DNA from: Brenneria bubanii
Lineage (GTDB): Bacteria; Pseudomonadota; Gammaproteobacteria; Enterobacterales; Enterobacteriaceae
DNA: 64,000 nucleotides
Assembly: GCF_022378355.1 (NCBI RefSeq)
Contig: NZ_JAKMAJ010000005.1
Span: 186,001 to 250,000, forward strand
Direction of reading: 5' to 3'
Made by a program: the position numbers and the translations under genes. Below the pieces are notes generated by a model. It saw only the letters and a list, made by a program, of their open reading frames with translations, did not search any database and was not told the origin of the DNA. Positions 1 through 64,000 of the stretch are shown piece by piece (the first letter of the stretch is position 1; every line of letters begins with the position of its first letter).

Positions 1-790
1 TAATACGATTCCCTGGTGTTGAAATCGTGTGTAGCTGATTATTTTTTAAAATATTACGACTGTCGGCTGTTGGAACGCTTTCGATCATGTCCACATCACC
101 GGATAAAATGGCGGCTACACGGGCGCTGCTGTTTTTAAATACACGAACGGTAACCTTGTCCCACTCGGCTTTTCCTCCCCAGTAGTTGTCATTACGTTCA
201 AGAACGACCTGGTCATCAGGCACCCAGGAAACAAACTTGAATGGTCCGGTTCCAATCACATCCTTACCGGCATTCAGCGTTTCCGTCGGCACCGTTTCGA
301 GCCGGGCCGGCAAAATAGAAACCCGGCTTAAGTTATTCAACAGCAAAGGAGACGGTTCTTTAGTGGTAATCCGCACCGTCAGCGGATCGATGGCCTTCAT
401 CTCAGCGATGTCATTAACGTAAGGCGCATAAGAGCTCGGGCTGTTTTTTGACGCCAGCGCGATGCGTTTGATGCTGGCGATCACGTCCCTGGCGGTAAAA
501 TCACCGCCGTCATGAAACTTGACGCCCGGGCGTAGCGAAAATTCCCAGGTTTTATCGTCAATAATTTTCCACGATACGGCCAAGGCAGGAGAAATTTGCT
601 GCTTTTCATCCTGAGCGACCAAACCGTCAAAAATATTACGCGCCATCGCACTATTTTGTCCCCCAACATAAAACTGAGGATCCATTGATGTTGTGGATGT
701 CGCCAAACCAATATTCAGATCAGCACTAAAAACCAAAGGCGAAGATGAAAATAAAAAAGTAAAAATTAATGCCATTGTTGATTGTTTCAT
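1..790 (-). CDS. Peptide/nickel-type ABC transporter substrate-binding protein, 5' part only (runs off the window)
   Basis: The reading frame is open from an ATG at 788-790 (minus strand) to the window edge, about 263 codons without a stop, so the gene is cut by the window and not visibly broken. It begins MKQSTMALIFTFLF..SADLNIG, a Sec signal peptide of about 22 residues. The following segment (SMDPQF, NIFDGLV, WEFSLRPGVKFHDG, GTGPFKF) is the pattern of SBP_bac_5 proteins, the DppA/OppA family that binds oligopeptides, nickel or related solutes in the periplasm. A GAGG ribosome site lies just upstream of the ATG. It is transcribed divergently from the LysR gene at 932, its likely regulator. 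The ligand cannot be told from this part; permease and ATPase genes would lie beyond the left edge. Confidence 0.85.
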   Translation of the reverse strand, partial: MKQSTMALIFTFLFSSSPLVFSADLNIGLATSTTSMDPQFYVGGQNSAMARNIFDGLVAQDEKQQISPALAVSWKIIDDKTWEFSLRPGVKFHDGGDFTARDVIASIKRIALASKNSPSSYAPYVNDIAEMKAIDPLTVRITTKEPSPLLLNNLSRVSILPARLETVPTETLNAGKDVIGTGPFKFVSWVPDDQVVLERNDNYWGGKAEWDKVTVRVFKNSSARVAAILSGDVDMIESVPTADSRNILKNNQLHTISTPGNRI

Positions 791-931
791 TCATCAACCT
801 CTCTATTCCATGGCAGGTTTGTATAGTGCATAAATTATTCTATATCTGGAGTCTATGCGCTAGATGAGACAAATAAAAATTACATTTTGTGTTAAATTGA
901 TAACCAAATATTATGTTTCGGAGTGAACAGT

Positions 932-1828
932 ATGCGGATCAATCCCCGTCAGGTTGAAGCTTTTCACAAGGTCATTCTTACCGGTGGGATCACGGCGGCC
1001 GCCAACATGATGCACATTACCCAACCAGCGGTGAGCCGGCTTATTCGGGATTTTGAAGACGCGCTGAACCTGAAATTGTTCGATCGGGACGGACGCGGGC
1101 TTATCCCCCGCGCCGAGGCGATGAAGCTTTACCGGGAGGTAGACCGCCTCTATCTGGGTCTGGGTCATATCGCTCTGATTGCCGATGAAATTCGTCACGC
1201 CAAAGGCAGCGTACTGCGCATCGCCTCGGTTCAGGCATTGTCGATGCTCTGTTCAGAGGAAATGCTGCCGGCGTTGCTCGAGGAATATCCTGATATCTCT
1301 TTGTTTTTAGATATTGAAAGCACCAGTCATATTACCGAAGCCATCACGGCGAACCAATACGACGTAGGCTTTATCTTTGGTCAGATGGGCAACAAAGGTC
1401 TGGAAGCCGAACCGCTGGCCGATGCCAGCGCCGTTGCCGTAGTGTCGATCACGCATCCTTTGGCCAAGGCGGAACAAATTACCATCGACGACCTGACCCG
1501 TTACCGCGCCATTCTACCGGGTAGAACCACGCCGCTACGGGCGCAGATCGATCTGTCGCTCAGGAACGAGCTGGGCTATTTGCACAATCCGATTGAAACC
1601 TCGATGGCCAACAGCTGCGCCTTGGCGGCAAAAAACGTCGGTATCGGCGTTGTGGATTTCATTACCGCACTAAATAGTCCATCTCCAGTTATGGTTAAGC
1701 CTTTTAATCCTGATATAAAAATGGCGTACTGCGCGGTTTATCCGCCACAAATCCCCCGAAGCCAGTTGGTTAATCACGTCACTCAGATGATAAAAGAAAA
1801 AATAATGAATTGTCTGGCATTAAAATAA
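932..1828 (+). CDS. LysR-family transcriptional regulator
   Basis: About 298 residues. The N-terminal winged helix (INPRQVEAFHKVILTGGITAAANMMHITQPAVSRLIRDFE) is typical LysR, followed by a periplasmic-binding-like effector domain to the end. The start MRINPRQVEA at 932 is chosen because GGAG at 920-923 sits eight bases upstream; a GTG at 923 would overlap that site. The N terminus resembles the OccR/NocR branch that senses opine or amino-acid ligands; that is family resemblance only. It lies head to head with the peptide-type binding protein (gap about 140 bp), the usual arrangement for a LysR protein and its target. The gene ends in an AT-rich stretch. Confidence 0.88.
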   Translation: MRINPRQVEAFHKVILTGGITAAANMMHITQPAVSRLIRDFEDALNLKLFDRDGRGLIPRAEAMKLYREVDRLYLGLGHIALIADEIRHAKGSVLRIASVQALSMLCSEEMLPALLEEYPDISLFLDIESTSHITEAITANQYDVGFIFGQMGNKGLEAEPLADASAVAVVSITHPLAKAEQITIDDLTRYRAILPGRTTPLRAQIDLSLRNELGYLHNPIETSMANSCALAAKNVGIGVVDFITALNSPSPVMVKPFNPDIKMAYCAVYPPQIPRSQLVNHVTQMIKEKIMNCLALK

Positions 1829-1911
1829 ATTAGGACGCTATCCAATTTATTTTTTCTAAAAATAATTATTCATGATATTTATTTATTGAGAATAAATAGC
1901 AGAAAAATAAT

Positions 1912-1939
1912 AAAATAAAAAAAGCCATCAACGATGGCT
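1912..1939 (-). terminator. Rho-independent terminator after yidA
   Basis: Perfect 7-bp hairpin AGCCATC (1923-1929) / GATGGCT (1933-1939) with a 3-nt loop. Read on the minus strand it is followed by a long T-rich run, which places it at the end of the minus-strand yidA transcript. Confidence 0.8.
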
Positions 1940-1980
1940 AGTCAAACGGTCCGAAATAAATTCGCGAGACCAAAATGCGA

Positions 1981-2796
1981 TCAGACATTAAGCACAAATT
2001 TCTCGATTGCGTACGCCACGCCGTCTTGCGCATTGGTTCTGGTGATAAACTGACTGGCCTCCTTCACGGTATCGATGGCATTTCCCATCGATACGCCAAT
2101 CCCGGCATAATTAATCATCGCCAGATCGTTTTCCTGATCGCCCATCGTCATGATGCTTTCACGAGGGATGTTCAGGTGTTCGGCCAACATTTTCACCCCT
2201 TCGCCTTTATTGACCCGCTTATCCAGAATTTCCAGATAAAACTCGGCGCTCTTCATCAGGGTATAATGCTCAAACGCTTCCGGAGGGATCTGACTGATAG
2301 CCCGATCCAGCACCGGCGGCTCATCAATCATCATCATTTTCGGGAACGTCAGGCTGCGGTCCATCTCTTCCACCGCGCGATACTTCAACGGCATGCCGGT
2401 CAGATTCGATTCATGAACGGTATAGGCGCTGATATCTTTATTCGCGGTATAGACGAAATTAAAGTCCAGCGCGTGAAAGTGAACATGAATCTTACGCGCC
2501 AGCGCTTCAAAATAGAGGTAGTCGTCAAAGCTAAGCGTGGTTTGCGCCACGCACTCGCCGTCGGCTGCGCGTTGCACCAGCGCACCATTGTTGGTGATGC
2601 AGTAGCAACCGTCCTGCTGTAAATCCAACTCGGCCAGGTAAGGCGCCACGCCGATAAACGGGCGGCCGGTAGCCAACACCACCTGTACGCCTTTTGCCCG
2701 TGCGGCGGCAATAGCGGCTTTTACGGCGGGCGAAATTTGGTTCTGGGGCGTCAGCAGCGTCCCGTCCATATCAATAGCGATCAGTTTAATAGACAT
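1981..2796 (-). CDS. yidA: HAD-family sugar phosphatase YidA
   Basis: 271 residues, the usual length of E. coli YidA. The N-terminal HAD motif I (IDMDGTLL, nucleophile Asp9 and Asp11) and the C-terminal motif IV (MGDQENDLAMI) are intact, with a Cof-type cap domain between them. Family members dephosphorylate sugar phosphates and other small phosphorylated metabolites in the cytosol, Mg-dependent. In E. coli yidA lies beside gyrB; here it sits about 9 kb from gyrB with other genes between, so local order is rearranged. It is followed by its own terminator and preceded by a gap of about 190 bp separating it from the PTS operon. Confidence 0.92.
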   Translation of the reverse strand: MSIKLIAIDMDGTLLTPQNQISPAVKAAIAAARAKGVQVVLATGRPFIGVAPYLAELDLQQDGCYCITNNGALVQRAADGECVAQTTLSFDDYLYFEALARKIHVHFHALDFNFVYTANKDISAYTVHESNLTGMPLKYRAVEEMDRSLTFPKMMMIDEPPVLDRAISQIPPEAFEHYTLMKSAEFYLEILDKRVNKGEGVKMLAEHLNIPRESIMTMGDQENDLAMINYAGIGVSMGNAIDTVKEASQFITRTNAQDGVAYAIEKFVLNV

Positions 2797-2910
2797 AATT
2801 TTTCCAGCGGCACATGACTGTTTTTATGCTAACGCGATTTTGCGATGAAGAGCCAGCGAAATAAAGCAGGCTAACGACGGGATGCCCGGTATGCCTGAAC
2901 CAGAAGCGTT

Positions 2911-2965
2911 ATAACGCGGCCCAAAGCAGAGCCGCGTTATTCAGAGAAGCCGCCATCGGCGGCTT
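2911..2965. terminator. Two consecutive strong hairpins downstream of the phospho-beta-glucosidase gene
   Basis: First hairpin: ATAACGCGGC (2911-2920) / GCCGCGTTAT (2931-2940), 10 perfect pairs. Second: AAGCCGCC (2947-2954) / GGCGGCTT (2958-2965). They follow the 3' end of the minus-strand PTS operon. Neither has a convincing T-run, so they may protect the mRNA 3' end or terminate weakly. Confidence 0.5.
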
Positions 2966-2987
2966 GAAAGACAAATGCCATACCGCC

Positions 2988-4445
<1,458 letters not shown>

Positions 4446-4529
4446 TTAGCATTTGATAAAATTGACCGGCATTGGTCGGTAAAAACGTTGTCGATGCGTT
4501 TGGCGCCTTAGCCCCGAGGTATAAACGTC

Positions 4530-4850
4530 TTAAGGCTTAAGCGCGGCGAGCTTCTTATGCAGATAAATAAGCTCCTCAACCAGTTCGCGACACAGCATCG
4601 CATTCATCAGGTGATCCTGCGCGTGAACCAAAATCAGGTTAACCGGAATTTTCCCGCTCCCTTCATCCGCTCCGATCAGCGCGGTCTGGATCTGATGAGC
4701 TTTGCGCGCGGCGGCGGAAGCATCCGCCAATAGCGCATCCGCCTTGCTCCAGTCGTCCTTTTTTGCGGCGCTCAGCGCTTCCATTGCGCAGGAGCGGGCC
4801 TCTCCGGCATGAATAATCAGCTCCATTACCGTATTTTCATCAATCACCAT
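4530..4850 (-). CDS. PTS lactose/cellobiose family IIA component
   Basis: 106 residues, the normal length of a Lac/Chb-type EIIA. The segment LVHAQDHLMNAMLCRELVEEL is the family's phosphorylation-site region, whose histidine accepts phosphate from HPr. The protein is all-helical and forms a trimer in known members. Its start overlaps the end of the IIC gene, implying translational coupling. It passes phosphate to the IIB protein encoded at 6173-6478. Confidence 0.93.
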   Translation of the reverse strand: MVIDENTVMELIIHAGEARSCAMEALSAAKKDDWSKADALLADASAAARKAHQIQTALIGADEGSGKIPVNLILVHAQDHLMNAMLCRELVEELIYLHKKLAALKP

Positions 4851-6157
4851 CAGTACCCCCCTTGCGGTTGCGCGCCCTCTTTTTCCTGCGCTAAAAGTTG
4901 ACGTTCATACATTTTGAAAAAAGGGTAATAAATCATCGCCGATACCATAATCAGCACCGCCACCAGCACAATGGCGCGCCAATCCCAACCGGTGGACCAG
5001 GCGGCGCCGATGGGCGCGGGCGTCGTCCAGGGCGCAAGCGATACCACATGGTTGACCAGCGAGGTTCTGGTGGCGACATAAGCGATAACGGCGTTGACCA
5101 ATGGCGCGGTAACGAACGGAATAAACAACAGCGGGTTCATCACCACCGGCGAACCGAAAATAACCGGTTCATTGATATTGAACATGCTGGGCACCACCGC
5201 CAGCTTGCCAATGGAACGCAGGTGCGCCGAGCGGCTGCGCAAATAGAGGAATACCAGTCCCATGGTCGAACCGGAGCCGCCCACCACGATAAAAAATTGC
5301 CAAAAGGGTTCGATAAAAATCTGAGTAATAGGCACGCCGGTGTTTAGCGCCTGCTGATTAATGCCCAGATTGGTCAGCCAGAAAGCCTGTAAAATCCCAC
5401 CGACAATCACCGCGCCGTGAATCCCGGCAAACCACAGCAGGTGGCATAACAGCACGGCAATCAAAATGGCAGGCAGAGAATCAGAAGCGGAGATGACCGG
5501 CGCGAAGATCGCCATAATCGCCTGCGGCAACAGCATGCCGAACTGGTTCTGAATAAACAGACTGAGCGGAAATAGCGTCAGAAAGATGGCGAGAATGGGA
5601 ATTAACAGATCAAAAGACTGGCGAATCTTCGGCGGCACCTGTTCCGGCAACCGGATGCCGATCTTGCGCTTCTGCAAAAAATTCATCAATTCAGTGGTAT
5701 AGAGCGCAACCAGAATGGCGGTGAAGATGCCTTCGCCCCCCAGCGACCCCACCGGCAAGCTATCGCCGGCTTGCGGAGCGGCCACCACCAGAAACGACAT
5801 CAGCGACAGGCTGCCCGCCATAAAACCGTTCATTTTGTAGCTTTGCGCCAGGTTATAGGCAATCGCGCTGGCGATATACAGCGCCATGATGCCCATGGTC
5901 ATATTGTAGGGCATCATAATCTGTTCGCTATGGCGCTCGACAAGCCCCAGCCACCACTGGGCGAATGCCCATCGACTGTCGGCGCTGAAGGGGGGATGGG
6001 CAAATAACAACATAAAGGAGCCGACGATCAAAAATGGCATCGAGGCAATGAAGCCATCTTTAATGGCTACCACGTGGCGTTGATTAGAAAGTTTCGCCGC
6101 CACCGGGCTGATGCGGTTTTCGATGAGGCTAAATAATGACTCACTGAATGTACTCAT
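4850..6157 (-). CDS. PTS cellobiose/beta-glucoside family IIC permease
   Basis: 435 residues, with the many hydrophobic segments of the CelB/ChbC EIIC family. Recognisable parts are the N-terminal FSESLFSLIENRISPVAAKLSNQRHV, which precedes the first membrane helix, the central SDSLPAILIAVLLCHLLWFAGIHG and the later FNINEPVIFGSPVVMNP substrate-region motif. It moves a beta-glucoside across the inner membrane while IIB phosphorylates it. The gap to IIB is 15 bp and it overlaps IIA, so B-C-A form one transcript on the minus strand. Confidence 0.94.
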   Translation of the reverse strand: MSTFSESLFSLIENRISPVAAKLSNQRHVVAIKDGFIASMPFLIVGSFMLLFAHPPFSADSRWAFAQWWLGLVERHSEQIMMPYNMTMGIMALYIASAIAYNLAQSYKMNGFMAGSLSLMSFLVVAAPQAGDSLPVGSLGGEGIFTAILVALYTTELMNFLQKRKIGIRLPEQVPPKIRQSFDLLIPILAIFLTLFPLSLFIQNQFGMLLPQAIMAIFAPVISASDSLPAILIAVLLCHLLWFAGIHGAVIVGGILQAFWLTNLGINQQALNTGVPITQIFIEPFWQFFIVVGGSGSTMGLVFLYLRSRSAHLRSIGKLAVVPSMFNINEPVIFGSPVVMNPLLFIPFVTAPLVNAVIAYVATRTSLVNHVVSLAPWTTPAPIGAAWSTGWDWRAIVLVAVLIMVSAMIYYPFFKMYERQLLAQEKEGAQPQGGY

Positions 6158-6172
6158 TATTTTTTCCCGTAA

Positions 6173-6478
6173 TTAGTGGATCATCGCCAACGCGGCGCTG
6201 AGTACTTTCTCACCATTCATCATTCCATAGTCAATGCTATTGATAACCGCGATGGGTTTATTTTTTTCATCCGCAATTTCTTTAAATTCCGCTAACTTAT
6301 ACTTAATTTGCGGTCCAAGAAGGCAGCAATCGAACGCCGAAACAACTTCACTAAACTCTTCAAAACCAACGGCTTTTATCTCAACGGCAATCCCCTTTTC
6401 TTGCGCGACTTTTTCCATGCGTTGCACCAGCATACTGGTGGACATTCCCGCGGCACAACAGAGTAAAATCTTATTCAT
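6173..6478 (-). CDS. PTS lactose/cellobiose family IIB component
   Basis: 101 residues from MNKILLCCAAGMSTSML. The phospho-acceptor cysteine is Cys8 in the CAAGMSTS loop. The start at 6478 is preferred over an in-frame ATG immediately upstream (6481) because GAGG lies a normal distance from it. First gene of the operon IIB-IIC-IIA-GH1. Its upstream region holds the AscG-type operator and is shared with the divergent repressor gene. Confidence 0.92.
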   Translation of the reverse strand: MNKILLCCAAGMSTSMLVQRMEKVAQEKGIAVEIKAVGFEEFSEVVSAFDCCLLGPQIKYKLAEFKEIADEKNKPIAVINSIDYGMMNGEKVLSAALAMIH

Positions 6479-6530
6479 CATGCACCTCACCGTTTGTATT
6501 TTTATTATTCAAGCAACACAAAAAATAATA

Positions 6531-6544
6531 CGCAACCGGTTTCA
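6531..6544. promoter_or_regulatory. Probable AscG-type operator between the PTS operon and its repressor
   Basis: The bases 6531-6544 read CGCAACCGGTTTCA, matching the AscG consensus as I recall it (TGAAACCGGTTTCA) at 12 of 14 positions with the central AACCGGTT palindrome intact. It lies about 50 bp upstream of the IIB start, in the intergenic region shared with the LacI-family gene. Function is inferred. Confidence 0.6.
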
Positions 6545-6736
6545 TATTATTTTTTCTATTTTTTGAACGCGATCATAAATAACGATCACCAAAAATAAAA
6601 ATTAACGTAACTGGATTTAATGATGATAAAAGCCGTTTAATTTTCTTATAATAGACGGAATAACGCAGGGGATAAGCCGAGTCGCTGAGAGCAGACAACA
6701 CATCGGCAATTTGAAAGATGAAGGGTATAAAACAGA

Positions 6737-7759
6737 ATGATAACCATGCTCGATGTGGCGAAAAAAGCCGGCGTGTCAAAAGCCACGGTCTCACGCGTAT
6801 TGGCGGGAAACAGCTATATCAGCAAAACCACCAAAGAGCGGGTATTCAAAGCGGTGGAAGAGTTGGGCTACCGGCCAAACCTGCTGGCGCGCAACCTCGC
6901 GACCAGCAAGTCGCAAAGTATTGGTCTGGTGGTCACCAACACGCTGTATAACGGTCCCTACTTCAGCGAGCTATTGTTTCAAACCGCCACCATGACGGAA
7001 AAGTATGGACGGCAGTTGATCATGGCCGATGGTAAACACGGAGCGGAAGAAGAACGACAGGCGATTCAGTTCCTGCTGGATTTACGCTGCGATGCGATCA
7101 TTATCTATCCGCGTTTTCTTTCCATCGCCGAGCTGGAAGCCATTATCGATCGCTACGAACAGCCCATCATGGTGGTCAACCGCACGCTAACGCGCCACGA
7201 AGAAAACAGCGTCTGCGCCAACCACCAGCAGCACTGCTTTGCCGCGGTGAATTACCTGATTGAACAAGGCCACCGGGATATCGCCTTTATCCACGGTTCG
7301 GCGGCGTCGCCGACCGGGGAAAGTCGCTTTGCCGGTTACCAGCAGGCCCTGGCGACCCGGGGGATCGCATTCGACCCCGCACTGGCGGCGCCGGGCGACT
7401 GGACATCCGAAAGCGGTTATGCCGCCGTGGAGACGCTGCGTCGGCGCGGCGCCGCCTTCAGCGCGCTGGTCGCCAGCAATGACGATATGGCGATCGGCGC
7501 GGCAAAGGCGCTCCGTGAACAGGGCATCGCCATACCGCAGCAGGTTTCCCTGATGGGTTTTGACGATCTGCCCATGGCTTCCTGGTTTAACCCCGCCCTG
7601 ACCACCGTACACGTTCCCGTCGCCGAAATGATAAACAGCACCCTTGAAAGGCTGCTGGATAAACTGGCGGGCGAAACCGTTGCGCCGTTGCCCGAATTTA
7701 AAGGCCAGTTAATTATTCGTGAATCCGTCGGCAAAGGCCCGTTCGCATCCGGCGGCTAA
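6737..7759 (+). CDS. ascG: LacI-family repressor closely resembling AscG
   Basis: 340 residues. The N-terminal HTH (MLDVAKKAGVSKATVSRVL) and the following PNLLARNLATSKSQSIGLVVTNTLY and ADGKHGAEEERQAIQFLLDLRCDAI blocks match E. coli AscG closely, repressor of the asc beta-glucoside genes; the rest is a periplasmic-binding-like inducer domain. It is divergent from the PTS/phospho-glucosidase operon, separated by about 250 bp that contain an AscG-like operator, so it very probably represses that operon and itself. An in-frame ATG nine bases downstream (MLDVAKK) is an alternative start. The symbol rests on resemblance and context; a paralogue of AscG is possible. Confidence 0.82.
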   Translation: MITMLDVAKKAGVSKATVSRVLAGNSYISKTTKERVFKAVEELGYRPNLLARNLATSKSQSIGLVVTNTLYNGPYFSELLFQTATMTEKYGRQLIMADGKHGAEEERQAIQFLLDLRCDAIIIYPRFLSIAELEAIIDRYEQPIMVVNRTLTRHEENSVCANHQQHCFAAVNYLIEQGHRDIAFIHGSAASPTGESRFAGYQQALATRGIAFDPALAAPGDWTSESGYAAVETLRRRGAAFSALVASNDDMAIGAAKALREQGIAIPQQVSLMGFDDLPMASWFNPALTTVHVPVAEMINSTLERLLDKLAGETVAPLPEFKGQLIIRESVGKGPFASGG

Positions 7760-7943
7760 TTCTCTTTTTTGCAGAGAGCCGGTCTTTAGCTGATCGCTTT
7801 CAGAGCTCAGCATTATTTGTTGTTGTCTGAAATATTTTGGAAGAAATCCCTGTCTTGTTGCGAAAAAACCTTACCTGCGGCGACAACCGAATTGGTAATC
7901 ATGGCGTAATAAATATTACTTGAAACAAAAAACCAAAAAACGC

Positions 7944-7970
7944 TAAAGAAACAATGAATTGGGCCGATAA
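7944..7970 (+). promoter_or_regulatory. Sigma-28 (FliA) promoter of the chemoreceptor gene
   Basis: TAAAGAAA at 7944-7951, an 11-base spacer, then GCCGATAA at 7963-7970. This is an essentially exact flagellar class 3 promoter (consensus TAAAGTTT-N11-GCCGATAA) about 175 bp upstream of the methyl-accepting chemotaxis gene and pointing at it. Confidence 0.88.
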
Positions 7971-7976
7971 AACAAA

Positions 7977-7992
7977 AGTGATCCTGATCACA
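7977..7992. promoter_or_regulatory. CRP-like site over the predicted FliA start
   Basis: AGTGATCCTGATCACA is a near-perfect CRP half-site pair (consensus TGTGATCTAGATCACA). It lies immediately downstream of the sigma-28 -10 element, where transcription would start, so it would either modulate that promoter or serve a second one. The rest of the 385-bp gap (7760-8144) shows no gene. Confidence 0.6.
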
Positions 7993-8144
7993 TTAATACC
8001 CGCTCCGCCGGTAAGCAGGCCTGCTTAAGCGTCCTCTCTCCGCACCTGAAATCTACCGGGTATATCATGCAATCCGACAGTGAAAAAAGCGCAGCCGGCT
8101 GCTCTTACTATTAAGTCATTTGGTTATTAAAAGGGGACGATCCA

Positions 8145-10130
8145 ATGTCAAATGAATTGGTTTCCTATTCTTCATCCCAGCCGCCTTCTTCTAAAAAAAA
8201 GAAACTTTCCACCCGGGCCCTGGTATTAGCTACCACCATCACAGCAATCGCATTAGGATTCATCATCACCGTCGGCTTACTGCTGTGGCAATCCGGCCAA
8301 CAGCAAAAATATATCGCCCAGAAATTTCTCACCCAAATGACCTATTCGAATATCTCTTTGGTGCAGAATAAGCTCGATGGTGCATTATCGGCCGCCCACG
8401 CGCTGGTGCAGACCGTGCAAACCTTGCAGGAGGTCGGCAATCCCGACCGCCGCACGGCGGAGGCCATGCTGAAAGATACGCTGAAAAATAATCCTGAGCT
8501 GCTTTCCATGTCGCTGGCCTGGGAACCCAACGCGTTCGACGGTAAAGATCAGCAGTATGCCGCGCTGCCCGATCAAGATCCCAATGGGCGCTTTGTCCGC
8601 TATGTCGATCGCGATCCGGCCGGCAACATCGCGCTGCATAACCTGACCGACTACGAAACGCCCGGCAGCGGCGACTACTATCTGCTACCGCGCAAACTGC
8701 AAAAAGAACTCATCCTGGACCCTTACAGTTATAACTATAATGGCGTCGACACGATGATTACCTCGCTCGCCGTTCCCATTATGGTCAACGGCAAGTTTTA
8801 TGGCTCCGTCACCGCAGACTTTTCGCTAACCAGCCTGCAACAGCTGGTTAGCGGCATCCGTCCTTATCCCGGCGCCTACGCGCAGATGTTTTCCCATACC
8901 GGCGTCTTTATCGCGCATCCGGATCAACACCGGATTGGTCAACGTTCTAAAAATAGCCAGGTGCTGTTGGAAAGCGTGGCGAACGGCAAAATCAACATAC
9001 AGGAGCGCTACAGCGACACCCTGGGTTCCGAGGTATTCAACATTAACGCGCCGATCGCCATCGGCAATACCGGTACCCCCTGGGTACTGGGTCTGGCGAT
9101 CCCCGTCAACGAAGTGATGGCCGAATCGGTGAAGCAGCGCAATATCGCCATCTTGTTGACCCTGCTGAGCATCATTGTGGTTTCCGGCGTCGTGGGCATT
9201 ATTTTCACCCGCAAGGTGCTGCGCACCGTAGGTGGAGAACCGGCTGAAGCCGCCGAAATCGCGCTATCGGTATCGCAGGGCGATTTGACTAAAACCATTC
9301 CGGTACAGAACAGAGACGACCACAGTATTTTTTACGCCATGCGCACCATGCAAACGCGTCTGAGGGATATCGTAGACCAACTGCACGCCGCCAGCGATTC
9401 CGTCAACCACAGCGCCGGTGAAATCAGCGCAGGCAATACGGACTTGGCCTCCCGTACCGAACAGCAGGCCTCTGCGCTGGAAGAGACGGCGGCCAGCATG
9501 GAGCAAATCTCCGCGACCGTGAAACAAAACGCGGATAATGCCCACAACGCCACGCGCCTGGCGCAAAACGCCGCTCAGATCGCACAAAAAGGCGATGCGA
9601 TTGTGGGACAGGTCATCCATATGATGGGGGAAATCGACGAAAGCTCGCAGAAAATCTCCGACATTACCAGCATTATCAGCAGTATCGCCTTCCAGACCAA
9701 TATTCTGGCGCTGAATGCGGCGGTGGAAGCGGCCAGAGCGGGTGAACAAGGTCGCGGCTTTGCGGTGGTGGCCAATGAGGTGCGCAACCTTGCCCAGCGC
9801 AGCGCCAGTTCGGTGAAGGAGATCACCGCGCTGATCGCCGAGTCAGCCAGCCGCGTTGAAAATGGCGTGGGGCTGGTGCAGAGCGCGGGCGCCACCATGC
9901 AGGATATGCTGACCGCGGTGACATCGGTGAAAGATATTATGGACGAGATTGTTTCGGCGTCGGACGAACAGTCGCGCGGCATCAGCCAGGTCACGCAGGC
10001 CGTACACGAAATGGATGGCGTCACGCAGCAGAACGCCGCGCTGGTGCAAGAAGCGTCGGCGTCGGCAGCATCGCTGGAAGATCAGGCCAGACAGCTTTCC
10101 CAGACCGTACAGGTATTCAAACTGCCCTGA
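8145..10130 (+). CDS. Methyl-accepting chemotaxis protein with a dCache ligand domain
   Basis: 661 residues. Transmembrane helix 1 is at about 24-48; a periplasmic double-Cache sensor spans about 50-340 ([23 protein letters not shown].. and [23 protein letters not shown] are Cache-like); helix 2 ([22 protein letters not shown]) is at about 342-365, then HAMP and the methylation/signalling coiled coil. The hairpin tip [39 protein letters not shown] is canonical. The protein ends VQVFKLP without a CheR-docking pentapeptide. Sensors of this type often bind amino acids or organic acids; the ligand is unknown. It is a single-gene unit behind a FliA promoter, implying a motile cell. Confidence 0.95.
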
Positions 10131-10142
10131 TTGCCGATAAAG

Positions 10143-10169
10143 CAGCAGACCGGCGTGATCGGTCTGCTG
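10143..10169. terminator. Hairpin at the end of the chemoreceptor gene
   Basis: CAGCAGACCG (10143-10152) pairs perfectly with CGGTCTGCTG (10160-10169) around a 7-nt loop, 12 bp after the stop codon. No long T-run follows, so it is a possible but imperfect terminator between convergent genes. Confidence 0.55.
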
Positions 10170-10201
10170 TCTCCGGCTCTGGGAAAAATCCGGCGGCATC
10201 A

Positions 10202-10567
10202 TCACCAATGCGGACATTGATCGGCAAACGAGTGGGAAAGCGGGCGCAGTTCCGGCGCGTTTTTTTCATCGAAGCAGCCAATCACCAGCGCCACGGTCGG
10301 CTCGTCGTCAATGGCGCCCAGCGTGCTGCCGCAGCGCGCGCAGAAAGAACGGCTGGAATAACCGGACGACCGATAACGCGCAGGTTCTCCGCCTTCGCCA
10401 ATCCACGCAACGGATGCCCGCGGAAACTCGACCCAATACAGCGTGAGCGCCCCCGAATGCCGCTGACAGAGGGTGCAGGAGCAGGCATGCGGGTTGCCTG
10501 GCTTACCTACAGCCTCAAAGCGGATAGACCCACACAAACAGCCGCCGAGATAGTGTTTTGTCGTCAT
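10202..10567 (-). CDS. GFA-family (glutathione-dependent formaldehyde-activating type) zinc protein
   Basis: 121 residues. It carries the family pattern GGCLCGSIRFEA, HACSCTLCQRHSGA and FCARCGSTLG, the paired cysteines that hold two zinc ions in the GFA/CENP-V fold. Founding members promote addition of glutathione to formaldehyde, but most bacterial members have no assigned role, so no substrate is claimed. It stands alone between the chemoreceptor (convergent) and an MFS gene (divergent). Its length is at the short end for the family, with no sign of truncation. Confidence 0.85.
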   Translation of the reverse strand: MTTKHYLGGCLCGSIRFEAVGKPGNPHACSCTLCQRHSGALTLYWVEFPRASVAWIGEGGEPARYRSSGYSSRSFCARCGSTLGAIDDEPTVALVIGCFDEKNAPELRPLSHSFADQCPHW

Positions 10568-10787
10568 GTGGCGCTTCCCTTATCGACCGATCAATATCTC
10601 CACCATAGCAAGCATCGCGCTAAGCCCAAAGTCATCTCGCGGATAATGCGCCGCCGCCGATAAAAGATTGAACGCTAATAATATGAACGATATGGTAATG
10701 TTATGCCTTTACTGCCTCAGAAAACGACGCCGGCGCGCCGCATCGTCTTTCACGCAGAAATCCACCATCGCCTGCTGACGACAAAAA

Positions 10788-11984
10788 ATGAAACGAATCA
10801 AGCTGCCCCTGCTGGCTCAGGTCTCATCCGCTCACCTGGTAAGCCATTTTCACATGATGGTTTTGCCCGCGCTTATCCCCTTGCTCTCCGAACAGCGCAA
10901 TATCAGCTTTGTCGAACTGGGCCTCGCGCTAAGCGTGTTCAATATCGTCTCCGCCTGCGTGCAGACGCCCATCGGTTTTGTGGTTGACCGCATCGGCGCG
11001 CGCCGTACCCTGACCGCCGGACTAACGCTCGGCAGTCTGTGTTTTCTCTCCTTAAGCCTTTCGAACAGCTATCTGTGGCTGGTGGCGGCGATGGCGCTGG
11101 CTGGGGTGGCGAACGCGGTTTATCATCCCGCCGATTACGCGCTATTGTCGCGTGGGATCGATGAAAAACGCATGGGTCGGGCTTTCTCAATTCATACCTT
11201 CTCCGGCTTCTTCGGCACCGCTATCGCGCCGGGGCTCTTACTGACGGTAGCCGCCTTTGCCGGTACCAACAGCGCATTTATCGTGGCGGGGGCGATAGGG
11301 CTGCTGACGGTTCCCCTGCTGTCGACCGAGCGCGACCAGCCAATCCGGCACCAGCACACCGAGCAGGAAAACGATCCACCGGGCAAACGTCGCCGCATGT
11401 CGCTTTTTACCCTGCCCATCATGGCGCTGTTAGTGCTATTCCTGTTGTTAAACCTGAGTACCGCGTCAATCCAGAACTTTTCGGTGACGGCCTTTGTGAC
11501 CGGCTACGACCTGCCATTGCCGCAGGCCAATATGGCACTGACCGCCTTCCTGTTCTCCAGCGCCTTCGGCGTACTGGCCGGCGGTGCGCTGGCGGATAAA
11601 ACCCGCCGCCACGGGCTGGTGGCGACGGCGGCACTGGCGGTAACCGCAGGATTGATCACGCTGGTCGCCATTTATCCGCTGTCGGTTGCGGTGTTGATTC
11701 CCCTGCTGGCCGCCGCCGGTTTTCTATCCGGTATGATTGCGCCTTCGCGCGATATGCTGGTACGGGCCGCCTCGCCCGCCGGCGCCGAAGGGCGAGTTTT
11801 CGGCATTGTCTCCACCGGCTTCAATATCGGCGGCGCGGCTGGCCCGGTACTGTTCGGCTGGTTACTCGATCAGGGCCATCCGCAGGGCATCTTCTGGTCG
11901 GCGGTCATTTTTATGCTGATCACCGCCCTGATTACGCTGCGCCAGGAGCTGCGCAGCGCCAGACGTCGCGCCGTCGCGGTATAG
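10788..11984 (+). CDS. Major facilitator superfamily transporter (fosmidomycin-resistance/Fsr-like)
   Basis: 398 residues with about 12 hydrophobic helices. The motif-A-like loop GFVVDRIGARRTLTAG between helices 2 and 3 and the mid-protein charged loop (ERDQPIRHQHTEQEN..GKRRRMS) divide it into two six-helix halves. Blocks such as HLVSHFHMMVLPALIPLL and ANAVYHPADYALLSRGI are like Fsr-type drug exporters; the substrate is not known. It is a monocistronic gene followed by the gyrB terminator region. Confidence 0.85.
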   Translation: MKRIKLPLLAQVSSAHLVSHFHMMVLPALIPLLSEQRNISFVELGLALSVFNIVSACVQTPIGFVVDRIGARRTLTAGLTLGSLCFLSLSLSNSYLWLVAAMALAGVANAVYHPADYALLSRGIDEKRMGRAFSIHTFSGFFGTAIAPGLLLTVAAFAGTNSAFIVAGAIGLLTVPLLSTERDQPIRHQHTEQENDPPGKRRRMSLFTLPIMALLVLFLLLNLSTASIQNFSVTAFVTGYDLPLPQANMALTAFLFSSAFGVLAGGALADKTRRHGLVATAALAVTAGLITLVAIYPLSVAVLIPLLAAAGFLSGMIAPSRDMLVRAASPAGAEGRVFGIVSTGFNIGGAAGPVLFGWLLDQGHPQGIFWSAVIFMLITALITLRQELRSARRRAVAV

Positions 11985-12045
11985 GAGGCGATGTTTAGCG
12001 TCACGCGCTGACGGTCAACAGGGTGGCCGGCTGGCGGCGAGCCAT

Positions 12046-12075
12046 AAAAAAGCCGGTTCAGCAGAGAACCGGCTT
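12046..12075 (-). terminator. Rho-independent terminator of the dnaA-dnaN-recF-gyrB unit
   Basis: AAGCCGGTTC (12050-12059) pairs with GAACCGGCTT (12066-12075). On the minus strand the hairpin is followed by a run of T residues. It lies about 45 bp past the gyrB stop codon. Confidence 0.88.
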
Positions 12076-12120
12076 AACTCCCCCCGCAAAAGGAGGGGGG
12101 CAGGCTGCGATAAAGCCCGA

Positions 12121-14556
<2,436 letters not shown>

Positions 14557-15642
14557 TTAGTCCTGTGATTGAACCGTTATTTTACCCTGTTCTACGCGGA
14601 ACATCTTGCCATTTTCACCAATCATGTCGGCTATCTGCTCAGCGCCGATGGCGCTGACAAAAACCTGGGCACGGGTGGCTTTTAACCGTTCGGCCAGCAA
14701 ACGGCGGCGGGTACTATCCAGTTCGGAAGCAAAATCATCTATCAGATACAGACAGCGCAGTCCGTTCTGACGGGTGAGAAACTCACCCTGGGCCAGCCTT
14801 AATGCGCACATAAGCAGCTTTAGCTGACCACGGGACAGCATATCCTCGACGGCCACACCGCTGGCGCGGATGCGAAAGTCGGCTTTATGCGGCCCAAGCG
14901 ACGTATAACCCAGCATACGATCGCGTTCAAACTGCCGCTCCAGTAGTTCGGCATAGTCGCTTTCTTTATCCCAGCCGCGCTGGAAAGCGAAGCTGAGAGC
15001 AAACTCCGGCAAAAACTGCGTACAGGTAGCTGCAATATCCTCAGCAATCGCCGTGCTGTATTGCGCCCGCCATTCACTGATACGCTCGGCCAGCGGCACC
15101 AGTTCCTGATCCCAGGCGCGCAACTGTCCGTACTGGCTCACCTGACGCAGCGCCGCATTACGCTGGCGCAGCAGGCGTTTCATATTGCTCCAGGCGGAGA
15201 AGAAGCCGGGTTCGTTGTGAAAACAGCCCCAGTCGAGAAAAGCGCGGCGATACTTCGGTCCGCCGTTCAGCAGCGTGAAGCCTTCCGGTGTAATCAGTTG
15301 AATCGGCAACAGCTGAGCCAGTTCGGCCACCTTATGGCCGTCGCTGCCGTCGATACGCACTTTACCGTCGCCCTGACGATTCTTGCTCAGACCGACCGAA
15401 CGCTCCCGCTCAAGGCCGTCAATACGTCCGTGCAGCACAAACTCTGGCTGTTCGTGACGGATAACGCGCGCCGCCTGCACGCTGCGAAACGCCCGTCCAT
15501 GTCCCAGCGTATAAATCGCTTCCAGCACGCTGGTTTTTCCGCTGCCGTTGGCCCCGACCAAAAAGTTAAAGCCGGGCGCCAGCGCCAAATCAGCCGCTTC
15601 AATATTACGGAAATCTTTAATAAGGAGACGAGTCAGAGCCAT
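14557..15642 (-). CDS. recF: DNA replication and repair protein RecF
   Basis: 361 residues. Walker [10 protein letters not shown] is at residues 30-38, the ABC-type signature in [10 protein letters not shown], and Walker B in [12 protein letters not shown], all as in SMC-like RecF. It loads RecA at gapped DNA with RecO and RecR. It lies between dnaN and gyrB in the standard order, but the usually tight dnaN-recF junction is opened here by 169 bp of structured sequence (15643-15811), so a separate promoter or processing point may be present. Confidence 0.98.
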
Positions 15643-15685
15643 GCGACTATTTCTTGTGATCTAAAATCGTTATTGTCGTAGGCAG

Positions 15686-15789
15686 ATTGGGCGCGGACGG
15701 TAGCCCGGCCCAATGGGCGCACGCCGCGAGTATCCGAAGCATACTCAGCGTACGTGAGGATGGTGAACGCGCCCCAATCCCGGGCCGAC
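15686..15789. repeat. Structured palindromic intergenic unit between dnaN and recF
   Basis: ATTGGGCGCG (15686-15695) faces CGCGCCCCAAT (15768-15778), one bulged base; GCCCGG (15703-15708) faces CCGGGC (15780-15785). Inside are GCCC-AAT-GGGC (15708-15718) and GAGTAT/ATACTC (15728-15733, 15741-15746). The whole block can fold into a branched stem and looks like a dispersed intergenic palindrome (ERIC/MITE-like in style). I saw no second copy in this window, so its repeat nature is inferred. Confidence 0.5.
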
Positions 15790-15811
15790 ATATAACATCG
15801 CCCGTCATAGA

Positions 15812-16912
15812 CTAGAGACGCATCGGCATAACGACATAGGCGGCGGCCCGGCTGGCGCCGTCTTCGATCTGCACGCTGGAAACCGAATCCGTCAGCAGTA
15901 GGCGGACATCCTCGCATTTCAGCGCATTCAGAACGTCCAACACGTAACTGACGTTGAAGCCAATTTCCATCTCGGTGCCGTCATACTGCACATCAAGAAT
16001 CTCTTCCGCCTCTTCCTGTTCAGGGTTATTGGCGGTGATCTTCAACTGGTTCTGGATCAGGTGCAAACGCACGCCGCGGAACTTTTCATTCGACAGAATC
16101 GCCGCTCGGGAGAACGCCTGCTTAAGTAAATCACAGCTGGCTTCCAGCGTTTTATCCGGATTTTTCGGCAATACGCGTCGATAATCGGGGAAACGGCCGT
16201 CGACCAGCTTGGACGTAAAGATGAAATCGCCGACGTGAGCGCGGATATTGTTGCTGCCGATTTGCAGCCGCAGCGGCGTGTCGCCGCCATCCAGCAAACG
16301 CACCAGCTCCATCACGCCTTTACGCGGCACAATCACCGAATGCGACGGCAGCGTCTGGCCCACCGGCATGGCGCATACCGCCAGACGGTGTCCGTCGGTC
16401 GCCACCGTACGCAATTCTTCACCTTCGGTTTCAAACAGCATGCCGTTAAGGTAATAACGCACATCCTGATGCGCCATCGAGAACTGCGTAGCCTCAATCA
16501 AGCGCTTCAGCGTCGCCTGCGGCAACGAGAATTCCACGTCGCTCTGCCAGTCATCCAGATTGGGAAAATCTGCCGCGGGCAGGGTCGACAGCGAAAAACG
16601 GCTGCGGCCGGATCGCACCAGCATCCGATCGCCATCCAGCATAATGGTGATTTCCGCGCCGTCCGGCAAACCACGGCAGATATCAAACAATTTGCGCGCC
16701 GGCACCGTTGTGGCGCCCGGTTCATGCGGCTGCGTCAACGCCACTTTGGCCACCATCTCCATTTCGAGATCGGTGCCGGTAAGCGATAGCGCCCCTTCGG
16801 TAACCTGCAACAACAGGTTGCCCAGAATAGGTAAGGTCGGCCGGCCGCCCAGCGGGCTGCTGACCTGTTGCAGCGGTTTTAACAGATGTTCGCGTTCGAC
16901 AATGAATTTCAT
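15812..16912 (-). CDS. dnaN: DNA polymerase III beta sliding clamp
   Basis: 366 residues, exactly the E. coli length, starting MKFIVEREHLLKPLQQVSSPLGGRP. Three repeated clamp domains are evident, ending RAAAYVVMPMRL, the conserved hydrophobic tail near the partner-binding cleft. The dimer encircles DNA and tethers polymerase III and other enzymes. Only 4 bp separate it from dnaA, so the two are cotranscribed and probably translationally linked. Downstream lies the unusual palindromic block before recF. Confidence 0.98.
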   Translation of the reverse strand: MKFIVEREHLLKPLQQVSSPLGGRPTLPILGNLLLQVTEGALSLTGTDLEMEMVAKVALTQPHEPGATTVPARKLFDICRGLPDGAEITIMLDGDRMLVRSGRSRFSLSTLPAADFPNLDDWQSDVEFSLPQATLKRLIEATQFSMAHQDVRYYLNGMLFETEGEELRTVATDGHRLAVCAMPVGQTLPSHSVIVPRKGVMELVRLLDGGDTPLRLQIGSNNIRAHVGDFIFTSKLVDGRFPDYRRVLPKNPDKTLEASCDLLKQAFSRAAILSNEKFRGVRLHLIQNQLKITANNPEQEEAEEILDVQYDGTEMEIGFNVSYVLDVLNALKCEDVRLLLTDSVSSVQIEDGASRAAAYVVMPMRL

Positions 16913-16916
16913 AATA

Positions 16917-18317
16917 TTACGAAGATAATGTTCTGATTAAATTGGAAAAATCTTCTTTGATGTCGTGACTTTCTTCACGCAGCTGTTCGATCTTGCGACA
17001 GGCATGCAACACCGTGGTATGGTCACGCCCGCCAAACGCATCGCCGATTTCCGGCAGACTGTGGTTGGTCAGCTCTTTGGCCAATGCCATCGCCATCTGG
17101 CGCGGACGGGCCACCGAGCGGGAACGACGTTTAGATAATAAGTCGGCAACTTTGATTTTATAGTATTCCGCCACCGTCTTCTGGATATTGTCGATAGTAA
17201 CCAGTTTTTCCTGCAATGCCAGCAGATCGCGCAGCGCCTCACGTACAAAATCGATGGTGATGGAGCGGCCGGTAAAATTGGCGTTGGCAATGACGCGGTT
17301 TAATGCCCCCTCCAGTTCACGCACGTTGGAGCGCAGACGCTTGGCAATAAAGAAAGCCACTTCTCCCGGCAGACGAATATCATTTTCGTCGGCTTTTTTC
17401 ATCAGTATCGCCACGCGCGTTTCCAGCTCCGGCGGTTCAATCGCTACCGTCAGCCCCCAGCCGAAACGTGATTTCAGGCGATCCTCCACCCCGTTGATCT
17501 CTTTCGGGTAGCGATCCGAGGTCAGGATAATCTGCTGATTACCTTCCAGCAGCGCGTTGAAGGTGTGGAAAAACTCTTCCTGCGAGCGCTCTTTGTTGGC
17601 AAAAAACTGAATATCATCAATCAGTAGCGCATCAACCGAACGGTAATAACGCTTAAATTCCTCAATCGCGTTGTTTTGCAGCGCTTTCACCATATCCTGA
17701 ACAAAACGCTCAGAATGCATGTAAACCACTTTTGCATTGGCTTTACGGGCGATGATGCCGTTGCCGACCGCATGTAATAAGTGCGTTTTACCCAGGCCGG
17801 TCCCGCCATACAGGAATAGGGGATTATAGGCGCCGCCGGGATTATCAGCCACCTGACGGGCGGCGGCGCGCGCCAGTTGGTTCGACTTACCCTCAACGAA
17901 GTTATCAAAGGTATGCTTGGGGTTCACGTTGGAGCGATAGGTATGCTCAGCCTGCACCGGCGAATTATCCCAGCTTGGGCGCACCGGCGCGGAACGCACC
18001 GGCACCGCGGCCGCCACATTGGCATTGCCGTTGCTGTGGTGGTTAACCGGCTGACTAATGGTTTGAACCAACGGCTTGCTGCCTACTTCAAAACGCAGCA
18101 GCGGGGCGTCCATCCCACAAAAATCATTCAATAATCCATTGATATTATTTAAATACTTATCGCGTACCCAATCCAGTACGAAACGATTCGGGGCGTAGAG
18201 CGCCAGAGTGTTATCACTCAGTTCTGCCTGCAATGGGCGTATCCACATACTGAATTCTGTGGCAGGTAACTCATCCTGCAAACGGGCAAGACACTGCTGC
18301 CAAAGCGAAAGTGACAC
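16917..18317 (-). CDS. dnaA: Chromosomal replication initiator DnaA
   Basis: 466 residues from the GTG start at 18315-18317 ([21 protein letters not shown]), the start used in E. coli; a longer in-frame extension upstream is rejected as it lacks conservation and a ribosome site. Domain I (about 1-85) and a Pro/Asn-rich linker precede the AAA+ domain with Walker [12 protein letters not shown] and Walker [10 protein letters not shown]; domain IV carries [15 protein letters not shown], which reads DnaA boxes. It melts oriC and autoregulates its own promoter, where a perfect DnaA box is seen at 18540. Confidence 0.98.
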
Positions 18318-18539
18318 GGCGGACTCCACTCGAACAAGAACGATCAAAAAGAAAAGAATAAGATATTTATATGACTCATGATTTTGGCACCTGCCCCCGT
18401 CCATGATAAAGACGGCAGATGCACCGCGTAACCGATGCGGCTTACCGTGACGATCCCGAAGAAGGATCGCTAACGGGACGGCGGATCATAACCTAAACCA
18501 GAAAATAGATCCTCCCCTTCTGCACAGTTTCGATCCTTT

Positions 18540-18548
18540 TTATCCACA
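18540..18548 (+). promoter_or_regulatory. DnaA box in the dnaA-rpmH intergenic region
   Basis: TTATCCACA is a perfect 9-mer DnaA box, 223 bp upstream of the dnaA start, consistent with autoregulation. The 638-bp gap 18318-18955 otherwise holds the divergent dnaA and rpmH promoters and several GATC sites (18450-18690) but no gene. Confidence 0.75.
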
Positions 18549-18702
18549 GGCTATGCTTATAGCGGCTCCCGCCTTTACCCCAGAAGATCGAAAGAATCCC
18601 ATTCCTGCCGCAATGCCGGACTTCACTCCAGAATAAACCGGTCGGCAAACGCGTTACGGTGATATTGATCATGATCCTGTCGGATGGATCGCAGTAGGAT
18701 CC

Positions 18703-18730
18703 TTGCGCTTTATATTAGAGTCCGTATAAT
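18703..18730 (+). promoter_or_regulatory. Sigma-70 promoter of rpmH
   Basis: TTGCGC (18703-18708), a 16-base spacer and a perfect TATAAT (18725-18730). It points at rpmH, leaving a leader of about 220 nt, as known for the E. coli rpmH-rnpA transcript. Confidence 0.75.
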
Positions 18731-18943
18731 TCTCTGCCCGCGCGTCAATGCCTGTTTCTGTGCTCAGCCAGACAGAAATCCAAAAATAATTGGAATGGCT
18801 GGCATGTAAAGTGTGATGTTAATTGACTCAGGACTGTACAATTATTACAATCCCGCCTCTTTGTTATATGCGATTGAGGCGTCGGTCATTTTCACGCCGA
18901 GTAGCCAAACGCGTTTACTGTGAAGTTAATTATCCAAGTTTAG

Positions 18944-19096
<153 letters not shown>

Positions 19097-19113
19097 TAAA
19101 GCTAACCCACCGA

Positions 19114-19473
19114 GTGGTTAAGCTCGCTTTTCCCAGGGAGTTACGTTTGTTAACTCCCAGCCATTTCACTTTCGTCTTCCAGCAGCCGCAACGGGCTGGC
19201 ACGCCGCAAATTACTATTCTCGGCCGCCTGAACACGCTGGGGCATCCCCGCATCGGTCTTACCGTCGCCAAAAAGCATGTTAAACGTGCTCATGAACGCA
19301 ATCGGATTAAACGTCTGACGCGTGAAAGCTTTCGCCTGCATCAACATTCATTGCCCGCAATGGATTTTGTGGTGATTGCGAAAAAAGGGGTGTCTGAACT
19401 GGATAACCGAACATTGACGGAAGCGTTGGAAAAATTATGGCGTCGGCACTGTCGTTTGGCTCCCGCCTGCTGA
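19114..19473 (+). CDS. rnpA: Ribonuclease P protein component
   Basis: 119 residues starting from GTG ([29 protein letters not shown]). The RNR-type motif [16 protein letters not shown], which contacts RNase P RNA, is intact. It forms the holoenzyme that matures tRNA 5' ends. The start matches the E. coli gene. Its 3' end overlaps yidD by 37 bp in another frame, as is usual in this order. Confidence 0.97.
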
Positions 19474-19694
19474 TCGGGTTGATACGCGGTTATCAACTCA
19501 TTATCAGCCCGTTACTTGGACCACATTGCCGCTTTCGGCCAACGTGTTCACAATACGGTATTGAAGCAATTCGCAGGTTCGGCATGATAAAAGGCTGTTG
19601 GTTGACGCTTAAACGCGTATTAAAATGCCACCCTTTGAACCCTGGTGGTGATGATCCCGTACCGCCAAAAACCGACAATAACAGAGAGCATTAA
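19437..19694 (+). CDS. yidD: Membrane protein insertion efficiency factor YidD
   Basis: 85 residues. The conserved core [23 protein letters not shown], with the two cysteines, and [19 protein letters not shown] are the family signature. A small, membrane-associated amphipathic protein that assists YidC-dependent insertion. Overlaps rnpA and ends 2 bp before yidC, so it is translationally coupled on both sides. Confidence 0.96.
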
Positions 19695-19696
19695 CG

Positions 19697-21334
19697 ATGG
19701 ATTCGCAACGCAATCTTTTTCTCATCGCTCTGCTATTCGTAACCTTTATGATCTGGCAGGCCTGGGAAACGGACAAAAATCCGCCAGTTACCGCGCAGAC
19801 CATACAGCAGGCGAAGAATGCAGCATCCGGTGATGCCAGTAACCAGGGCGTACCCGCTAGCGGTCAAGGTAAACTTATCACGGTTAAAACTGACGCACTG
19901 TCTCTGACCATCAATACCCGTGGCGGCGACATCGAGCAGGCTAATCTGTTGGCTTATCCGGATACGCTGGGCTCTGACAAGCCCTTCCTGTTGCTGGAAA
20001 CCACGCCCGAATTCGTTTACCAGGCGCAAAGCGGTCTGACCGGCAAAAATGGTCCGGATAATCCGGCCAACGGCCCGCGTCCGCTGTTTACCGCGGCGCA
20101 GGATCACTTTGAGCTGGCCGACGGCCAAAACGAACTGCGTATTCCGCTGACCTATACCGCGGCTGACGGTGTGACCTACACCAAAACGTTTGTATTGAAA
20201 CGCAGCGACTATGCGCTGAATGTTGATTACAACGTCAACAACACCAGCACGCAACCGCTGGAACTGACGCTATTCGGTCAGTTGAAGCAATCCATCAATT
20301 TACCCAAACACCGTGATACCGGCAGCAGCAACTTTGCGCTGCACACCTATCGCGGCGCGGCGTTCTCCTCCAGCGAAGACAAGTATAAGAAATACAGCTT
20401 CGGCGATATGGACGAGAACCTGAACATCACCACCAACGGCGGCTGGGTAGCGATGCTGCAGCAATACTTCGCTACCGCCTGGGTTCCAACCACCGCCGGC
20501 GCCAATACCTTCTATACCAGTAATCTTGGTAACGGGCTGGCCGCCATTGGCTTTAAATCCACCCCGGCAGTTGTCCCCGCGGGCAGCCAGCAAAATCTGA
20601 ACGCCACGCTGTGGGTTGGTCCGGAGATTCAGGATAAAATGGCGGCTATCGCTACGCACCTGGATCTGACCGTCGACTACGGCTGGCTGTGGTTTATTTC
20701 TCAGCCGCTGTTTAAACTGCTGAAATTCCTGCACGGTTTTATCGGTAACTGGGGCTTCTCCATTATCGCCATTACCTTTATCGTGCGCGGTATCATGTAC
20801 CCGCTGACCAAAGCGCAATACACCTCGATGGCGAAAATGCGCATGCTGCAACCCAAACTGCAGGCAATGCGTGAGCGAATCGGCGATGACAAACAGCGCA
20901 TGAGTCAGGAAATGATGGCGCTGTACAAAGCGGAGAAGGTTAACCCGCTGGGCGGTTGCTTCCCGTTAGTCATTCAGATGCCGATCTTCCTGGCGCTGTA
21001 CTACATGCTGATGGGTTCCATTGAACTGCGTCATGCGCCGTTTGCCTTGTGGATCCATGACCTGTCCGCGCAAGATCCTTATTACATTCTGCCGATTCTG
21101 ATGGGCGTCACGATGTTCTTCATCCAGAAGATGTCGCCGACCACCGTTACCGACCCGATGCAACAGAAGATCATGACTTACATGCCGGTTATTTTTACCG
21201 TGTTCTTCTTGTGGTTCCCGTCTGGTCTGGTGCTGTACTATATCGTCAGTAACCTGGTGACCATCATTCAGCAGCAGTTGATTTACCGTGGCCTGGAAAA
21301 ACGCGGCCTGCATAGCCGCAGCAAAAAAAGCTAA
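19697..21334 (+). CDS. yidC: Membrane protein insertase YidC
   Basis: 545 residues. N-terminal anchor helix ([15 protein letters not shown]), large periplasmic beta-sandwich P1 domain (about 60-340), then the conserved five-helix insertase core ([32 protein letters not shown].., [23 protein letters not shown]), including the hydrophilic-groove arginine in FIVRGIMYP, and a basic tail. It inserts and folds inner-membrane proteins alone or with SecYEG. Followed by a strong terminator before mnmE. Confidence 0.98.
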
Positions 21335-21360
21335 CGGTCGAGACTGACTAGCGAGACAAG

Positions 21361-21392
21361 ATAAGGCGGTCAATGACCGCCTTATTTTTTTA
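21361..21392 (+). terminator. Terminator of the rpmH-yidC transcript
   Basis: ATAAGGCGGTC (21361-21371) and GACCGCCTTAT (21375-21385) form 11 perfect pairs with a 3-nt loop, followed by a T-run. Confidence 0.9.
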
Positions 21393-21411
21393 TATGTACA
21401 GAGAGAAAACC

Positions 21412-22776
21412 ATGAGCCATTCCGACACCATCGTAGCCCAGGCCACGCCACCAGGACGCGGCGGGGTAGGCATTCTGCGCGTATCCGGCCCTGCGGCGTC
21501 GGCCGTCGCGCAAAGCGTACTGGGTAAACAGCCCAAACCGCGTTACGCCGATTATCTGCCGTTTCGCGATACCGACGGGGCAACGCTCGATCAAGGGATC
21601 GCCTTGTGGTTTCCCGGTCCAAACTCGTTCACCGGCGAGGACATACTGGAGCTTCAGGGACACGGCGGCCCGGTTATTCTCGATATCCTGCTGCAACGTA
21701 TTCTGGCCTTGCCGAACGTGCGTATTGCGCGCCCCGGAGAGTTTTCCGAGCGCGCATTCCTCAACGACAAGCTGGATTTGACGCAGGCGGAAGCTATTGC
21801 CGACCTGATTGACGCCAGCTCTGAGCAGGCCGCGCGTTCCGCGTTGAGTTCTCTGCAAGGGGTATTTTCCACCCGCATCAACCATCTGGTTGAAACCTTA
21901 ACCCATCTGCGCATTTACGTTGAAGCCGCCATCGATTTTCCCGATGAGGAAATTGATTTCCTCTCCGATGGCAAAATTGAAGGCCAGCTCAACAATGTGA
22001 TGGCCGATCTGGATGCCGTCAGAGCCGAAGCTCATCAGGGCAGCCTGCTGCGCGAAGGTATGAAGGTGGTGATCGCCGGACGGCCTAATGCTGGAAAATC
22101 CAGCTTGCTCAATGCATTAGCCGGACGGGAAGCGGCGATTGTCACCGATATCGCCGGCACGACCCGCGACGTGCTGCGCGAGCATATTCATATTGATGGC
22201 ATGCCGCTGCACATCATTGATACCGCAGGCCTGCGTGATGCCAATGATGAGGTTGAACGTATCGGCATCGAACGCGCCTGGCAGGAAATTGAACAGGCCG
22301 ACCGCGTGCTGTTCATGGTCGATGGCACCACCACCGAAGCCATCGAGCCGGCAGCCATCTGGCCGGAATTTATGGCGCGGTTGCCCAGCGCCTTACCGAT
22401 TACCGTAGTACGCAATAAAGCCGATATAACCGGAGAGACGCTGGGCATCGAAGATGTGAATACTCACTCACTTATTCGCCTGTCGGCCCGTACCGGCGAA
22501 GGCATTGAGACGTTGCGCGAACACCTCAAGCAAAGTATGGGATTCATCAGTAATACGGAAGGCGGCTTTCTGGCGCGCCGCCGGCATCTGCAGGCGCTGG
22601 AACAGGCAGCCCAGCATCTGCTGCAAGGCAAAGATCAGTTAGTGAGCGCTTACGCAGGTGAACTGTTAGCCGAAGAGCTGCGCCTGGCGCAGCAGTGTCT
22701 AAGCGAGATTACTGGCGAATTCACCTCAGACGACCTGCTAGGCCGCATTTTCTCCAGCTTCTGTATCGGCAAGTAA
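21412..22776 (+). CDS. mnmE: tRNA modification GTPase MnmE (TrmE/ThdF)
   Basis: 454 residues, E. coli length, from [22 protein letters not shown]-terminal tetrahydrofolate-binding domain, helical domain, and G domain with [16 protein letters not shown] and NKAD. The last residues CIGK contain the conserved C-terminal cysteine. With MnmG it makes the cmnm5 modification of wobble uridine. The start at 21412 is chosen over an extension to 21373 that runs through the yidC terminator. The final codons (TTC TGT ATC GGC AAG TAA) form the attachment site of the island downstream, leaving the gene intact. Confidence 0.97.
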
Positions 22777-22897
22777 CGCTGAGTCTGTAAGCGTCCACTC
22801 ACTTCCACACATCCCGCATAGCACCTTGTTATGCGGGATTTTTTGTTCCATCGATGTCTATTCGCTTCTACCAAGAGCCAGGGATTTTTGTGTCCAT
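22754..22897. repeat. Left attachment repeat (attL) including mnmE 3' end and terminator
   Basis: The segment 22775-22897 matches 32310-32432 at all but four positions (three in the terminator loop, one at 22853). Just inside mnmE, CCAGCTTCTGTATCG (22754-22768) is repeated as CCAGCTTCTGCATCG at 32295-32309, with GCAAGT missing from the right copy. The strand exchange site is most likely in this shared CCAGCTTCTG-ATCG core. Confidence 0.82.
22811..22846 (+). terminator. Terminator after mnmE, inside attL
   Basis: ATCCCGCATA (22811-22820) pairs with TATGCGGGAT (22830-22839), then a T-run. The duplicate at 32346-32380 keeps the stem exactly and differs only in the loop. Confidence 0.85.
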
Positions 22898-23080
22898 AGC
22901 TGTGTCCATCGTCATTTTTTCCTTGTGTCCATGGTTGTTTTTTGAGCAATAATTCGCGTATTATGGACACACAGCGCAGTACAAAAAACAATCGAACTTC
23001 GCAAACCATGGACACATCAGGCATGTTTTACTCTAAAAAACCATACATAACATAAAGATACCATCATCACATATGGACAC
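22889..23080. promoter_or_regulatory. Cluster of integrase arm-type sites between attL and int
   Basis: Six copies of the 9-mer TGTGTCCAT or its inverse: direct at 22889, 22901 and 22924; inverted (ATGGACACA) at 22963 and 23008; and ATGGACAC at 23073. The first two are 12 bp apart. Such repeats beside a tyrosine integrase are normally its arm-binding sites. Nothing else is seen in the 318-bp gap before int. Confidence 0.7.
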
Positions 23081-23095
23081 GTTAAAGAGGTACAT

Positions 23096-24322
23096 ATGGC
23101 GCTTTCAGATACAAAAATCAGAAGTCTGTCAGCAAAAAGTCGGGCATATCAGGTTGCCGACAACGGCGGGCTGGTCATAGAAGTACTGCCCACGGGCCGC
23201 AAGGTCTGGCGCTTGCGCTACCGTTTCAACGGCAAGTCACAGAAAGCGACGCTGGGCGAATACCCCGCTTTCTCGCTGGCGGAAGCGCGCCTTTGGCGTG
23301 AAAAATGCCGCTCGATGATTGCCCATGGCGTCAGCCCGGCACAGAAAAAGCAGGAAGAGAAAGCCAAACAGAAAGAGCCGACCACCGTCGAAGCCTTCGC
23401 CAAACGCTGGCTGACCGACATTATCGAAAAAACCACCCGCCAGCCGCGCAATGTAGTCCGCGTTATCAATAAAGACATTATCCCGGTTATCGGTCACATC
23501 CAGCTTGAAGCACTTACCACCGCCGACGTACAGACGGTGATCGATCGCATCAAACTGCGTGGTTCGGACCACGTCGCCCTGCTCACCCGCAACGTTCTGA
23601 AACGTATGCTGGCCTATGCCATCTCGCGCGGCATCATCTTTAACAACCCCGCCGCTGCCATTGAGGCTCGTTATATTGCGCAGGCTACCAGCCGTGACGT
23701 GGCGCTGACCCCACAAGAAATCGGCATACTGCTGCGCGGCATTTATACCTCGGGCATGAACCGGCGACATAAGTTAGCGTTGCATCTGCTGATTTTGTGC
23801 ATGGTGCGTAAAAGCGAGCTTATTGAAGCGACATGGGATGAAATGAATTTCGTTACCGCCGAATGGCGCATCCCTGCCGAACGCATGAAAATGGATAATC
23901 CACATATCGTCCCGCTCTCCGGCCAGGCATTGGCAATGTTTGAAGAACTTAAATTTCTGGCTGGCGACTCACCCTATGTTTTCCCCAGCCGCAACGACTA
24001 TCGCCACCCTATTTCCAAAACCACCTTAAATACCGCCGTGCGCACGCTGAATCTCGACGTTCGGGATTTCGTTATCCATGATTTCCGCCGCACGGCCAGC
24101 ACATTACTGCACGAACAGGGCTACAACTCTGATTGGGTGGAAAAATCTCTGGCTCACAAGATTTCAGGCGTGCGCGGCGTCTACAACCGCGCGGAATATC
24201 TCGGACAGCGCCGGGAAATGCTTCAGGCATGGGCGGATTTTGTCGATGCGCAGATTGAAGAAGGCCGTAAGGTGATTATCGGCCGGTTTGGGAAGGCATA
24301 TAAAGCGGACACTGACGGTTAG
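23096..24322 (+). CDS. P4-type tyrosine integrase
   Basis: 408 residues. N-terminal arm-binding DUF4102-type domain (ALSDTKIRSLSAKSRAYQVADNGGLVIEVLPTG), SAM-like core-binding domain about 105-190, and catalytic domain with Arg in CMVRKSELIEATWDE, His-x-x-Arg in VIHDFRRTASTLL, a later His (SLAHKISGVRGVYNR) and the nucleophile Tyr in GVYNRAEY. It catalyses integration and excision at mnmE. It lies next to attL and reads inward, the usual P4-family position. An ATG with AAAGAGG upstream fixes the start. Confidence 0.95.
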   Translation: MALSDTKIRSLSAKSRAYQVADNGGLVIEVLPTGRKVWRLRYRFNGKSQKATLGEYPAFSLAEARLWREKCRSMIAHGVSPAQKKQEEKAKQKEPTTVEAFAKRWLTDIIEKTTRQPRNVVRVINKDIIPVIGHIQLEALTTADVQTVIDRIKLRGSDHVALLTRNVLKRMLAYAISRGIIFNNPAAAIEARYIAQATSRDVALTPQEIGILLRGIYTSGMNRRHKLALHLLILCMVRKSELIEATWDEMNFVTAEWRIPAERMKMDNPHIVPLSGQALAMFEELKFLAGDSPYVFPSRNDYRHPISKTTLNTAVRTLNLDVRDFVIHDFRRTASTLLHEQGYNSDWVEKSLAHKISGVRGVYNRAEYLGQRREMLQAWADFVDAQIEEGRKVIIGRFGKAYKADTDG

Positions 24323-24351
24323 CCCTGATTGTCTTATTGCGCGTCTACAAA

Positions 24352-24406
24352 ACTACGATAGTCGTAGTATCTGCAACTCCTCATAACTACGACTATCGTA
24401 GTTATG
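24352..24406. promoter_or_regulatory. Paired palindromic operators, one covering the start codon of the first XRE repressor
   Basis: Operator 1: ACTACGA-TAG-TCGTAGT (24352-24368). Operator 2: CATAACTACGA-CTA-TCGTAGTTATG (24382-24406), 11-bp arms that include the ATG at 24404. Centres are 34 bp apart. The same core (CTACGA-N3-TCGTAG) recurs twice, again 34 bp apart, before the paralogous gene at 25100. Binding by the adjacent XRE proteins is inferred. Confidence 0.78.
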
Positions 24407-24721
24407 AACACACCTCGATCACATAGCGATATTTTCAGCAAACGTTTAAAGGATGCCCGGCAGTTGCGGGGGCTGTCCCAGAAAGGGCTGGGTATCGCCG
24501 CCGGCATTGATGAGTTCGTTGCCAGCGCGCGCATTAACCGCTACGAGAAAGGCGTCCACGAAGCCAATATAATGACAGCCAGCCGTCTGGCGCAGGCGTT
24601 ACATGTCCCGCTGGCGTACTTCTACGCGGACGACGATAATCTGGCGAAGATGATCCTGAAATTCTCCGAACTGCCTGCCGCGCAACAAACCAGGCTACTT
24701 GCTTCGCTCGATAGCCAATGA
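24404..24721 (+). CDS. XRE-family phage-type repressor (paralogue A)
   Basis: 105 residues. Helix-turn-helix in the N-terminal half (RLKDARQLRGLSQKGLGIAAGIDEFVASARINRYEKGVHEAN), then a short helical tail after the conserved VPLAYFYADD. Closely similar throughout to the gene at 25100. There is no Shine-Dalgarno: the ATG is the last codon of an operator palindrome, so the mRNA may be leaderless and repression would be direct. Likely regulates island genes including the divergent Ner-like gene; targets are inferred from the shared operators. Confidence 0.85.
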   Translation: MNTPRSHSDIFSKRLKDARQLRGLSQKGLGIAAGIDEFVASARINRYEKGVHEANIMTASRLAQALHVPLAYFYADDDNLAKMILKFSELPAAQQTRLLASLDSQ

Positions 24722-24740
24722 ACAAAGTAACGCGATCGCG

Positions 24741-25001
24741 TTACTCAGGCCGCTTCCCTCTGATTTTCACCTTTCGGTCGATGAGTTTCCCCACCCCATC
24801 GTAGTAACGGCTCGGCCAGATCTCGGCAGGATGAATGCCCAAAGCGTCAGCGATTAACCATTCGCCTTTCGGCCACGGGCGTGTCAGCACATTTGCCAGC
24901 GTGGATGAACTTAATCCGGCGGAGCGGGAAAGCGCAGCCATTGTTGTGCCCTGTTTGCGCAAAGCGGCGATAATATCTGCCTGATGCCAGTCGTTTTTCA
25001 T
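24741..25001 (-). CDS. Ner/Nlp-family small DNA-binding regulator
   Basis: 86 residues from MKNDWHQADIIAALRKQGTTMAALSRSAGLSSSTLANVLTRPWPKGEWLIADALGIHPAEIWPSRY, the pattern of phage Mu Ner and SfsB/Nlp regulators. The start at 25001 has AGGGGG six bases upstream; a longer in-frame reading to 25079 would run into the operators at 25046-25066 and is rejected. It lies between the two XRE paralogues, on the opposite strand, and is divergent from the second, so both must share the operator region 25002-25099. Probably part of the island's lysogeny/maintenance switch. Confidence 0.85.
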   Translation of the reverse strand: MKNDWHQADIIAALRKQGTTMAALSRSAGLSSSTLANVLTRPWPKGEWLIADALGIHPAEIWPSRYYDGVGKLIDRKVKIRGKRPE

Positions 25002-25045
25002 GTGACCCCCTAACCTTTCGTCGTAAAAGGAACATGCACAACTCA

Positions 25046-25097
25046 ATACTACGTTATTCGTAGTATCACGCTCAAGCAAAAACTACGATTCTCGTAG
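25046..25097. promoter_or_regulatory. Second pair of palindromic operators
   Basis: Operator 3: ATACTACG-TTATT-CGTAGTAT (25046-25066). Operator 4: CTACGA-TTC-TCGTAG (25083-25097), two bases before the ATG at 25100. Centre-to-centre distance is 34 bp, equal to the first pair. They lie between the divergent Ner-like gene and the second XRE gene. Confidence 0.75.
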
Positions 25098-25099
25098 CC

Positions 25100-25438
25100 A
25101 TGAAGAGCAAACCCAATTATCACGACATTTTCTGTCAGCGGCTTAAGCAGGCGCGTCTGGCGAAAGGGCTATCGCAAAAACAGCTTGGCATTGAGGCCGG
25201 GATCGATGAATTTGTCGCCAGTCCCCGCATCAATCGTTACGAAAGAGGCGTGCATGAAGCCAACACCGAGACGATTCAACTGCTGGCGGATGTGCTGGGC
25301 GTACCGTTAGCCTATTTTTACACCGCCGATAATGAACTAGCCGAACTGATACTGGCATTTCAGGCTCTGTCGTCAGAGGACAAACCGGAAGTTCTGGCGC
25401 TGGTGAAAAGCCGGGCTGAACGGCCTCGTCAGGCGTGA
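25100..25438 (+). CDS. XRE-family phage-type repressor (paralogue B)
   Basis: 112 residues, strongly similar to the product at 24404 (shared LSQKQLGIEAGIDEFVAS, INRYE+GVHEAN, VPLAYFY). The HTH occupies about residues 12-70; the C-terminal tail is longer and charged. As with its paralogue, the ATG directly follows an operator and no ribosome site is visible, suggesting a leaderless message. Gene and operator pair were evidently duplicated together. The following 190 bp (25439-25629), up to the convergent primase gene, hold nothing recognisable. Confidence 0.85.
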   Translation: MKSKPNYHDIFCQRLKQARLAKGLSQKQLGIEAGIDEFVASPRINRYERGVHEANTETIQLLADVLGVPLAYFYTADNELAELILAFQALSSEDKPEVLALVKSRAERPRQA

Positions 25439-25629
25439 TTTCCCCCATTTTCCTTTGACCCGCCAGCGCCACACTTTTGCCCCCACTGAAAACAGACATA
25501 TCCCTGCTCAGACCAGTCATAGCGCAGCATTGAGCGATTCCCCCCACCTGGGCGTCATATACAGGCGGGAAGTGGGGGGATCCGGTTTTTTTGGGCCGGA
25601 TCCCCCCATCAGTACCACCATGTTCCCGT

Positions 25630-27633
25630 TTATTCCCCCATATACCCGGCAAGGCGGATCGTTTCTCCCTCCAGCTCAATCAGGCCGTCTTTCTCCAGCT
25701 TGAGCAGCCAGCGGGTAAACTTTTTATCCACATTCATCCCTTTTACGCGCAGATCGTCGCGCAACTGCGATCGGGTACAGACTTCGCGCGCCTTAAGAGC
25801 CTGCCAGACAGCGATGTGATTGGCGGTCAGATGGGGGATACCGGCCAACTCCGGGTAAGCATCGATTCCGTCCCGAAGTTCCCTCGGTTGGTCGTTCAGC
25901 ACCAGCGAATCAACCGGCTCGCCGTCCTCATCAACATAGACCGTAACCGGCGTAAGGTCGTAAGCCGCCGGCGCGGGCGGTTCGGCATCTTTCATTTTGG
26001 TACAGCTCAATACCAGCGCATTGCCGTTACTTTCCCGCCGCACGTTGAACTCCGCATCCAGCGCGGCCTGAAACGCGCTGGAGCCGCGCGCGCCGCGCTC
26101 CAGATCTTTGCCGGAATGATGAACGATCAACACCGATGCCTGCGTAGCGGCCTTGATGGTATCGCACCCCTGAATAAATGCGCCCATATCCTTAGCCGTA
26201 TTTTCATCTGAGCCGCCAAAGCAACGGGCCAGCGTATCGAGAATAATCAACCGGACCGGCATTCCGGTCTCTCGTTTAACGTCATTCGCCGCCTGTATTA
26301 CCTGCTTTACGCTCTCGCTACTGGCCGGAAATACCGGACAATCGACCCGAAACAGGGTATCGACAGGGCTGCTGCCGTTCAGCGTCTGCTCCCAGGCGCG
26401 GATCCGCCGCGGCACGCCGATACCGCCTTCACCCACCACATAAATCACCGCGCCCTGATTGACCAGCCGGTTGGCCCACGGTTTACCGGTGGCGATATGG
26501 CAGGCCCAGGATACCGCCAGAAACGATTTATACGACCCGCTGGCCCCGTAGATACTGCACAATGAATGACCGGCGAGATGCCCCTTAATCAGGTAATCCT
26601 GCCGGGCATCGTAGCCCTCAGAGCCCCGGCGCAGCGGCAGCGTGGAGGTAAAGACGAGCTCATGGTTATCGGGAGTCATAATGGGCATCTCCATGGAAGA
26701 AAGCTGGCGATAAAAAGTGCGTCGGGCAACGTCACGGCCGTTATGACGCAGATAATCGTCCCAGTCGGCGGCGATATCGCCGGGCGGCAATACGGCAAAG
26801 CCGTTCACCTGTCGGGCGGCATATTCGGCCTGTTTCCGGCCGGTGTTTTCACCTGCGCCATTATCGTTATCGCCAGCCAGGATAAGGCGGGTATGAGGAT
26901 GTTTTTCACGTAAGGCTCGGGCCACATGCAGCAGGTTACTCGCCGACAAAGCCGCATAGGCCGCAACGCCTGTCAGAGACTGGACCGCCAGCGCCGTGGC
27001 GTAACCTTCGGCGATGGCGATGTCGGGATGACCTTCACCGGCAGGCAAAGCAATAAAACTACCTTTCAGCCGCGAACCGGGCAGCAGACGTTTATCGCCT
27101 GCGGGGCTGATAAGCTGCGCGCCGGTCATATTGCCTTCGCTATCCCGAAGCATTAACACCAGCGAACCCGGCCCGAAAACGGCATCGGCAATATGCATTG
27201 GAGCACCCTCAGTCAGTACGTGCTCACTTCGTTGATACCCCTTAGCCTGCAAATAAGGCGACTCACCACAGGCACAGCGGGACAGCAACGCTGAAACCTT
27301 CTCGCTGATATCTGGCGGTGAAGATTGCGCTTTTTCCCTGGCTGGCGATGTCGCCTGCCTGTCTTCCACCGAGGCGACCAGCTTTGCCGCCTCCGTCAGG
27401 GAGCACTGATGCACTTTCGCTACCAGATCCAGACCGTCACCGGCCCGGCACTGATTGCAGAACCAGGTGCCCCGGCCTTCAAGGTCATCGAAACGAAAAC
27501 GGTCTTTACCGCCACAAATCGGGCAGGGGCCGTGGTGATGGTGGGCCGGAACGCGGATATTTAACGCAGAAAGAACGGCAGGCCAGCGATAACAAGCGCT
27601 ATGGGTTATCTCAGTAACAAACTTACCCGTCAT
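25630..27633 (-). CDS. Primase-helicase: zinc finger, TOPRIM and RepA-type ATPase
   Basis: 667 residues. N-terminal zinc finger (CPICGGKDRFRFDD..GTWFCNQCRAGDG, about residues 37-65), TOPRIM domain with EGYATALA and GDNDNG (about 205-275), then a RecA-like RepA/AAA_25 helicase with Walker A GASGSYKSF and Walker B LIILDTLAR, and a C-terminal winged-helix-like tail. It resembles P4 alpha-type and satellite replication proteins, so the island may replicate after excision. It overlaps the upstream recombinase gene by 4 bp (ATGA). Its codon usage and GC are like the chromosome, unlike the retron. Confidence 0.92.
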   Translation of the reverse strand: MTGKFVTEITHSACYRWPAVLSALNIRVPAHHHHGPCPICGGKDRFRFDDLEGRGTWFCNQCRAGDGLDLVAKVHQCSLTEAAKLVASVEDRQATSPAREKAQSSPPDISEKVSALLSRCACGESPYLQAKGYQRSEHVLTEGAPMHIADAVFGPGSLVLMLRDSEGNMTGAQLISPAGDKRLLPGSRLKGSFIALPAGEGHPDIAIAEGYATALAVQSLTGVAAYAALSASNLLHVARALREKHPHTRLILAGDNDNGAGENTGRKQAEYAARQVNGFAVLPPGDIAADWDDYLRHNGRDVARRTFYRQLSSMEMPIMTPDNHELVFTSTLPLRRGSEGYDARQDYLIKGHLAGHSLCSIYGASGSYKSFLAVSWACHIATGKPWANRLVNQGAVIYVVGEGGIGVPRRIRAWEQTLNGSSPVDTLFRVDCPVFPASSESVKQVIQAANDVKRETGMPVRLIILDTLARCFGGSDENTAKDMGAFIQGCDTIKAATQASVLIVHHSGKDLERGARGSSAFQAALDAEFNVRRESNGNALVLSCTKMKDAEPPAPAAYDLTPVTVYVDEDGEPVDSLVLNDQPRELRDGIDAYPELAGIPHLTANHIAVWQALKAREVCTRSQLRDDLRVKGMNVDKKFTRWLLKLEKDGLIELEGETIRLAGYMGE

Positions 27634-28511
27634 TGTGCCACCTCCTGCCCGTACACCTGCCGGATGTAGCGCCCGCGTCCGTCGCCATGGCCTAAATCCA
27701 TTGATGTCAGCGCACAGGCTTCCCTGCGGCTGAAGCCCTGCTGCCGGTAATGGCGAATGGCATCCTGAGCCCAGGCATAGCGCAGACTGTGCGGGGAATA
27801 TTGTCCTTTCAGACCGGCCGAAGTGGTTTGGTAGTGCCAGCGATTCATGGCGGTTTTCAGGTCGGGTTTGTCAATCAGGCGGCCGTTACGCGTAGCGGCA
27901 ATTGCTAACGCTTCACGGACAACCTGCGTCACGGCCTCACGGTTCAACACCATGGTCTGGCGCGGACGCCCGCCTTTGGTGCCGTAGACAACCGGCAGAC
28001 GTTCGTCGCCCCTGGCCAGCGCCGCGGCCCAATAGGATAGCGACTGCGAGCACTGCACCGCCTCCTGCGAGCGCAGGCCCATCAGCCGGGCCAGTTGCAG
28101 CGTGACGGCTACGCCGGCATCTTTTTGCCGCCGGGTGGTCAGGACGACCTGATAATGCTCTGGGGTAATGGCGGCGCGCGTGCCGCTCCGGCTGGCGCCA
28201 CCTAATCCCAGCGCTTTATTGCTAATCCGTTCGGATCCCGCCAGTGTTTCCCGCCCGGCCTCACGCAAAATAACGCGCACCGCCGCCATCTCATTGTGCA
28301 ACGTACGCAGCGATATTCCCTGCGTAAGACGGTCGGCGATGTAACTCTCTATATGTTTCGCTTTCAGATGCTGTACCGAACGTACCTGAATATTCAGCGA
28401 CAGCAGATGACGGCCGATCCGCTCGGCCATTTTCAGCCGATCGTGAACGGTCTTGTAACTGCCGGCGGCCCGCCGGGCCAGTTTCTGCATCTCACGAGTT
28501 AACTGTGACAT
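27630..28511 (-). CDS. Second tyrosine recombinase (integrase-domain protein) in the replication operon
   Basis: 293 residues from MSQLTREMQKLARRAAG; GAGG lies eight bases upstream, so the longer reading to 28616 is rejected. The catalytic set is visible: Arg in MGLRSQEAV, His-x-x-Arg in SPHSLRYAWA, His in LGHGDGRGRYI and a candidate Tyr in IRQVYGQ. The N-terminal half is helical with a SAM-like core. It is unrelated in detail to the integrase at 23096. Its job could be resolution of multimers, excision control or integration elsewhere; none is shown. Cotranscribed with the primase-helicase. Confidence 0.8.
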   Translation of the reverse strand: MSQLTREMQKLARRAAGSYKTVHDRLKMAERIGRHLLSLNIQVRSVQHLKAKHIESYIADRLTQGISLRTLHNEMAAVRVILREAGRETLAGSERISNKALGLGGASRSGTRAAITPEHYQVVLTTRRQKDAGVAVTLQLARLMGLRSQEAVQCSQSLSYWAAALARGDERLPVVYGTKGGRPRQTMVLNREAVTQVVREALAIAATRNGRLIDKPDLKTAMNRWHYQTTSAGLKGQYSPHSLRYAWAQDAIRHYRQQGFSRREACALTSMDLGHGDGRGRYIRQVYGQEVAQ

Positions 28512-28807
28512 AGCGTTTACCTCAGTCTTCGGCGCGTGGTTACCTGCGACACAGGGCGAGCCTGTGCCGTGCTGAACAATACCTGTGCGCCGGAGTGTCT
28601 GGGGTTTGGGTATCACGGGAACCGGTTATGCACTCAGTGCAACCGCCTGCGTCAGCAGGAACGTTCCCCAGGCTGAAAGCCTGCCTCAGGTATCGGTTCA
28701 GTCCTCCTTAGTTGAATGGTTGATAAATGTTGACGCAGCAAACAGGGCGTCAGATGACAGGTCGCGTCGGAAAAAGAGACAGCACAAGCGCTGGCGCGGC
28801 GGCCGGG

Positions 28808-28849
28808 GCAACGTCACTTCGAGCCGCGCAGCGGACGAAGTGACGTTGC
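28808..28849. repeat. Perfect 14-bp inverted repeat with an inner hairpin
   Basis: GCAACGTCACTTCG (28808-28821) and CGAAGTGACGTTGC (28836-28849) are exact complements; the 14-nt loop contains CCGC-GCA-GCGG. No T-run follows on either strand, so it is not an ordinary terminator. Position upstream of the replication operon makes an origin or control site conceivable. Confidence 0.7.
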
Positions 28850-29333
28850 TGCCTCATGGATAGACCTGGCTGAGGCAGTAAAAGGCCACGGCCACCGGTA
28901 GCGCCAGTTCCGAACGATTGATAAATACAGGTCATGCGTCAGAGATAACACCGCGTAGAGATAAAACAGGCCGCACGATTTCGGGCTAACGAAAGCCGCG
29001 AATACGCTAAGAGCAGAACAGAGATGCAGCCATGATGGCGCAGGAAAAGAAGGTTGCTACCACCGCCGAAGCGGCCACCCGCGCTGCCGGTAGCGTTAGC
29101 GGGTTGGGCGTCGACCACACAGGTTTGGCCTGTACGTTGCCTGGAAGGTCGTGGCAACTTGGGATGCTATAGGGAGTCAATTTATTGTGTGGTATATATT
29201 ACACTAATGTTAAAAAACCAGCAAGATGCCTTCTTCCATGCATTCCATGTGAACTTATTAACTCACATGTGTTCCATACACTAAAGAGAATACTTGCATA
29301 AGATTAGTTTTACATAGTTAATTCATTGACACA

Positions 29334-29363
29334 TTGAAAAAATTACAACCTTTTGATTATTAT
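29334..29363 (+). promoter_or_regulatory. Possible sigma-70 promoter of the retron operon
   Basis: TTGAAA (29334-29339), 18-base spacer, TATTAT (29358-29363). This would leave a leader of about 180 nt before the PRTase gene. The surrounding DNA is so AT-rich that chance matches are common; support is weak. Confidence 0.3.
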
Positions 29364-29552
29364 AGTGAAATATCGAACTGTATACTTTATACCGAGATCA
29401 GTAAATCAGGATAAAAACTCTAAAAAGCTAGATTTTGCTTATAAACCAACCTATAATATTATAGATTTTATAAGAGGGATAAATTGTATTTAAATATAAT
29501 TTATTCATAACACTGACTTCTATAATTAAATATTTTATTCTAGTGAACAGCA

Positions 29553-30410
29553 ATGAACGAAAGACAATTATTCAGCATTACTCTCCAGCTATATAAAAAG
29601 CAACCATGGCTGGCTGACAAACATACTGAAGTAATGAGTTTACTTTACGAAGATTGCAGAAGTAGTGATGAAAGAGAATTATTGATTGAGCTACTTAATA
29701 GATTTAATTTTTTAGAAGAAAAAGAATTTAATCATTCTTTAAACAGGTTAGCCGATGAAATTGTTAATGATAAAGAAATTGAAAGTAGAACCACACAAAT
29801 AGTATCATTAACTGCCGATAATTACTCAGATAGCGGACAAAGTATTTTATATGCATTAAAACCCAGACTTGAAAAACGAGAATGGAGAGAACATTTATCA
29901 ATTAATAGATTTGGTTCATCATATAAAGAGTTTATTCGTAACGGGGGAAAACACAAAAATATTTTATTTATTGATGAATATATTGGTAGTGGACAGACAG
30001 CCATTGGTAGGGTTGATTCTTTAAAAAAACAATATAGTGAAAAAGGAATTGAAGATATTCATATAAAATTAATTGTAATTGCTGCATCATCTTTAGGGGT
30101 ACACAATTTAAAAGAAAAAGGAATAGAGATGACTTGCATGCATGAAATAAAAAGAGGTATTAGTGATTACTATAAAGACGAGAATGAAATTATAAAACAT
30201 TTAGGTGTTATGAATAAAATTGAAGATATACTATCACAATCATATAACGAAAAACCACTACCTAAAATGGGATTTGGTAGCACTGAATCCTTGTATGGAA
30301 GGGAGTATGGGAATACACCAAACAATGTTTTTCCTATTTTCTGGTGGCCTTTTTATCGTGACACATCTAAAAGGCAAACTATTTTAACAAGAGCGATGAG
30401 AGATGCCTAA
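29553..30410 (+). CDS. Retron effector: phosphoribosyltransferase-fold protein (PRTase-CE type)
   Basis: 285 residues. The phosphoribosyltransferase PRPP-loop signature is clear at residues 137-150, ILFIDEYIGSGQTA (hydrophobic strand, Asp-Glu, then Gly-Ser-Gly-x-Thr). The N-terminal 70 residues are helical, and the tail ends PIFWWPFYRD..RQTILTRAMRDA. PRTase-fold proteins of this kind accompany retrons and other conflict systems; as in the Ec73-type retron the enzyme is expected to be the toxic effector, held inactive with msDNA and RT until phage attack. The substrate is unknown. Its stop codon directly abuts the next ATG. Very AT-rich with rare-codon use, unlike the flanking genes. Confidence 0.85.
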   Translation: MNERQLFSITLQLYKKQPWLADKHTEVMSLLYEDCRSSDERELLIELLNRFNFLEEKEFNHSLNRLADEIVNDKEIESRTTQIVSLTADNYSDSGQSILYALKPRLEKREWREHLSINRFGSSYKEFIRNGGKHKNILFIDEYIGSGQTAIGRVDSLKKQYSEKGIEDIHIKLIVIAASSLGVHNLKEKGIEMTCMHEIKRGISDYYKDENEIIKHLGVMNKIEDILSQSYNEKPLPKMGFGSTESLYGREYGNTPNNVFPIFWWPFYRDTSKRQTILTRAMRDA

Positions 30411-30758
30411 ATGGGAAAATATATGTCAGAAATAGAACGAGATATTTTAACATTTTTATTTAAATCATCAGCAGGGTTAGATGCTTTCACTTTATTCAAA
30501 AGAGTAAAAATCCCTTTTTCTGAATTTTCAAAAGCATTATTTTTACTCTCAGATAAAAATTTCGTTGAAGAGTCAAGAGAAGAGTTCTATAAAATCACAC
30601 CTGCCGGGCGCAACATGCTATCTTCTGTATCGTCAAATAAAAAAAATGCTAATTGGAGAGAAATACCCGAAAGATTCCGGGAGATTAGTTTACCCGTAAA
30701 CTCATACTATGTGCCAAGTATTAAATTGCTTGATAAAGACACTTTTAATGTTGAATAA
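30411..30758 (+). CDS. Retron accessory winged-helix protein
   Basis: 115 residues, or 111 if the second ATG at 30423 is used (GGGA lies six bases before it). The body ERDILTFLFKSSAGLDAFTLFKRVKIPFSEFSKALFLLSDKNFVEESREEFYKITPAGRNML reads as a winged helix: two helices, a recognition helix, then a beta-wing ending in the typical KITPAGR turn. Fused end to end with the PRTase gene and followed 19 bp later by the msr-msd RNA. In known PRTase retrons a small HTH protein is the partner that may contact msDNA or the effector. Confidence 0.82.
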   Translation: MGKYMSEIERDILTFLFKSSAGLDAFTLFKRVKIPFSEFSKALFLLSDKNFVEESREEFYKITPAGRNMLSSVSSNKKNANWREIPERFREISLPVNSYYVPSIKLLDKDTFNVE

Positions 30759-30777
30759 GTCATGGTAACCTATTATT

Positions 30778-30996
30778 GGCTTGTGGAAGCTAGTGCGTTG
30801 GAGTGTAGTCGCTCCTTGGTTAAGGTTCACTTTAACCAAAGACCAGACAAGAATTTTGTAACCAAAATTCCCGTCTGGTCGCTTCGAATAGCTATGCTAT
30901 TCTCGCGGTTCTTTCAAGAACGAGATGTCGCGTCTCGCAACATCTCGTTCTCGAAGAGAACGAACTGCTTAGTATAGAAGGTAGTTTTCACAAGCC
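30778..30996 (+). ncRNA. Retron msr-msd noncoding RNA
   Basis: The two ends pair as a1/a2: GGCTTGTGGAAGCTA (30778-30792) with TAGTTTTCACAAGCC (30982-30996), 15 pairs including two G-U. After a1 comes a G (30793) placed like a branching guanosine. msr stems: GGAGTG/CGCTCC (30800-30815), TTGGTTAA/TTAACCAA (30816-30839), and a two-part stem 30841-30880 (GACCAGAC/GTCTGGTC enclosing GAATTTTG/CAAAATTC). msd stems: GAATAGC/GCTATTC (30886-30902) and a long hairpin 30905-30968 with a 12-bp inner arm (30917-30928 with 30940-30951). The RT gene starts 31 bp later. A 71-codon ORF across it is rejected. The exact msr/msd border is inferred. Confidence 0.88.
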
Positions 30997-31027
30997 GCTT
31001 CAACATACCGCCTCAAGGATCTTTTTC

Positions 31028-32041
31028 GTGAATAATAACTGGCATGACTATTTAGCTGATAGAGGATTAAATAACGCTCTTATAGAGGAATATTTAGCTT
31101 ATATAAATAGACTTGAAGAAAATTCAATCCCAGTCATTTTTGAAAATGAACACTTATCCAGACTACTAGGAATAAAATACCCAGAATTTAACAAACTCAT
31201 ATTCGGCACTCATAAATTCTATAGAAAATTCAAAATACCAAAAAGAAAGGGAGGATACAGAATTATTGCATCCCCGTATCCTTCATTATTTTCCTGTCAG
31301 AAATGGATATATAATAATATATTAAAAAAAATCCCAACACATGTTTGTGCGCAAGCATATAAAAAAGATCACTCTATAATAAAAAACGCAAACCTTCATT
31401 TAAATAACGATGTTATGTTAAAAATGGATATTAATAATTTCTTCTCTGAAATACCTATCAACTGGGTTATAAAATTATTTAGCGATCTTGGCTACTCAAA
31501 AAATGTATCTTTTGCTCTAGCATCATTATGCTGTCTCGATGGTGTTTTACCTCAAGGGGGGGTAACTAGCCCTGCGCTAAGCAATATTTTAATGCTCTCC
31601 CTCGATAATAGATTACATAAACTAGCCGAGAAATTTGACTTAATATATACACGTTATGCAGATGATATGTTTTTTTCTGGAAAGAAAATATCATCAAAAT
31701 TAATTAATTACATTAAAAACATCGTAGAAGAATACAATCTTTCAATTAATGAAAGCAAAACAAAATTACTAACAAAAGAAAAACGAAAAATAGTTACAGG
31801 AATAGATACTAGTAGCTCTAAATTAACATTACCACGGGCCACTAGACGCAATATAAAAAAATCCATGCATTTTATAATAAAATATGGTCTTATCGGACAC
31901 ATGAATAATGTAAAAATAAAAAATCCTAACTACCTTCTTTCATTAGAAGGCAAGATACGATTTTGGCTCCAAGTAGAACCAGAAAATCAAGAAGCTTTAT
32001 ATTTCCTCAACGAGATCTTAAAAATAAAGAAATTATCATAA
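31028..32041 (+). CDS. Retron reverse transcriptase
   Basis: 337 residues from GTG at 31028, with AAGGA at 31015-31019. Retron hallmarks are all present: NANLH at 120-124 (NAxxH), first catalytic Asp in MDINNFF (134), QGGVTSP at 176-182, YADD at 210-213 and VTG at 256-258. Length is typical for a compact retron RT without fused domains. It primes from the 2'-OH of a guanosine in msr and copies msd into msDNA. The msr-msd lies immediately upstream, the PRTase and winged-helix genes before that. AT-rich like its partners. No second RT or template-repeat/variable-repeat pair is seen. Confidence 0.96.
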   Translation: MNNNWHDYLADRGLNNALIEEYLAYINRLEENSIPVIFENEHLSRLLGIKYPEFNKLIFGTHKFYRKFKIPKRKGGYRIIASPYPSLFSCQKWIYNNILKKIPTHVCAQAYKKDHSIIKNANLHLNNDVMLKMDINNFFSEIPINWVIKLFSDLGYSKNVSFALASLCCLDGVLPQGGVTSPALSNILMLSLDNRLHKLAEKFDLIYTRYADDMFFSGKKISSKLINYIKNIVEEYNLSINESKTKLLTKEKRKIVTGIDTSSSKLTLPRATRRNIKKSMHFIIKYGLIGHMNNVKIKNPNYLLSLEGKIRFWLQVEPENQEALYFLNEILKIKKLS

Positions 32042-32218
32042 TAGCTAAATATTATACAACAGTTGGTAAGTCATCTAATATGAAAATTTTAATAAGCTCC
32101 ATAAATACAATAATATTAATGTAAATAAGTAAGTACCTATCAATAGGAAAAGTATCTACTTACCCACTTGAAACCTTGTTTCACATGATATGATCTACTG
32201 CTGAAAACCAATGATTCT

Positions 32219-32239
32219 TGTGTCCATAAATGTGCCCAT
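32219..32239. promoter_or_regulatory. Right-arm integrase sites
   Basis: TGTGTCCAT at 32219-32227 and TGTGCCCAT at 32231-32239, 12 bp apart, the same spacing as the first two left-arm sites. They lie between the retron and attR in the otherwise gene-free segment 32042-32294. Confidence 0.6.
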
Positions 32240-32294
32240 CGCACAAAAACGCACCAACAAACATAATGATAAATCAAACAGATAAAACAAAATT

Positions 32295-32432
32295 CCAGCT
32301 TCTGCATCGAACGCTGAGTCTGTAAGCGTCCACTCACTTCCACACATCCCGCATAGCTGCCTGTTATGCGGGATTTTTTGTTCCATCTATGTCTATTCGC
32401 TTCTACCAAGAGCCAGGGATTTTTGTGTCCAT
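32295..32432. repeat. Right attachment repeat (attR)
   Basis: CCAGCTTCTGCATCG (32295-32309), a copy of the mnmE 3' end lacking GCAAGT, followed by 123 bp (32310-32432) that match 22775-22897 with four differences, including a copy of the mnmE terminator. Confidence 0.82.
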
Positions 32433-32520
32433 CAATGTGCCCATGGACGATTTTCCGTGTGCCTTGGTTTATTTTTTGAACTGAAGATAATACTAAAACG
32501 CCCGCAGGCGTTTTGTACTT
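32433..32520. other. Degenerate left-arm-like sequence beyond attR, probable relic of another element
   Basis: After attR the sequence keeps aligning with the left arm: TGTGTCCAT, TGTGCCCAT (32436-32444), then GTGTGCCTTGG and a T-rich run matching the order at 22889-22945, but diverged. A hairpin AAAACGCC/GGCGTTTT (32495-32514) follows. From 32521 to 32762 nothing is recognised before the DDAH gene. This is what the left end of a second, decayed element would look like. Confidence 0.5.
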
Positions 32521-32762
32521 TACTGACGGTGACGTGATGCGCCGGCAGGCCGACGACTGCTACCTGACTCGCCAAGACATACATGCAATCACCGTAGTAG
32601 CGGAATGAAAGGCAGAGGCAAACAACAGCGGAATAGGTCGCGAAAGCGGTGATATACAGCGTAAATAGGTGGCCCGGCGGGGCGATTCGACCTGACCGGC
32701 GCCAACATCCGCCTGATAATCAAGTCAATATGTTCAGTTTTTCTTCCGTTAAGAGAGCCGTT

Positions 32763-33524
32763 ATGCATTTTACTCAAGCCATTGCCCGACTGCCCGCCGA
32801 TACCTGTGGTTCCGGTCAGACTACCGCCCGTCTCGGCGCCCCGGATATTTCCGCAACCGGTCGCCAGTTTCTGGCCTATGTGGATGCGTTGCTTCGCCTC
32901 GGCCTGAAAGTCACCGTACTGCCTGCCGCGCCGGCGTTTCCGGATGCGCATTTTGTTGAAGATACCGCCGTGGTAATGCCGGAGCTGGCGGTTATCACGC
33001 ACCCGGGCGCGCCCAGCCGTCAAGGCGAAGAAGAGAGTATTGCGCCCGTATTGACCGGATTTCGGCCGATAACCCGCATGAGCGAACGCGGTCATCTGGA
33101 CGGCGGCGATGTACTGCTGGTGGATAAGCATTTTTTTATCGGCCTGACCGCGCGCACCGATGAGGCGGGAATCGCCGAGTTTGCCGCGGCGGTAGAACCG
33201 CATGGCTACAGGGTGACGTCAATCGAAGTCAGCGCCGGCCTACATCTGAAATCCATCGTTAACTATGCCGGCGGTAATACGCTGCTGCTGACCGAAGACT
33301 ATCAACGCCATCCGGCGTTTGCCGCCTTCAACAAGATCGTTATTCCCGAAGAGGAATCCTATGCGGGTAACACCTTGTGGATTAACGATACGCTGATCAC
33401 CCCACGGGGCTACCCCTACACGCTGGCGCAAATAGAAAAGCTGGGCATGCCGATTATCCAGCTCGATACCAGCGAATTTAAAAAAATGGATGGCGGGCTG
33501 ACCTGTCTGTCGCTACGTTTCTAA
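32763..33524 (+). CDS. Dimethylarginine dimethylaminohydrolase-family amidinotransferase-fold enzyme
   Basis: 253 residues from the ATG at 32763, with AAGAGAG at 32751-32757; a longer reading to 32649 lacks family sequence and a ribosome site. The guanidino-group hydrolase fold is shown by FVEDTAVV (Glu66, Asp67), HLDGGDVLL, His161 in LHLKS and the nucleophile Cys248 in DGGLTCLSLRF. DDAHs convert N-omega-methylarginines to citrulline plus methylamines. Cotranscribed with a polar amino-acid binding protein and permeases, so it probably acts on an imported arginine derivative. Plain arginine or another guanidino compound remains possible. Confidence 0.85.
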   Translation: MHFTQAIARLPADTCGSGQTTARLGAPDISATGRQFLAYVDALLRLGLKVTVLPAAPAFPDAHFVEDTAVVMPELAVITHPGAPSRQGEEESIAPVLTGFRPITRMSERGHLDGGDVLLVDKHFFIGLTARTDEAGIAEFAAAVEPHGYRVTSIEVSAGLHLKSIVNYAGGNTLLLTEDYQRHPAFAAFNKIVIPEEESYAGNTLWINDTLITPRGYPYTLAQIEKLGMPIIQLDTSEFKKMDGGLTCLSLRF

Positions 33525-33553
33525 ACCGACGTTTATTACCAGGGATCTGAATC

Positions 33554-34327
33554 ATGAAAAAATTACTCGCGATTTTACTGACGGGTCTGGCGCTTTCCAC
33601 CTCGGTTTCCGCTCAGCAATTCGACACCATCAGCTTTGGCGTGGATGGCGGCTATCCGCCGTTCGACGTGCTATCGCCAAGCGGCGAGATCACTGGTTTT
33701 GATATCGATATCGCCAACGCGCTGTGCGATCAGTTGAAAGCGAAGTGCGTATTCGTGAAACAGCCGTTCGAGAGCATGATCGCCGCGCTCAACGCGCAGA
33801 AATTCGATGCGATTATCGCGTCGCTGACCATTACCGACGCGCGCCAAAAGGAAGTGGACTTTACCGACCGCTATTACCGCAGCTCAGCGCAACTGGTGGC
33901 GCGCAAGGGCAGCCCGCTGCTGCCGGAGGCGTCAAGCCTGAAGGGCAAAACGGTCGGCGTGCAGACCGGTTCCATCCATGAAGCCTATGCGAAAAAACAC
34001 TGGGGCAGTCAGGACGTGAAAATCGTCTCCTACGCCAATCAGGACAATGTCTACCTGGACCTGATGTCCGGGCGCATCAACGCCTCGCTGCAGGACAATC
34101 TCCAGGCGGCCAGCAGCTTTATCGATACCCCGCGCGGGCAGAAATTCGCGTTTGCCGGCCCGGTGATTCACGACGACAGCATATCCTCTGACGTCGGCAT
34201 CGCCATTCGCAAAGATAACCCGGCGCTGCGCGCTGCGCTCAACGGCGCCATCAAGGCCATCCGCGCCAACGGCACCTATGACGCGATCCAGAAAAAATAT
34301 TTCAGCTTCGATATTTACGGTGACTGA
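33554..34327 (+). CDS. Periplasmic polar amino-acid ABC binding protein (ArtJ/HisJ-like)
   Basis: 257 residues with a cleavable signal peptide (MKKLLAILLTGLALSTSVSA, then QQFD). The mature part GVDGGYPPFDVLSPSGEITGFDIDIANALCDQLKAKCVFVKQPFESMIAALNAQKFDAIIASLTITDARQKEVDFT is the SBP_bac_3 pattern for basic or other polar amino acids. It delivers the solute to the two permeases encoded next. The 29-bp gap to the DDAH gene implies one operon. A ligand like arginine or methylarginine fits the neighbours but is inferred. Confidence 0.92.
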   Translation: MKKLLAILLTGLALSTSVSAQQFDTISFGVDGGYPPFDVLSPSGEITGFDIDIANALCDQLKAKCVFVKQPFESMIAALNAQKFDAIIASLTITDARQKEVDFTDRYYRSSAQLVARKGSPLLPEASSLKGKTVGVQTGSIHEAYAKKHWGSQDVKIVSYANQDNVYLDLMSGRINASLQDNLQAASSFIDTPRGQKFAFAGPVIHDDSISSDVGIAIRKDNPALRAALNGAIKAIRANGTYDAIQKKYFSFDIYGD

Positions 34328-34402
34328 GTTGATGTCGCCTGGCAACGGGGGCGGACGGCATGAATTCGCCGTCCGCCAGCGAAACGGTATCGGAGGCGGC
34401 GA

Positions 34403-35095
34403 ATGGTAGCGGAATATTTACCCTTGCTGGCCCGGGGCGCGGCGCTGTCGCTGTGCGTCATGCTGCTGGCATTGGTGGTGGCGCTGACGCTTGGTTTGAT
34501 CAACGCGGTCATAAAGATGTTTGGCCCACGCTGGTTGCGCTGGCTGTCGATCGGTTACACCACGCTGGTGCGCGGCGTGCCGGAACTGGTCATCATGCTA
34601 TTACTGTTTTTCGGCGGCGAAATGCTGGTTAACGGTATCCTCGTCCTGTTCGGGTTCGCGTCGGTCCATTTCAATACCTTTATCTCCGGCGTACTGGCCA
34701 TTGGCTTTGTATTCGGCGCCTACTACACCGAAACCTTCCGCGGCGCGTTCCAGACCGTCGAGCGCGGTCAGTTGGAAGCCGCTGAGGCCTATGGCATGAC
34801 GCCATGGCAGGTTTTCCGCCGAATTATGCTGCCGCAGATGCTGAGCTTTGCGATTCCGGGCATTAATAATAACTGGCTCGGATTGATGAAAGCCTCGGCG
34901 CTGGTCTCCATTCTCGGTCTCGAAGATATGGTATGGCTGGCTGAGCAGGCCGGGCGCGCGACCCAAAAACCATTCCTGTTCTATTTCCTGGTGTCGATTA
35001 TTTATCTGGTGATTACTGCGCTATCCAGTTGGCTGTTTAATCGTCTCGCCCGCCGCTATTCCCTGACGCATCTGACGTCGGAAGAGGCGCGCTGA
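34403..35095 (+). CDS. Amino-acid ABC transporter permease (HisQ/ArtQ-like)
   Basis: 230 residues, HisMQ-family inner-membrane protein with about five helices. The EAA loop is EAAEAYGMTPWQVFRRIMLPQM, where the ATPase docks. Its stop overlaps the start of the second permease by one base. No ATP-binding gene is found in this operon. Confidence 0.93.
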   Translation: MVAEYLPLLARGAALSLCVMLLALVVALTLGLINAVIKMFGPRWLRWLSIGYTTLVRGVPELVIMLLLFFGGEMLVNGILVLFGFASVHFNTFISGVLAIGFVFGAYYTETFRGAFQTVERGQLEAAEAYGMTPWQVFRRIMLPQMLSFAIPGINNNWLGLMKASALVSILGLEDMVWLAEQAGRATQKPFLFYFLVSIIYLVITALSSWLFNRLARRYSLTHLTSEEAR

Positions 35096-35817
35096 TGAAT
35101 CTGCAAACGATAGTGGAAGCCGTGCCGGCCTTCCTGTGGAGCGACGGCGCGGATATCACCGGATTGGCGATGACCGCCAAACTGTTTTTGCTGGCGGTGG
35201 CGCCGGGCATGGCGCTGGCGGTAGTGATGGCGATGGGCCAGGTCTACGGCCCGCGCCCGCTCTCCCTGCTTATCCGCGGCCTGACCTGGTTTTTTCGCGG
35301 CACGCCGCTCTATTTGCAGTTAATGCTGATCTACTACGGCCTGTCGCAATTCGATGTGGTGCAGTTGGGATGGCAGGACGACCAGCCGTTCTGGCTGCTG
35401 TTTCGCGACGCCACCTTCTGCGCCGCGCTGGCGCTGGTGCTTAATACCAGCGCCTACGTCGCGGAACTGTTGGCCGGCATGATGGCGACCTTCTCGCGTC
35501 AGGAGTGGATCGCCGGCGAGGCTTTCGGCATGAGCAAGTGGCAAATCATCTACCGGCTGGTACTGCCGTCCACGCTGCGGCGCGGTATCCCGGCGCTGAA
35601 TAATGAGATGGTTTTCCTGCTGCACGCCACGTCGCTGGCCAGTACCGTCACGCTGCTGGATATCACCGGCGTGGCTCGCGCCTTCTACGCCACCACCTAC
35701 TCGCCATTTATTCCGTTTCTGATGGCGGCGGCGCTTTATCTGGTGTGCACCTTCTCGCTTATTTTCTTGTTTTCCCGCGCCGAACGGCGCTGGCTGGCGT
35801 TTCTCCGCCGCGGCTGA
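35095..35817 (+). CDS. Amino-acid ABC transporter permease (HisM/ArtM-like)
   Basis: 240 residues, the second HisMQ-family membrane subunit. EAA loop GEAFGMSKWQIIYRLVLPSTLRR; membrane segments at both ends. Together with the preceding subunit it forms the channel. It ends 20 bp before the convergent Lrp-type gene, so the transport operon stops here without its own ATPase. Confidence 0.93.
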   Translation: MNLQTIVEAVPAFLWSDGADITGLAMTAKLFLLAVAPGMALAVVMAMGQVYGPRPLSLLIRGLTWFFRGTPLYLQLMLIYYGLSQFDVVQLGWQDDQPFWLLFRDATFCAALALVLNTSAYVAELLAGMMATFSRQEWIAGEAFGMSKWQIIYRLVLPSTLRRGIPALNNEMVFLLHATSLASTVTLLDITGVARAFYATTYSPFIPFLMAAALYLVCTFSLIFLFSRAERRWLAFLRRG

Positions 35818-35837
35818 AGGTGGAACAGATACCGCGC

Positions 35838-36308
35838 TCAGGCGCGTTTGATGGCTTGCAGTTCGGTCAGGGTAACGATCTTATCCACACGAAATTTTTT
35901 GCTGGTCAGCCAGCCGTCGGCCAGTTGGCGATAATGCTCCATACTTCGGCAGCCAATACGTACCAGAAAATCGAAGCTGCCGCTGACCAGCCAGCAGTCC
36001 AGCACTTCCGCAGACTGGCGCATCTCCTGTTCAAACGCCGGTTGCGAATGGCCATGGTCGGCCAGCGCGATTTGCGCCTGCACCACAAACGCGTGTTCCG
36101 GCTCCGGCAGTTCTATGATGGCGCTGTAACCACGAATAATGCCCGCGCGTTCGAGCACGCGTACCCGCTCAAGGCAAGGGCGCGCGGTCAGATTCACCTG
36201 CTCCGACAGCTTCTGATAGGAAATGCGGCCATCCCGGCGCAGTATTTCAAGGATTTTTTTGTCGATTCGATCGAGCCGGGGTTTCTTTTCCACAACCAGG
36301 ACGTCCAA
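35838..36308 (-). CDS. Lrp/AsnC-family transcriptional regulator
   Basis: About 156 residues if the TTG at 36306-36308 is used; a GTG at 36291-36293 giving about 151 is as plausible, and neither has a clear ribosome site. N-terminal HTH LDRIDKKILEILRRDGRISYQKLSEQVNLTARPCLERVRVLERAGII, then the RAM ligand domain (AFVVQAQIAL.., LVSGSFDFLVRIGC). Such proteins sense amino acids. Convergent with the transporter genes and head to head with the M14 deacylase gene, so it likely controls both units. Confidence 0.9.
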   Translation of the reverse strand: MDVLVVEKKPRLDRIDKKILEILRRDGRISYQKLSEQVNLTARPCLERVRVLERAGIIRGYSAIIELPEPEHAFVVQAQIALADHGHSQPAFEQEMRQSAEVLDCWLVSGSFDFLVRIGCRSMEHYRQLADGWLTSKKFRVDKIVTLTELQAIKRA

Positions 36309-37426
36309 TGAAAATCAAACACCATAATTTACCTGAACATGCCCCCGGAGGGCAGCGCCAATTAACCAGTTTTCATTTCGGTCGGCCCGGTGACGGCGAG
36401 AAAATCTACCTGCAGGCCGGTTTACATGCCGATGAACTGCCCGGCATGCTGGTATTGCATTATCTTAAAAGATTACTCAGTCAGGCGGAACGGCGTGGCG
36501 AAATTCACAGCGAAATCGTCGTGGTTCCCATGGCTAACCCGCCGGGAATGGCTCAGGTGATGCTCAATAGCGGCATTGGACGTTTCGATCTGGTCAGCGG
36601 GCGCAACTTTAACCGCGATTTTCCCGATCTGGCGCGGCTGGCGCATCAACATTTGCAATCGTTGCCCGCGGCCGACGTCGTCAGCGATCCACAACGAGTG
36701 AGGACCGCCATGACCTCAGCGTTAAGCGAGCTGCCGGCCATCAGCGAAACGGCGGCCCTGCGCCGGCAACTGTTGCTGCTGGCCTGCGATGCCGACCTGG
36801 TGCTGGATTTACACTGCGACGATCGGGCGATCCTGCATCTGTACGCCGATCCCGCCTGGCGCGATGCGGCGCAAATTCTGGCGCGCTTTATGGATATCGG
36901 CACGCTGTTGCTGTCTGCGGATAGCGGCGGCGGGTCGTTTGATGAAGCCTGCGGTTTACCCTGGCGCCGGCTGGCGGCCAGTCATCAGGCCTGGCGCCAG
37001 CTCAAACCTCACTGTATGGCGGTAACCCTTGAGCTGCGCGGCCAGCAGGACGTCAGTCATGCATTAGCCAGCGCCGACGCACAGCGCCTTTATCACTATT
37101 TGCAGCACCGCGGCGCCATTGCCGGCGATGCGCCGGCGATACCGGAACGGGAAACCGTCATGTTGCCGTTTTCCGCCGGGGAAATTGTCCAGGCCCCGGC
37201 CTGCGGCATCCTGCTGCTGCTGCGTCAGCCGGGCGAGTGGGTTGACGCGGATGAGGTGGTGGCGGAAATTATCGATCCGCTCACCGACACGGTAAAAGCG
37301 GTGCGTACCCGGGTTAGCGGTCAGATCTACGCCTGCCGGCGGACGCCGTTCGTTACCCTGGGAGCGGAAATCATGAAAATCGCCGGCCATACGCCCTTTG
37401 ACGGCGGCGGCGGTTTGGCCGCCTGA
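36308..37426 (+). CDS. Succinylglutamate desuccinylase/aspartoacylase-family (M14-like) zinc deacylase
   Basis: 372 residues. Zinc ligands His40 and Glu43 in QAGLHADELPGM and His169 in LDLHCDD; substrate-site block GRNFNRDFPD at 98-107; catalytic Glu in AVTLELRGQ. A C-terminal lipoyl-like segment (EIVQAPACGILLLLRQPGEWVDADEVVAEIIDP) is usual in this AstE/AspA branch. Members remove acyl groups from N-acyl amino acids. Starts at the divergent Lrp gene. It may act on the same imported amino-acid derivative as the DDAH enzyme; the substrate is not known. Confidence 0.85.
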   Translation: MKIKHHNLPEHAPGGQRQLTSFHFGRPGDGEKIYLQAGLHADELPGMLVLHYLKRLLSQAERRGEIHSEIVVVPMANPPGMAQVMLNSGIGRFDLVSGRNFNRDFPDLARLAHQHLQSLPAADVVSDPQRVRTAMTSALSELPAISETAALRRQLLLLACDADLVLDLHCDDRAILHLYADPAWRDAAQILARFMDIGTLLLSADSGGGSFDEACGLPWRRLAASHQAWRQLKPHCMAVTLELRGQQDVSHALASADAQRLYHYLQHRGAIAGDAPAIPERETVMLPFSAGEIVQAPACGILLLLRQPGEWVDADEVVAEIIDPLTDTVKAVRTRVSGQIYACRRTPFVTLGAEIMKIAGHTPFDGGGGLAA

Positions 37427-37492
37427 ACGGCGACCGACCCTTCACCATAGCCGGGTGATATTGCGTGCGGCTATGGGCGGCGGCGCCTACCG

Positions 37493-37909
37493 CTATTTTT
37501 CCTCTCCCGTCAGAAAAGGCAGAATGCATTCCGTGATAAGCGGCGCCAGAGCAAGATCGGCGCCGCCGGCGAGGCGATACCAGACCAGCTCTTCAATCTC
37601 CGCTGAGGCGCTCACCGTATGGGCGATCTCCGCACGCCAGACCTTTGCCCGCACATCGGCGTTATCTTCATTCGCCGCCGCCGCCGTCCATTGCCCGATA
37701 TAGCCTAACTGCTCCGGCTTGAGGGATAGCCCCAGCTCTTCCTTCAGCTCGCGCAACAGAGCGTTTTCACTCGCTTCCTGAGGCTCCGGTTTTCCTCCCG
37801 GCAACATAAAATATGGCGTCCCTCTTTTACGCACCAGCAGAAGCGCATTATCGGCATTAAATAGGCAGGCGGCGCTAACCGTAATCAGGGTTCTCATTTT
37901 GCCGACCAT
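37493..37909 (-). CDS. NUDIX hydrolase
   Basis: 138 residues (about 134 if MRTLITVSA is the true start). The Nudix box GGKPEPQEASENALLRELKEELGL fits Gx5Ex7REUxEExGU. Members hydrolyse nucleoside diphosphates linked to another group, often as housecleaning enzymes; the substrate is not known. Overlaps the upstream LOG gene by 16 bp, so the two are cotranscribed. A hairpin (37445-37476) separates it from the convergent deacylase gene. Confidence 0.9.
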   Translation of the reverse strand: MVGKMRTLITVSAACLFNADNALLLVRKRGTPYFMLPGGKPEPQEASENALLRELKEELGLSLKPEQLGYIGQWTAAAANEDNADVRAKVWRAEIAHTVSASAEIEELVWYRLAGGADLALAPLITECILPFLTGEEK

Positions 37910-38460
37910 TTTTTTTCCGGCGGCTGATACGCGTTGAAATAGCTCAGCAGCTCATCAATGTTGTCAGAAAAACGCAGCATGTCGGCGTGTCGGCGATGGA
38001 GAAAGCCTTCATGCACCATCTTTTCCGTCATCGCCTGTAGAGGTTCAAAATACTGATTAATATTAAGAAAACCGCAGGGTTTTTCATGAATGCCCAACTG
38101 CGCCCACGTCCACTGTTCGAATATCTCTTCCAGGGTGCCGGCGCCGCCGGGCAGCGCGATAAAGGCGTGAGACAGCTCCGCCATTTTATTTTTTCGCTCA
38201 TGCATCGTTTCCACGACATGCAGTTCAGTCAGGCCGGTATGCGCGATTTCTTTTTCAGCCAGCGATCTGGGTATGATCCCGATGACGCGCCCCCCAGCGG
38301 AAAGCGCGGCATCGGCGATAGCCCCCATAATGCCCACTTTGCCGCCGCCATAAACGATATCGACGCCGTTTTGCGCCAGAAACCGTCCCGCCTCTTTGGC
38401 TTTATTGAGATAATCCGGCCTATTGCCGGAGGCTGAACCACAAAAAATACCAATAATCAT
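37894..38460 (-). CDS. LOG-family nucleoside 5'-monophosphate phosphoribohydrolase
   Basis: 188 residues. The family motif PGGAGTLEEIFEQWTWAQLG (PGGxGTxxE) and the nucleotide-binding YGGGKVGIMGAIADAAL are intact, as in TIGR00730/YvdD-type proteins. LOG enzymes release the base from nucleoside monophosphates; some make active cytokinins in plant-associated organisms. In enterobacteria the role is usually nucleotide turnover. A plant role here is only a possibility. First gene of a two-gene unit with the NUDIX hydrolase. Confidence 0.9.
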   Translation of the reverse strand: MIIGIFCGSASGNRPDYLNKAKEAGRFLAQNGVDIVYGGGKVGIMGAIADAALSAGGRVIGIIPRSLAEKEIAHTGLTELHVVETMHERKNKMAELSHAFIALPGGAGTLEEIFEQWTWAQLGIHEKPCGFLNINQYFEPLQAMTEKMVHEGFLHRRHADMLRFSDNIDELLSYFNAYQPPEKKWSAK

Positions 38461-38776
38461 CCGGTTATCCTACATTACGCTCGATTAAATGACTGAATCA
38501 GCACTGAGTTCTTACTATTTTATCTACCGGCAGAAGACAAAGAAAGTCCGATGGCGCGATGCCGGCGAATTATCGTGCCGATAACCGGCGCGGCGCGATC
38601 AGCGTTATTACCCCCCTTCGCCGGCGCTATAGTGAGGTGTTCAGGATCATTCAGCCCGTTATGGACTCACGATAACATCGAATAATCACGAGATTCTTAG
38701 CCGTTGTCATAGAAAAGAAACCATCGGCGGCGGTCATCGTCACCTTCAGCGCAATGACAGGCCGGCGCCCGGGCAT
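38461..38776. other. Intergenic region, 316 bp, no feature recognised
   Basis: Between the LOG gene and the 3' end of the ApbE gene. No ORF, strong hairpin with T-run, or known site was seen beyond generic GC-rich short palindromes. Confidence 0.5.
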
Positions 38777-39742
38777 TTACACCCGACGATAACGGTTGTC
38801 CAGCAAGGTGAAGCTGAACTGGCGCTGCGACGAAAGAATCACCTGCCGCTCTCTGGTGACGAAGATGGCTTCGATATGCGGTACGCCGGACAGGTAAGCG
38901 AGTCCCTTTTCCACTCCCATACCGTAAATCAGCGTGGTATAGATATCGCCGTCGATGGAGTCATCGGAAATAATCGTGACGCTCAGCAGCTCATTATCCC
39001 GCGGGTAGCCGGTTTTTGGATCGAGGATATGGTGGTAACAGCGGCCGTCCAGCTCAAAGTACCGTTCGTAGATGCCGGACGTCACCACCGATTTATTGTT
39101 CACATTGATGACGCCAATCAGATCGTCAGGATCGGAAAACGGCTTTTTCAGCCCGACCGACCAGGCATTCAGCCCGCTGGCCTGCGGCACGTCGAGCGTC
39201 TGAACATTACCGCCCAGATTAATCAAGGCGTGGCGGGTATCGTGCTGATGCAGAAAATCCCTGACCAGATCGGCAATGTAGCCTTTGGCAATCGCCCCGA
39301 GATCGATCTCCATTCCGGCCTTTGCCAGAAAAACGGAGCGCTCCTGCTCATTGAGGATGACGTCGGCAGGATTGGTCAGCGCTAATAGCCCCTGTAGCTC
39401 AGCGGCGGGGGGAACGCTGTTGCCGTTAAAGCCGATTTTCCAGCGCTTGACCAGCGGCCCGATGGCAACGTTAAAACAGCTATCGTCCAGCAAACTCACC
39501 GCTTTGGCGCGCTTAATCAGATTAAATACCGACGGATCGACCACCACCGCATGGCGACCGGCGGCATGGTTTACATCCATCACGTCGGAATGCTCGCGGT
39601 TAACCGTTAACCGGTTTTCCTGCTGCTTTATCAGTCTGAAGACCAGAGAAGCCAGACGTTCGTTATGCTCAAATAACTTAAGAAGAATGGGCGAACCCAT
39701 CAAGACAGCGGAATAAGCATAGACACGATTGTCTGGCGGCAT
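38777..39742 (-). CDS. ApbE-family FAD:protein FMN transferase
   Basis: 321 residues without a lipoprotein signal, so cytosolic. Family blocks: EIDLGAIAKGYIAD, HALINLGGNVQTL, HHILDPKTGYP and the metal-site stretch SDDSIDGDIYTTLIYGMG. ApbE links FMN covalently to Thr/Ser in a D-x-x-[ST]-G-A-[TS] motif. Exactly such a motif occurs in the upstream flavoprotein (residues 441-447), 62 bp away in the same orientation; that protein is therefore the evident substrate. Confidence 0.92.
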   Translation of the reverse strand: MPPDNRVYAYSAVLMGSPILLKLFEHNERLASLVFRLIKQQENRLTVNREHSDVMDVNHAAGRHAVVVDPSVFNLIKRAKAVSLLDDSCFNVAIGPLVKRWKIGFNGNSVPPAAELQGLLALTNPADVILNEQERSVFLAKAGMEIDLGAIAKGYIADLVRDFLHQHDTRHALINLGGNVQTLDVPQASGLNAWSVGLKKPFSDPDDLIGVINVNNKSVVTSGIYERYFELDGRCYHHILDPKTGYPRDNELLSVTIISDDSIDGDIYTTLIYGMGVEKGLAYLSGVPHIEAIFVTRERQVILSSQRQFSFTLLDNRYRRV

Positions 39743-39804
39743 AGCGGATTACCTGAAATTATGAAACCTGTACCCTGGGCGCCCAAGGTACAGGCTGACG
39801 TCGG

Positions 39805-42582
39805 TTACCGCAAGGCGTGAGCGGCGGCGTTACGCCCGGCCATAATACCGAAGATGATAATATCGGCGACGGCATTACCGCCAATACGGTTGCCTCCGTG
39901 GATCCCGCCGACCACTTCACCCGCGGCATAGGCGCCCGGAATAACCTGCTGCTGATCGTCCAGTACCGCGGTATCGGTGTTAATCGTTACCCCGCCCATG
40001 GTGTGGTGAACCCCAGGCGCGATGCGGATGGCGTAGAACGGGCCCTGATTGATAGGCTGACGCAGCGCGGTTTTACGGCCAAAATCTTCATCGTTCTGTT
40101 TATCAACAAAGACATTGTAGCGTTCCAGCGTCGCCAGGAACGCGTGGAGATCCATATCCAGCTTGGCGGCCAGTTCACGCGGAGAATCGGCGCTGATGAC
40201 AAATCCGCGCGCAATGTACTCGTCCGCAGCCTTGTTTTGCATTCTGATCTGCTCGTCGAAAACGACATAAGCGTATTTCTCAGGCAGACTGATGATCTGA
40301 GCAGAAACCTTGTCGCGGGTTTCCATTTCATTAAAGAAGCGTTTACCTTCCTGGCTCACCAGGATGGCGCCGCCGCCGCGAATTGATTCGGAAACCAGAT
40401 AAGACGTGGTTTGCTCGACCGTCGGGTGAATCTGAATTTCGCCCATGTCGACCGTACCGGCGCCAATCTTCTCCAGAATGGCGATGCCGTCGCCCGTCGC
40501 GCCTTTGTGGTTGGTGGTGACGAAGCCATCCAGCTCAGCACGATACTGTACAACCATATCCCGGTTGGCGCTGAACCCGCCGCTGGCGACGATGACGCTT
40601 TTCGCCAGGATCGTCAGGGTTTCATCATCATCGTTAACGGCCCGTACGCCGATTACCGCGCCGGCTTCATAGAGGATATCGGTAACCGCGGTATCCAGCA
40701 TCACATCAATATTGCGCGTATTGAGGTTCTTGGTCAGCCCGCTGATCAGGAAGCCGCCGACGGCGGAGCGGTCTGCCGGACGGTGGGTACGGTCGATGCT
40801 CATGCCGCCGGTGATGGTGATATCGTTCAGTTCAATACCGTGATCCGCCAGCCATTCCACCGCCTGAGGCGCATGTTCGACAAAGCACTTCAGCAGTTCC
40901 GGATTGTTTTTGTTTTTACCGCCTTTCAGGCTTTCCTGATAGAACAGTTCTTTACTGTCGACAATGCCTTTTATTTTCTGGAAACGGGTTTCCGCCGCAT
41001 TCATCCCCACCGATGCTTTGATGGTGTTGCCGCCAATGCTCGGCATTTTCTCAATAATCAGGACGCTGGCGCCCTCATCGCTGGCCTGAATCGCCGCGGC
41101 CAGACCGGCGCCGCCGCTGCCGACGACGATAACATCGTAGCTTTGCGGCGTGGCCGGGTTGCCGCCTTCTTCCAGAATCTGCGCCTTGCAGGACTTCGCC
41201 AGCGCTTTGGATACCGCTTTTTTCACCGCTTCACTTTGCGTGGTGGCGCCGGTGACCGCATCCACATGCGGACTGTTGGCATCCAGAATACGCGAGCGGA
41301 TAACCTCAAAACTGGTCACGAAAGAGACGTCCAGGTCGGAGCCGGCATCCAGTGCGATATCGGCGATGCGATCGGTCTCAAGGCTGACATTGATGATCAG
41401 CTCGTTAGCGTCATCCTGCGCTTTTTCCTGGAACACGCCGGGCTTGAATTTTTTCGACGACAGGCTCATATCGCGGATCATCGCGTCAACCAGCGAGAAG
41501 CGCCACAGCGGTTCCGGAATGATCAGATCTTCACGCTTGGTATTGTCGATAAACAGTTCGATCCGCTGATCGTCGGCAATACGTTCGACCCAGTCGGGAT
41601 ACGCGATGCAGGCTTTACCAACGGCGACCATGTCGTAGCCGTGCTCCAGCGCCAGCTCGATATCCTCTTTGTTGACCACGCCGCCCACGCCCATCACCGG
41701 GACTTTCGCCAGGGTATCGGAGCGCATGGCCACATATTTATCAATCAACGGCGTAGGGTCGGTCGTATCGACAATCGACGGACGCAGCGTATAGCCCATG
41801 GAGAAGTGCAGGTAGTCCAGCCCGCGTTCGGCCAGTTTTTCCAGCAGATACATGGTGTCGGCAAAGCGAATGCCCGGCTCTTCAATTTCTTCCGGCGAGA
41901 AGCGGTAGCCAATAATGAACGATGAGTCGGCGTACTTGCGCGCCATTTCGTGGGTGATGTCCAGCACCGCCAGCGGGAATTTGGCCCGGTCGTCGCGGCT
42001 GCCGCCCCATTCATCGTCACGCTGGTTGGAGTTTGGCGAGTAGAACTGCTGAATCAGGTAGGTGTTGGCGCCGTGGATTTCCACGCCGTCAAATCCGGCT
42101 TCAATGGCGCGGCGTACGCCTTCACCAAATTTGGCGATCATGCCTTCCACTTCTTCCGCGCTCAAGGCCGTCGGGACAGGCGAACCGTCACGCGGCGCGG
42201 CGATAGCGCTCGGACCGACCGGAGACTGACCGCCGATCAGTTTCGGCTCCACCATTCTGCCGCCGTGATAGATCTGCAAAACGGCTTTTGAACCTTTGGA
42301 CTTAATGGCTTCGGCAACTTTCGCCAGACCGGAAATTTTATTGTCGTTATCAATACCAATGGCGCCGGGAAACGCCAGACCTTTGTCATCGATAAAACAA
42401 CATTCAACAATAACCGTACCGATAGTACCGGAACGCGCCCGATAATATTCCACCAATTCATTGGTTACGGTGCCATCATAAAAGCCGGTGCAGGTGGTCA
42501 TCGGCGCCATCAAAAGACGGTTTTTTACCTGAGTGCCATTGGGGAAAGTAAATGGACTAAGTATGCGATCGTTACTGGTCAT
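39805..42582 (-). CDS. Three-domain soluble NADH:fumarate-reductase-type flavoprotein (OYE + FMN_bind + FAD_binding_2)
   Basis: 925 residues from ATG at 42582 (GGAG nine bases upstream; a TTG further out is rejected). Residues 1-370: old-yellow-enzyme/NADH:flavin oxidoreductase barrel (SPFTFPNGTQVKNRLLMAPM, EIHGANTYLIQQFYSP). About 385-470: FMN-binding domain with flavinylation motif DAVTGATT, acceptor probably Thr447. About 482-925: fumarate-reductase-type FAD domain (VVGSGGAGLAAAIQA, GVHHTMGG). No signal peptide, hence cytosolic. The same layout is known for the NADH:fumarate oxidoreductase of Klebsiella, which reoxidises NADH with fumarate. Another enoate as acceptor cannot be excluded. 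Confidence 0.9.
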   Translation of the reverse strand: MTSNDRILSPFTFPNGTQVKNRLLMAPMTTCTGFYDGTVTNELVEYYRARSGTIGTVIVECCFIDDKGLAFPGAIGIDNDNKISGLAKVAEAIKSKGSKAVLQIYHGGRMVEPKLIGGQSPVGPSAIAAPRDGSPVPTALSAEEVEGMIAKFGEGVRRAIEAGFDGVEIHGANTYLIQQFYSPNSNQRDDEWGGSRDDRAKFPLAVLDITHEMARKYADSSFIIGYRFSPEEIEEPGIRFADTMYLLEKLAERGLDYLHFSMGYTLRPSIVDTTDPTPLIDKYVAMRSDTLAKVPVMGVGGVVNKEDIELALEHGYDMVAVGKACIAYPDWVERIADDQRIELFIDNTKREDLIIPEPLWRFSLVDAMIRDMSLSSKKFKPGVFQEKAQDDANELIINVSLETDRIADIALDAGSDLDVSFVTSFEVIRSRILDANSPHVDAVTGATTQSEAVKKAVSKALAKSCKAQILEEGGNPATPQSYDVIVVGSGGAGLAAAIQASDEGASVLIIEKMPSIGGNTIKASVGMNAAETRFQKIKGIVDSKELFYQESLKGGKNKNNPELLKCFVEHAPQAVEWLADHGIELNDITITGGMSIDRTHRPADRSAVGGFLISGLTKNLNTRNIDVMLDTAVTDILYEAGAVIGVRAVNDDDETLTILAKSVIVASGGFSANRDMVVQYRAELDGFVTTNHKGATGDGIAILEKIGAGTVDMGEIQIHPTVEQTTSYLVSESIRGGGAILVSQEGKRFFNEMETRDKVSAQIISLPEKYAYVVFDEQIRMQNKAADEYIARGFVISADSPRELAAKLDMDLHAFLATLERYNVFVDKQNDEDFGRKTALRQPINQGPFYAIRIAPGVHHTMGGVTINTDTAVLDDQQQVIPGAYAAGEVVGGIHGGNRIGGNAVADIIIFGIMAGRNAAAHALR

Positions 42583-43275
42583 AATAATCAACTCCAAAAT
42601 ATAAATATTTCAAATTCTTTGAATTCGTTATCGGTTTATTATTTATTGGTTTTAATTCGCTACCGATGTCATCTGACTAATATAACTTTATATTTAGTTT
42701 AAAAATCATTATTTTTAGTTAATTAATTATTTGCCAGGCGCTATTTTACTCTATTTATTAAAAAATCATTACTTTTAAATAAAAAAGATCACATAATATC
42801 GAATTAATATAACTTTTTATTTACCTCTATAAAAGATGATAAAAATCTTATGCAACCTCACCGCTACAAGCCGCGTCACGCCTGATCTTGCGCCACACAT
42901 TTATTTACATGAACAATATTGGCGGATACCCACAAGAAATTTAATGTCATATATCCCCTCACGCCACTCACATCGATGAAATATAAAAATGGGAAAATTA
43001 GACAAAAATAAAATACCGGAATCGCTCTCATTCAGGTTGCAAAAACAGAAAATATCACCGCGATCTGTTGATCAAGATCAACAGCAATAAATATGAAAAA
43101 CGCATTATATAAACATTCCATTTTTGTAGATCGTATAATTTATCTACTATCTCGGAGCAAAATATAACGTTCAAAATGTCACCGTTAAATAAGAATATAA
43201 ATTTAAAAAACTAAATAAAGCGGAAGTGTTTTTTACGTATTGCAAAGATTCTTAATCTACTTATAGACAATCAAA
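42583..43275. other. AT-rich divergent control region of the fumarate module
   Basis: 693 bp with no gene, between the divergent flavoprotein and DASS transporter genes. Very AT-rich, with many candidate -10 elements, and containing the FNR-type box at 43068. Confidence 0.7.
43068..43081. promoter_or_regulatory. FNR-type anaerobic activator box
   Basis: TTGATCAAGATCAA is a perfect TTGAT-N4-ATCAA site, 195 bp upstream of the transporter gene and about 490 bp upstream of the flavoprotein gene. It fits anaerobic induction of both arms. Binding is inferred from the consensus. Confidence 0.75.
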
Positions 43276-44787
43276 ATGAGCGTAATATCAAAAAGCATCA
43301 ATCCGCCACAGGCTAAAAAAGCCTCAAGCGGCAAGAAAAACCACCTGATATATATGTTATTGATGGTATTAGTTTCAACGGCATTACTATTAACTCCCGT
43401 GCCTGATGGATTACAACCTTATTCGTGGCATTTCTTCGCCATCTTTGTCGGCGTTATTGTCGGCCTGATTTTCGAGCCGTTGCCGGGTGCGGTAATCGGC
43501 CTGACCGGGCTGGTCATCATCGCGCTGGGCGGGGAATGGTTGCTGTTCAGCCCCGAACAATTGGCCGATCCCAAATTCAAACTCGCGGCCCAATCATTTA
43601 AATGGGCGGTAAGCGGATTCGGCAACTCGACCGTCTGGCTGATCTTCGGCGCATTCATGTTCGCCGCCGGCTATGATAAAACCCAGTTTGGCCGCCGTCT
43701 GGCGCTGATTCTGGTGAAACATCTCGGCCGCCGCAGCCTGACGCTGGGTTATGCCATCACCTTCGCCGACCTGCTGTTAGCGCCCTTTACCCCGTCCAAT
43801 ACGGCGCGCAGCGGCGGCACCATTTATCCCATTATCGCGAACCTGCCTCCGCTGTATGGCTCCAAGCCGAACGACCCCAGCGCCCGCAAGATAGGTTCCT
43901 ATCTGATGTGGGTGGCGATCACCGCCGCCTGTATCACCAGCTCGATGTTTTTATCCGCGCTCGCGCCGAATCTGCTGGCGCTGGCGCTGGTTAAAAGCAC
44001 CGTCGGCATCAGCATTTCGTGGGGCACCTGGTTCCTCGCCTTCCTGCCGCTGGGTATCCTGCTGATCCTCGCCATGCCGTTGCTGGCTTACTGGTTCTAT
44101 CCGCCTGAAGTCAAAATCAATGATGAAGTGCCGCGCTGGGCCAGCCAGGAGTTGGAAAAACTCGGCAAACTGTCGCGTAATGAAATTCTGCTGCTGGTAT
44201 TCGTCTGCTGCGCGCTGGTGATGTGGATTTTCGCCGCCAACTGGATTGAACCGGCGCTGGCCGCCCTGTTGGTTATCGGCCTGATGCTGTGGACCGGCGT
44301 GTTGGAGTGGGGAGATATCACCGGCAACAAAGCCGCCTGGAATACCTTTGTCTGGTTCGGCACGCTGGTGGCGTTAGCCGACGGTCTCTCCTCCACCGGG
44401 TTTATCGGCTGGCTGGGTCAAGAGGGCGGCGTACTTCTGAGCGGCATCGCCCCGGGTATCGCCACCATCGTACTGCTTGTCGCGTTTTACCTGCTGCACT
44501 ATCTGTTCGCCAGCACCACCGCGCATACCACGGCATTGTTGCCCGCCATGCTGACCATCGCCTCCACCATCCCGGGAATGAATATGCAGGTCTTCTGCCT
44601 GTTAATGGTAACGTCATTAGGTATCATGGGGATTATCACGCCATACGGCACGGGCCCGAGCCCGATTTACTATGGCAGCGGCTATCTGCCAGCAGCCGAT
44701 TATTGGCGCCTGGGCACTATTTTTGGTGCGATATTCCTGGTTGCCCTGCTGGTTATTGGCTACCCGTGGATGTCGATGATGTTCTGA
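43276..44787 (+). CDS. DASS-family dicarboxylate/anion transporter (CitT/TtdT-like)
   Basis: 503 residues, polytopic, of the divalent anion:sodium/antiporter (SLC13-like) family. Family features are GNSTVWLIFGAFMFAAGYDKTQFGRRLALILVKHLG, LLLAPFTPSNTARSGGTIYPI (the SNT-type anion site) and PYGTGPSPIYYGSGY in the C-terminal half. Likely exchanges an external dicarboxylate (malate, tartrate, fumarate) or citrate for succinate. Followed 124 bp later by class I fumarase and divergent from the fumarate-reducing flavoprotein, which together outline fumarate fermentation. Confidence 0.9.
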   Translation: MSVISKSINPPQAKKASSGKKNHLIYMLLMVLVSTALLLTPVPDGLQPYSWHFFAIFVGVIVGLIFEPLPGAVIGLTGLVIIALGGEWLLFSPEQLADPKFKLAAQSFKWAVSGFGNSTVWLIFGAFMFAAGYDKTQFGRRLALILVKHLGRRSLTLGYAITFADLLLAPFTPSNTARSGGTIYPIIANLPPLYGSKPNDPSARKIGSYLMWVAITAACITSSMFLSALAPNLLALALVKSTVGISISWGTWFLAFLPLGILLILAMPLLAYWFYPPEVKINDEVPRWASQELEKLGKLSRNEILLLVFVCCALVMWIFAANWIEPALAALLVIGLMLWTGVLEWGDITGNKAAWNTFVWFGTLVALADGLSSTGFIGWLGQEGGVLLSGIAPGIATIVLLVAFYLLHYLFASTTAHTTALLPAMLTIASTIPGMNMQVFCLLMVTSLGIMGIITPYGTGPSPIYYGSGYLPAADYWRLGTIFGAIFLVALLVIGYPWMSMMF

Positions 44788-44911
44788 TAATAGCTTGGCC
44801 AGCCCCTCGATCCGTCGGGCTGGCGACAGGCAAACCCAATAAATGCCGCCAATATTGTTTTCTACAAATGACTCGAATTACTGCGGCAATAACGTTATCA
44901 AGTGAGAAAAA

Positions 44912-46561
44912 ATGTCGAATAAAAAGCCGTTCATATACCAACCCGCATTTCCACTGGCTAAAGATGAAACCGAGTATTATCTGCTGACCAACCAGTATGT
45001 TTCCGTCAGCGAGTTTGATGGCCAGCCGATGCTTAAAGTCGAACCTCAGGCGCTGACGCTACTGGCGCAGCAGGCCTTTCACGATGCCGCATTCATGCTG
45101 CGCCCTGCCCATCAGCAGCAAGTCGCCTCGATTCTGCACGATCCGCAAGCCAGCGAAAACGATAAATACGTTGCGCTACAGTTCCTGAGAAACTCGGAAA
45201 TTGCCGCCAAAGGCGTGCTGCCGACCTGCCAGGATACCGGTACGGCCATCATCATGGGTAAAAAAGGGCAGCGCGTCTGGACCGGCGGCGGCGATGAAGA
45301 AGCGCTGACTCGCGGCGTATACAATACCTATACCGAAGACAACCTGCGCTATTCCCAGAACGTCGCGCTGGATATGTACAAAGAGATCAATACCGGCACC
45401 AACCTGCCGGCGCAAATCGACCTCTACAGCGTAGACGGCGATGAATACAAGTTCCTGTGCGTGGCCAAAGGCGGCGGTTCAGCCAACAAAACCTATCTCT
45501 ACCAGGAAACCAAGGCGTTGCTTAATCCCGGCAAGCTAAAAAATTATCTGGTGGAAAAAATGCGCACGCTGGGCACCGCGGCCTGCCCGCCGTACCACAT
45601 CGCCTTTGTCATCGGCGGCACCTCCGCGGAAAGCACGCTGAAGACGGTAAAACTGGCCTCCGCCAAATACTATGACGGCCTGCCGACCGAAGGGAATGAA
45701 CACGGTCAGGCATTCCGGGATGTGGCGCTGGAACAGGAACTGATGGCCGAGGCGCAAAATCTGGGCCTCGGCGCGCAGTTCGGCGGCAAATACTTCGCTC
45801 ACGACATTCGGGTGATCCGTCTGCCGCGCCACGGCGCGTCCTGTCCGGTCGGTATGGGCGTATCCTGCTCCGCGGACCGCAACATCAAAGCCAAAATCAA
45901 CCGCGAAGGCATCTGGATCGAGAAGCTGGAACACAATCCGGCGCGCTATATTCCTGAATCCCTGCGCCAGCAAGGCGAAGGCGACGTAGTGCATATCGAT
46001 TTGAACCGCCCGATGAAAACCATCCTCGCCCAACTTTCTCAGTATCCGGTATCTACCCGTCTGTCCCTGACCGGAACCATCATCGTCGGCCGCGATATTG
46101 CGCATGCCAAACTGAAAGAGCGTATCGATAACGGCGAAGATCTGCCGCAGTACGTTAAAGATCACCCGATCTACTATGCCGGCCCGGCCAAAACGCCGGA
46201 AGGCTACGCCTCCGGTTCACTGGGCCCGACCACCGCGGGACGAATGGACTCCTATGTCGATCTGCTGCAATCCCACGGCGGCAGCATGATTATGCTGGCC
46301 AAAGGCAACCGCAGCCAGCAGGTAACGGATGCCTGCCATAAACATGGCGGATTCTATCTGGGCAGCATCGGCGGTCCGGCCGCGGTATTGGCTCAGCAGA
46401 GCATCAAGAGCCTGGAATGCGTGGAATATCCTGAGCTGGGCATGGAAGCCATCTGGAAAATTGAAGTGGAAAACTTCCCGGCGTTTATTCTGGTGGACGA
46501 TAAAGGCAATGATTTCTTCCAGCAGATTCAGCAAAATCAATGTGATAAGTGCATGAAGTAA
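44912..46561 (+). CDS. Class I fumarate hydratase (FumA/FumB type)
   Basis: 549 residues, length and sequence of E. coli FumA/FumB. The [4Fe-4S] enzyme's ligand cysteines are visible in [24 protein letters not shown] and related segments; the C-terminal beta domain holds [12 protein letters not shown] and [13 protein letters not shown]. It interconverts malate and fumarate. Context (FNR box, dicarboxylate antiporter, fumarate reductase) suggests the anaerobic direction malate to fumarate, as for FumB; I leave the symbol blank because FumA and FumB cannot be separated here. A strong terminator follows. Confidence 0.94.
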
Positions 46562-46580
46562 TAGCTGAGTCAATCACCCG

Positions 46581-46612
46581 AAGGCTTGCCTGATTACGGC
46601 AGGCCTTTTTTT
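46581..46612 (+). terminator. Terminator after the fumarase gene
   Basis: AAGGCTTGCC (46581-46590) pairs with GGCAGGCCTT (46598-46607), one G-U, followed by a T-run, 20 bp past the stop codon. Confidence 0.88.
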
Positions 46613-46748
46613 ATTCCGCCGTTTCCCCGGGTAACGCACAATCATCGCCGACCGATGGCAATGGGCTTGCGGTTATCTTCCGCAAGGTCCTTATCTGCGT
46701 GACGACAGCGGCTGCGAACAGCCGCTGTCAATGGCTCAAACGCGCCGG

Positions 46749-48062
46749 CTAACAACGCGCATCGAGAAAATGCACCAGAGAAGAGCCCTGTTCGTACATC
46801 TGATTTCTCACGCCGCGCAGCGATGCCGATGCCGTCTCCGACACCGGTAACGGCATATCCTGTTCGCCGACCTGTTCCAGCACCAGTTTGGCCAATTCAC
46901 GCCCCAGCGTGGTTCCGGGCGCGATGCCGCGACCGTTATAGCCGGAAAAGGTGTAGGTATCGCGCGCCAGCTTGTGCAATCGCGGCAGGTTATCTTTCGT
47001 CATGCCGATCTCGCCATACCATTCATGTTCGAAAGGCACGTCTTTTAACTGCGGATAGAGCTTGGTCAGCGCGCGGCGTCCCCATTGATGGTGTACGCCG
47101 TGGTTGGTGCCGCGCAGGGCGCCCACGCTGCCGAAGACCAGACGCCCCTGCCGATCGAAACGGAAAGAGGAGAGCACGGTACGGGTATCCCAGGCACCTT
47201 CCCGGTTGGGCAGAATCTCGCGCTGCTGTGCGGCGGACAGCGGCTGGGTGGCGAGGTTGAAGTATGGAAGGTAGACCAGCTCATGGCACAACTGACCCCA
47301 TGGGCACGCTTCCATGGTGTAGGATTCGGTGGCGACCACCACTTTACGCGCGTTTACCGTCCCGCCTGCCGGCGAACGAAGTTCCCAGTGCGCACCGGCG
47401 TCATGAACCTGCGTGATGGGGGTTTCGGTAAAGATTTGCGCGCCTTCGCGCAGCGCCGCATGAGCCAGCCCGCGGGCATAAGCCAGCGGCTGAACCGTCC
47501 CGGTACGGCGATCAAACAAGGAACCGGCGTACGCCTCAGTGCCGGTGCGGCGCGCGGTTTCCTCGGCGTCGAGCACCTCCACCGGCGCGCCCAGCGCCAG
47601 CCACTGACGACAGCGTTCCCGAACTTCCCGCATTCCCAGCATGCCGACGGCGCAATGTATCGTGCCGTTGTGTACCGCTTCGCATTCGATATCGTATTCT
47701 TTGATCAGGTCATAAACCATCTGCGGCGCATCACCCAGCAGACGCAAAAGCCGCCCGCCATAGTGAGCGCCCAGCGTGCGGGTAAGTATTTTCGGCATCA
47801 CCCACATGCCGGCGTTGACCAGACCGACATTGCGGCCCGATCCGCCATAGCCGATATTCTTGGCTTCCAGCACCGCGACGCTGGCCCCGGCCTTGGCGCA
47901 GTGCAGCGCGGTGGACAAACCGGTGTAACCGCCGCCAATCACCGCAATATCCACATCCCGGTGCGTAGTGAGTTCACAGGTTTGCGGCGCCGGCGGCGCG
48001 GAAACTTCCCACAGGCCGAAGGAAAGGGGATCATGATGCATGGACGTTGCTTTATCTGACAT
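46749..48062 (-). CDS. FAD-dependent amine oxidoreductase (DAO family, L-pipecolate oxidase AmaA-like)
   Basis: 437 residues. Rossmann dinucleotide motif VDIAVIGGGYTGLSTALHCAKAG about 37-59, then EAKNIGYGGSGRNVGLVNAGMW; the C terminus has YNGRGIAPGTTLGRELAKLV, which closes over FAD. The sarcosine/pipecolate/gamma-glutamylputrescine oxidase branch is clear. The aldehyde dehydrogenase in this cluster is of the aminoadipate-semialdehyde type, so L-pipecolate is the likeliest substrate, as for the amaA-amaB pair of Pseudomonas putida; a PuuB-like role is the alternative. GAGG lies eight bases before the start. Last gene of the cluster, after LivF. Confidence 0.8.
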   Translation of the reverse strand: MSDKATSMHHDPLSFGLWEVSAPPAPQTCELTTHRDVDIAVIGGGYTGLSTALHCAKAGASVAVLEAKNIGYGGSGRNVGLVNAGMWVMPKILTRTLGAHYGGRLLRLLGDAPQMVYDLIKEYDIECEAVHNGTIHCAVGMLGMREVRERCRQWLALGAPVEVLDAEETARRTGTEAYAGSLFDRRTGTVQPLAYARGLAHAALREGAQIFTETPITQVHDAGAHWELRSPAGGTVNARKVVVATESYTMEACPWGQLCHELVYLPYFNLATQPLSAAQQREILPNREGAWDTRTVLSSFRFDRQGRLVFGSVGALRGTNHGVHHQWGRRALTKLYPQLKDVPFEHEWYGEIGMTKDNLPRLHKLARDTYTFSGYNGRGIAPGTTLGRELAKLVLEQVGEQDMPLPVSETASASLRGVRNQMYEQGSSLVHFLDARC

Positions 48063-48100
48063 GGTTATAACCCTCGCAAATTGCCAATATTGAAAATCAA

Positions 48101-48817
<717 letters not shown>

Positions 48818-48834
48818 CGTTATTCCTCCCGTTG

Positions 48835-49653
48835 TTAAAGGGTGTCTGCCGGTGCGCCGAGATAAGCCTCGATTACCACCGGTGAGTTGGCGATATGCGC
48901 CGGCTTGCCCTGCTCGATCACCCGACCGTAGCTAAGTACGACGATGTGGTCGCAGATGTTCATCACCAGTTCCATATCGTGTTCAATCAGCAACACGGTG
49001 ACGTCATGCTCGTCCCGCAGTTGGCGTATCAGCGTGGCCAGTTCCGCGGTCTCGCGCGGGTTTAAGCCGGCGGCCGGTTCATCCAGGCAGATCAGCGTCG
49101 GTCTGGTGCACATGGCCCGCGCAATCTCCAGCCGCCGCTGGTGGCCATAAGGCAATTCCCCTGCCAGACGGCCGGCGCTGTCGAGCAGGCCGATGCGTTC
49201 CAGCCATTGGCAGGCGGTGGCGATCGCCTGTTGTTCGGCATGACGGTAGCCGGAGGTGCTCAATATCCCCGCCAGCAGACTGTGGTTACGCTGCCGATGC
49301 TGGGCCACCACCAGGTTTTCCAGCACCGTCATTTCCTTGAACAGACGGATGTTCTGGAACGTACGGGCGATGCCGGCGCGGGCGACGCTGTGCGTACCGC
49401 CGACGATAGAGCGCATCAGCGCGCCGACTTCGCTCACGCCCTTCGGCGTCGATAGCCAAATCTGGCCGTCAGTGGGACGATAAAAACCCGTGACGCAGTT
49501 AAACACCGTGGTTTTACCGGCGCCGTTAGGCCCGATCAGCGCGGTGATCGAATGGCGGCGAACGTTGAAGTTCACATCGCTCAGGGCCTTGATACCGCCA
49601 AACTGCATCCCCAGACCGGACACTTCGAGAAGAAAGGCAGGTTCCATGGTCAA
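48835..49653 (-). CDS. Branched-chain-type amino-acid ABC transporter ATPase (LivG-like)
   Basis: 272 residues. Walker [10 protein letters not shown], then the family segment [14 protein letters not shown]; the signature is replaced by [15 protein letters not shown], normal for LivG, with Walker [14 protein letters not shown]. Its start overlaps the LivM stop by 4 bp; LivF follows after 17 bp. Confidence 0.94.
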
Positions 49654-50939
49654 CCTCGCGGAAGTTCAATAACGGGGCGCCGGGCGGCGATCAAACCGCG
49701 AGGCCGCCAGATCATCATCAATACCATCAGCAAACCGAAAAGTAGGATGCGGTAGTCGGAAAAGTCGCGCAGCAGTTCCGGCGCCAGCGTCAGGGCGAAC
49801 GCGGCGATAATCACGCCGGTGATGGAGCCCAGACCGCCCAGCACGATAATCGCCAGAATCAGCGCCGACTCGAAAAAGGTAAAAGAGCTGGGATTGACGA
49901 ACCCCTGATAGCCGGCAAAAAAGACGCCGGCGATGCCGCCGGTCATCGCCCCGATGATGAAAGCCGAAAGCTTGACCGTGACGTGGTTAATGCCCAGCGA
50001 TCGACAGGCGATCTCGTCTTCGCGCAGCGCTTCCCAGGCCTGTCCCATCGGCATGCGGCGCAGACGATCCACCACCAACACCATCAGCGCCACCACGGCC
50101 ACCAGCACCACATAGATAAACTGGTAACGCATATTGGCGTCGTAGGGGATGCCCATCGCCTGATGAAACGGCACGCCGCCGTCGCGGGCCACGCGAAAGA
50201 ATTCCATGCCGAACAACGTCGGCGCCGGCGCCTGAATGCCGTTTGGTCCGCCGGTGACATCCACCCAGTTGGTGAGTACCAGACGGATGATTTCACCGAA
50301 TCCCAGCGTAACGATAGCCAGGTAGTCGCCGTGCGTTCGCAGTACGGGGAAAGCCAGCAGGCCGCCTAATATGGCCGCGGCAATCGGAGAGAGCACCAAC
50401 GCCGCCCAGAAATCCAGGCCCAGAAACTGATGTCCCAGCGCCAGCAGATAGGCGCCCAGCGCATAAAAACCGACGTAGCCCAGATCCAGCAAGCCCGCCA
50501 GCCCCACCACAATATTCAGACCCAGACCGAGCAGCACGTAGATCAGCGCCAGAATCACCGCCTTGAGCAGGTATGAGCTGCCTGCCATACAAAAGGGCGC
50601 CGCGGCGACAATGATGACCGTCGCCAGGATCAGCGCCAGATTCTGACGCCGGGAGGCGGGAATGGTGCGCACCTGCGCGGCTTTGGCTTGTTTGCGTTGC
50701 AGCCAGGCGTGGCCCAAGGGCGACAGCCACAGGGCGCGGAATAGCCCGCGTCCGACAGTCACGATAGCCGACAGCACCAGCGGACGATGCCAGTGAGGAA
50801 TCAAGTCGAAGCCGCTAAGCTGCAATCCGGTGATCGGGCCGAAGACCACCATCGAAATGACAAAGGTCGCCGCCAGATCGAGCAGGAAAGCGCGCGCCGT
50901 CACAGCGGACCTGGCGGAATGGGTGGCGGATAGGCTCAT
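49650..50939 (-). CDS. Branched-chain-type amino-acid ABC transporter permease (LivM-like)
   Basis: 429 residues, close to E. coli LivM. Many membrane helices; [28 protein letters not shown] and [27 protein letters not shown] (EAA-like loop) are typical. The longer N terminus with extra hydrophobic segments is also normal for LivM. Overlaps LivH by 4 bp. Confidence 0.94.
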
Positions 50940-51862
50940 ACTTTCTCCACGGCAGGTTTACCGAATAGACCGCTGGGCTTGAATACCAGCACGATGATGA
51001 GTACGGAAAAGGCAAACACGTCCTTGTAATCGGAGCTGACGAATCCGGCAAAGACCGACTCCATCAGTCCCAACAACAGGCCGCCGAGCAATGCGCCGGG
51101 CAAAGAACCGATGCCGCCCAGTACCGCTGCGGTGAAGGCTTTAATGCCGATAACGAAACCAATTGAAAAATCGAAAGATCCATAGTTGAGGGTCACCAGC
51201 AGGCCGGCTATCGCCGCCATAACCGCGCCGATCACGAAGACCAGAGAAATGATGTAACGGGTGTTGATGCCCAGCAGCGTGGCCATGGTTGGATCCTGCT
51301 GCGTAGCGCGGCAGGCGCGTCCCAGCGGGGTTTTGGCGATAATCCAGGTCAGCAGCGCCATACTGACGGCGGAAATCAGAACAATCAGCGCCTGCGGATA
51401 GGTGATCTGCACGGTATCATCAGCGCCGGCGCCGAGCGGCAGGATGAAAACGCCCTTCAGTATCGTGGGTATGCCTTGCAGGTTGGGCCCCTGAGACAGC
51501 TGTACATAAGACTGTAGGAACAGCGATACGCCAATGGCCGAGATCAGGGGCGCCAGGCGCGCGGACTGGCCCAGCGGCCGGTATGCCACCCGTTCGATCA
51601 CCCAACCATAGGTACCGGTCACCAGCACCACCGCGACCAGCGTAATCAACAGCATGGGCAGCACCGAACTGATGCCGAAATAAGCGCATAGGCTCAAGGC
51701 AATGGCGGTGACGTAAGCCGACACCATATAAACATCGCCATGCGCGAAATTAATCATGCCAATCACGCCATACACCATCGTATAACCGACGGCGATCAGG
51801 CCGTAAATGGCGCCGAGAACCAGACCATTGACCAACTGCTGGACAAAAATATGCAAATCCAT
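50936..51862 (-). CDS. Branched-chain-type amino-acid ABC transporter permease (LivH-like)
   Basis: 308 residues, LivH length. [30 protein letters not shown] is the family hallmark, with [28 protein letters not shown] as the ATPase-docking loop. Forms the membrane channel with LivM. It lies 72 bp after the binding-protein gene. Confidence 0.95.
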
Positions 51863-51934
51863 TGGATAACTCTCGCTGTGGGTGGGCGATCCCAGGACCT
51901 CCCAGAACGGCTGAGCAGCCTTAAGGCTCCGAAA

Positions 51935-53068
51935 CTACTGGGAAATCTTTGCGTACGTCCCGTCTGCCTTCCAGCGGTAGAGCACATAGTCGGCGATTTT
52001 CAGGTCGCCGTTGGCGTCCCAGGATTTGGGACCCAGCACGGTCGGCACCTGATTTTTTTTCAGCCAGTCGGCCAACTCGCTCCCGCTGGTGCTCTGCGTC
52101 CCCTGTAGCGCGGCGGCGATGGCCTGCACGCCGGCGTAGGAGTAAAGCGTGAAGCCTTCCGGCTCATAGCCGCTCTGACGCAGCTTTTGCACCACGGCCT
52201 GTCCGGCCGGTTTTTCACGCGGATCGTCGCCGAAAGTAATCAGCATGCCGTTGACATTGCCGCCGCCCCCGGCCGAGGTCAGCAAGGCTTTATCCGCCAG
52301 ACCGTCGCCCCCCATAAACACCGCCTTCACCCCCTGTTCGCGCAGTTGGCGCAGCAGCGCGCCGCCTTCCGCCGTCAAACCGCCGAAATAGACCACATCC
52401 ACATCGGCGCCCTTGATTTTGGTGACCAGCGAATTGAAATCTTTTTCGCCGCGGCTCAGCCCTTCATAAAGCACTTCTTTAACGCCCAAAGCGTTCAGAC
52501 GCGCTTTGGTGGCATCGGCCAGCCCCTTGCCGTAGGTATCCTTGTCATGAATAATCGCCACGCGTTTGGCCTTGAGCTGCTGCACCAGGTATTCGCCGGC
52601 GATGTCGCCTTGCTGATCGTCACGCCCGCAGACCCGCATTACATTGGGTAATTTTCGGCTGGTGACCAACGGGTTGGTGGATCCGGGCGTCACCATAATC
52701 ACATCGGCCTCGGCGTAGGTATCGGATGCGGGGATAGTGCTGGACGAGCAGAAGTGACCAACCACCCCGACGACCTTATCTCGCTCCACCAGTTTGGATG
52801 CCACCGAAACGGCCTGCTTGGGGTCGCACGCGTCGTCGCCCACCACCAGCTCAAGTTTGTTGCCGTTGACGCCGCCGGCCTGATTGATGTCTTCGACGGC
52901 CGCCGCCGCCCCGCGGCGTAGCTGTTCGCCGAAGCTGGCGTTAGCGCCAGTCATCGGCCCGGCGATGGCGATTTTCAGCGTGGACTGGGCCCAACCGGGG
53001 GCGCAGGCGAGGGCCAGAGAAGCAATAGTCAGCCCCATGGTGGTTCGGCGGAGGATCGAAAATGACAT
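51935..53068 (-). CDS. Leu/Ile/Val-type periplasmic binding protein (Peripla_BP_6)
   Basis: 377 residues. Signal peptide of about 27 residues ending APGWAQS, then TLKIAIAGPMTGANASFGEQLRRGAAAAVEDINQAGGVNGNKLELVVGDDACDPKQAVSVASKLV, the LivJ/LivK pattern. It precedes livHMGF in the same transcript. Ligand unknown; the neighbouring catabolic genes point to a lysine-pathway amino acid rather than leucine. Confidence 0.94.
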   Translation of the reverse strand: MSFSILRRTTMGLTIASLALACAPGWAQSTLKIAIAGPMTGANASFGEQLRRGAAAAVEDINQAGGVNGNKLELVVGDDACDPKQAVSVASKLVERDKVVGVVGHFCSSSTIPASDTYAEADVIMVTPGSTNPLVTSRKLPNVMRVCGRDDQQGDIAGEYLVQQLKAKRVAIIHDKDTYGKGLADATKARLNALGVKEVLYEGLSRGEKDFNSLVTKIKGADVDVVYFGGLTAEGGALLRQLREQGVKAVFMGGDGLADKALLTSAGGGGNVNGMLITFGDDPREKPAGQAVVQKLRQSGYEPEGFTLYSYAGVQAIAAALQGTQSTSGSELADWLKKNQVPTVLGPKSWDANGDLKIADYVLYRWKADGTYAKISQ

Positions 53069-53116
53069 GGCAAACTTCCTTCTTTTGGTTAGCGGATAGC
53101 GCTCGACGGCTGAAAC

Positions 53117-54631
53117 TTAAATATCGAAGCGCACACCTTGAGCCAGAGGTAAATCGCAAGAGTAATTAACCGTATTCGTCGCTCTGCGCATGTAGTTTCG
53201 CCAGGCATCGGAACCCGATTCCCGACCGCCGCCGGTTTCTTTTTCGCCGCCGAAAGCGCCGCCGATTTCCGCCCCCGAGGTGCCAATATTCACGTTGGCG
53301 ATACCGCAGTCCGAACCGCGCGCAGAGACAAAGATTTCAGCTTCGCGCAGATTGTTGGTGAAAACCGCGGACGAGAGCCCCTGAGAAACCGCATTTTGCA
53401 GCGCCAGCGCGCTGTCGTAATCGTCGTAACTCAGGACGTACAGAATGGGCGCGAAGGTTTCGCGGCACACCGCCTCCGTCTGTGCCGGCATCTCAATGAT
53501 TGCGGGCTGAACGTAGTAGGCGTCAGGAAACGTCGCTTGCAGCACGCGCTCGCCGCCGAATACCTTGCCGCCTTCGGCGATCGCCGCCTGAATGGCGGAC
53601 TGCATGCCGTCGAACGACGCCCGATCGATCAGCGGACCAATCAGCGTTTCCGGTTGCAGCGGACTGCCAACCAGCAGCCTGGCATAAGCATTTTTGAGGC
53701 GCGTCACCAGCTCGTCGCGGATATCGGCATGGACGATCAGACGGCGCGTGCTGGTACAGCGCTGTCCGGCGGTTCCCACCGCGGCGAACAGAATGCCGCG
53801 CACCGCCAGATCAAGGTCGGCGGAGGGCGTAACGATTACCGCATTGTTGCCGCCCAGCTCAAGCAGGCTGCGGCCAAAACGCTGCGCCACGCGCGGGCCG
53901 ATTTCACGCCCCATACGGGTGCTGCCGGTGGCGGAAATCAGCGCCACGTCAGGGTGATCCACCAGCGCTTCGCCGACATCGCGCAGTCCCGGCAGCACCA
54001 GGCTCAACCCTGGCGGCGCATCGCCAAAACGCTTAACGGCGCGTTCGAACATGGTCTGGCAGGCCAGGGAGGTCAGCGGCGTTTTCTCGGAAGGTTTCCA
54101 GACCACCGCATTGCCGCATACCATCGCCAGCGAGAAATTCCATGACCACACCGCCACCGGAAAATTGAAAGCGCTGATCACGCCGACGACGCCCAGCGGA
54201 TGCCAGCTTTCCATCATCCGGTGGCCGGGCCGTTCGGAGGCGATGGTCAGGCCATACAGTTGACGCGACAGACCGACGGCGAAATCGCAGATATCGATCA
54301 TCTCCTGCACCTCGCCCAGTCCTTCCGTCAGGATCTTGCCCGCTTCCAGCGAAATCAGCTTGCCCAGGTGTTCTTTTCCGGCGCGCAGCTCTTCGCCAAG
54401 CAGGCGGATCAGTTCGCCGCGCCGCGGCGCCGGCACATCGCGCCACGTGCTGAAAGCCTGAACGGCGCGGGCCACGCCATGTTGAATGTCATCCGGCGTC
54501 GCGCGATGAACCTGAGCGATAAGGGCGCCGTCAATAGGAGAACGCACCTTGAGATCGCCGCCGGTGACGAGATTCGACGGAACGCCGAGCGTTGAGAGTA
54601 AAGATTGGACTTGAATAGCTGTTTGACTCAT
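53117..54631 (-). CDS. Aldehyde dehydrogenase, aminoadipate-semialdehyde (AmaB/ALDH7A1) type
   Basis: 504 residues. Catalytic Cys in GQRCTSTRRL, general-base Glu in LELGGNNA, cofactor region GSTRMGREI. The tail NIGTSGAEIGGAFGGEKETGGGRESGSDAWRNYMRRATNTVNY is characteristic of the ALDH7 group, which oxidises 2-aminoadipate-6-semialdehyde (in equilibrium with piperideine-6-carboxylate) to aminoadipate with NAD(P). It is the first gene of the minus-strand transcript leading into the LIV-type transporter and the AmaA-like oxidase, which would supply its substrate. Assignment is by family and context. Confidence 0.85.
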   Translation of the reverse strand: MSQTAIQVQSLLSTLGVPSNLVTGGDLKVRSPIDGALIAQVHRATPDDIQHGVARAVQAFSTWRDVPAPRRGELIRLLGEELRAGKEHLGKLISLEAGKILTEGLGEVQEMIDICDFAVGLSRQLYGLTIASERPGHRMMESWHPLGVVGVISAFNFPVAVWSWNFSLAMVCGNAVVWKPSEKTPLTSLACQTMFERAVKRFGDAPPGLSLVLPGLRDVGEALVDHPDVALISATGSTRMGREIGPRVAQRFGRSLLELGGNNAVIVTPSADLDLAVRGILFAAVGTAGQRCTSTRRLIVHADIRDELVTRLKNAYARLLVGSPLQPETLIGPLIDRASFDGMQSAIQAAIAEGGKVFGGERVLQATFPDAYYVQPAIIEMPAQTEAVCRETFAPILYVLSYDDYDSALALQNAVSQGLSSAVFTNNLREAEIFVSARGSDCGIANVNIGTSGAEIGGAFGGEKETGGGRESGSDAWRNYMRRATNTVNYSCDLPLAQGVRFDI

Positions 54632-54963
54632 AAAATACTCGCTTAGAGATATTTATGGCATATCAACGCCATTTATTTATCATGGTGGAAAAAGTTTCCT
54701 ATATACAGCAAAATGAAAAGCAAGGTTCATGCCATCAATTCCATTAGAATGAATAGTTATCTGCATCATTAGACCTGAAGGTGATAATTTCCCCGGAAAT
54801 CATGGAAAAATAAGCGCGGATAAGGCACAAACGTCTGGGTAAGGAAATGAATTTCTGATTTAATCTGGAGAGATAATGCTTGCCGCATTGCTCTTTTTTG
54901 GGGCGAAAAGTTAAGTTTTGGCGCATCCTGCCGTGGAGCGTGGTGCATTGATAGGATAACGAA
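54632..54963. other. Divergent promoter region between the dehydrogenase and the cupin-XRE regulator
   Basis: 332 bp without a gene. Moderately AT-rich; it must contain both divergent promoters and the regulator's operator, but no site is convincing. AGGA at about 54952 serves the regulator start. Confidence 0.5.
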
Positions 54964-55578
54964 ATGAACTCTGGTATTGATAAAAACGCAACGGAAACGG
55001 CGTTGGGACAGCGCATTCGCGCTCTGCGAACCAGCAAGGGATGGACGCTGGAACAGGCAAGTCAGGCCTGCGGTCTGGCCCGTTCGACTTTATCCAAGAT
55101 CGAAAACGAACAGATGTCCCCCACCTATGATGCGCTGATCAAACTGGCCGCCGGGTTCAACATCGATCTGAGCGAACTGTTCGCCATGCGACATGCGCCA
55201 ATGGGCGCGGGACGCCGCAGCGTTACCCGGTCCGGCGCAGGAATGCCGCATGACACGCCCTACTATCACCACATGCTGCTGTGCAACGATCTCTCCAACA
55301 AAGTCATGGTGCCGTTCCGCTCGAAGATTGTGGCGCGCGCGTTTAGCGAGTTCGACGACTGGAGCCGTCATACGGGCGAGGAGTTCGTCTATGTGTTAAG
55401 CGGTCAGATTCGCCTGTTTACCGAGTTCTACGAACCGGTGGACCTGGCGTCGGGCGACAGTTGGTACATAGACAGCCGCATGGGTCACTGCGTAATAAGC
55501 CTGAGCGAAAAAGATGCCGACGTGCTGTGGGTCAGCACCATCCATCCCTGGAGCATGAATGATGTGAAGGGAGGTTGA
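54964..55578 (+). CDS. XRE-cupin transcriptional regulator
   Basis: 204 residues. N-terminal HTH (LGQRIRALRTSKGWTLEQASQACGLARSTLSKIENEQMSPTYDALIKLAAGF) joined to a C-terminal cupin barrel (HTGEEFVYVLSGQIRLFTEFYEPVDLASGDSWYIDSRMGH). This architecture (PuuR, SutR-like) senses small amino-acid or amine metabolites. Divergent from the dehydrogenase-transport-oxidase operon and next to the cyclodeaminase homologue, so it is the obvious cluster regulator. Confidence 0.9.
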   Translation: MNSGIDKNATETALGQRIRALRTSKGWTLEQASQACGLARSTLSKIENEQMSPTYDALIKLAAGFNIDLSELFAMRHAPMGAGRRSVTRSGAGMPHDTPYYHHMLLCNDLSNKVMVPFRSKIVARAFSEFDDWSRHTGEEFVYVLSGQIRLFTEFYEPVDLASGDSWYIDSRMGHCVISLSEKDADVLWVSTIHPWSMNDVKGG

Positions 55579-55582
55579 ATAT

Positions 55583-55604
55583 TTCCCGGGCCGCTGCCCG
55601 GGAA
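55583..55604. terminator. Perfect hairpin between convergent genes
   Basis: TTCCCGGGC (55583-55591) and GCCCGGGAA (55596-55604) form nine perfect pairs with a CGCT loop, between the stop of the regulator and the stop of the minus-strand gene; probably terminates both. Confidence 0.6.
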
Positions 55605-55614
55605 TCGGCGCGCG

Positions 55615-56529
55615 TCACGCCAGACCAGCCACCGTTGCCGCCAGTTTGGCTGCGGCCAGATCCCATAGCGCGGTGCCCACGGTTTTAAACATCACCGGGC
55701 GCCCCTCGCGAGGACGTGGGTTCACCACCCCGCCGATCTCCCTGACGTTGCTCCACGCTACCCCGGCCTGCATCAAATCACCCGCCTCTTCCTGAGCGCC
55801 TTCCAGCGTATCGACGAACAGGTCGCAGCGATTCACCACCGATGGGGCAATCTCCACCATCTCCGGTTGATAGGCGCCGACGGCGATAATGGTGCTGTGA
55901 TTCGGCACCGGCACCGAAAGCACCGGCGTACGGCTGGTGGTCGCCGAAACAATCAGTCCGGCCTGCGCCTCGCGTTCGTCCACCGATTCAATCGCTTCCG
56001 CATCCACTCCCAGCTGTTCGCGTACATACTCCGCCAGCGCCGCCGCGCGCGCCAGGCGCTTTGATAAAATACGTACCCGGCGTAACGGCCATTGCGCGGC
56101 AAAGGCCTGAATATGCGCTTTCGCCTGTACGCCGGATCCAATCAGCAACAGGCTATCGGCATCCGGATGAGCCAGTTTACGTGCGCCCAGCAGCGAAAGC
56201 GCAGCCGTGCGCCGTGCGGTGACGGTCGGCGCATCCAGCGAGAGCAAGCGTTCGCCGGTATCGGCGCGCATCAGCACCAGTTCGCCCTGAATCGCCGGCA
56301 GGCCGCGATCGGGATTGCCTGAATGTACGGTAAGCAGCTTTACACATAAATGTTGGGGATCGGAAGCTGGCATCATCAGCAATACGCCGCCGTTCTGAGC
56401 GGGTACGCTCTGACGCACCGGCGCCTGCGCCTGCCCGTTCAGCGCCAGTTGGGCCATGTGGTCCAGGGCATCGACCAGACGATCGTAAGGAAGTAGTTTG
56501 GCCGTCGCTTCGGCATCGAAGAATTTCAC
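55615..56529 (-). CDS. Ornithine cyclodeaminase/mu-crystallin-family protein
   Basis: 304 residues from GTG at 56527-56529, preceded by AGGAG; the longer reading upstream overlaps this ribosome site and is rejected. Rossmann segment LLLIGSGVQAKAHIQAFAAQWPLRRVRILSKR, N-terminal QAPVRQSVPAQNGGVLLMMPA and KLLTVHSGNPDRGLPAIQGELVLM are family features. Members include ornithine cyclodeaminase, lysine cyclodeaminase and ketimine reductases such as piperideine-2-carboxylate reductase. In a cluster with AmaA/AmaB-like genes a lysine-to-pipecolate step is attractive. It follows the membrane protein gene by 46 bp. Confidence 0.82.
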   Translation of the reverse strand: MKFFDAEATAKLLPYDRLVDALDHMAQLALNGQAQAPVRQSVPAQNGGVLLMMPASDPQHLCVKLLTVHSGNPDRGLPAIQGELVLMRADTGERLLSLDAPTVTARRTAALSLLGARKLAHPDADSLLLIGSGVQAKAHIQAFAAQWPLRRVRILSKRLARAAALAEYVREQLGVDAEAIESVDEREAQAGLIVSATTSRTPVLSVPVPNHSTIIAVGAYQPEMVEIAPSVVNRCDLFVDTLEGAQEEAGDLMQAGVAWSNVREIGGVVNPRPREGRPVMFKTVGTALWDLAAAKLAATVAGLA

Positions 56530-56575
56530 AACAGGACTCCTAAATAAGTAACTCGGGCGGGCGCAGACAGGATTT

Positions 56576-57940
56576 TTATCCATACAGATAGGCCACGCCA
56601 ACGATGGCGGTGGAAACGACGAACATCAGCCCAACGAAGCTGCGGTTCCATAGCAGGCCGACTTTTTGCGGTTTTACGCCGCACAGCGCGCCGGTCAGCA
56701 AAGACATGGCGCTGATGGGCGATATGGCGATCGCCATCGCCCAACCGAGCGTCAGCGCCAGGGCCAGCGCCATCGGGTGCGTCATTCCCAACTCGCTGGC
56801 GCCGAATATCTGAGCCAGCAACACCACGAAAATCGAGTGGGGAATAAACAGGCCGCCGGCCAGCGGAACCACCAGCAAGCAGGCCAGCAACACCGCCAAG
56901 GCCGGAAAATGGGCAGTCTGTAATGCCTGCCATCCGGGCTGCTGCTGGATAGTCAGCGAAATAGCGGCGCCAATCACATTGGCCGACAGGAAAATGGCGC
57001 TTTCCATTCGCATGGAGCCGATGTTGCTGAAGATCTGCTCCGCCCGCTGGCGCAGACCCACAGGGGGCGCCGAACGCTCACAACAGAGCCAGGCCAGCGC
57101 GAACAGCGGCAGCACAAATACCGTCGCAACCACGAATGACCATTGTAACCAGATATGGATGCCGATCACAGCGGCCAGCAATAGCACGCAGGCCAGCAGC
57201 ACGCCGATCAGGCTGTGCAGAGAGCCGTCGCGCCCGATGCCTTTGGGCGCGGCGTCACTGCGCGCGCCTTCGCAACGCATCGCCCAAAGGCAGGTGACGG
57301 CCATCATCAACAGCGCCGAGGCGAATGCGGCGGCGATGAAATAGGTCGCGTTCAGCGCCGTCAACGCGGTGGTGACAATCGCAAACCCCAATCCCATCGG
57401 CGACCAGATGGTCATCAGAACCGCGCCGCGCATCCCGGCCAACAGCATCATGCGCGCTTCTCCCTCGGCCGGTTTTTCCCTGCCATTGCCGAGTTGGTCG
57501 GCGATAAGCGGGATAATGCCGACATTAAACAACAGGCTCAGAAAATGGCTGCCGGCGTTCACCGCCGCATAGCGCCGGCTGATGGGAAACGAAAGCAGGT
57601 ATCCCGCCGCCTGGCGCACGGTGCCGGAGCGACTGACCGGATAACGCAGCAGGCCGAGAACAATCAGCAGACATGAAAACGCCACCCCTTGCGCCAGCGC
57701 CTGCGCCATAACCTGTTGTTGCGACGGGTAGCGCCACGCCACCCACGCAAAGGCCGCAACAGCGCCGAGGCAGAATCCCCGCGCCAGCGCCGAGAGGGCG
57801 TTAAAGCGCAATAGCGTAGCCAGCACCGTAGCGCCCATGGCGATCGCCAGCCAGGGTGAACCGGGGAAAACATTAGCCAGAATCAGAGCGATAGCCGCCA
57901 GCAGATGGGCACAGCCGGCAAGCAATTCAAACAGGCTCAA
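56576..57940 (-). CDS. Polytopic inner-membrane protein, family not recognised (transporter-like)
   Basis: 454 residues if the TTG at 57938-57940 is used (AAGGTGA just upstream); no ATG fits better. About 10-12 hydrophobic helices in two halves, with paired segments ISRRYAAVNAGSHFLSLLFNVGIIPLI and AILLTG-like SPISAMSLLTGALCG near the ends, which recalls ion-transporter-superfamily proteins with re-entrant loops. I cannot name its family. It is the first gene of the pair with the cyclodeaminase homologue, so uptake or export of the same amino acid or its product is a reasonable guess. Confidence 0.7.
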   Translation of the reverse strand: MSLFELLAGCAHLLAAIALILANVFPGSPWLAIAMGATVLATLLRFNALSALARGFCLGAVAAFAWVAWRYPSQQQVMAQALAQGVAFSCLLIVLGLLRYPVSRSGTVRQAAGYLLSFPISRRYAAVNAGSHFLSLLFNVGIIPLIADQLGNGREKPAEGEARMMLLAGMRGAVLMTIWSPMGLGFAIVTTALTALNATYFIAAAFASALLMMAVTCLWAMRCEGARSDAAPKGIGRDGSLHSLIGVLLACVLLLAAVIGIHIWLQWSFVVATVFVLPLFALAWLCCERSAPPVGLRQRAEQIFSNIGSMRMESAIFLSANVIGAAISLTIQQQPGWQALQTAHFPALAVLLACLLVVPLAGGLFIPHSIFVVLLAQIFGASELGMTHPMALALALTLGWAMAIAISPISAMSLLTGALCGVKPQKVGLLWNRSFVGLMFVVSTAIVGVAYLYG

Positions 57941-58297
57941 GCGATCACCTTCGTCAATAGGTTATCCCCTTCATCTTTCAGGTTACAGGCAAGCGACAGC
58001 CTTCCCGCCGCAAGCGACGTTTAGCATTCCTGCCGGCGATTTTTAAATCATTCGATGAGATCAGAATATCACGCTTGATTCTTATGGGAAAAAATTTCTA
58101 TGATATGAAATATATATCAGCGGGAAGGCGAAGCCTCGCCTCAACCAGCGACAGCCTCTATGGAATGGCGTTTTGCTGATTGAAAACGTGACGCTCTCCA
58201 TGCGGCGGCGTTTCCTCACCCGTTAACCTACCCTGACGCGTGATGAAACCGCCGCTTCGGCGGCTTTCAACCAGGGGATCGTGCGAAGAGCAAGCGC
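57941..58297. other. Intergenic region, 357 bp, with a hairpin at the end of the ABC operon
   Basis: CCGCCG (58249-58254) pairs with CGGCGG (58258-58263) inside short flanking A/T pairs, 35 bp after the end of the minus-strand ABC operon; a weak terminator. The rest includes an AT-rich stretch (58050-58120) that probably holds the promoter of the membrane-protein gene. No gene is seen. Confidence 0.5.
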
Positions 58298-59038
58298 TCA
58301 GTGCTGATGCAGATCGCTCAGAAAACGCTGCGCGCGCGGATGCTGCGGAGCGCGGAAGAAATTCTCCGGCGCCGCTTTTTCCAGAATCTGCCCCTGATCC
58401 ATAAACCAGACGGTATCGGCCACGTCACGCGCAAAGTTCATCTCATGAGTGACGCACATCATCGTCATCCCTTCCTGCGCCAGACCGCGCATGACGTTCA
58501 GCACTTCCCCGACCATTTCCGGGTCCAGCGCCGAAGTCGGTTCGTCAAACAGCATCACCGGCGGCTTCATCGCCAGCGCGCGGGCTATCGCCACGCGCTG
58601 CTGCTGACCGCCGGAAAGCTGGGCCGGATACGCATTGGCTTTATGAGACAAGCCGACGCGTTCCAGCAGCTCGCCCGCGTGCTTGCGGGCTTCAGCGCGT
58701 TTAACGCCCAGCACTTTCACCGGCGACATCATGATATTTTCCAGGACCGAAACGTGCGGAAACAGATTGAAGTTCTGGAACACAAAACCAATGCGGGTTC
58801 GCAACTGGTTCAGGCGCGTACTGGTGCCGTGAATATCGATGCCGTCGAACAGAATTTGCCCCTGTTCAATCGGCTCAAGTCGATTGACCGTACGAATCAA
58901 CGTGGATTTGCCGGAGCCCGACGGGCCGCAGACCACCACCACTTCGCCGCTTTTAATCTCGGCATTTAAATCGGTCAGAGCCTGATAGTCGCCATACCAT
59001 TTGCTGACCTTGTTGAACATAATCATCGGTCTCATCAT
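58298..59038 (-). CDS. Polar amino-acid ABC transporter ATPase (GlnQ/GltL-like)
   Basis: 246 residues, from [25 protein letters not shown]. Walker [10 protein letters not shown], signature [15 protein letters not shown], Walker [22 protein letters not shown]-loop in CVTHEMNFA. The DPEMVGEVL stretch is typical for the GlnQ group. Starts within the end of the second permease gene. No binding protein is encoded in the same operon. Confidence 0.94.
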
Positions 59039-59808
59039 TCATTCCTTATTGCGATGGCATTGGGGTCAGTAACCGGGTTTGGCGCCTGGTTTTCATTGCG
59101 GCGTTTATTATCGATATGCGCTTCCAGCCGGTTCGCCAGCCAGGTCAGGCTGAAACAGATGATGTAATACCCCAGCGCGACGATGGCGAACACCTGAAAA
59201 GGTTTGGTAAGCAGTTGATTATTTACCTGATTGGCCGCATAGGTCAGTTCGGGCACGCTGATGACGTAGCCCAGCGTGCTGTCTTTGATAATCGAAACCA
59301 GTTGGCTCACCAGACTTGGCAAGGTGTTGTAGAGCGCCTGCGGCAAGATCACCATACGAAAGGCTTTGATGTGGCTCATCCCCAGCGCGCGCGACGCTTC
59401 ATATTGACCCGACGGCAGCGCCTGAATCCCTCCGCGGACGATTTCGGCAATATAGGCGCTTTCATAAATCACCAGCGTACACAGCATGGTGGAAAACCCG
59501 CTGATGTTATGGCCGATAAGCAGCGGGACGCAGAAATAGGTCCAGAACACCACCATCAACAGCGGGATCCCGCGCAACACATAGACCCAGCAGGCCGCCG
59601 GCCAGCTTAGCCAGCGAAACGGGGAGATGCGCGCGACGCCGAGCAGCACGCCGATGGGAAAGGCGAAGATCACCGCCAGCAGCGAGATCAGCAAGGTACA
59701 GAGAATGCCGCCCAGCGGGCCTTTGGGATACTGGCCCATCAGAAACAGCATCCCGTTATCATGCAATATGGTAAACATTTCCAACACGGGGTTACCTCGC
59801 ATAAACAC
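59035..59808 (-). CDS. Polar amino-acid ABC transporter permease (GltK-like)
   Basis: 257 residues, HisMQ family. EAA loop [30 protein letters not shown]; five or so helices and a basic C-terminal tail. Overlaps the first permease by 17 bp and the ATPase by 4 bp. Confidence 0.92.
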
Positions 59809-60487
59809 GCTGGAAATGACGCGCCAACAATGCGCCGGCTCCCATCAACAGCAGAGAAAAGACCAGGTAAGCCGCGGAAGCCACCACATAGGATTCAAAA
59901 GTACGGAAGGTGCGATTTTCAATCTCGCGGGTGACAAACGTCAGTTCCGTCACGCCGATCACCATCGCCAGGCTGGTGTTCTTGAACAGCAGCACGGTAT
60001 GATTGATCAGCGACGGTAATGAGTTGCGCAATCCCTGAGGCAAAATCACCAGGCGCATCGCGCGCCCATAGCTCATGCCCAACGCGCGGGCCGCCTCATT
60101 CTGTCCGTCGGGGATGGCGCGTAATCCGCTGCGGATGTCTTCCGAAAAATAAGCCGCCTGGCATAATCCCAGTGCGATCATTGAGAAGATAAATTCCGCA
60201 TTGAAATCGTTAATCCACATTTGCAGCGATTCCGGCAGCAAGGTGGGAATAGCGAAATACCAGATCATCAGTTGAATCAGCGTCGGTACGTTACGGTGAT
60301 AGGAAACGTAAGCCGCCACCAGCATCACCGCCGCCCGTTTATGGGTTAAACGGATCACCACCAGCAACAACGCTAATGCCATCGCCAGCAGCCAGGAACC
60401 CAAAGCCAGCTTCAGAGTAAGTACCGCACCGTCAACGATCATCGCCCCGAACTGACCGGTGAAAATCGCGTCAAAATCGAGCGTCAT
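59792..60487 (-). CDS. Polar amino-acid ABC transporter permease (GltJ-like)
   Basis: 231 residues, HisMQ family. EAA loop NEAARALGMSYGRAMRLVILPQGLRNSLPSLINHTV. First transport gene after the SDR gene (32-bp gap), so the SDR and transporter share a transcript. Confidence 0.92.
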   Translation of the reverse strand: MTLDFDAIFTGQFGAMIVDGAVLTLKLALGSWLLAMALALLLVVIRLTHKRAAVMLVAAYVSYHRNVPTLIQLMIWYFAIPTLLPESLQMWINDFNAEFIFSMIALGLCQAAYFSEDIRSGLRAIPDGQNEAARALGMSYGRAMRLVILPQGLRNSLPSLINHTVLLFKNTSLAMVIGVTELTFVTREIENRTFRTFESYVVASAAYLVFSLLLMGAGALLARHFQRVYAR

Positions 60488-60519
60488 CGTTTATTCCTCC
60501 TCCAATACTTACCCGTCGG

Positions 60520-61272
60520 TTACTGCGCCGTTTCGCCGGGGCGCATCGTCGATAGCCCGCCCGGCACCTGCAGCGTCGGCGTGATCTCGATATTGCCGAA
60601 ATTCACGGCAACCGGCGCGGCCAGCACAAACGCTACGGTATCCGCGATGTCTTTCGCCTGCGGCAATTCAAAGCCTTCAATAAAGCGGCGATGCCCTTCT
60701 TCTTTATCGCCCATCACATTGCCGAAAATATCGGTGGCGACGCGGCCCGGGCAGATTTCCGTTACCCGCACGCGCTTGCCATAGCAGTCCACCCGCAGTT
60801 GGCGGGACAAAGCGTGCACGCCGGCTTTGGTTGCGTGATAGATAGAGTTGCCGTTGAAATTGTAAATCGCCGCGATCGACGTGATATTGATGACGTGTCC
60901 GCAGTCGCGCTCGACCATTCCCGGCACCAGCAGGCGGCACAAATGCAGTACCGCGCGCAAATTGACGTCGACCTGGGTATCAATCGCCTCTTCATCGGCA
61001 TTCAGGATCGAGCCGGGACGGGAAACGCCCGCGTTATTGACCAGAATATCGACCTGAATTTCACTGCACAGCCGTGTCAGCGCCTGCGTATCCGCGACGT
61101 CGATGGCATGAGGAATGCAGCCGGTGCGTTCCGCCAGCGCCGAGAGCTGCTCCTGACGACGCGCCACGGCGTGGACAGTGATGCCCTCCCGGCACAAACG
61201 TTCTACAATCGCTTCTCCCATTCCGGCGGATGCGCCGGTTACCAATGCGGTTTTGTAATCTGAAAATGGCAT
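60520..61272 (-). CDS. Short-chain dehydrogenase/reductase
   Basis: 250 residues from ATG at 61272 (AGGAG eight bases upstream; a longer reading to 61302 crosses that site). TGASAGMGEAI cofactor motif, NNAG, and catalytic Ser..Tyr-x-x-x-Lys in NITSIAAIYNFNGNSIYHATKAG. Resembles the YdfG-like 3-hydroxy-acid dehydrogenase branch, NADP-preferring by the basic ARRQ after strand 2; the substrate is unknown. Lies between pxpA and the ABC genes. Confidence 0.88.
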   Translation of the reverse strand: MPFSDYKTALVTGASAGMGEAIVERLCREGITVHAVARRQEQLSALAERTGCIPHAIDVADTQALTRLCSEIQVDILVNNAGVSRPGSILNADEEAIDTQVDVNLRAVLHLCRLLVPGMVERDCGHVINITSIAAIYNFNGNSIYHATKAGVHALSRQLRVDCYGKRVRVTEICPGRVATDIFGNVMGDKEEGHRRFIEGFELPQAKDIADTVAFVLAAPVAVNFGNIEITPTLQVPGGLSTMRPGETAQ

Positions 61273-61421
61273 CTCAATTCTCCTGAACGATTGTCTGCTC
61301 ACTGTTTTTCAATAAACGGACCGGATAATTTGACTCTATCCAGTAAATGCAAACGGGTATAAGACATAAATGATTTGAGGCGATAAGGGCGACTTATAAC
61401 CACGGGAACGGCCCGGCGAGA

Positions 61422-62192
61422 TTAACCAATCTGTTGTGATACCGGCTCAATGCGCAGGCCGTTTTCTTCAATCACGGCGCGCAGTATTTTCACCATGCCG
61501 ATGGCCTCCGGCGTATCGCCATGCACCAGAATCGACGACACCTCGGCGCGCAGCGTCTGACCGTCGATGCTGCGAATGGTGCCTTCGGTCAGTAATTGGC
61601 ATACCCTGGCCTTGACCTGCGCCAGATCGTGAATAACCGCGCCCGGCTTGCCGCGGCTGACGAGCAATCCGTTGCTTTCATAGGCGCGATCGGCGAGGAA
61701 AACGCAAGCGACCGGCAGCGTCAAGCGACGCGCCGCGCGTTCAACGGCATTACCGGCCATGGTGCTAATGATTAACCCCGGGTCAAACGCCTTCACCGCG
61801 CGCAGCAGGCTCTCAGCCAGCGCCTCATCTTCAGAGGCCATGTTGCCGAGCGCGCCATGAAAGCTCATGTGCGTCAACGGGTAGTCCGCGGCGCGGGCAA
61901 AGGCGGACAACGCGCCGAGCTGATACGTCACGTAATGGGCAAGAACCTCGGGTTCTATCTGCATGCGCCGACGGCCGAATCCCATCAGATCCGGCAACCC
62001 CACGTGGGCGCCCAGATCGACGCGATGCTTTTTCGCCAGCGCCACGGTTTTCGCCATAATCACCGCATCGCCGGCATGAAAACCACAGGCGACGTTGGCG
62101 GAGGTGATCAGCGGCATCAGCGCGGCGTCATCGGCCATTTGATAATCGCCGAAGCCCTCGCCGAGATCGGCATTCAAATCAATCGACTTCAT
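61422..62192 (-). CDS. pxpA: LamB/YcsF family protein, 5-oxoprolinase subunit A
   Basis: 256 residues. SIDLNADLGEGFGDYQMADDAALMPLITSANVACGFHAGDAVIM is the family hallmark, with HVGLPDLMGFGRRRM and LVHGDTPEAIGMV further on. PxpA works with PxpB and PxpC to cleave 5-oxoproline to glutamate with ATP. No pxpB or pxpC is found in this window; the start overlaps the biotin-carrier-like gene by 4 bp instead. The protein could use partners elsewhere or serve a related lactam. Confidence 0.9.
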   Translation of the reverse strand: MKSIDLNADLGEGFGDYQMADDAALMPLITSANVACGFHAGDAVIMAKTVALAKKHRVDLGAHVGLPDLMGFGRRRMQIEPEVLAHYVTYQLGALSAFARAADYPLTHMSFHGALGNMASEDEALAESLLRAVKAFDPGLIISTMAGNAVERAARRLTLPVACVFLADRAYESNGLLVSRGKPGAVIHDLAQVKARVCQLLTEGTIRSIDGQTLRAEVSSILVHGDTPEAIGMVKILRAVIEENGLRIEPVSQQIG

Positions 62193-62617
62193 GATGAAAC
62201 CTCTGTTTTTCGTAACCTGAGAATGGCGCTCTGGTACTCGACCAGCTCGCCCTGACTCACCTGCAGCGCGTCAACCACGCCATCGACCGGACTGCGCAGA
62301 GGCAGATAGATCAGCCCAACCTTGAGAAGGGCCAGCACTTCGCCCTGTCTGACCGCGGAGCCGATCGGCGCAAACGGCTCGCCGTTGCTCGGATGCCACA
62401 ACCAGACGGCGCCTGGCATGGGCGCGGACAGCATGCTCGTTTGCGCGGCAGACGACGGCGTCGCCGTCTGCCTATCGCCGGAGGCGACAACCACTGGATC
62501 AAACTTAAGGCGGACGCGATAGCCGTTACCGCCGATCTCAATCTGAGATAACCCCGACTGGCGCATTTTATGAGCCACATCGCGTAAATCTTTAAAAGCT
62601 AATTGGCTAATGTGCAT
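62189..62617 (-). CDS. Biotin-carrier (BCCP)-like protein lacking the biotinylation lysine
   Basis: 142 residues from MHISQLAFKDLRD (ATG at 62617); a longer reading to 62740 has no ribosome site or family sequence. N-terminal helix and linker as in AccB, then a lipoyl/biotinyl barrel from about residue 64 (SAPMPGAVWLWHPSNGEPFAPIGSAVRQGEVLALLKV). Where BCCP has E-A-M-K-M, this reads KVGLIY, so the lysine that carries biotin is absent. It may be a structural or non-biotinylated partner. Translationally coupled to pxpA; no biotin carboxylase gene is near. Confidence 0.75.
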   Translation of the reverse strand: MHISQLAFKDLRDVAHKMRQSGLSQIEIGGNGYRVRLKFDPVVVASGDRQTATPSSAAQTSMLSAPMPGAVWLWHPSNGEPFAPIGSAVRQGEVLALLKVGLIYLPLRSPVDGVVDALQVSQGELVEYQSAILRLRKTEVSS

Positions 62618-62856
62618 ACCTATCCCGTCAAATCGTCCGCCGTAATTTCGCCGCGCCGTGCGCGGTTTCCCAGAAAAGGCAAAAGAACAGGCGGTGCGGA
62701 AGAGATGAATATACGGTGTATGAATGAGGGGGCACCGCATTGCTTCCTGCCGCCAACCGCCAGTAGTCCTGGCGCGCTGGGGATAAAAAGCACTTTAACC
62801 TAGCCAAATGGTCATTCGGTAAGAGGGTTTCGCTTTACGATGATAAGGGACTCTTA

Positions 62857-63780
62857 TTACCCGACCAGCGCCAGCGGACGATTGTCCGTCGTGCGTTTGG
62901 CCATCAGCGCCAGCAAAATGTCTTTAACCGCCGTGGCGGGTTGCGACAGCGGCAGATGATCCGACATACAAAATGACAGTGAAGCCTGAATATTGGGATT
63001 GTCGATTTTCGCCATCCAGGCATTGCAGGCCGTCAACATCGCACGAGCGGAGGATTCAGGCATGATGGTGCAGCCTAATCCGGCGCCCACGGCGGCGTTC
63101 AGCGTCGTTTGCGATTCGATTTCGCAGTTCACGCGATAGGCGAGCCCGCGTTGGATAAAAGCATCGTCAACCACTTTACGCATGATGTTATAAATGCGCG
63201 GCAGAAACAGATCGTAGCGCGCGACCTCGGCCAGATCGATGCTCGCCCGCGATTTACCCAATGAGAGCGGGCAAACGAAATAGAGATCTTCTTTCATCAG
63301 CGGCATAAAACGTAAGCCATGGATCTCGCGGACGCCATAAATCACCGCCATGTCCATCCGACCATTCATGATCAGCTCGCTTAAGGTGGTGCCGAAATTT
63401 TCATTAAAATAAAGAATGATTCCCGGATGCTGGCGACGAACCTCTTCCATCAGCGGCAGCGCCAGCTGCTGAGCCGCCGTCCCCGGCGCCAATCCGACGG
63501 AGACATTGCCGGACAGCGCTAAACCGGCGCCGTCAATGGCGCTTTGGGCTTGATCGCACTGGCGCAGAATCACCTGTGCATGGGTGTAGAGAATTTTCCC
63601 CGCGTCGGTCGGCGTGACGCCGCGCTTGGTGCGAATCAGCAATTGCTGATTAACCTCCCCTTCCAGCGTGGCGAGTTGCTGACTCAGTGCGGGTTGCGCA
63701 ATATGAAGAATATCGGCGGCCTGAGTCAGGCTGCCAACGTCAACGATCTTGATAAAGTACTTCAGTCGACGGAGATTCAT
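62857..63780 (-). CDS. LysR-family regulator resembling Nac
   Basis: 307 residues. MNLRRLKYFIKIVDVGSLTQAADILHIAQPALSQQLATLEGEVNQQLLIRTKRGVTPTDAGKILYTHAQVILRQCDQAQ is nearly Klebsiella Nac in the DNA-binding half; the effector half is more diverged (PGTAAQQLALPLMEEVRRQHPGI). Nac controls nitrogen-limited gene use. This is probably a paralogue dedicated to the amino-acid cluster downstream (same strand, 117 bp past its stop to the next unit). No sigma-54 promoter is evident upstream. The last 220 bp of the window (63781-64000) show no gene. Confidence 0.88.
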   Translation of the reverse strand: MNLRRLKYFIKIVDVGSLTQAADILHIAQPALSQQLATLEGEVNQQLLIRTKRGVTPTDAGKILYTHAQVILRQCDQAQSAIDGAGLALSGNVSVGLAPGTAAQQLALPLMEEVRRQHPGIILYFNENFGTTLSELIMNGRMDMAVIYGVREIHGLRFMPLMKEDLYFVCPLSLGKSRASIDLAEVARYDLFLPRIYNIMRKVVDDAFIQRGLAYRVNCEIESQTTLNAAVGAGLGCTIMPESSARAMLTACNAWMAKIDNPNIQASLSFCMSDHLPLSQPATAVKDILLALMAKRTTDNRPLALVG

Positions 63781-64000
63781 GATTGTTTCCTCGCAGCGAT
63801 ATCTTTATATTTTTTAAAGCAAATTCTGAGCCAAATATCGCCATGCGGCTGAAATCATTATTTTTCTTTCATCTATGTACAAATTTCAATCTATTAGCGG
63901 CAGGCTTTAGCGCCAATCAACCGACATGGTATTTCCCCCCCGACGACCGCCCCGCCCCCTGACTGCACTATAAAAGGGCAAGGCGCCATGCCGTTATTCA

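Follow-up and report, generated by a model that had tools for sequence, protein, structure and literature searches.

The 64 kb stretch of DNA analysed here, called the window, carries three complete open reading frames (ORFs) of the same direction between positions 29553 and 32041. They encode, in this order, a PRTase-fold protein, a winged-helix (WH) protein and a retron reverse transcriptase (RT) that starts with GTG, and the gap of 269 nt separating the second from the third ORF holds a structured RNA (Table 1). All three proteins score as type III-A in PADLOC, and Pfam detects PRTase-CE in the first ORF (3e-31) as well as RVT_1 in the RT (1e-23), both exceeding their cut-offs, so that the E values of the two collections exclude chance for the identities of the operon genes. 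NAxxH, YxDD and VTG are the motifs of retron-class RTs, and the RT carries them as NANLH, YADD and VTG. The operon is a complete retron of type III-A and a further member of a described family, and its subtype is probably III-A1. The original prediction had read this order of PRTase, WH protein, RNA and RT as a full retron of type III with PRTase plus winged-helix partners, and had quoted the same RT motifs together with the PRPP-loop ILFIDEYIGSGQTA; the quoted motifs are present, and the protein scores, including those for the retron RT clade and PRTase-CE that it had proposed as a check, bear out the type and the partner genes. The copy shows no sign of decay, as all three ORFs are complete, the RT motifs are present and the pairing of the RNA is retained. 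The limits of the retron were set at its gene ends.

Table 1. Positions of the retron, its RNA elements and the surrounding island in the window
Feature	Position	Strand	Basis
Left end repeat, starting in the last bases of mnmE	22766-22919	+	direct repeat
Tyrosine integrase of the island	23096-24322	+	Pfam Arm-DNA-bind_3, Phage_integrase; phrog_1 integrase 6e-73
Primase/helicase-like replication protein	25630-27633	-	Zn_Ribbon_Prim, Toprim_3, AAA_25; PHROG DNA primase
Second tyrosine-recombinase-family protein (Integrase_1)	27630-28616	-	PF12835 6.7e-62, PF12834 1.2e-38
A+T-rich leader ahead of the retron genes (GC 0.26), presumed to hold the promoter	29184-29552	.	composition
PRTase_III-A effector (PRTase-CE), 285 aa	29553-30410	+	PADLOC 1.4e-97, Pfam, predicted fold
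Winged-helix partner WH_III-A, 115 aa	30411-30758	+	PADLOC 3e-32, predicted fold
msr-msd RNA	30776-30998	+	fold, covariance model, covariation
RNA end helix, a1 pairing with a2	30777-30792 with 30982-30997		
Likely branch guanosine for 2'-5' priming (inferred)	30793	+	invariant, unpaired, adjoins the a1/a2 helix
RNA stem 1	30800-30815		
RNA stem 2	30816-30839		
RNA variable stems	30841-30880, 30886-30902, 30905-30968		
Retron RT type III-A, 337 aa, NANLH/YADD/VTG	31028-32041	+	PADLOC RT_III-A 3.4e-139, tree
Right end repeat of the island	32301-32454	+	90% identical to 22766-22919

Proteins of the operon and their relatives

The effector is predicted to adopt a type I PRTase fold in which the aspartate of the PRPP-loop is kept, and this residue, D141, is invariant. 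Of 19 aligned PRTases, 17 have E or D as the second acid of the loop and two Acinetobacter copies have N, so this position is not strictly kept. Sequence searches of the PDB found no close relative of the PRTase, the best profile match being a guanine PRTase (E 0.0017), and a weak match at E 0.008 was dismissed as chance. NCBIfam supplies no name for the PRTase or for the WH protein. The latter remains below the cut-off of Pfam HTH_45 (21.1 against 25.5 bits) and is likewise without a close relative in the PDB by sequence (best profile match E 0.0004, a metal-dependent regulator), so its identity is drawn from the PADLOC model, the synteny and a predicted fold with winged-helix neighbours. The predicted model (pLDDT 81.3, pTM 0.60) gives winged-helix structural matches with a best E of 1.7e-3, and among the folds closest to it are DNA-binding regulators of MarR and DtxR type.

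The RT reaches 461.2 bits with RT_III-A, compared to 266 bits (1.2e-79) with the best other RT type in PADLOC, and barely passes the cut-off of the St85 family in NCBIfam (240.4 vs 235). In an RT tree calculated by a quick method without bootstrap from 47 of 98 RT rows, it falls within a 13-row clade in which every member has PRTase and WH partners (SH-aLRT 99), and the phylogeny suggested earlier as a test of the retron assignment therefore places it inside the PRTase/WH retrons. Its nearest neighbours in the tree, L106 and L008, are also the nearest relatives with partner genes, with RT identities of 55% over 200 residues and of 52%, respectively. Across the tree, the PRTase/WH label needs three changes, because L026 lies apart from the other PRTase/WH rows and the partnerless L007 lies among them.

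We compared 33 loci, whose hosts include Enterovibrio, Pseudomonas, Massilia, Acinetobacter and rhizobia as well as viral contigs. PRTase, WH and RT genes follow one another in this order on one strand in 23 of them, four have a PRTase and an RT with the WH undetected, and six have the RT only; wherever all three genes are present (23/23), the WH gene sits between the other two. As the loci came from RT and WH searches and contain near-copies (L004/L014/L015, L005/L018 and L021-L023), these counts describe no random sample and give no frequency in nature. The RT has one match in its own genome at E up to 0.001, and close relatives are rare nearby: RT matches occur, own genome counted in each case, in 3 of 197 relatives at E 1e-40 and in 3 of 394 genomes of the order at E 1e-60. 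The two others among the 197, L002 and L003, have an RT 36-38% identical and no PRTase or WH within a flank of about 1.5 kb. The WH model matches seven of 369 genomes of the class, own genome counted, five of them weakly (E 1e-4 to 7e-4), and four of 14 control genomes also exceed its search threshold. The retron DNA had no match among E. coli genomes (20,395 records).

The msr-msd RNA

The gap between the WH and RT genes folds at -109 kcal/mol against a mean of -65 kcal/mol for shuffled sequences (z -8.9), and none of 200 shuffles is as low. Homologous gaps were taken from 18 other loci, and 12 of the 19 folded RNAs, including that of the window, were aligned, leaving out those of L005, L006, L012, L016, L017, L026 and L107. 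Conserved in this alignment are a 5' core, composed of a1, an invariant TAGT and the first stem with an invariant GTCGCT, and a 3' core before a2, whose commonest form is AGTATAGAAGGTA with AGT and GTA invariant within it. The sequence between the two cores varies freely, and conserved cores with a variable middle would be the pattern expected for a conserved msr beside a variable msd. G30793 is invariant in all 12 aligned RNAs and unpaired in the consensus structure, and by comparison with known retrons it is likely the branch point.

The structure itself pairs in 98.4% of cells, compared to 37-50% for versions slid along the alignment. Changes on both sides occur at 9 of 15 pairs of the a1/a2 end helix, and the covariation score was reached by none of 500 shuffles; the count of further pair types in the alignment did not exceed shuffles, 311 of 500 being as high. 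Trained on the 11 other RNAs, a covariance model recovers the window RNA at 30775-30998 with 98.7 bits (E 9e-20) as its sole match in the 64 kb at E up to 10. Fold, covariation and model confirm the pairing RNA ends claimed by the original prediction. The covariance model R1 matched four of 18 loci, two of them near-copies of model members and two weakly (L016, E 1e-4; L012, E 0.07), and it found no RNA in L005, L006, L017, L026 and L107, all of which carry PRTase, WH and RT. Since R1 misses these more distant III-A loci, the RNA core is established for the nearer branch only. Rfam has no family for the retron RNA at gathering score, and matches below this score (mir-49, snoMe28S) were dismissed as chance. 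An ORF of 71 aa at 30762-30977 was dropped as a gene because it overlies the RNA.

A probable cargo slot at mnmE

The retron is carried as cargo by an island of 9.5 kb that adjoins the 3' end of mnmE and is bracketed by direct repeats of 154 nt. The mnmE gene ends at 22776 and is followed by the integrase, HTH genes, the primase-like gene and the Integrase_1 gene; a scan of nine island proteins gave matches to no families other than integrase, HTH, primase and retron ones. The core genes of the island have a GC content of 0.53-0.61 and the retron cargo one of 0.26-0.31, except for its RNA with 0.46. Genus-mates have matches to parts of the right repeat directly behind mnmE. An extra partial copy of the end repeat (74% over 47 nt) lies just left of the right repeat at 32195-32241, which may be a sign of an older or tandem insertion. 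At the DNA level, the gene that follows the island on the right (32750-33520) is unmatched in the other nine genomes of the genus, so the right flank, too, may have been acquired.

One genus-mate, G008, has the same island core beside mnmE, 96.9% identical over 4.8 kb (24349-29176), while a 577-base stretch of mnmE is only 86% identical between the two genomes. This shared core, the tyrosine integrase and the end repeats bear out the mobile island that had been proposed. The match to G008 stops at 29176, inside an Rfam radC RNA match at 29056-29183, and in the slot taken by the retron G008 encodes a PDC-S02/Mrr-like protein, a type I methyltransferase and a specificity subunit; three of its five proteins scanned had matches, and no restriction subunit was among them. 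The exchange of retron and restriction-modification genes on one core, seen in two species of the genus, suggests that mnmE adjoins a slot for defence cargo. The mnmE stretch is present in all ten genus genomes, own included. The eight genus-mates other than G008 have a main match to the window that stops within about 125 nt past mnmE and is followed farther on by short stretches, with G006 having a related integrase of 79% DNA identity (about 1.5 kb past mnmE covered).

SGI1 is known to integrate at the 3' end of mnmE/trmE (PMC8409611, PMC2297512), and a retron with an int2 gene is described downstream of mnmE/trmE in S. Typhimurium as well (PMC8409611, PMC2297512, PMC2972765), as far as the accessible text of these papers goes. 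Hence, neither the mnmE site nor a retron located there is new. Like SGI1, the island is integrated at this gene end with a tyrosine integrase, but none of the conserved mobilisation and transfer genes of SGI1 (mpsAB, traN, traHG) was found among its nine scanned proteins. We found no report of a III-A retron at mnmE, or of its swap with restriction-modification genes, in the available portions of the literature searched.

Two RNA families accompany the recombinase end of the island. An EFASI RNA lies at 28573-28701 on the minus strand, at the start of the Integrase_1 gene, and a scan of 20 Integrase_1 loci, that of the window among them, drawn from 24 genomes with a match, found EFASI in every one; instead of being a free sRNA, it may serve this recombinase family as a leader element. 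The radC RNA, also on the minus strand, has counterparts near 7 of the 20 scanned Integrase_1 loci, and the cargo differs past its end (29176-29183 in the window, breakpoint near 7406 in L129).

Known relatives and proposed mode of action

PRTase retrons are a named class, and the mode of action of such PRTases was called unknown in 2022 in the part of PMC9122126 available to us. The operon resembles type III-A1 as given in the accessible sections of PMC12548924, that is PRTase and WH genes, a III-A RT and a structured ncRNA, and PADLOC was used there too. It differs from the III-A retrons listed in the same source by its host and island and in being known from sequence alone; the listed Retron-Ppe1 and Retron-Bpu1 were compared by type and gene set. 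The retrons of Pseudomonas sp. (L010/L011), Enterovibrio (L008) and Acinetobacter (L004/L013) have the same gene order and RNA core (TAGT, GTCGCT, AGT, GTA), with L008 and L010 scoring as III-A in all three genes, whereas the stems between their RNA cores differ from those of the window in sequence and length. The type IX retron Kva2 also includes a winged-helix protein in its partner set (PMC13405049, available text), but its effector is a HEPN RNase instead of a PRTase, and the window RT gains only 188.6 bits with RT_IX compared to 461.2 with RT_III-A. Compared by description, the DprA-PRTase system of P2-like phages similarly has a PRTase as proposed suicide effector, whereas its proposed sensor is DprA (PMC9122126, same portion).

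The grouping with Ec73-type retrons in the original prediction was not supported. At the locus that the accessible table of PMC8934634 lists for the Ec73 RT in E. coli M10, effector and RT score as NDT_II-A and RT_II-A, RefSeq annotates a retron of the St85 family, and the table row gives an identity of 36%, so that the listed locus may be only a relative of Ec73. With this caveat we rejected Ec73 as closest relative. The M10 locus shares with the window a retron RT and a nearby primase-helicase gene, but has an NDT effector with RT_II-A in place of PRTase and WH. Ec73 is called type I-A in the available text of PMC8565338, and neither the parts of the literature accessible to our search nor the scoring of the listed locus presented it as type III or as a PRTase/WH retron.

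According to the accessible text of PMC12548924, retrons typically keep a toxic effector in a complex of RT, RNA and DNA until a phage triggers its release, and we consider it quite likely that the operon is a type III-A defence system whose PRTase is set free by a phage in this manner. The RT would prime on the RNA, likely at G30793, and copy part of it into msDNA, yielding an RT-msDNA-RNA particle that the WH protein may bind, so that both together would keep the PRTase complexed and inactive. The PRTase might then be freed or rearranged by a phage factor, either through binding, cutting or modification of the msDNA or through displacement of the WH protein, and would apply its PRPP chemistry to a nucleotide or nucleic acid and arrest the cell ahead of phage release. 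What the window itself provides is the set of genes in their order, the RNA with its conserved pairing and a predicted PRTase fold that retains the aspartate of the PRPP-loop; msDNA, complex, trigger and abortive infection are carried over from other retrons, which makes the anti-phage activity a putative one.

Part of this model may be extended, with considerable reservation. In type IX, a phage HTH protein mirroring the retron WH protein binds the msDNA and unleashes the HEPN RNase (PMC13405049, as far as available), and the idea of a WH protein on msDNA is borrowed from this system with its different effector. The WH protein could thus be a built-in stand-in for phage DNA-binding proteins that silences the PRTase while on the msDNA and is displaced by phage proteins of similar fold. 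Types III-A and IX would then share one sensing principle with exchangeable killers, PRTase and HEPN, and the PRTase would kill by a PRPP-dependent modification new for retrons in the literature searched. Taken as a whole, this proposal is rather unlikely.

Defence by III-A systems is not assured, as Bpu1 made RT-DNA but protected against none of 12 E. coli phages, even when overexpressed (PMC12548924, accessible part). Together with Ppe1, which could not be introduced into E. coli, presumably due to toxicity according to its authors (same source), and with the operon being carried by an integrase island that direct repeats flank, this would suit a selfish addiction module that retains the island, in which the PRTase acts as toxin, RT, msDNA and WH protein as antitoxin, and phage defence is secondary or absent. 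The restriction-modification genes of the genus-mate fit a defence slot instead, and addiction and defence are not mutually exclusive; we judge the addiction reading to be improbable. The same low probability applies to the WH protein serving mainly as transcriptional repressor of the operon outside the retron complex, as its predicted MarR- and DtxR-like neighbours might suggest, given its constant place between PRTase and RT and the part taken by a WH protein in type IX (PMC13405049, same portion). That the operon is silent or decayed, with intact genes and no msDNA made in its host, is very improbable with its three complete ORFs, RT motifs and retained RNA pairing, even though promoter-like matches around the leader (12, against 18.1 in shuffles) are not above background and a single one, at 29334, falls into the leader itself. 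This intact and compact copy, with an RNA core defined over 12 sequences, is a usable test case, of interest for the chemistry of its effector class and as a clean example of how defence cargo is exchanged.

Two relatives depart from the common arrangement. On a plasmid of Bacteroides finegoldii, a III-A RT (1.8e-104; L007, 3803-4933) lies between DUF5686 and DUF3320 genes with PRTase and WH undetected, a lone III-A RT somewhat like Retron-Sda1 as described in the accessible text of PMC12548924. Acinetobacter cumulans WCHAc060092 carries the same III-A retron with equal scores on its chromosome and on a plasmid (L014 and L004/L015).
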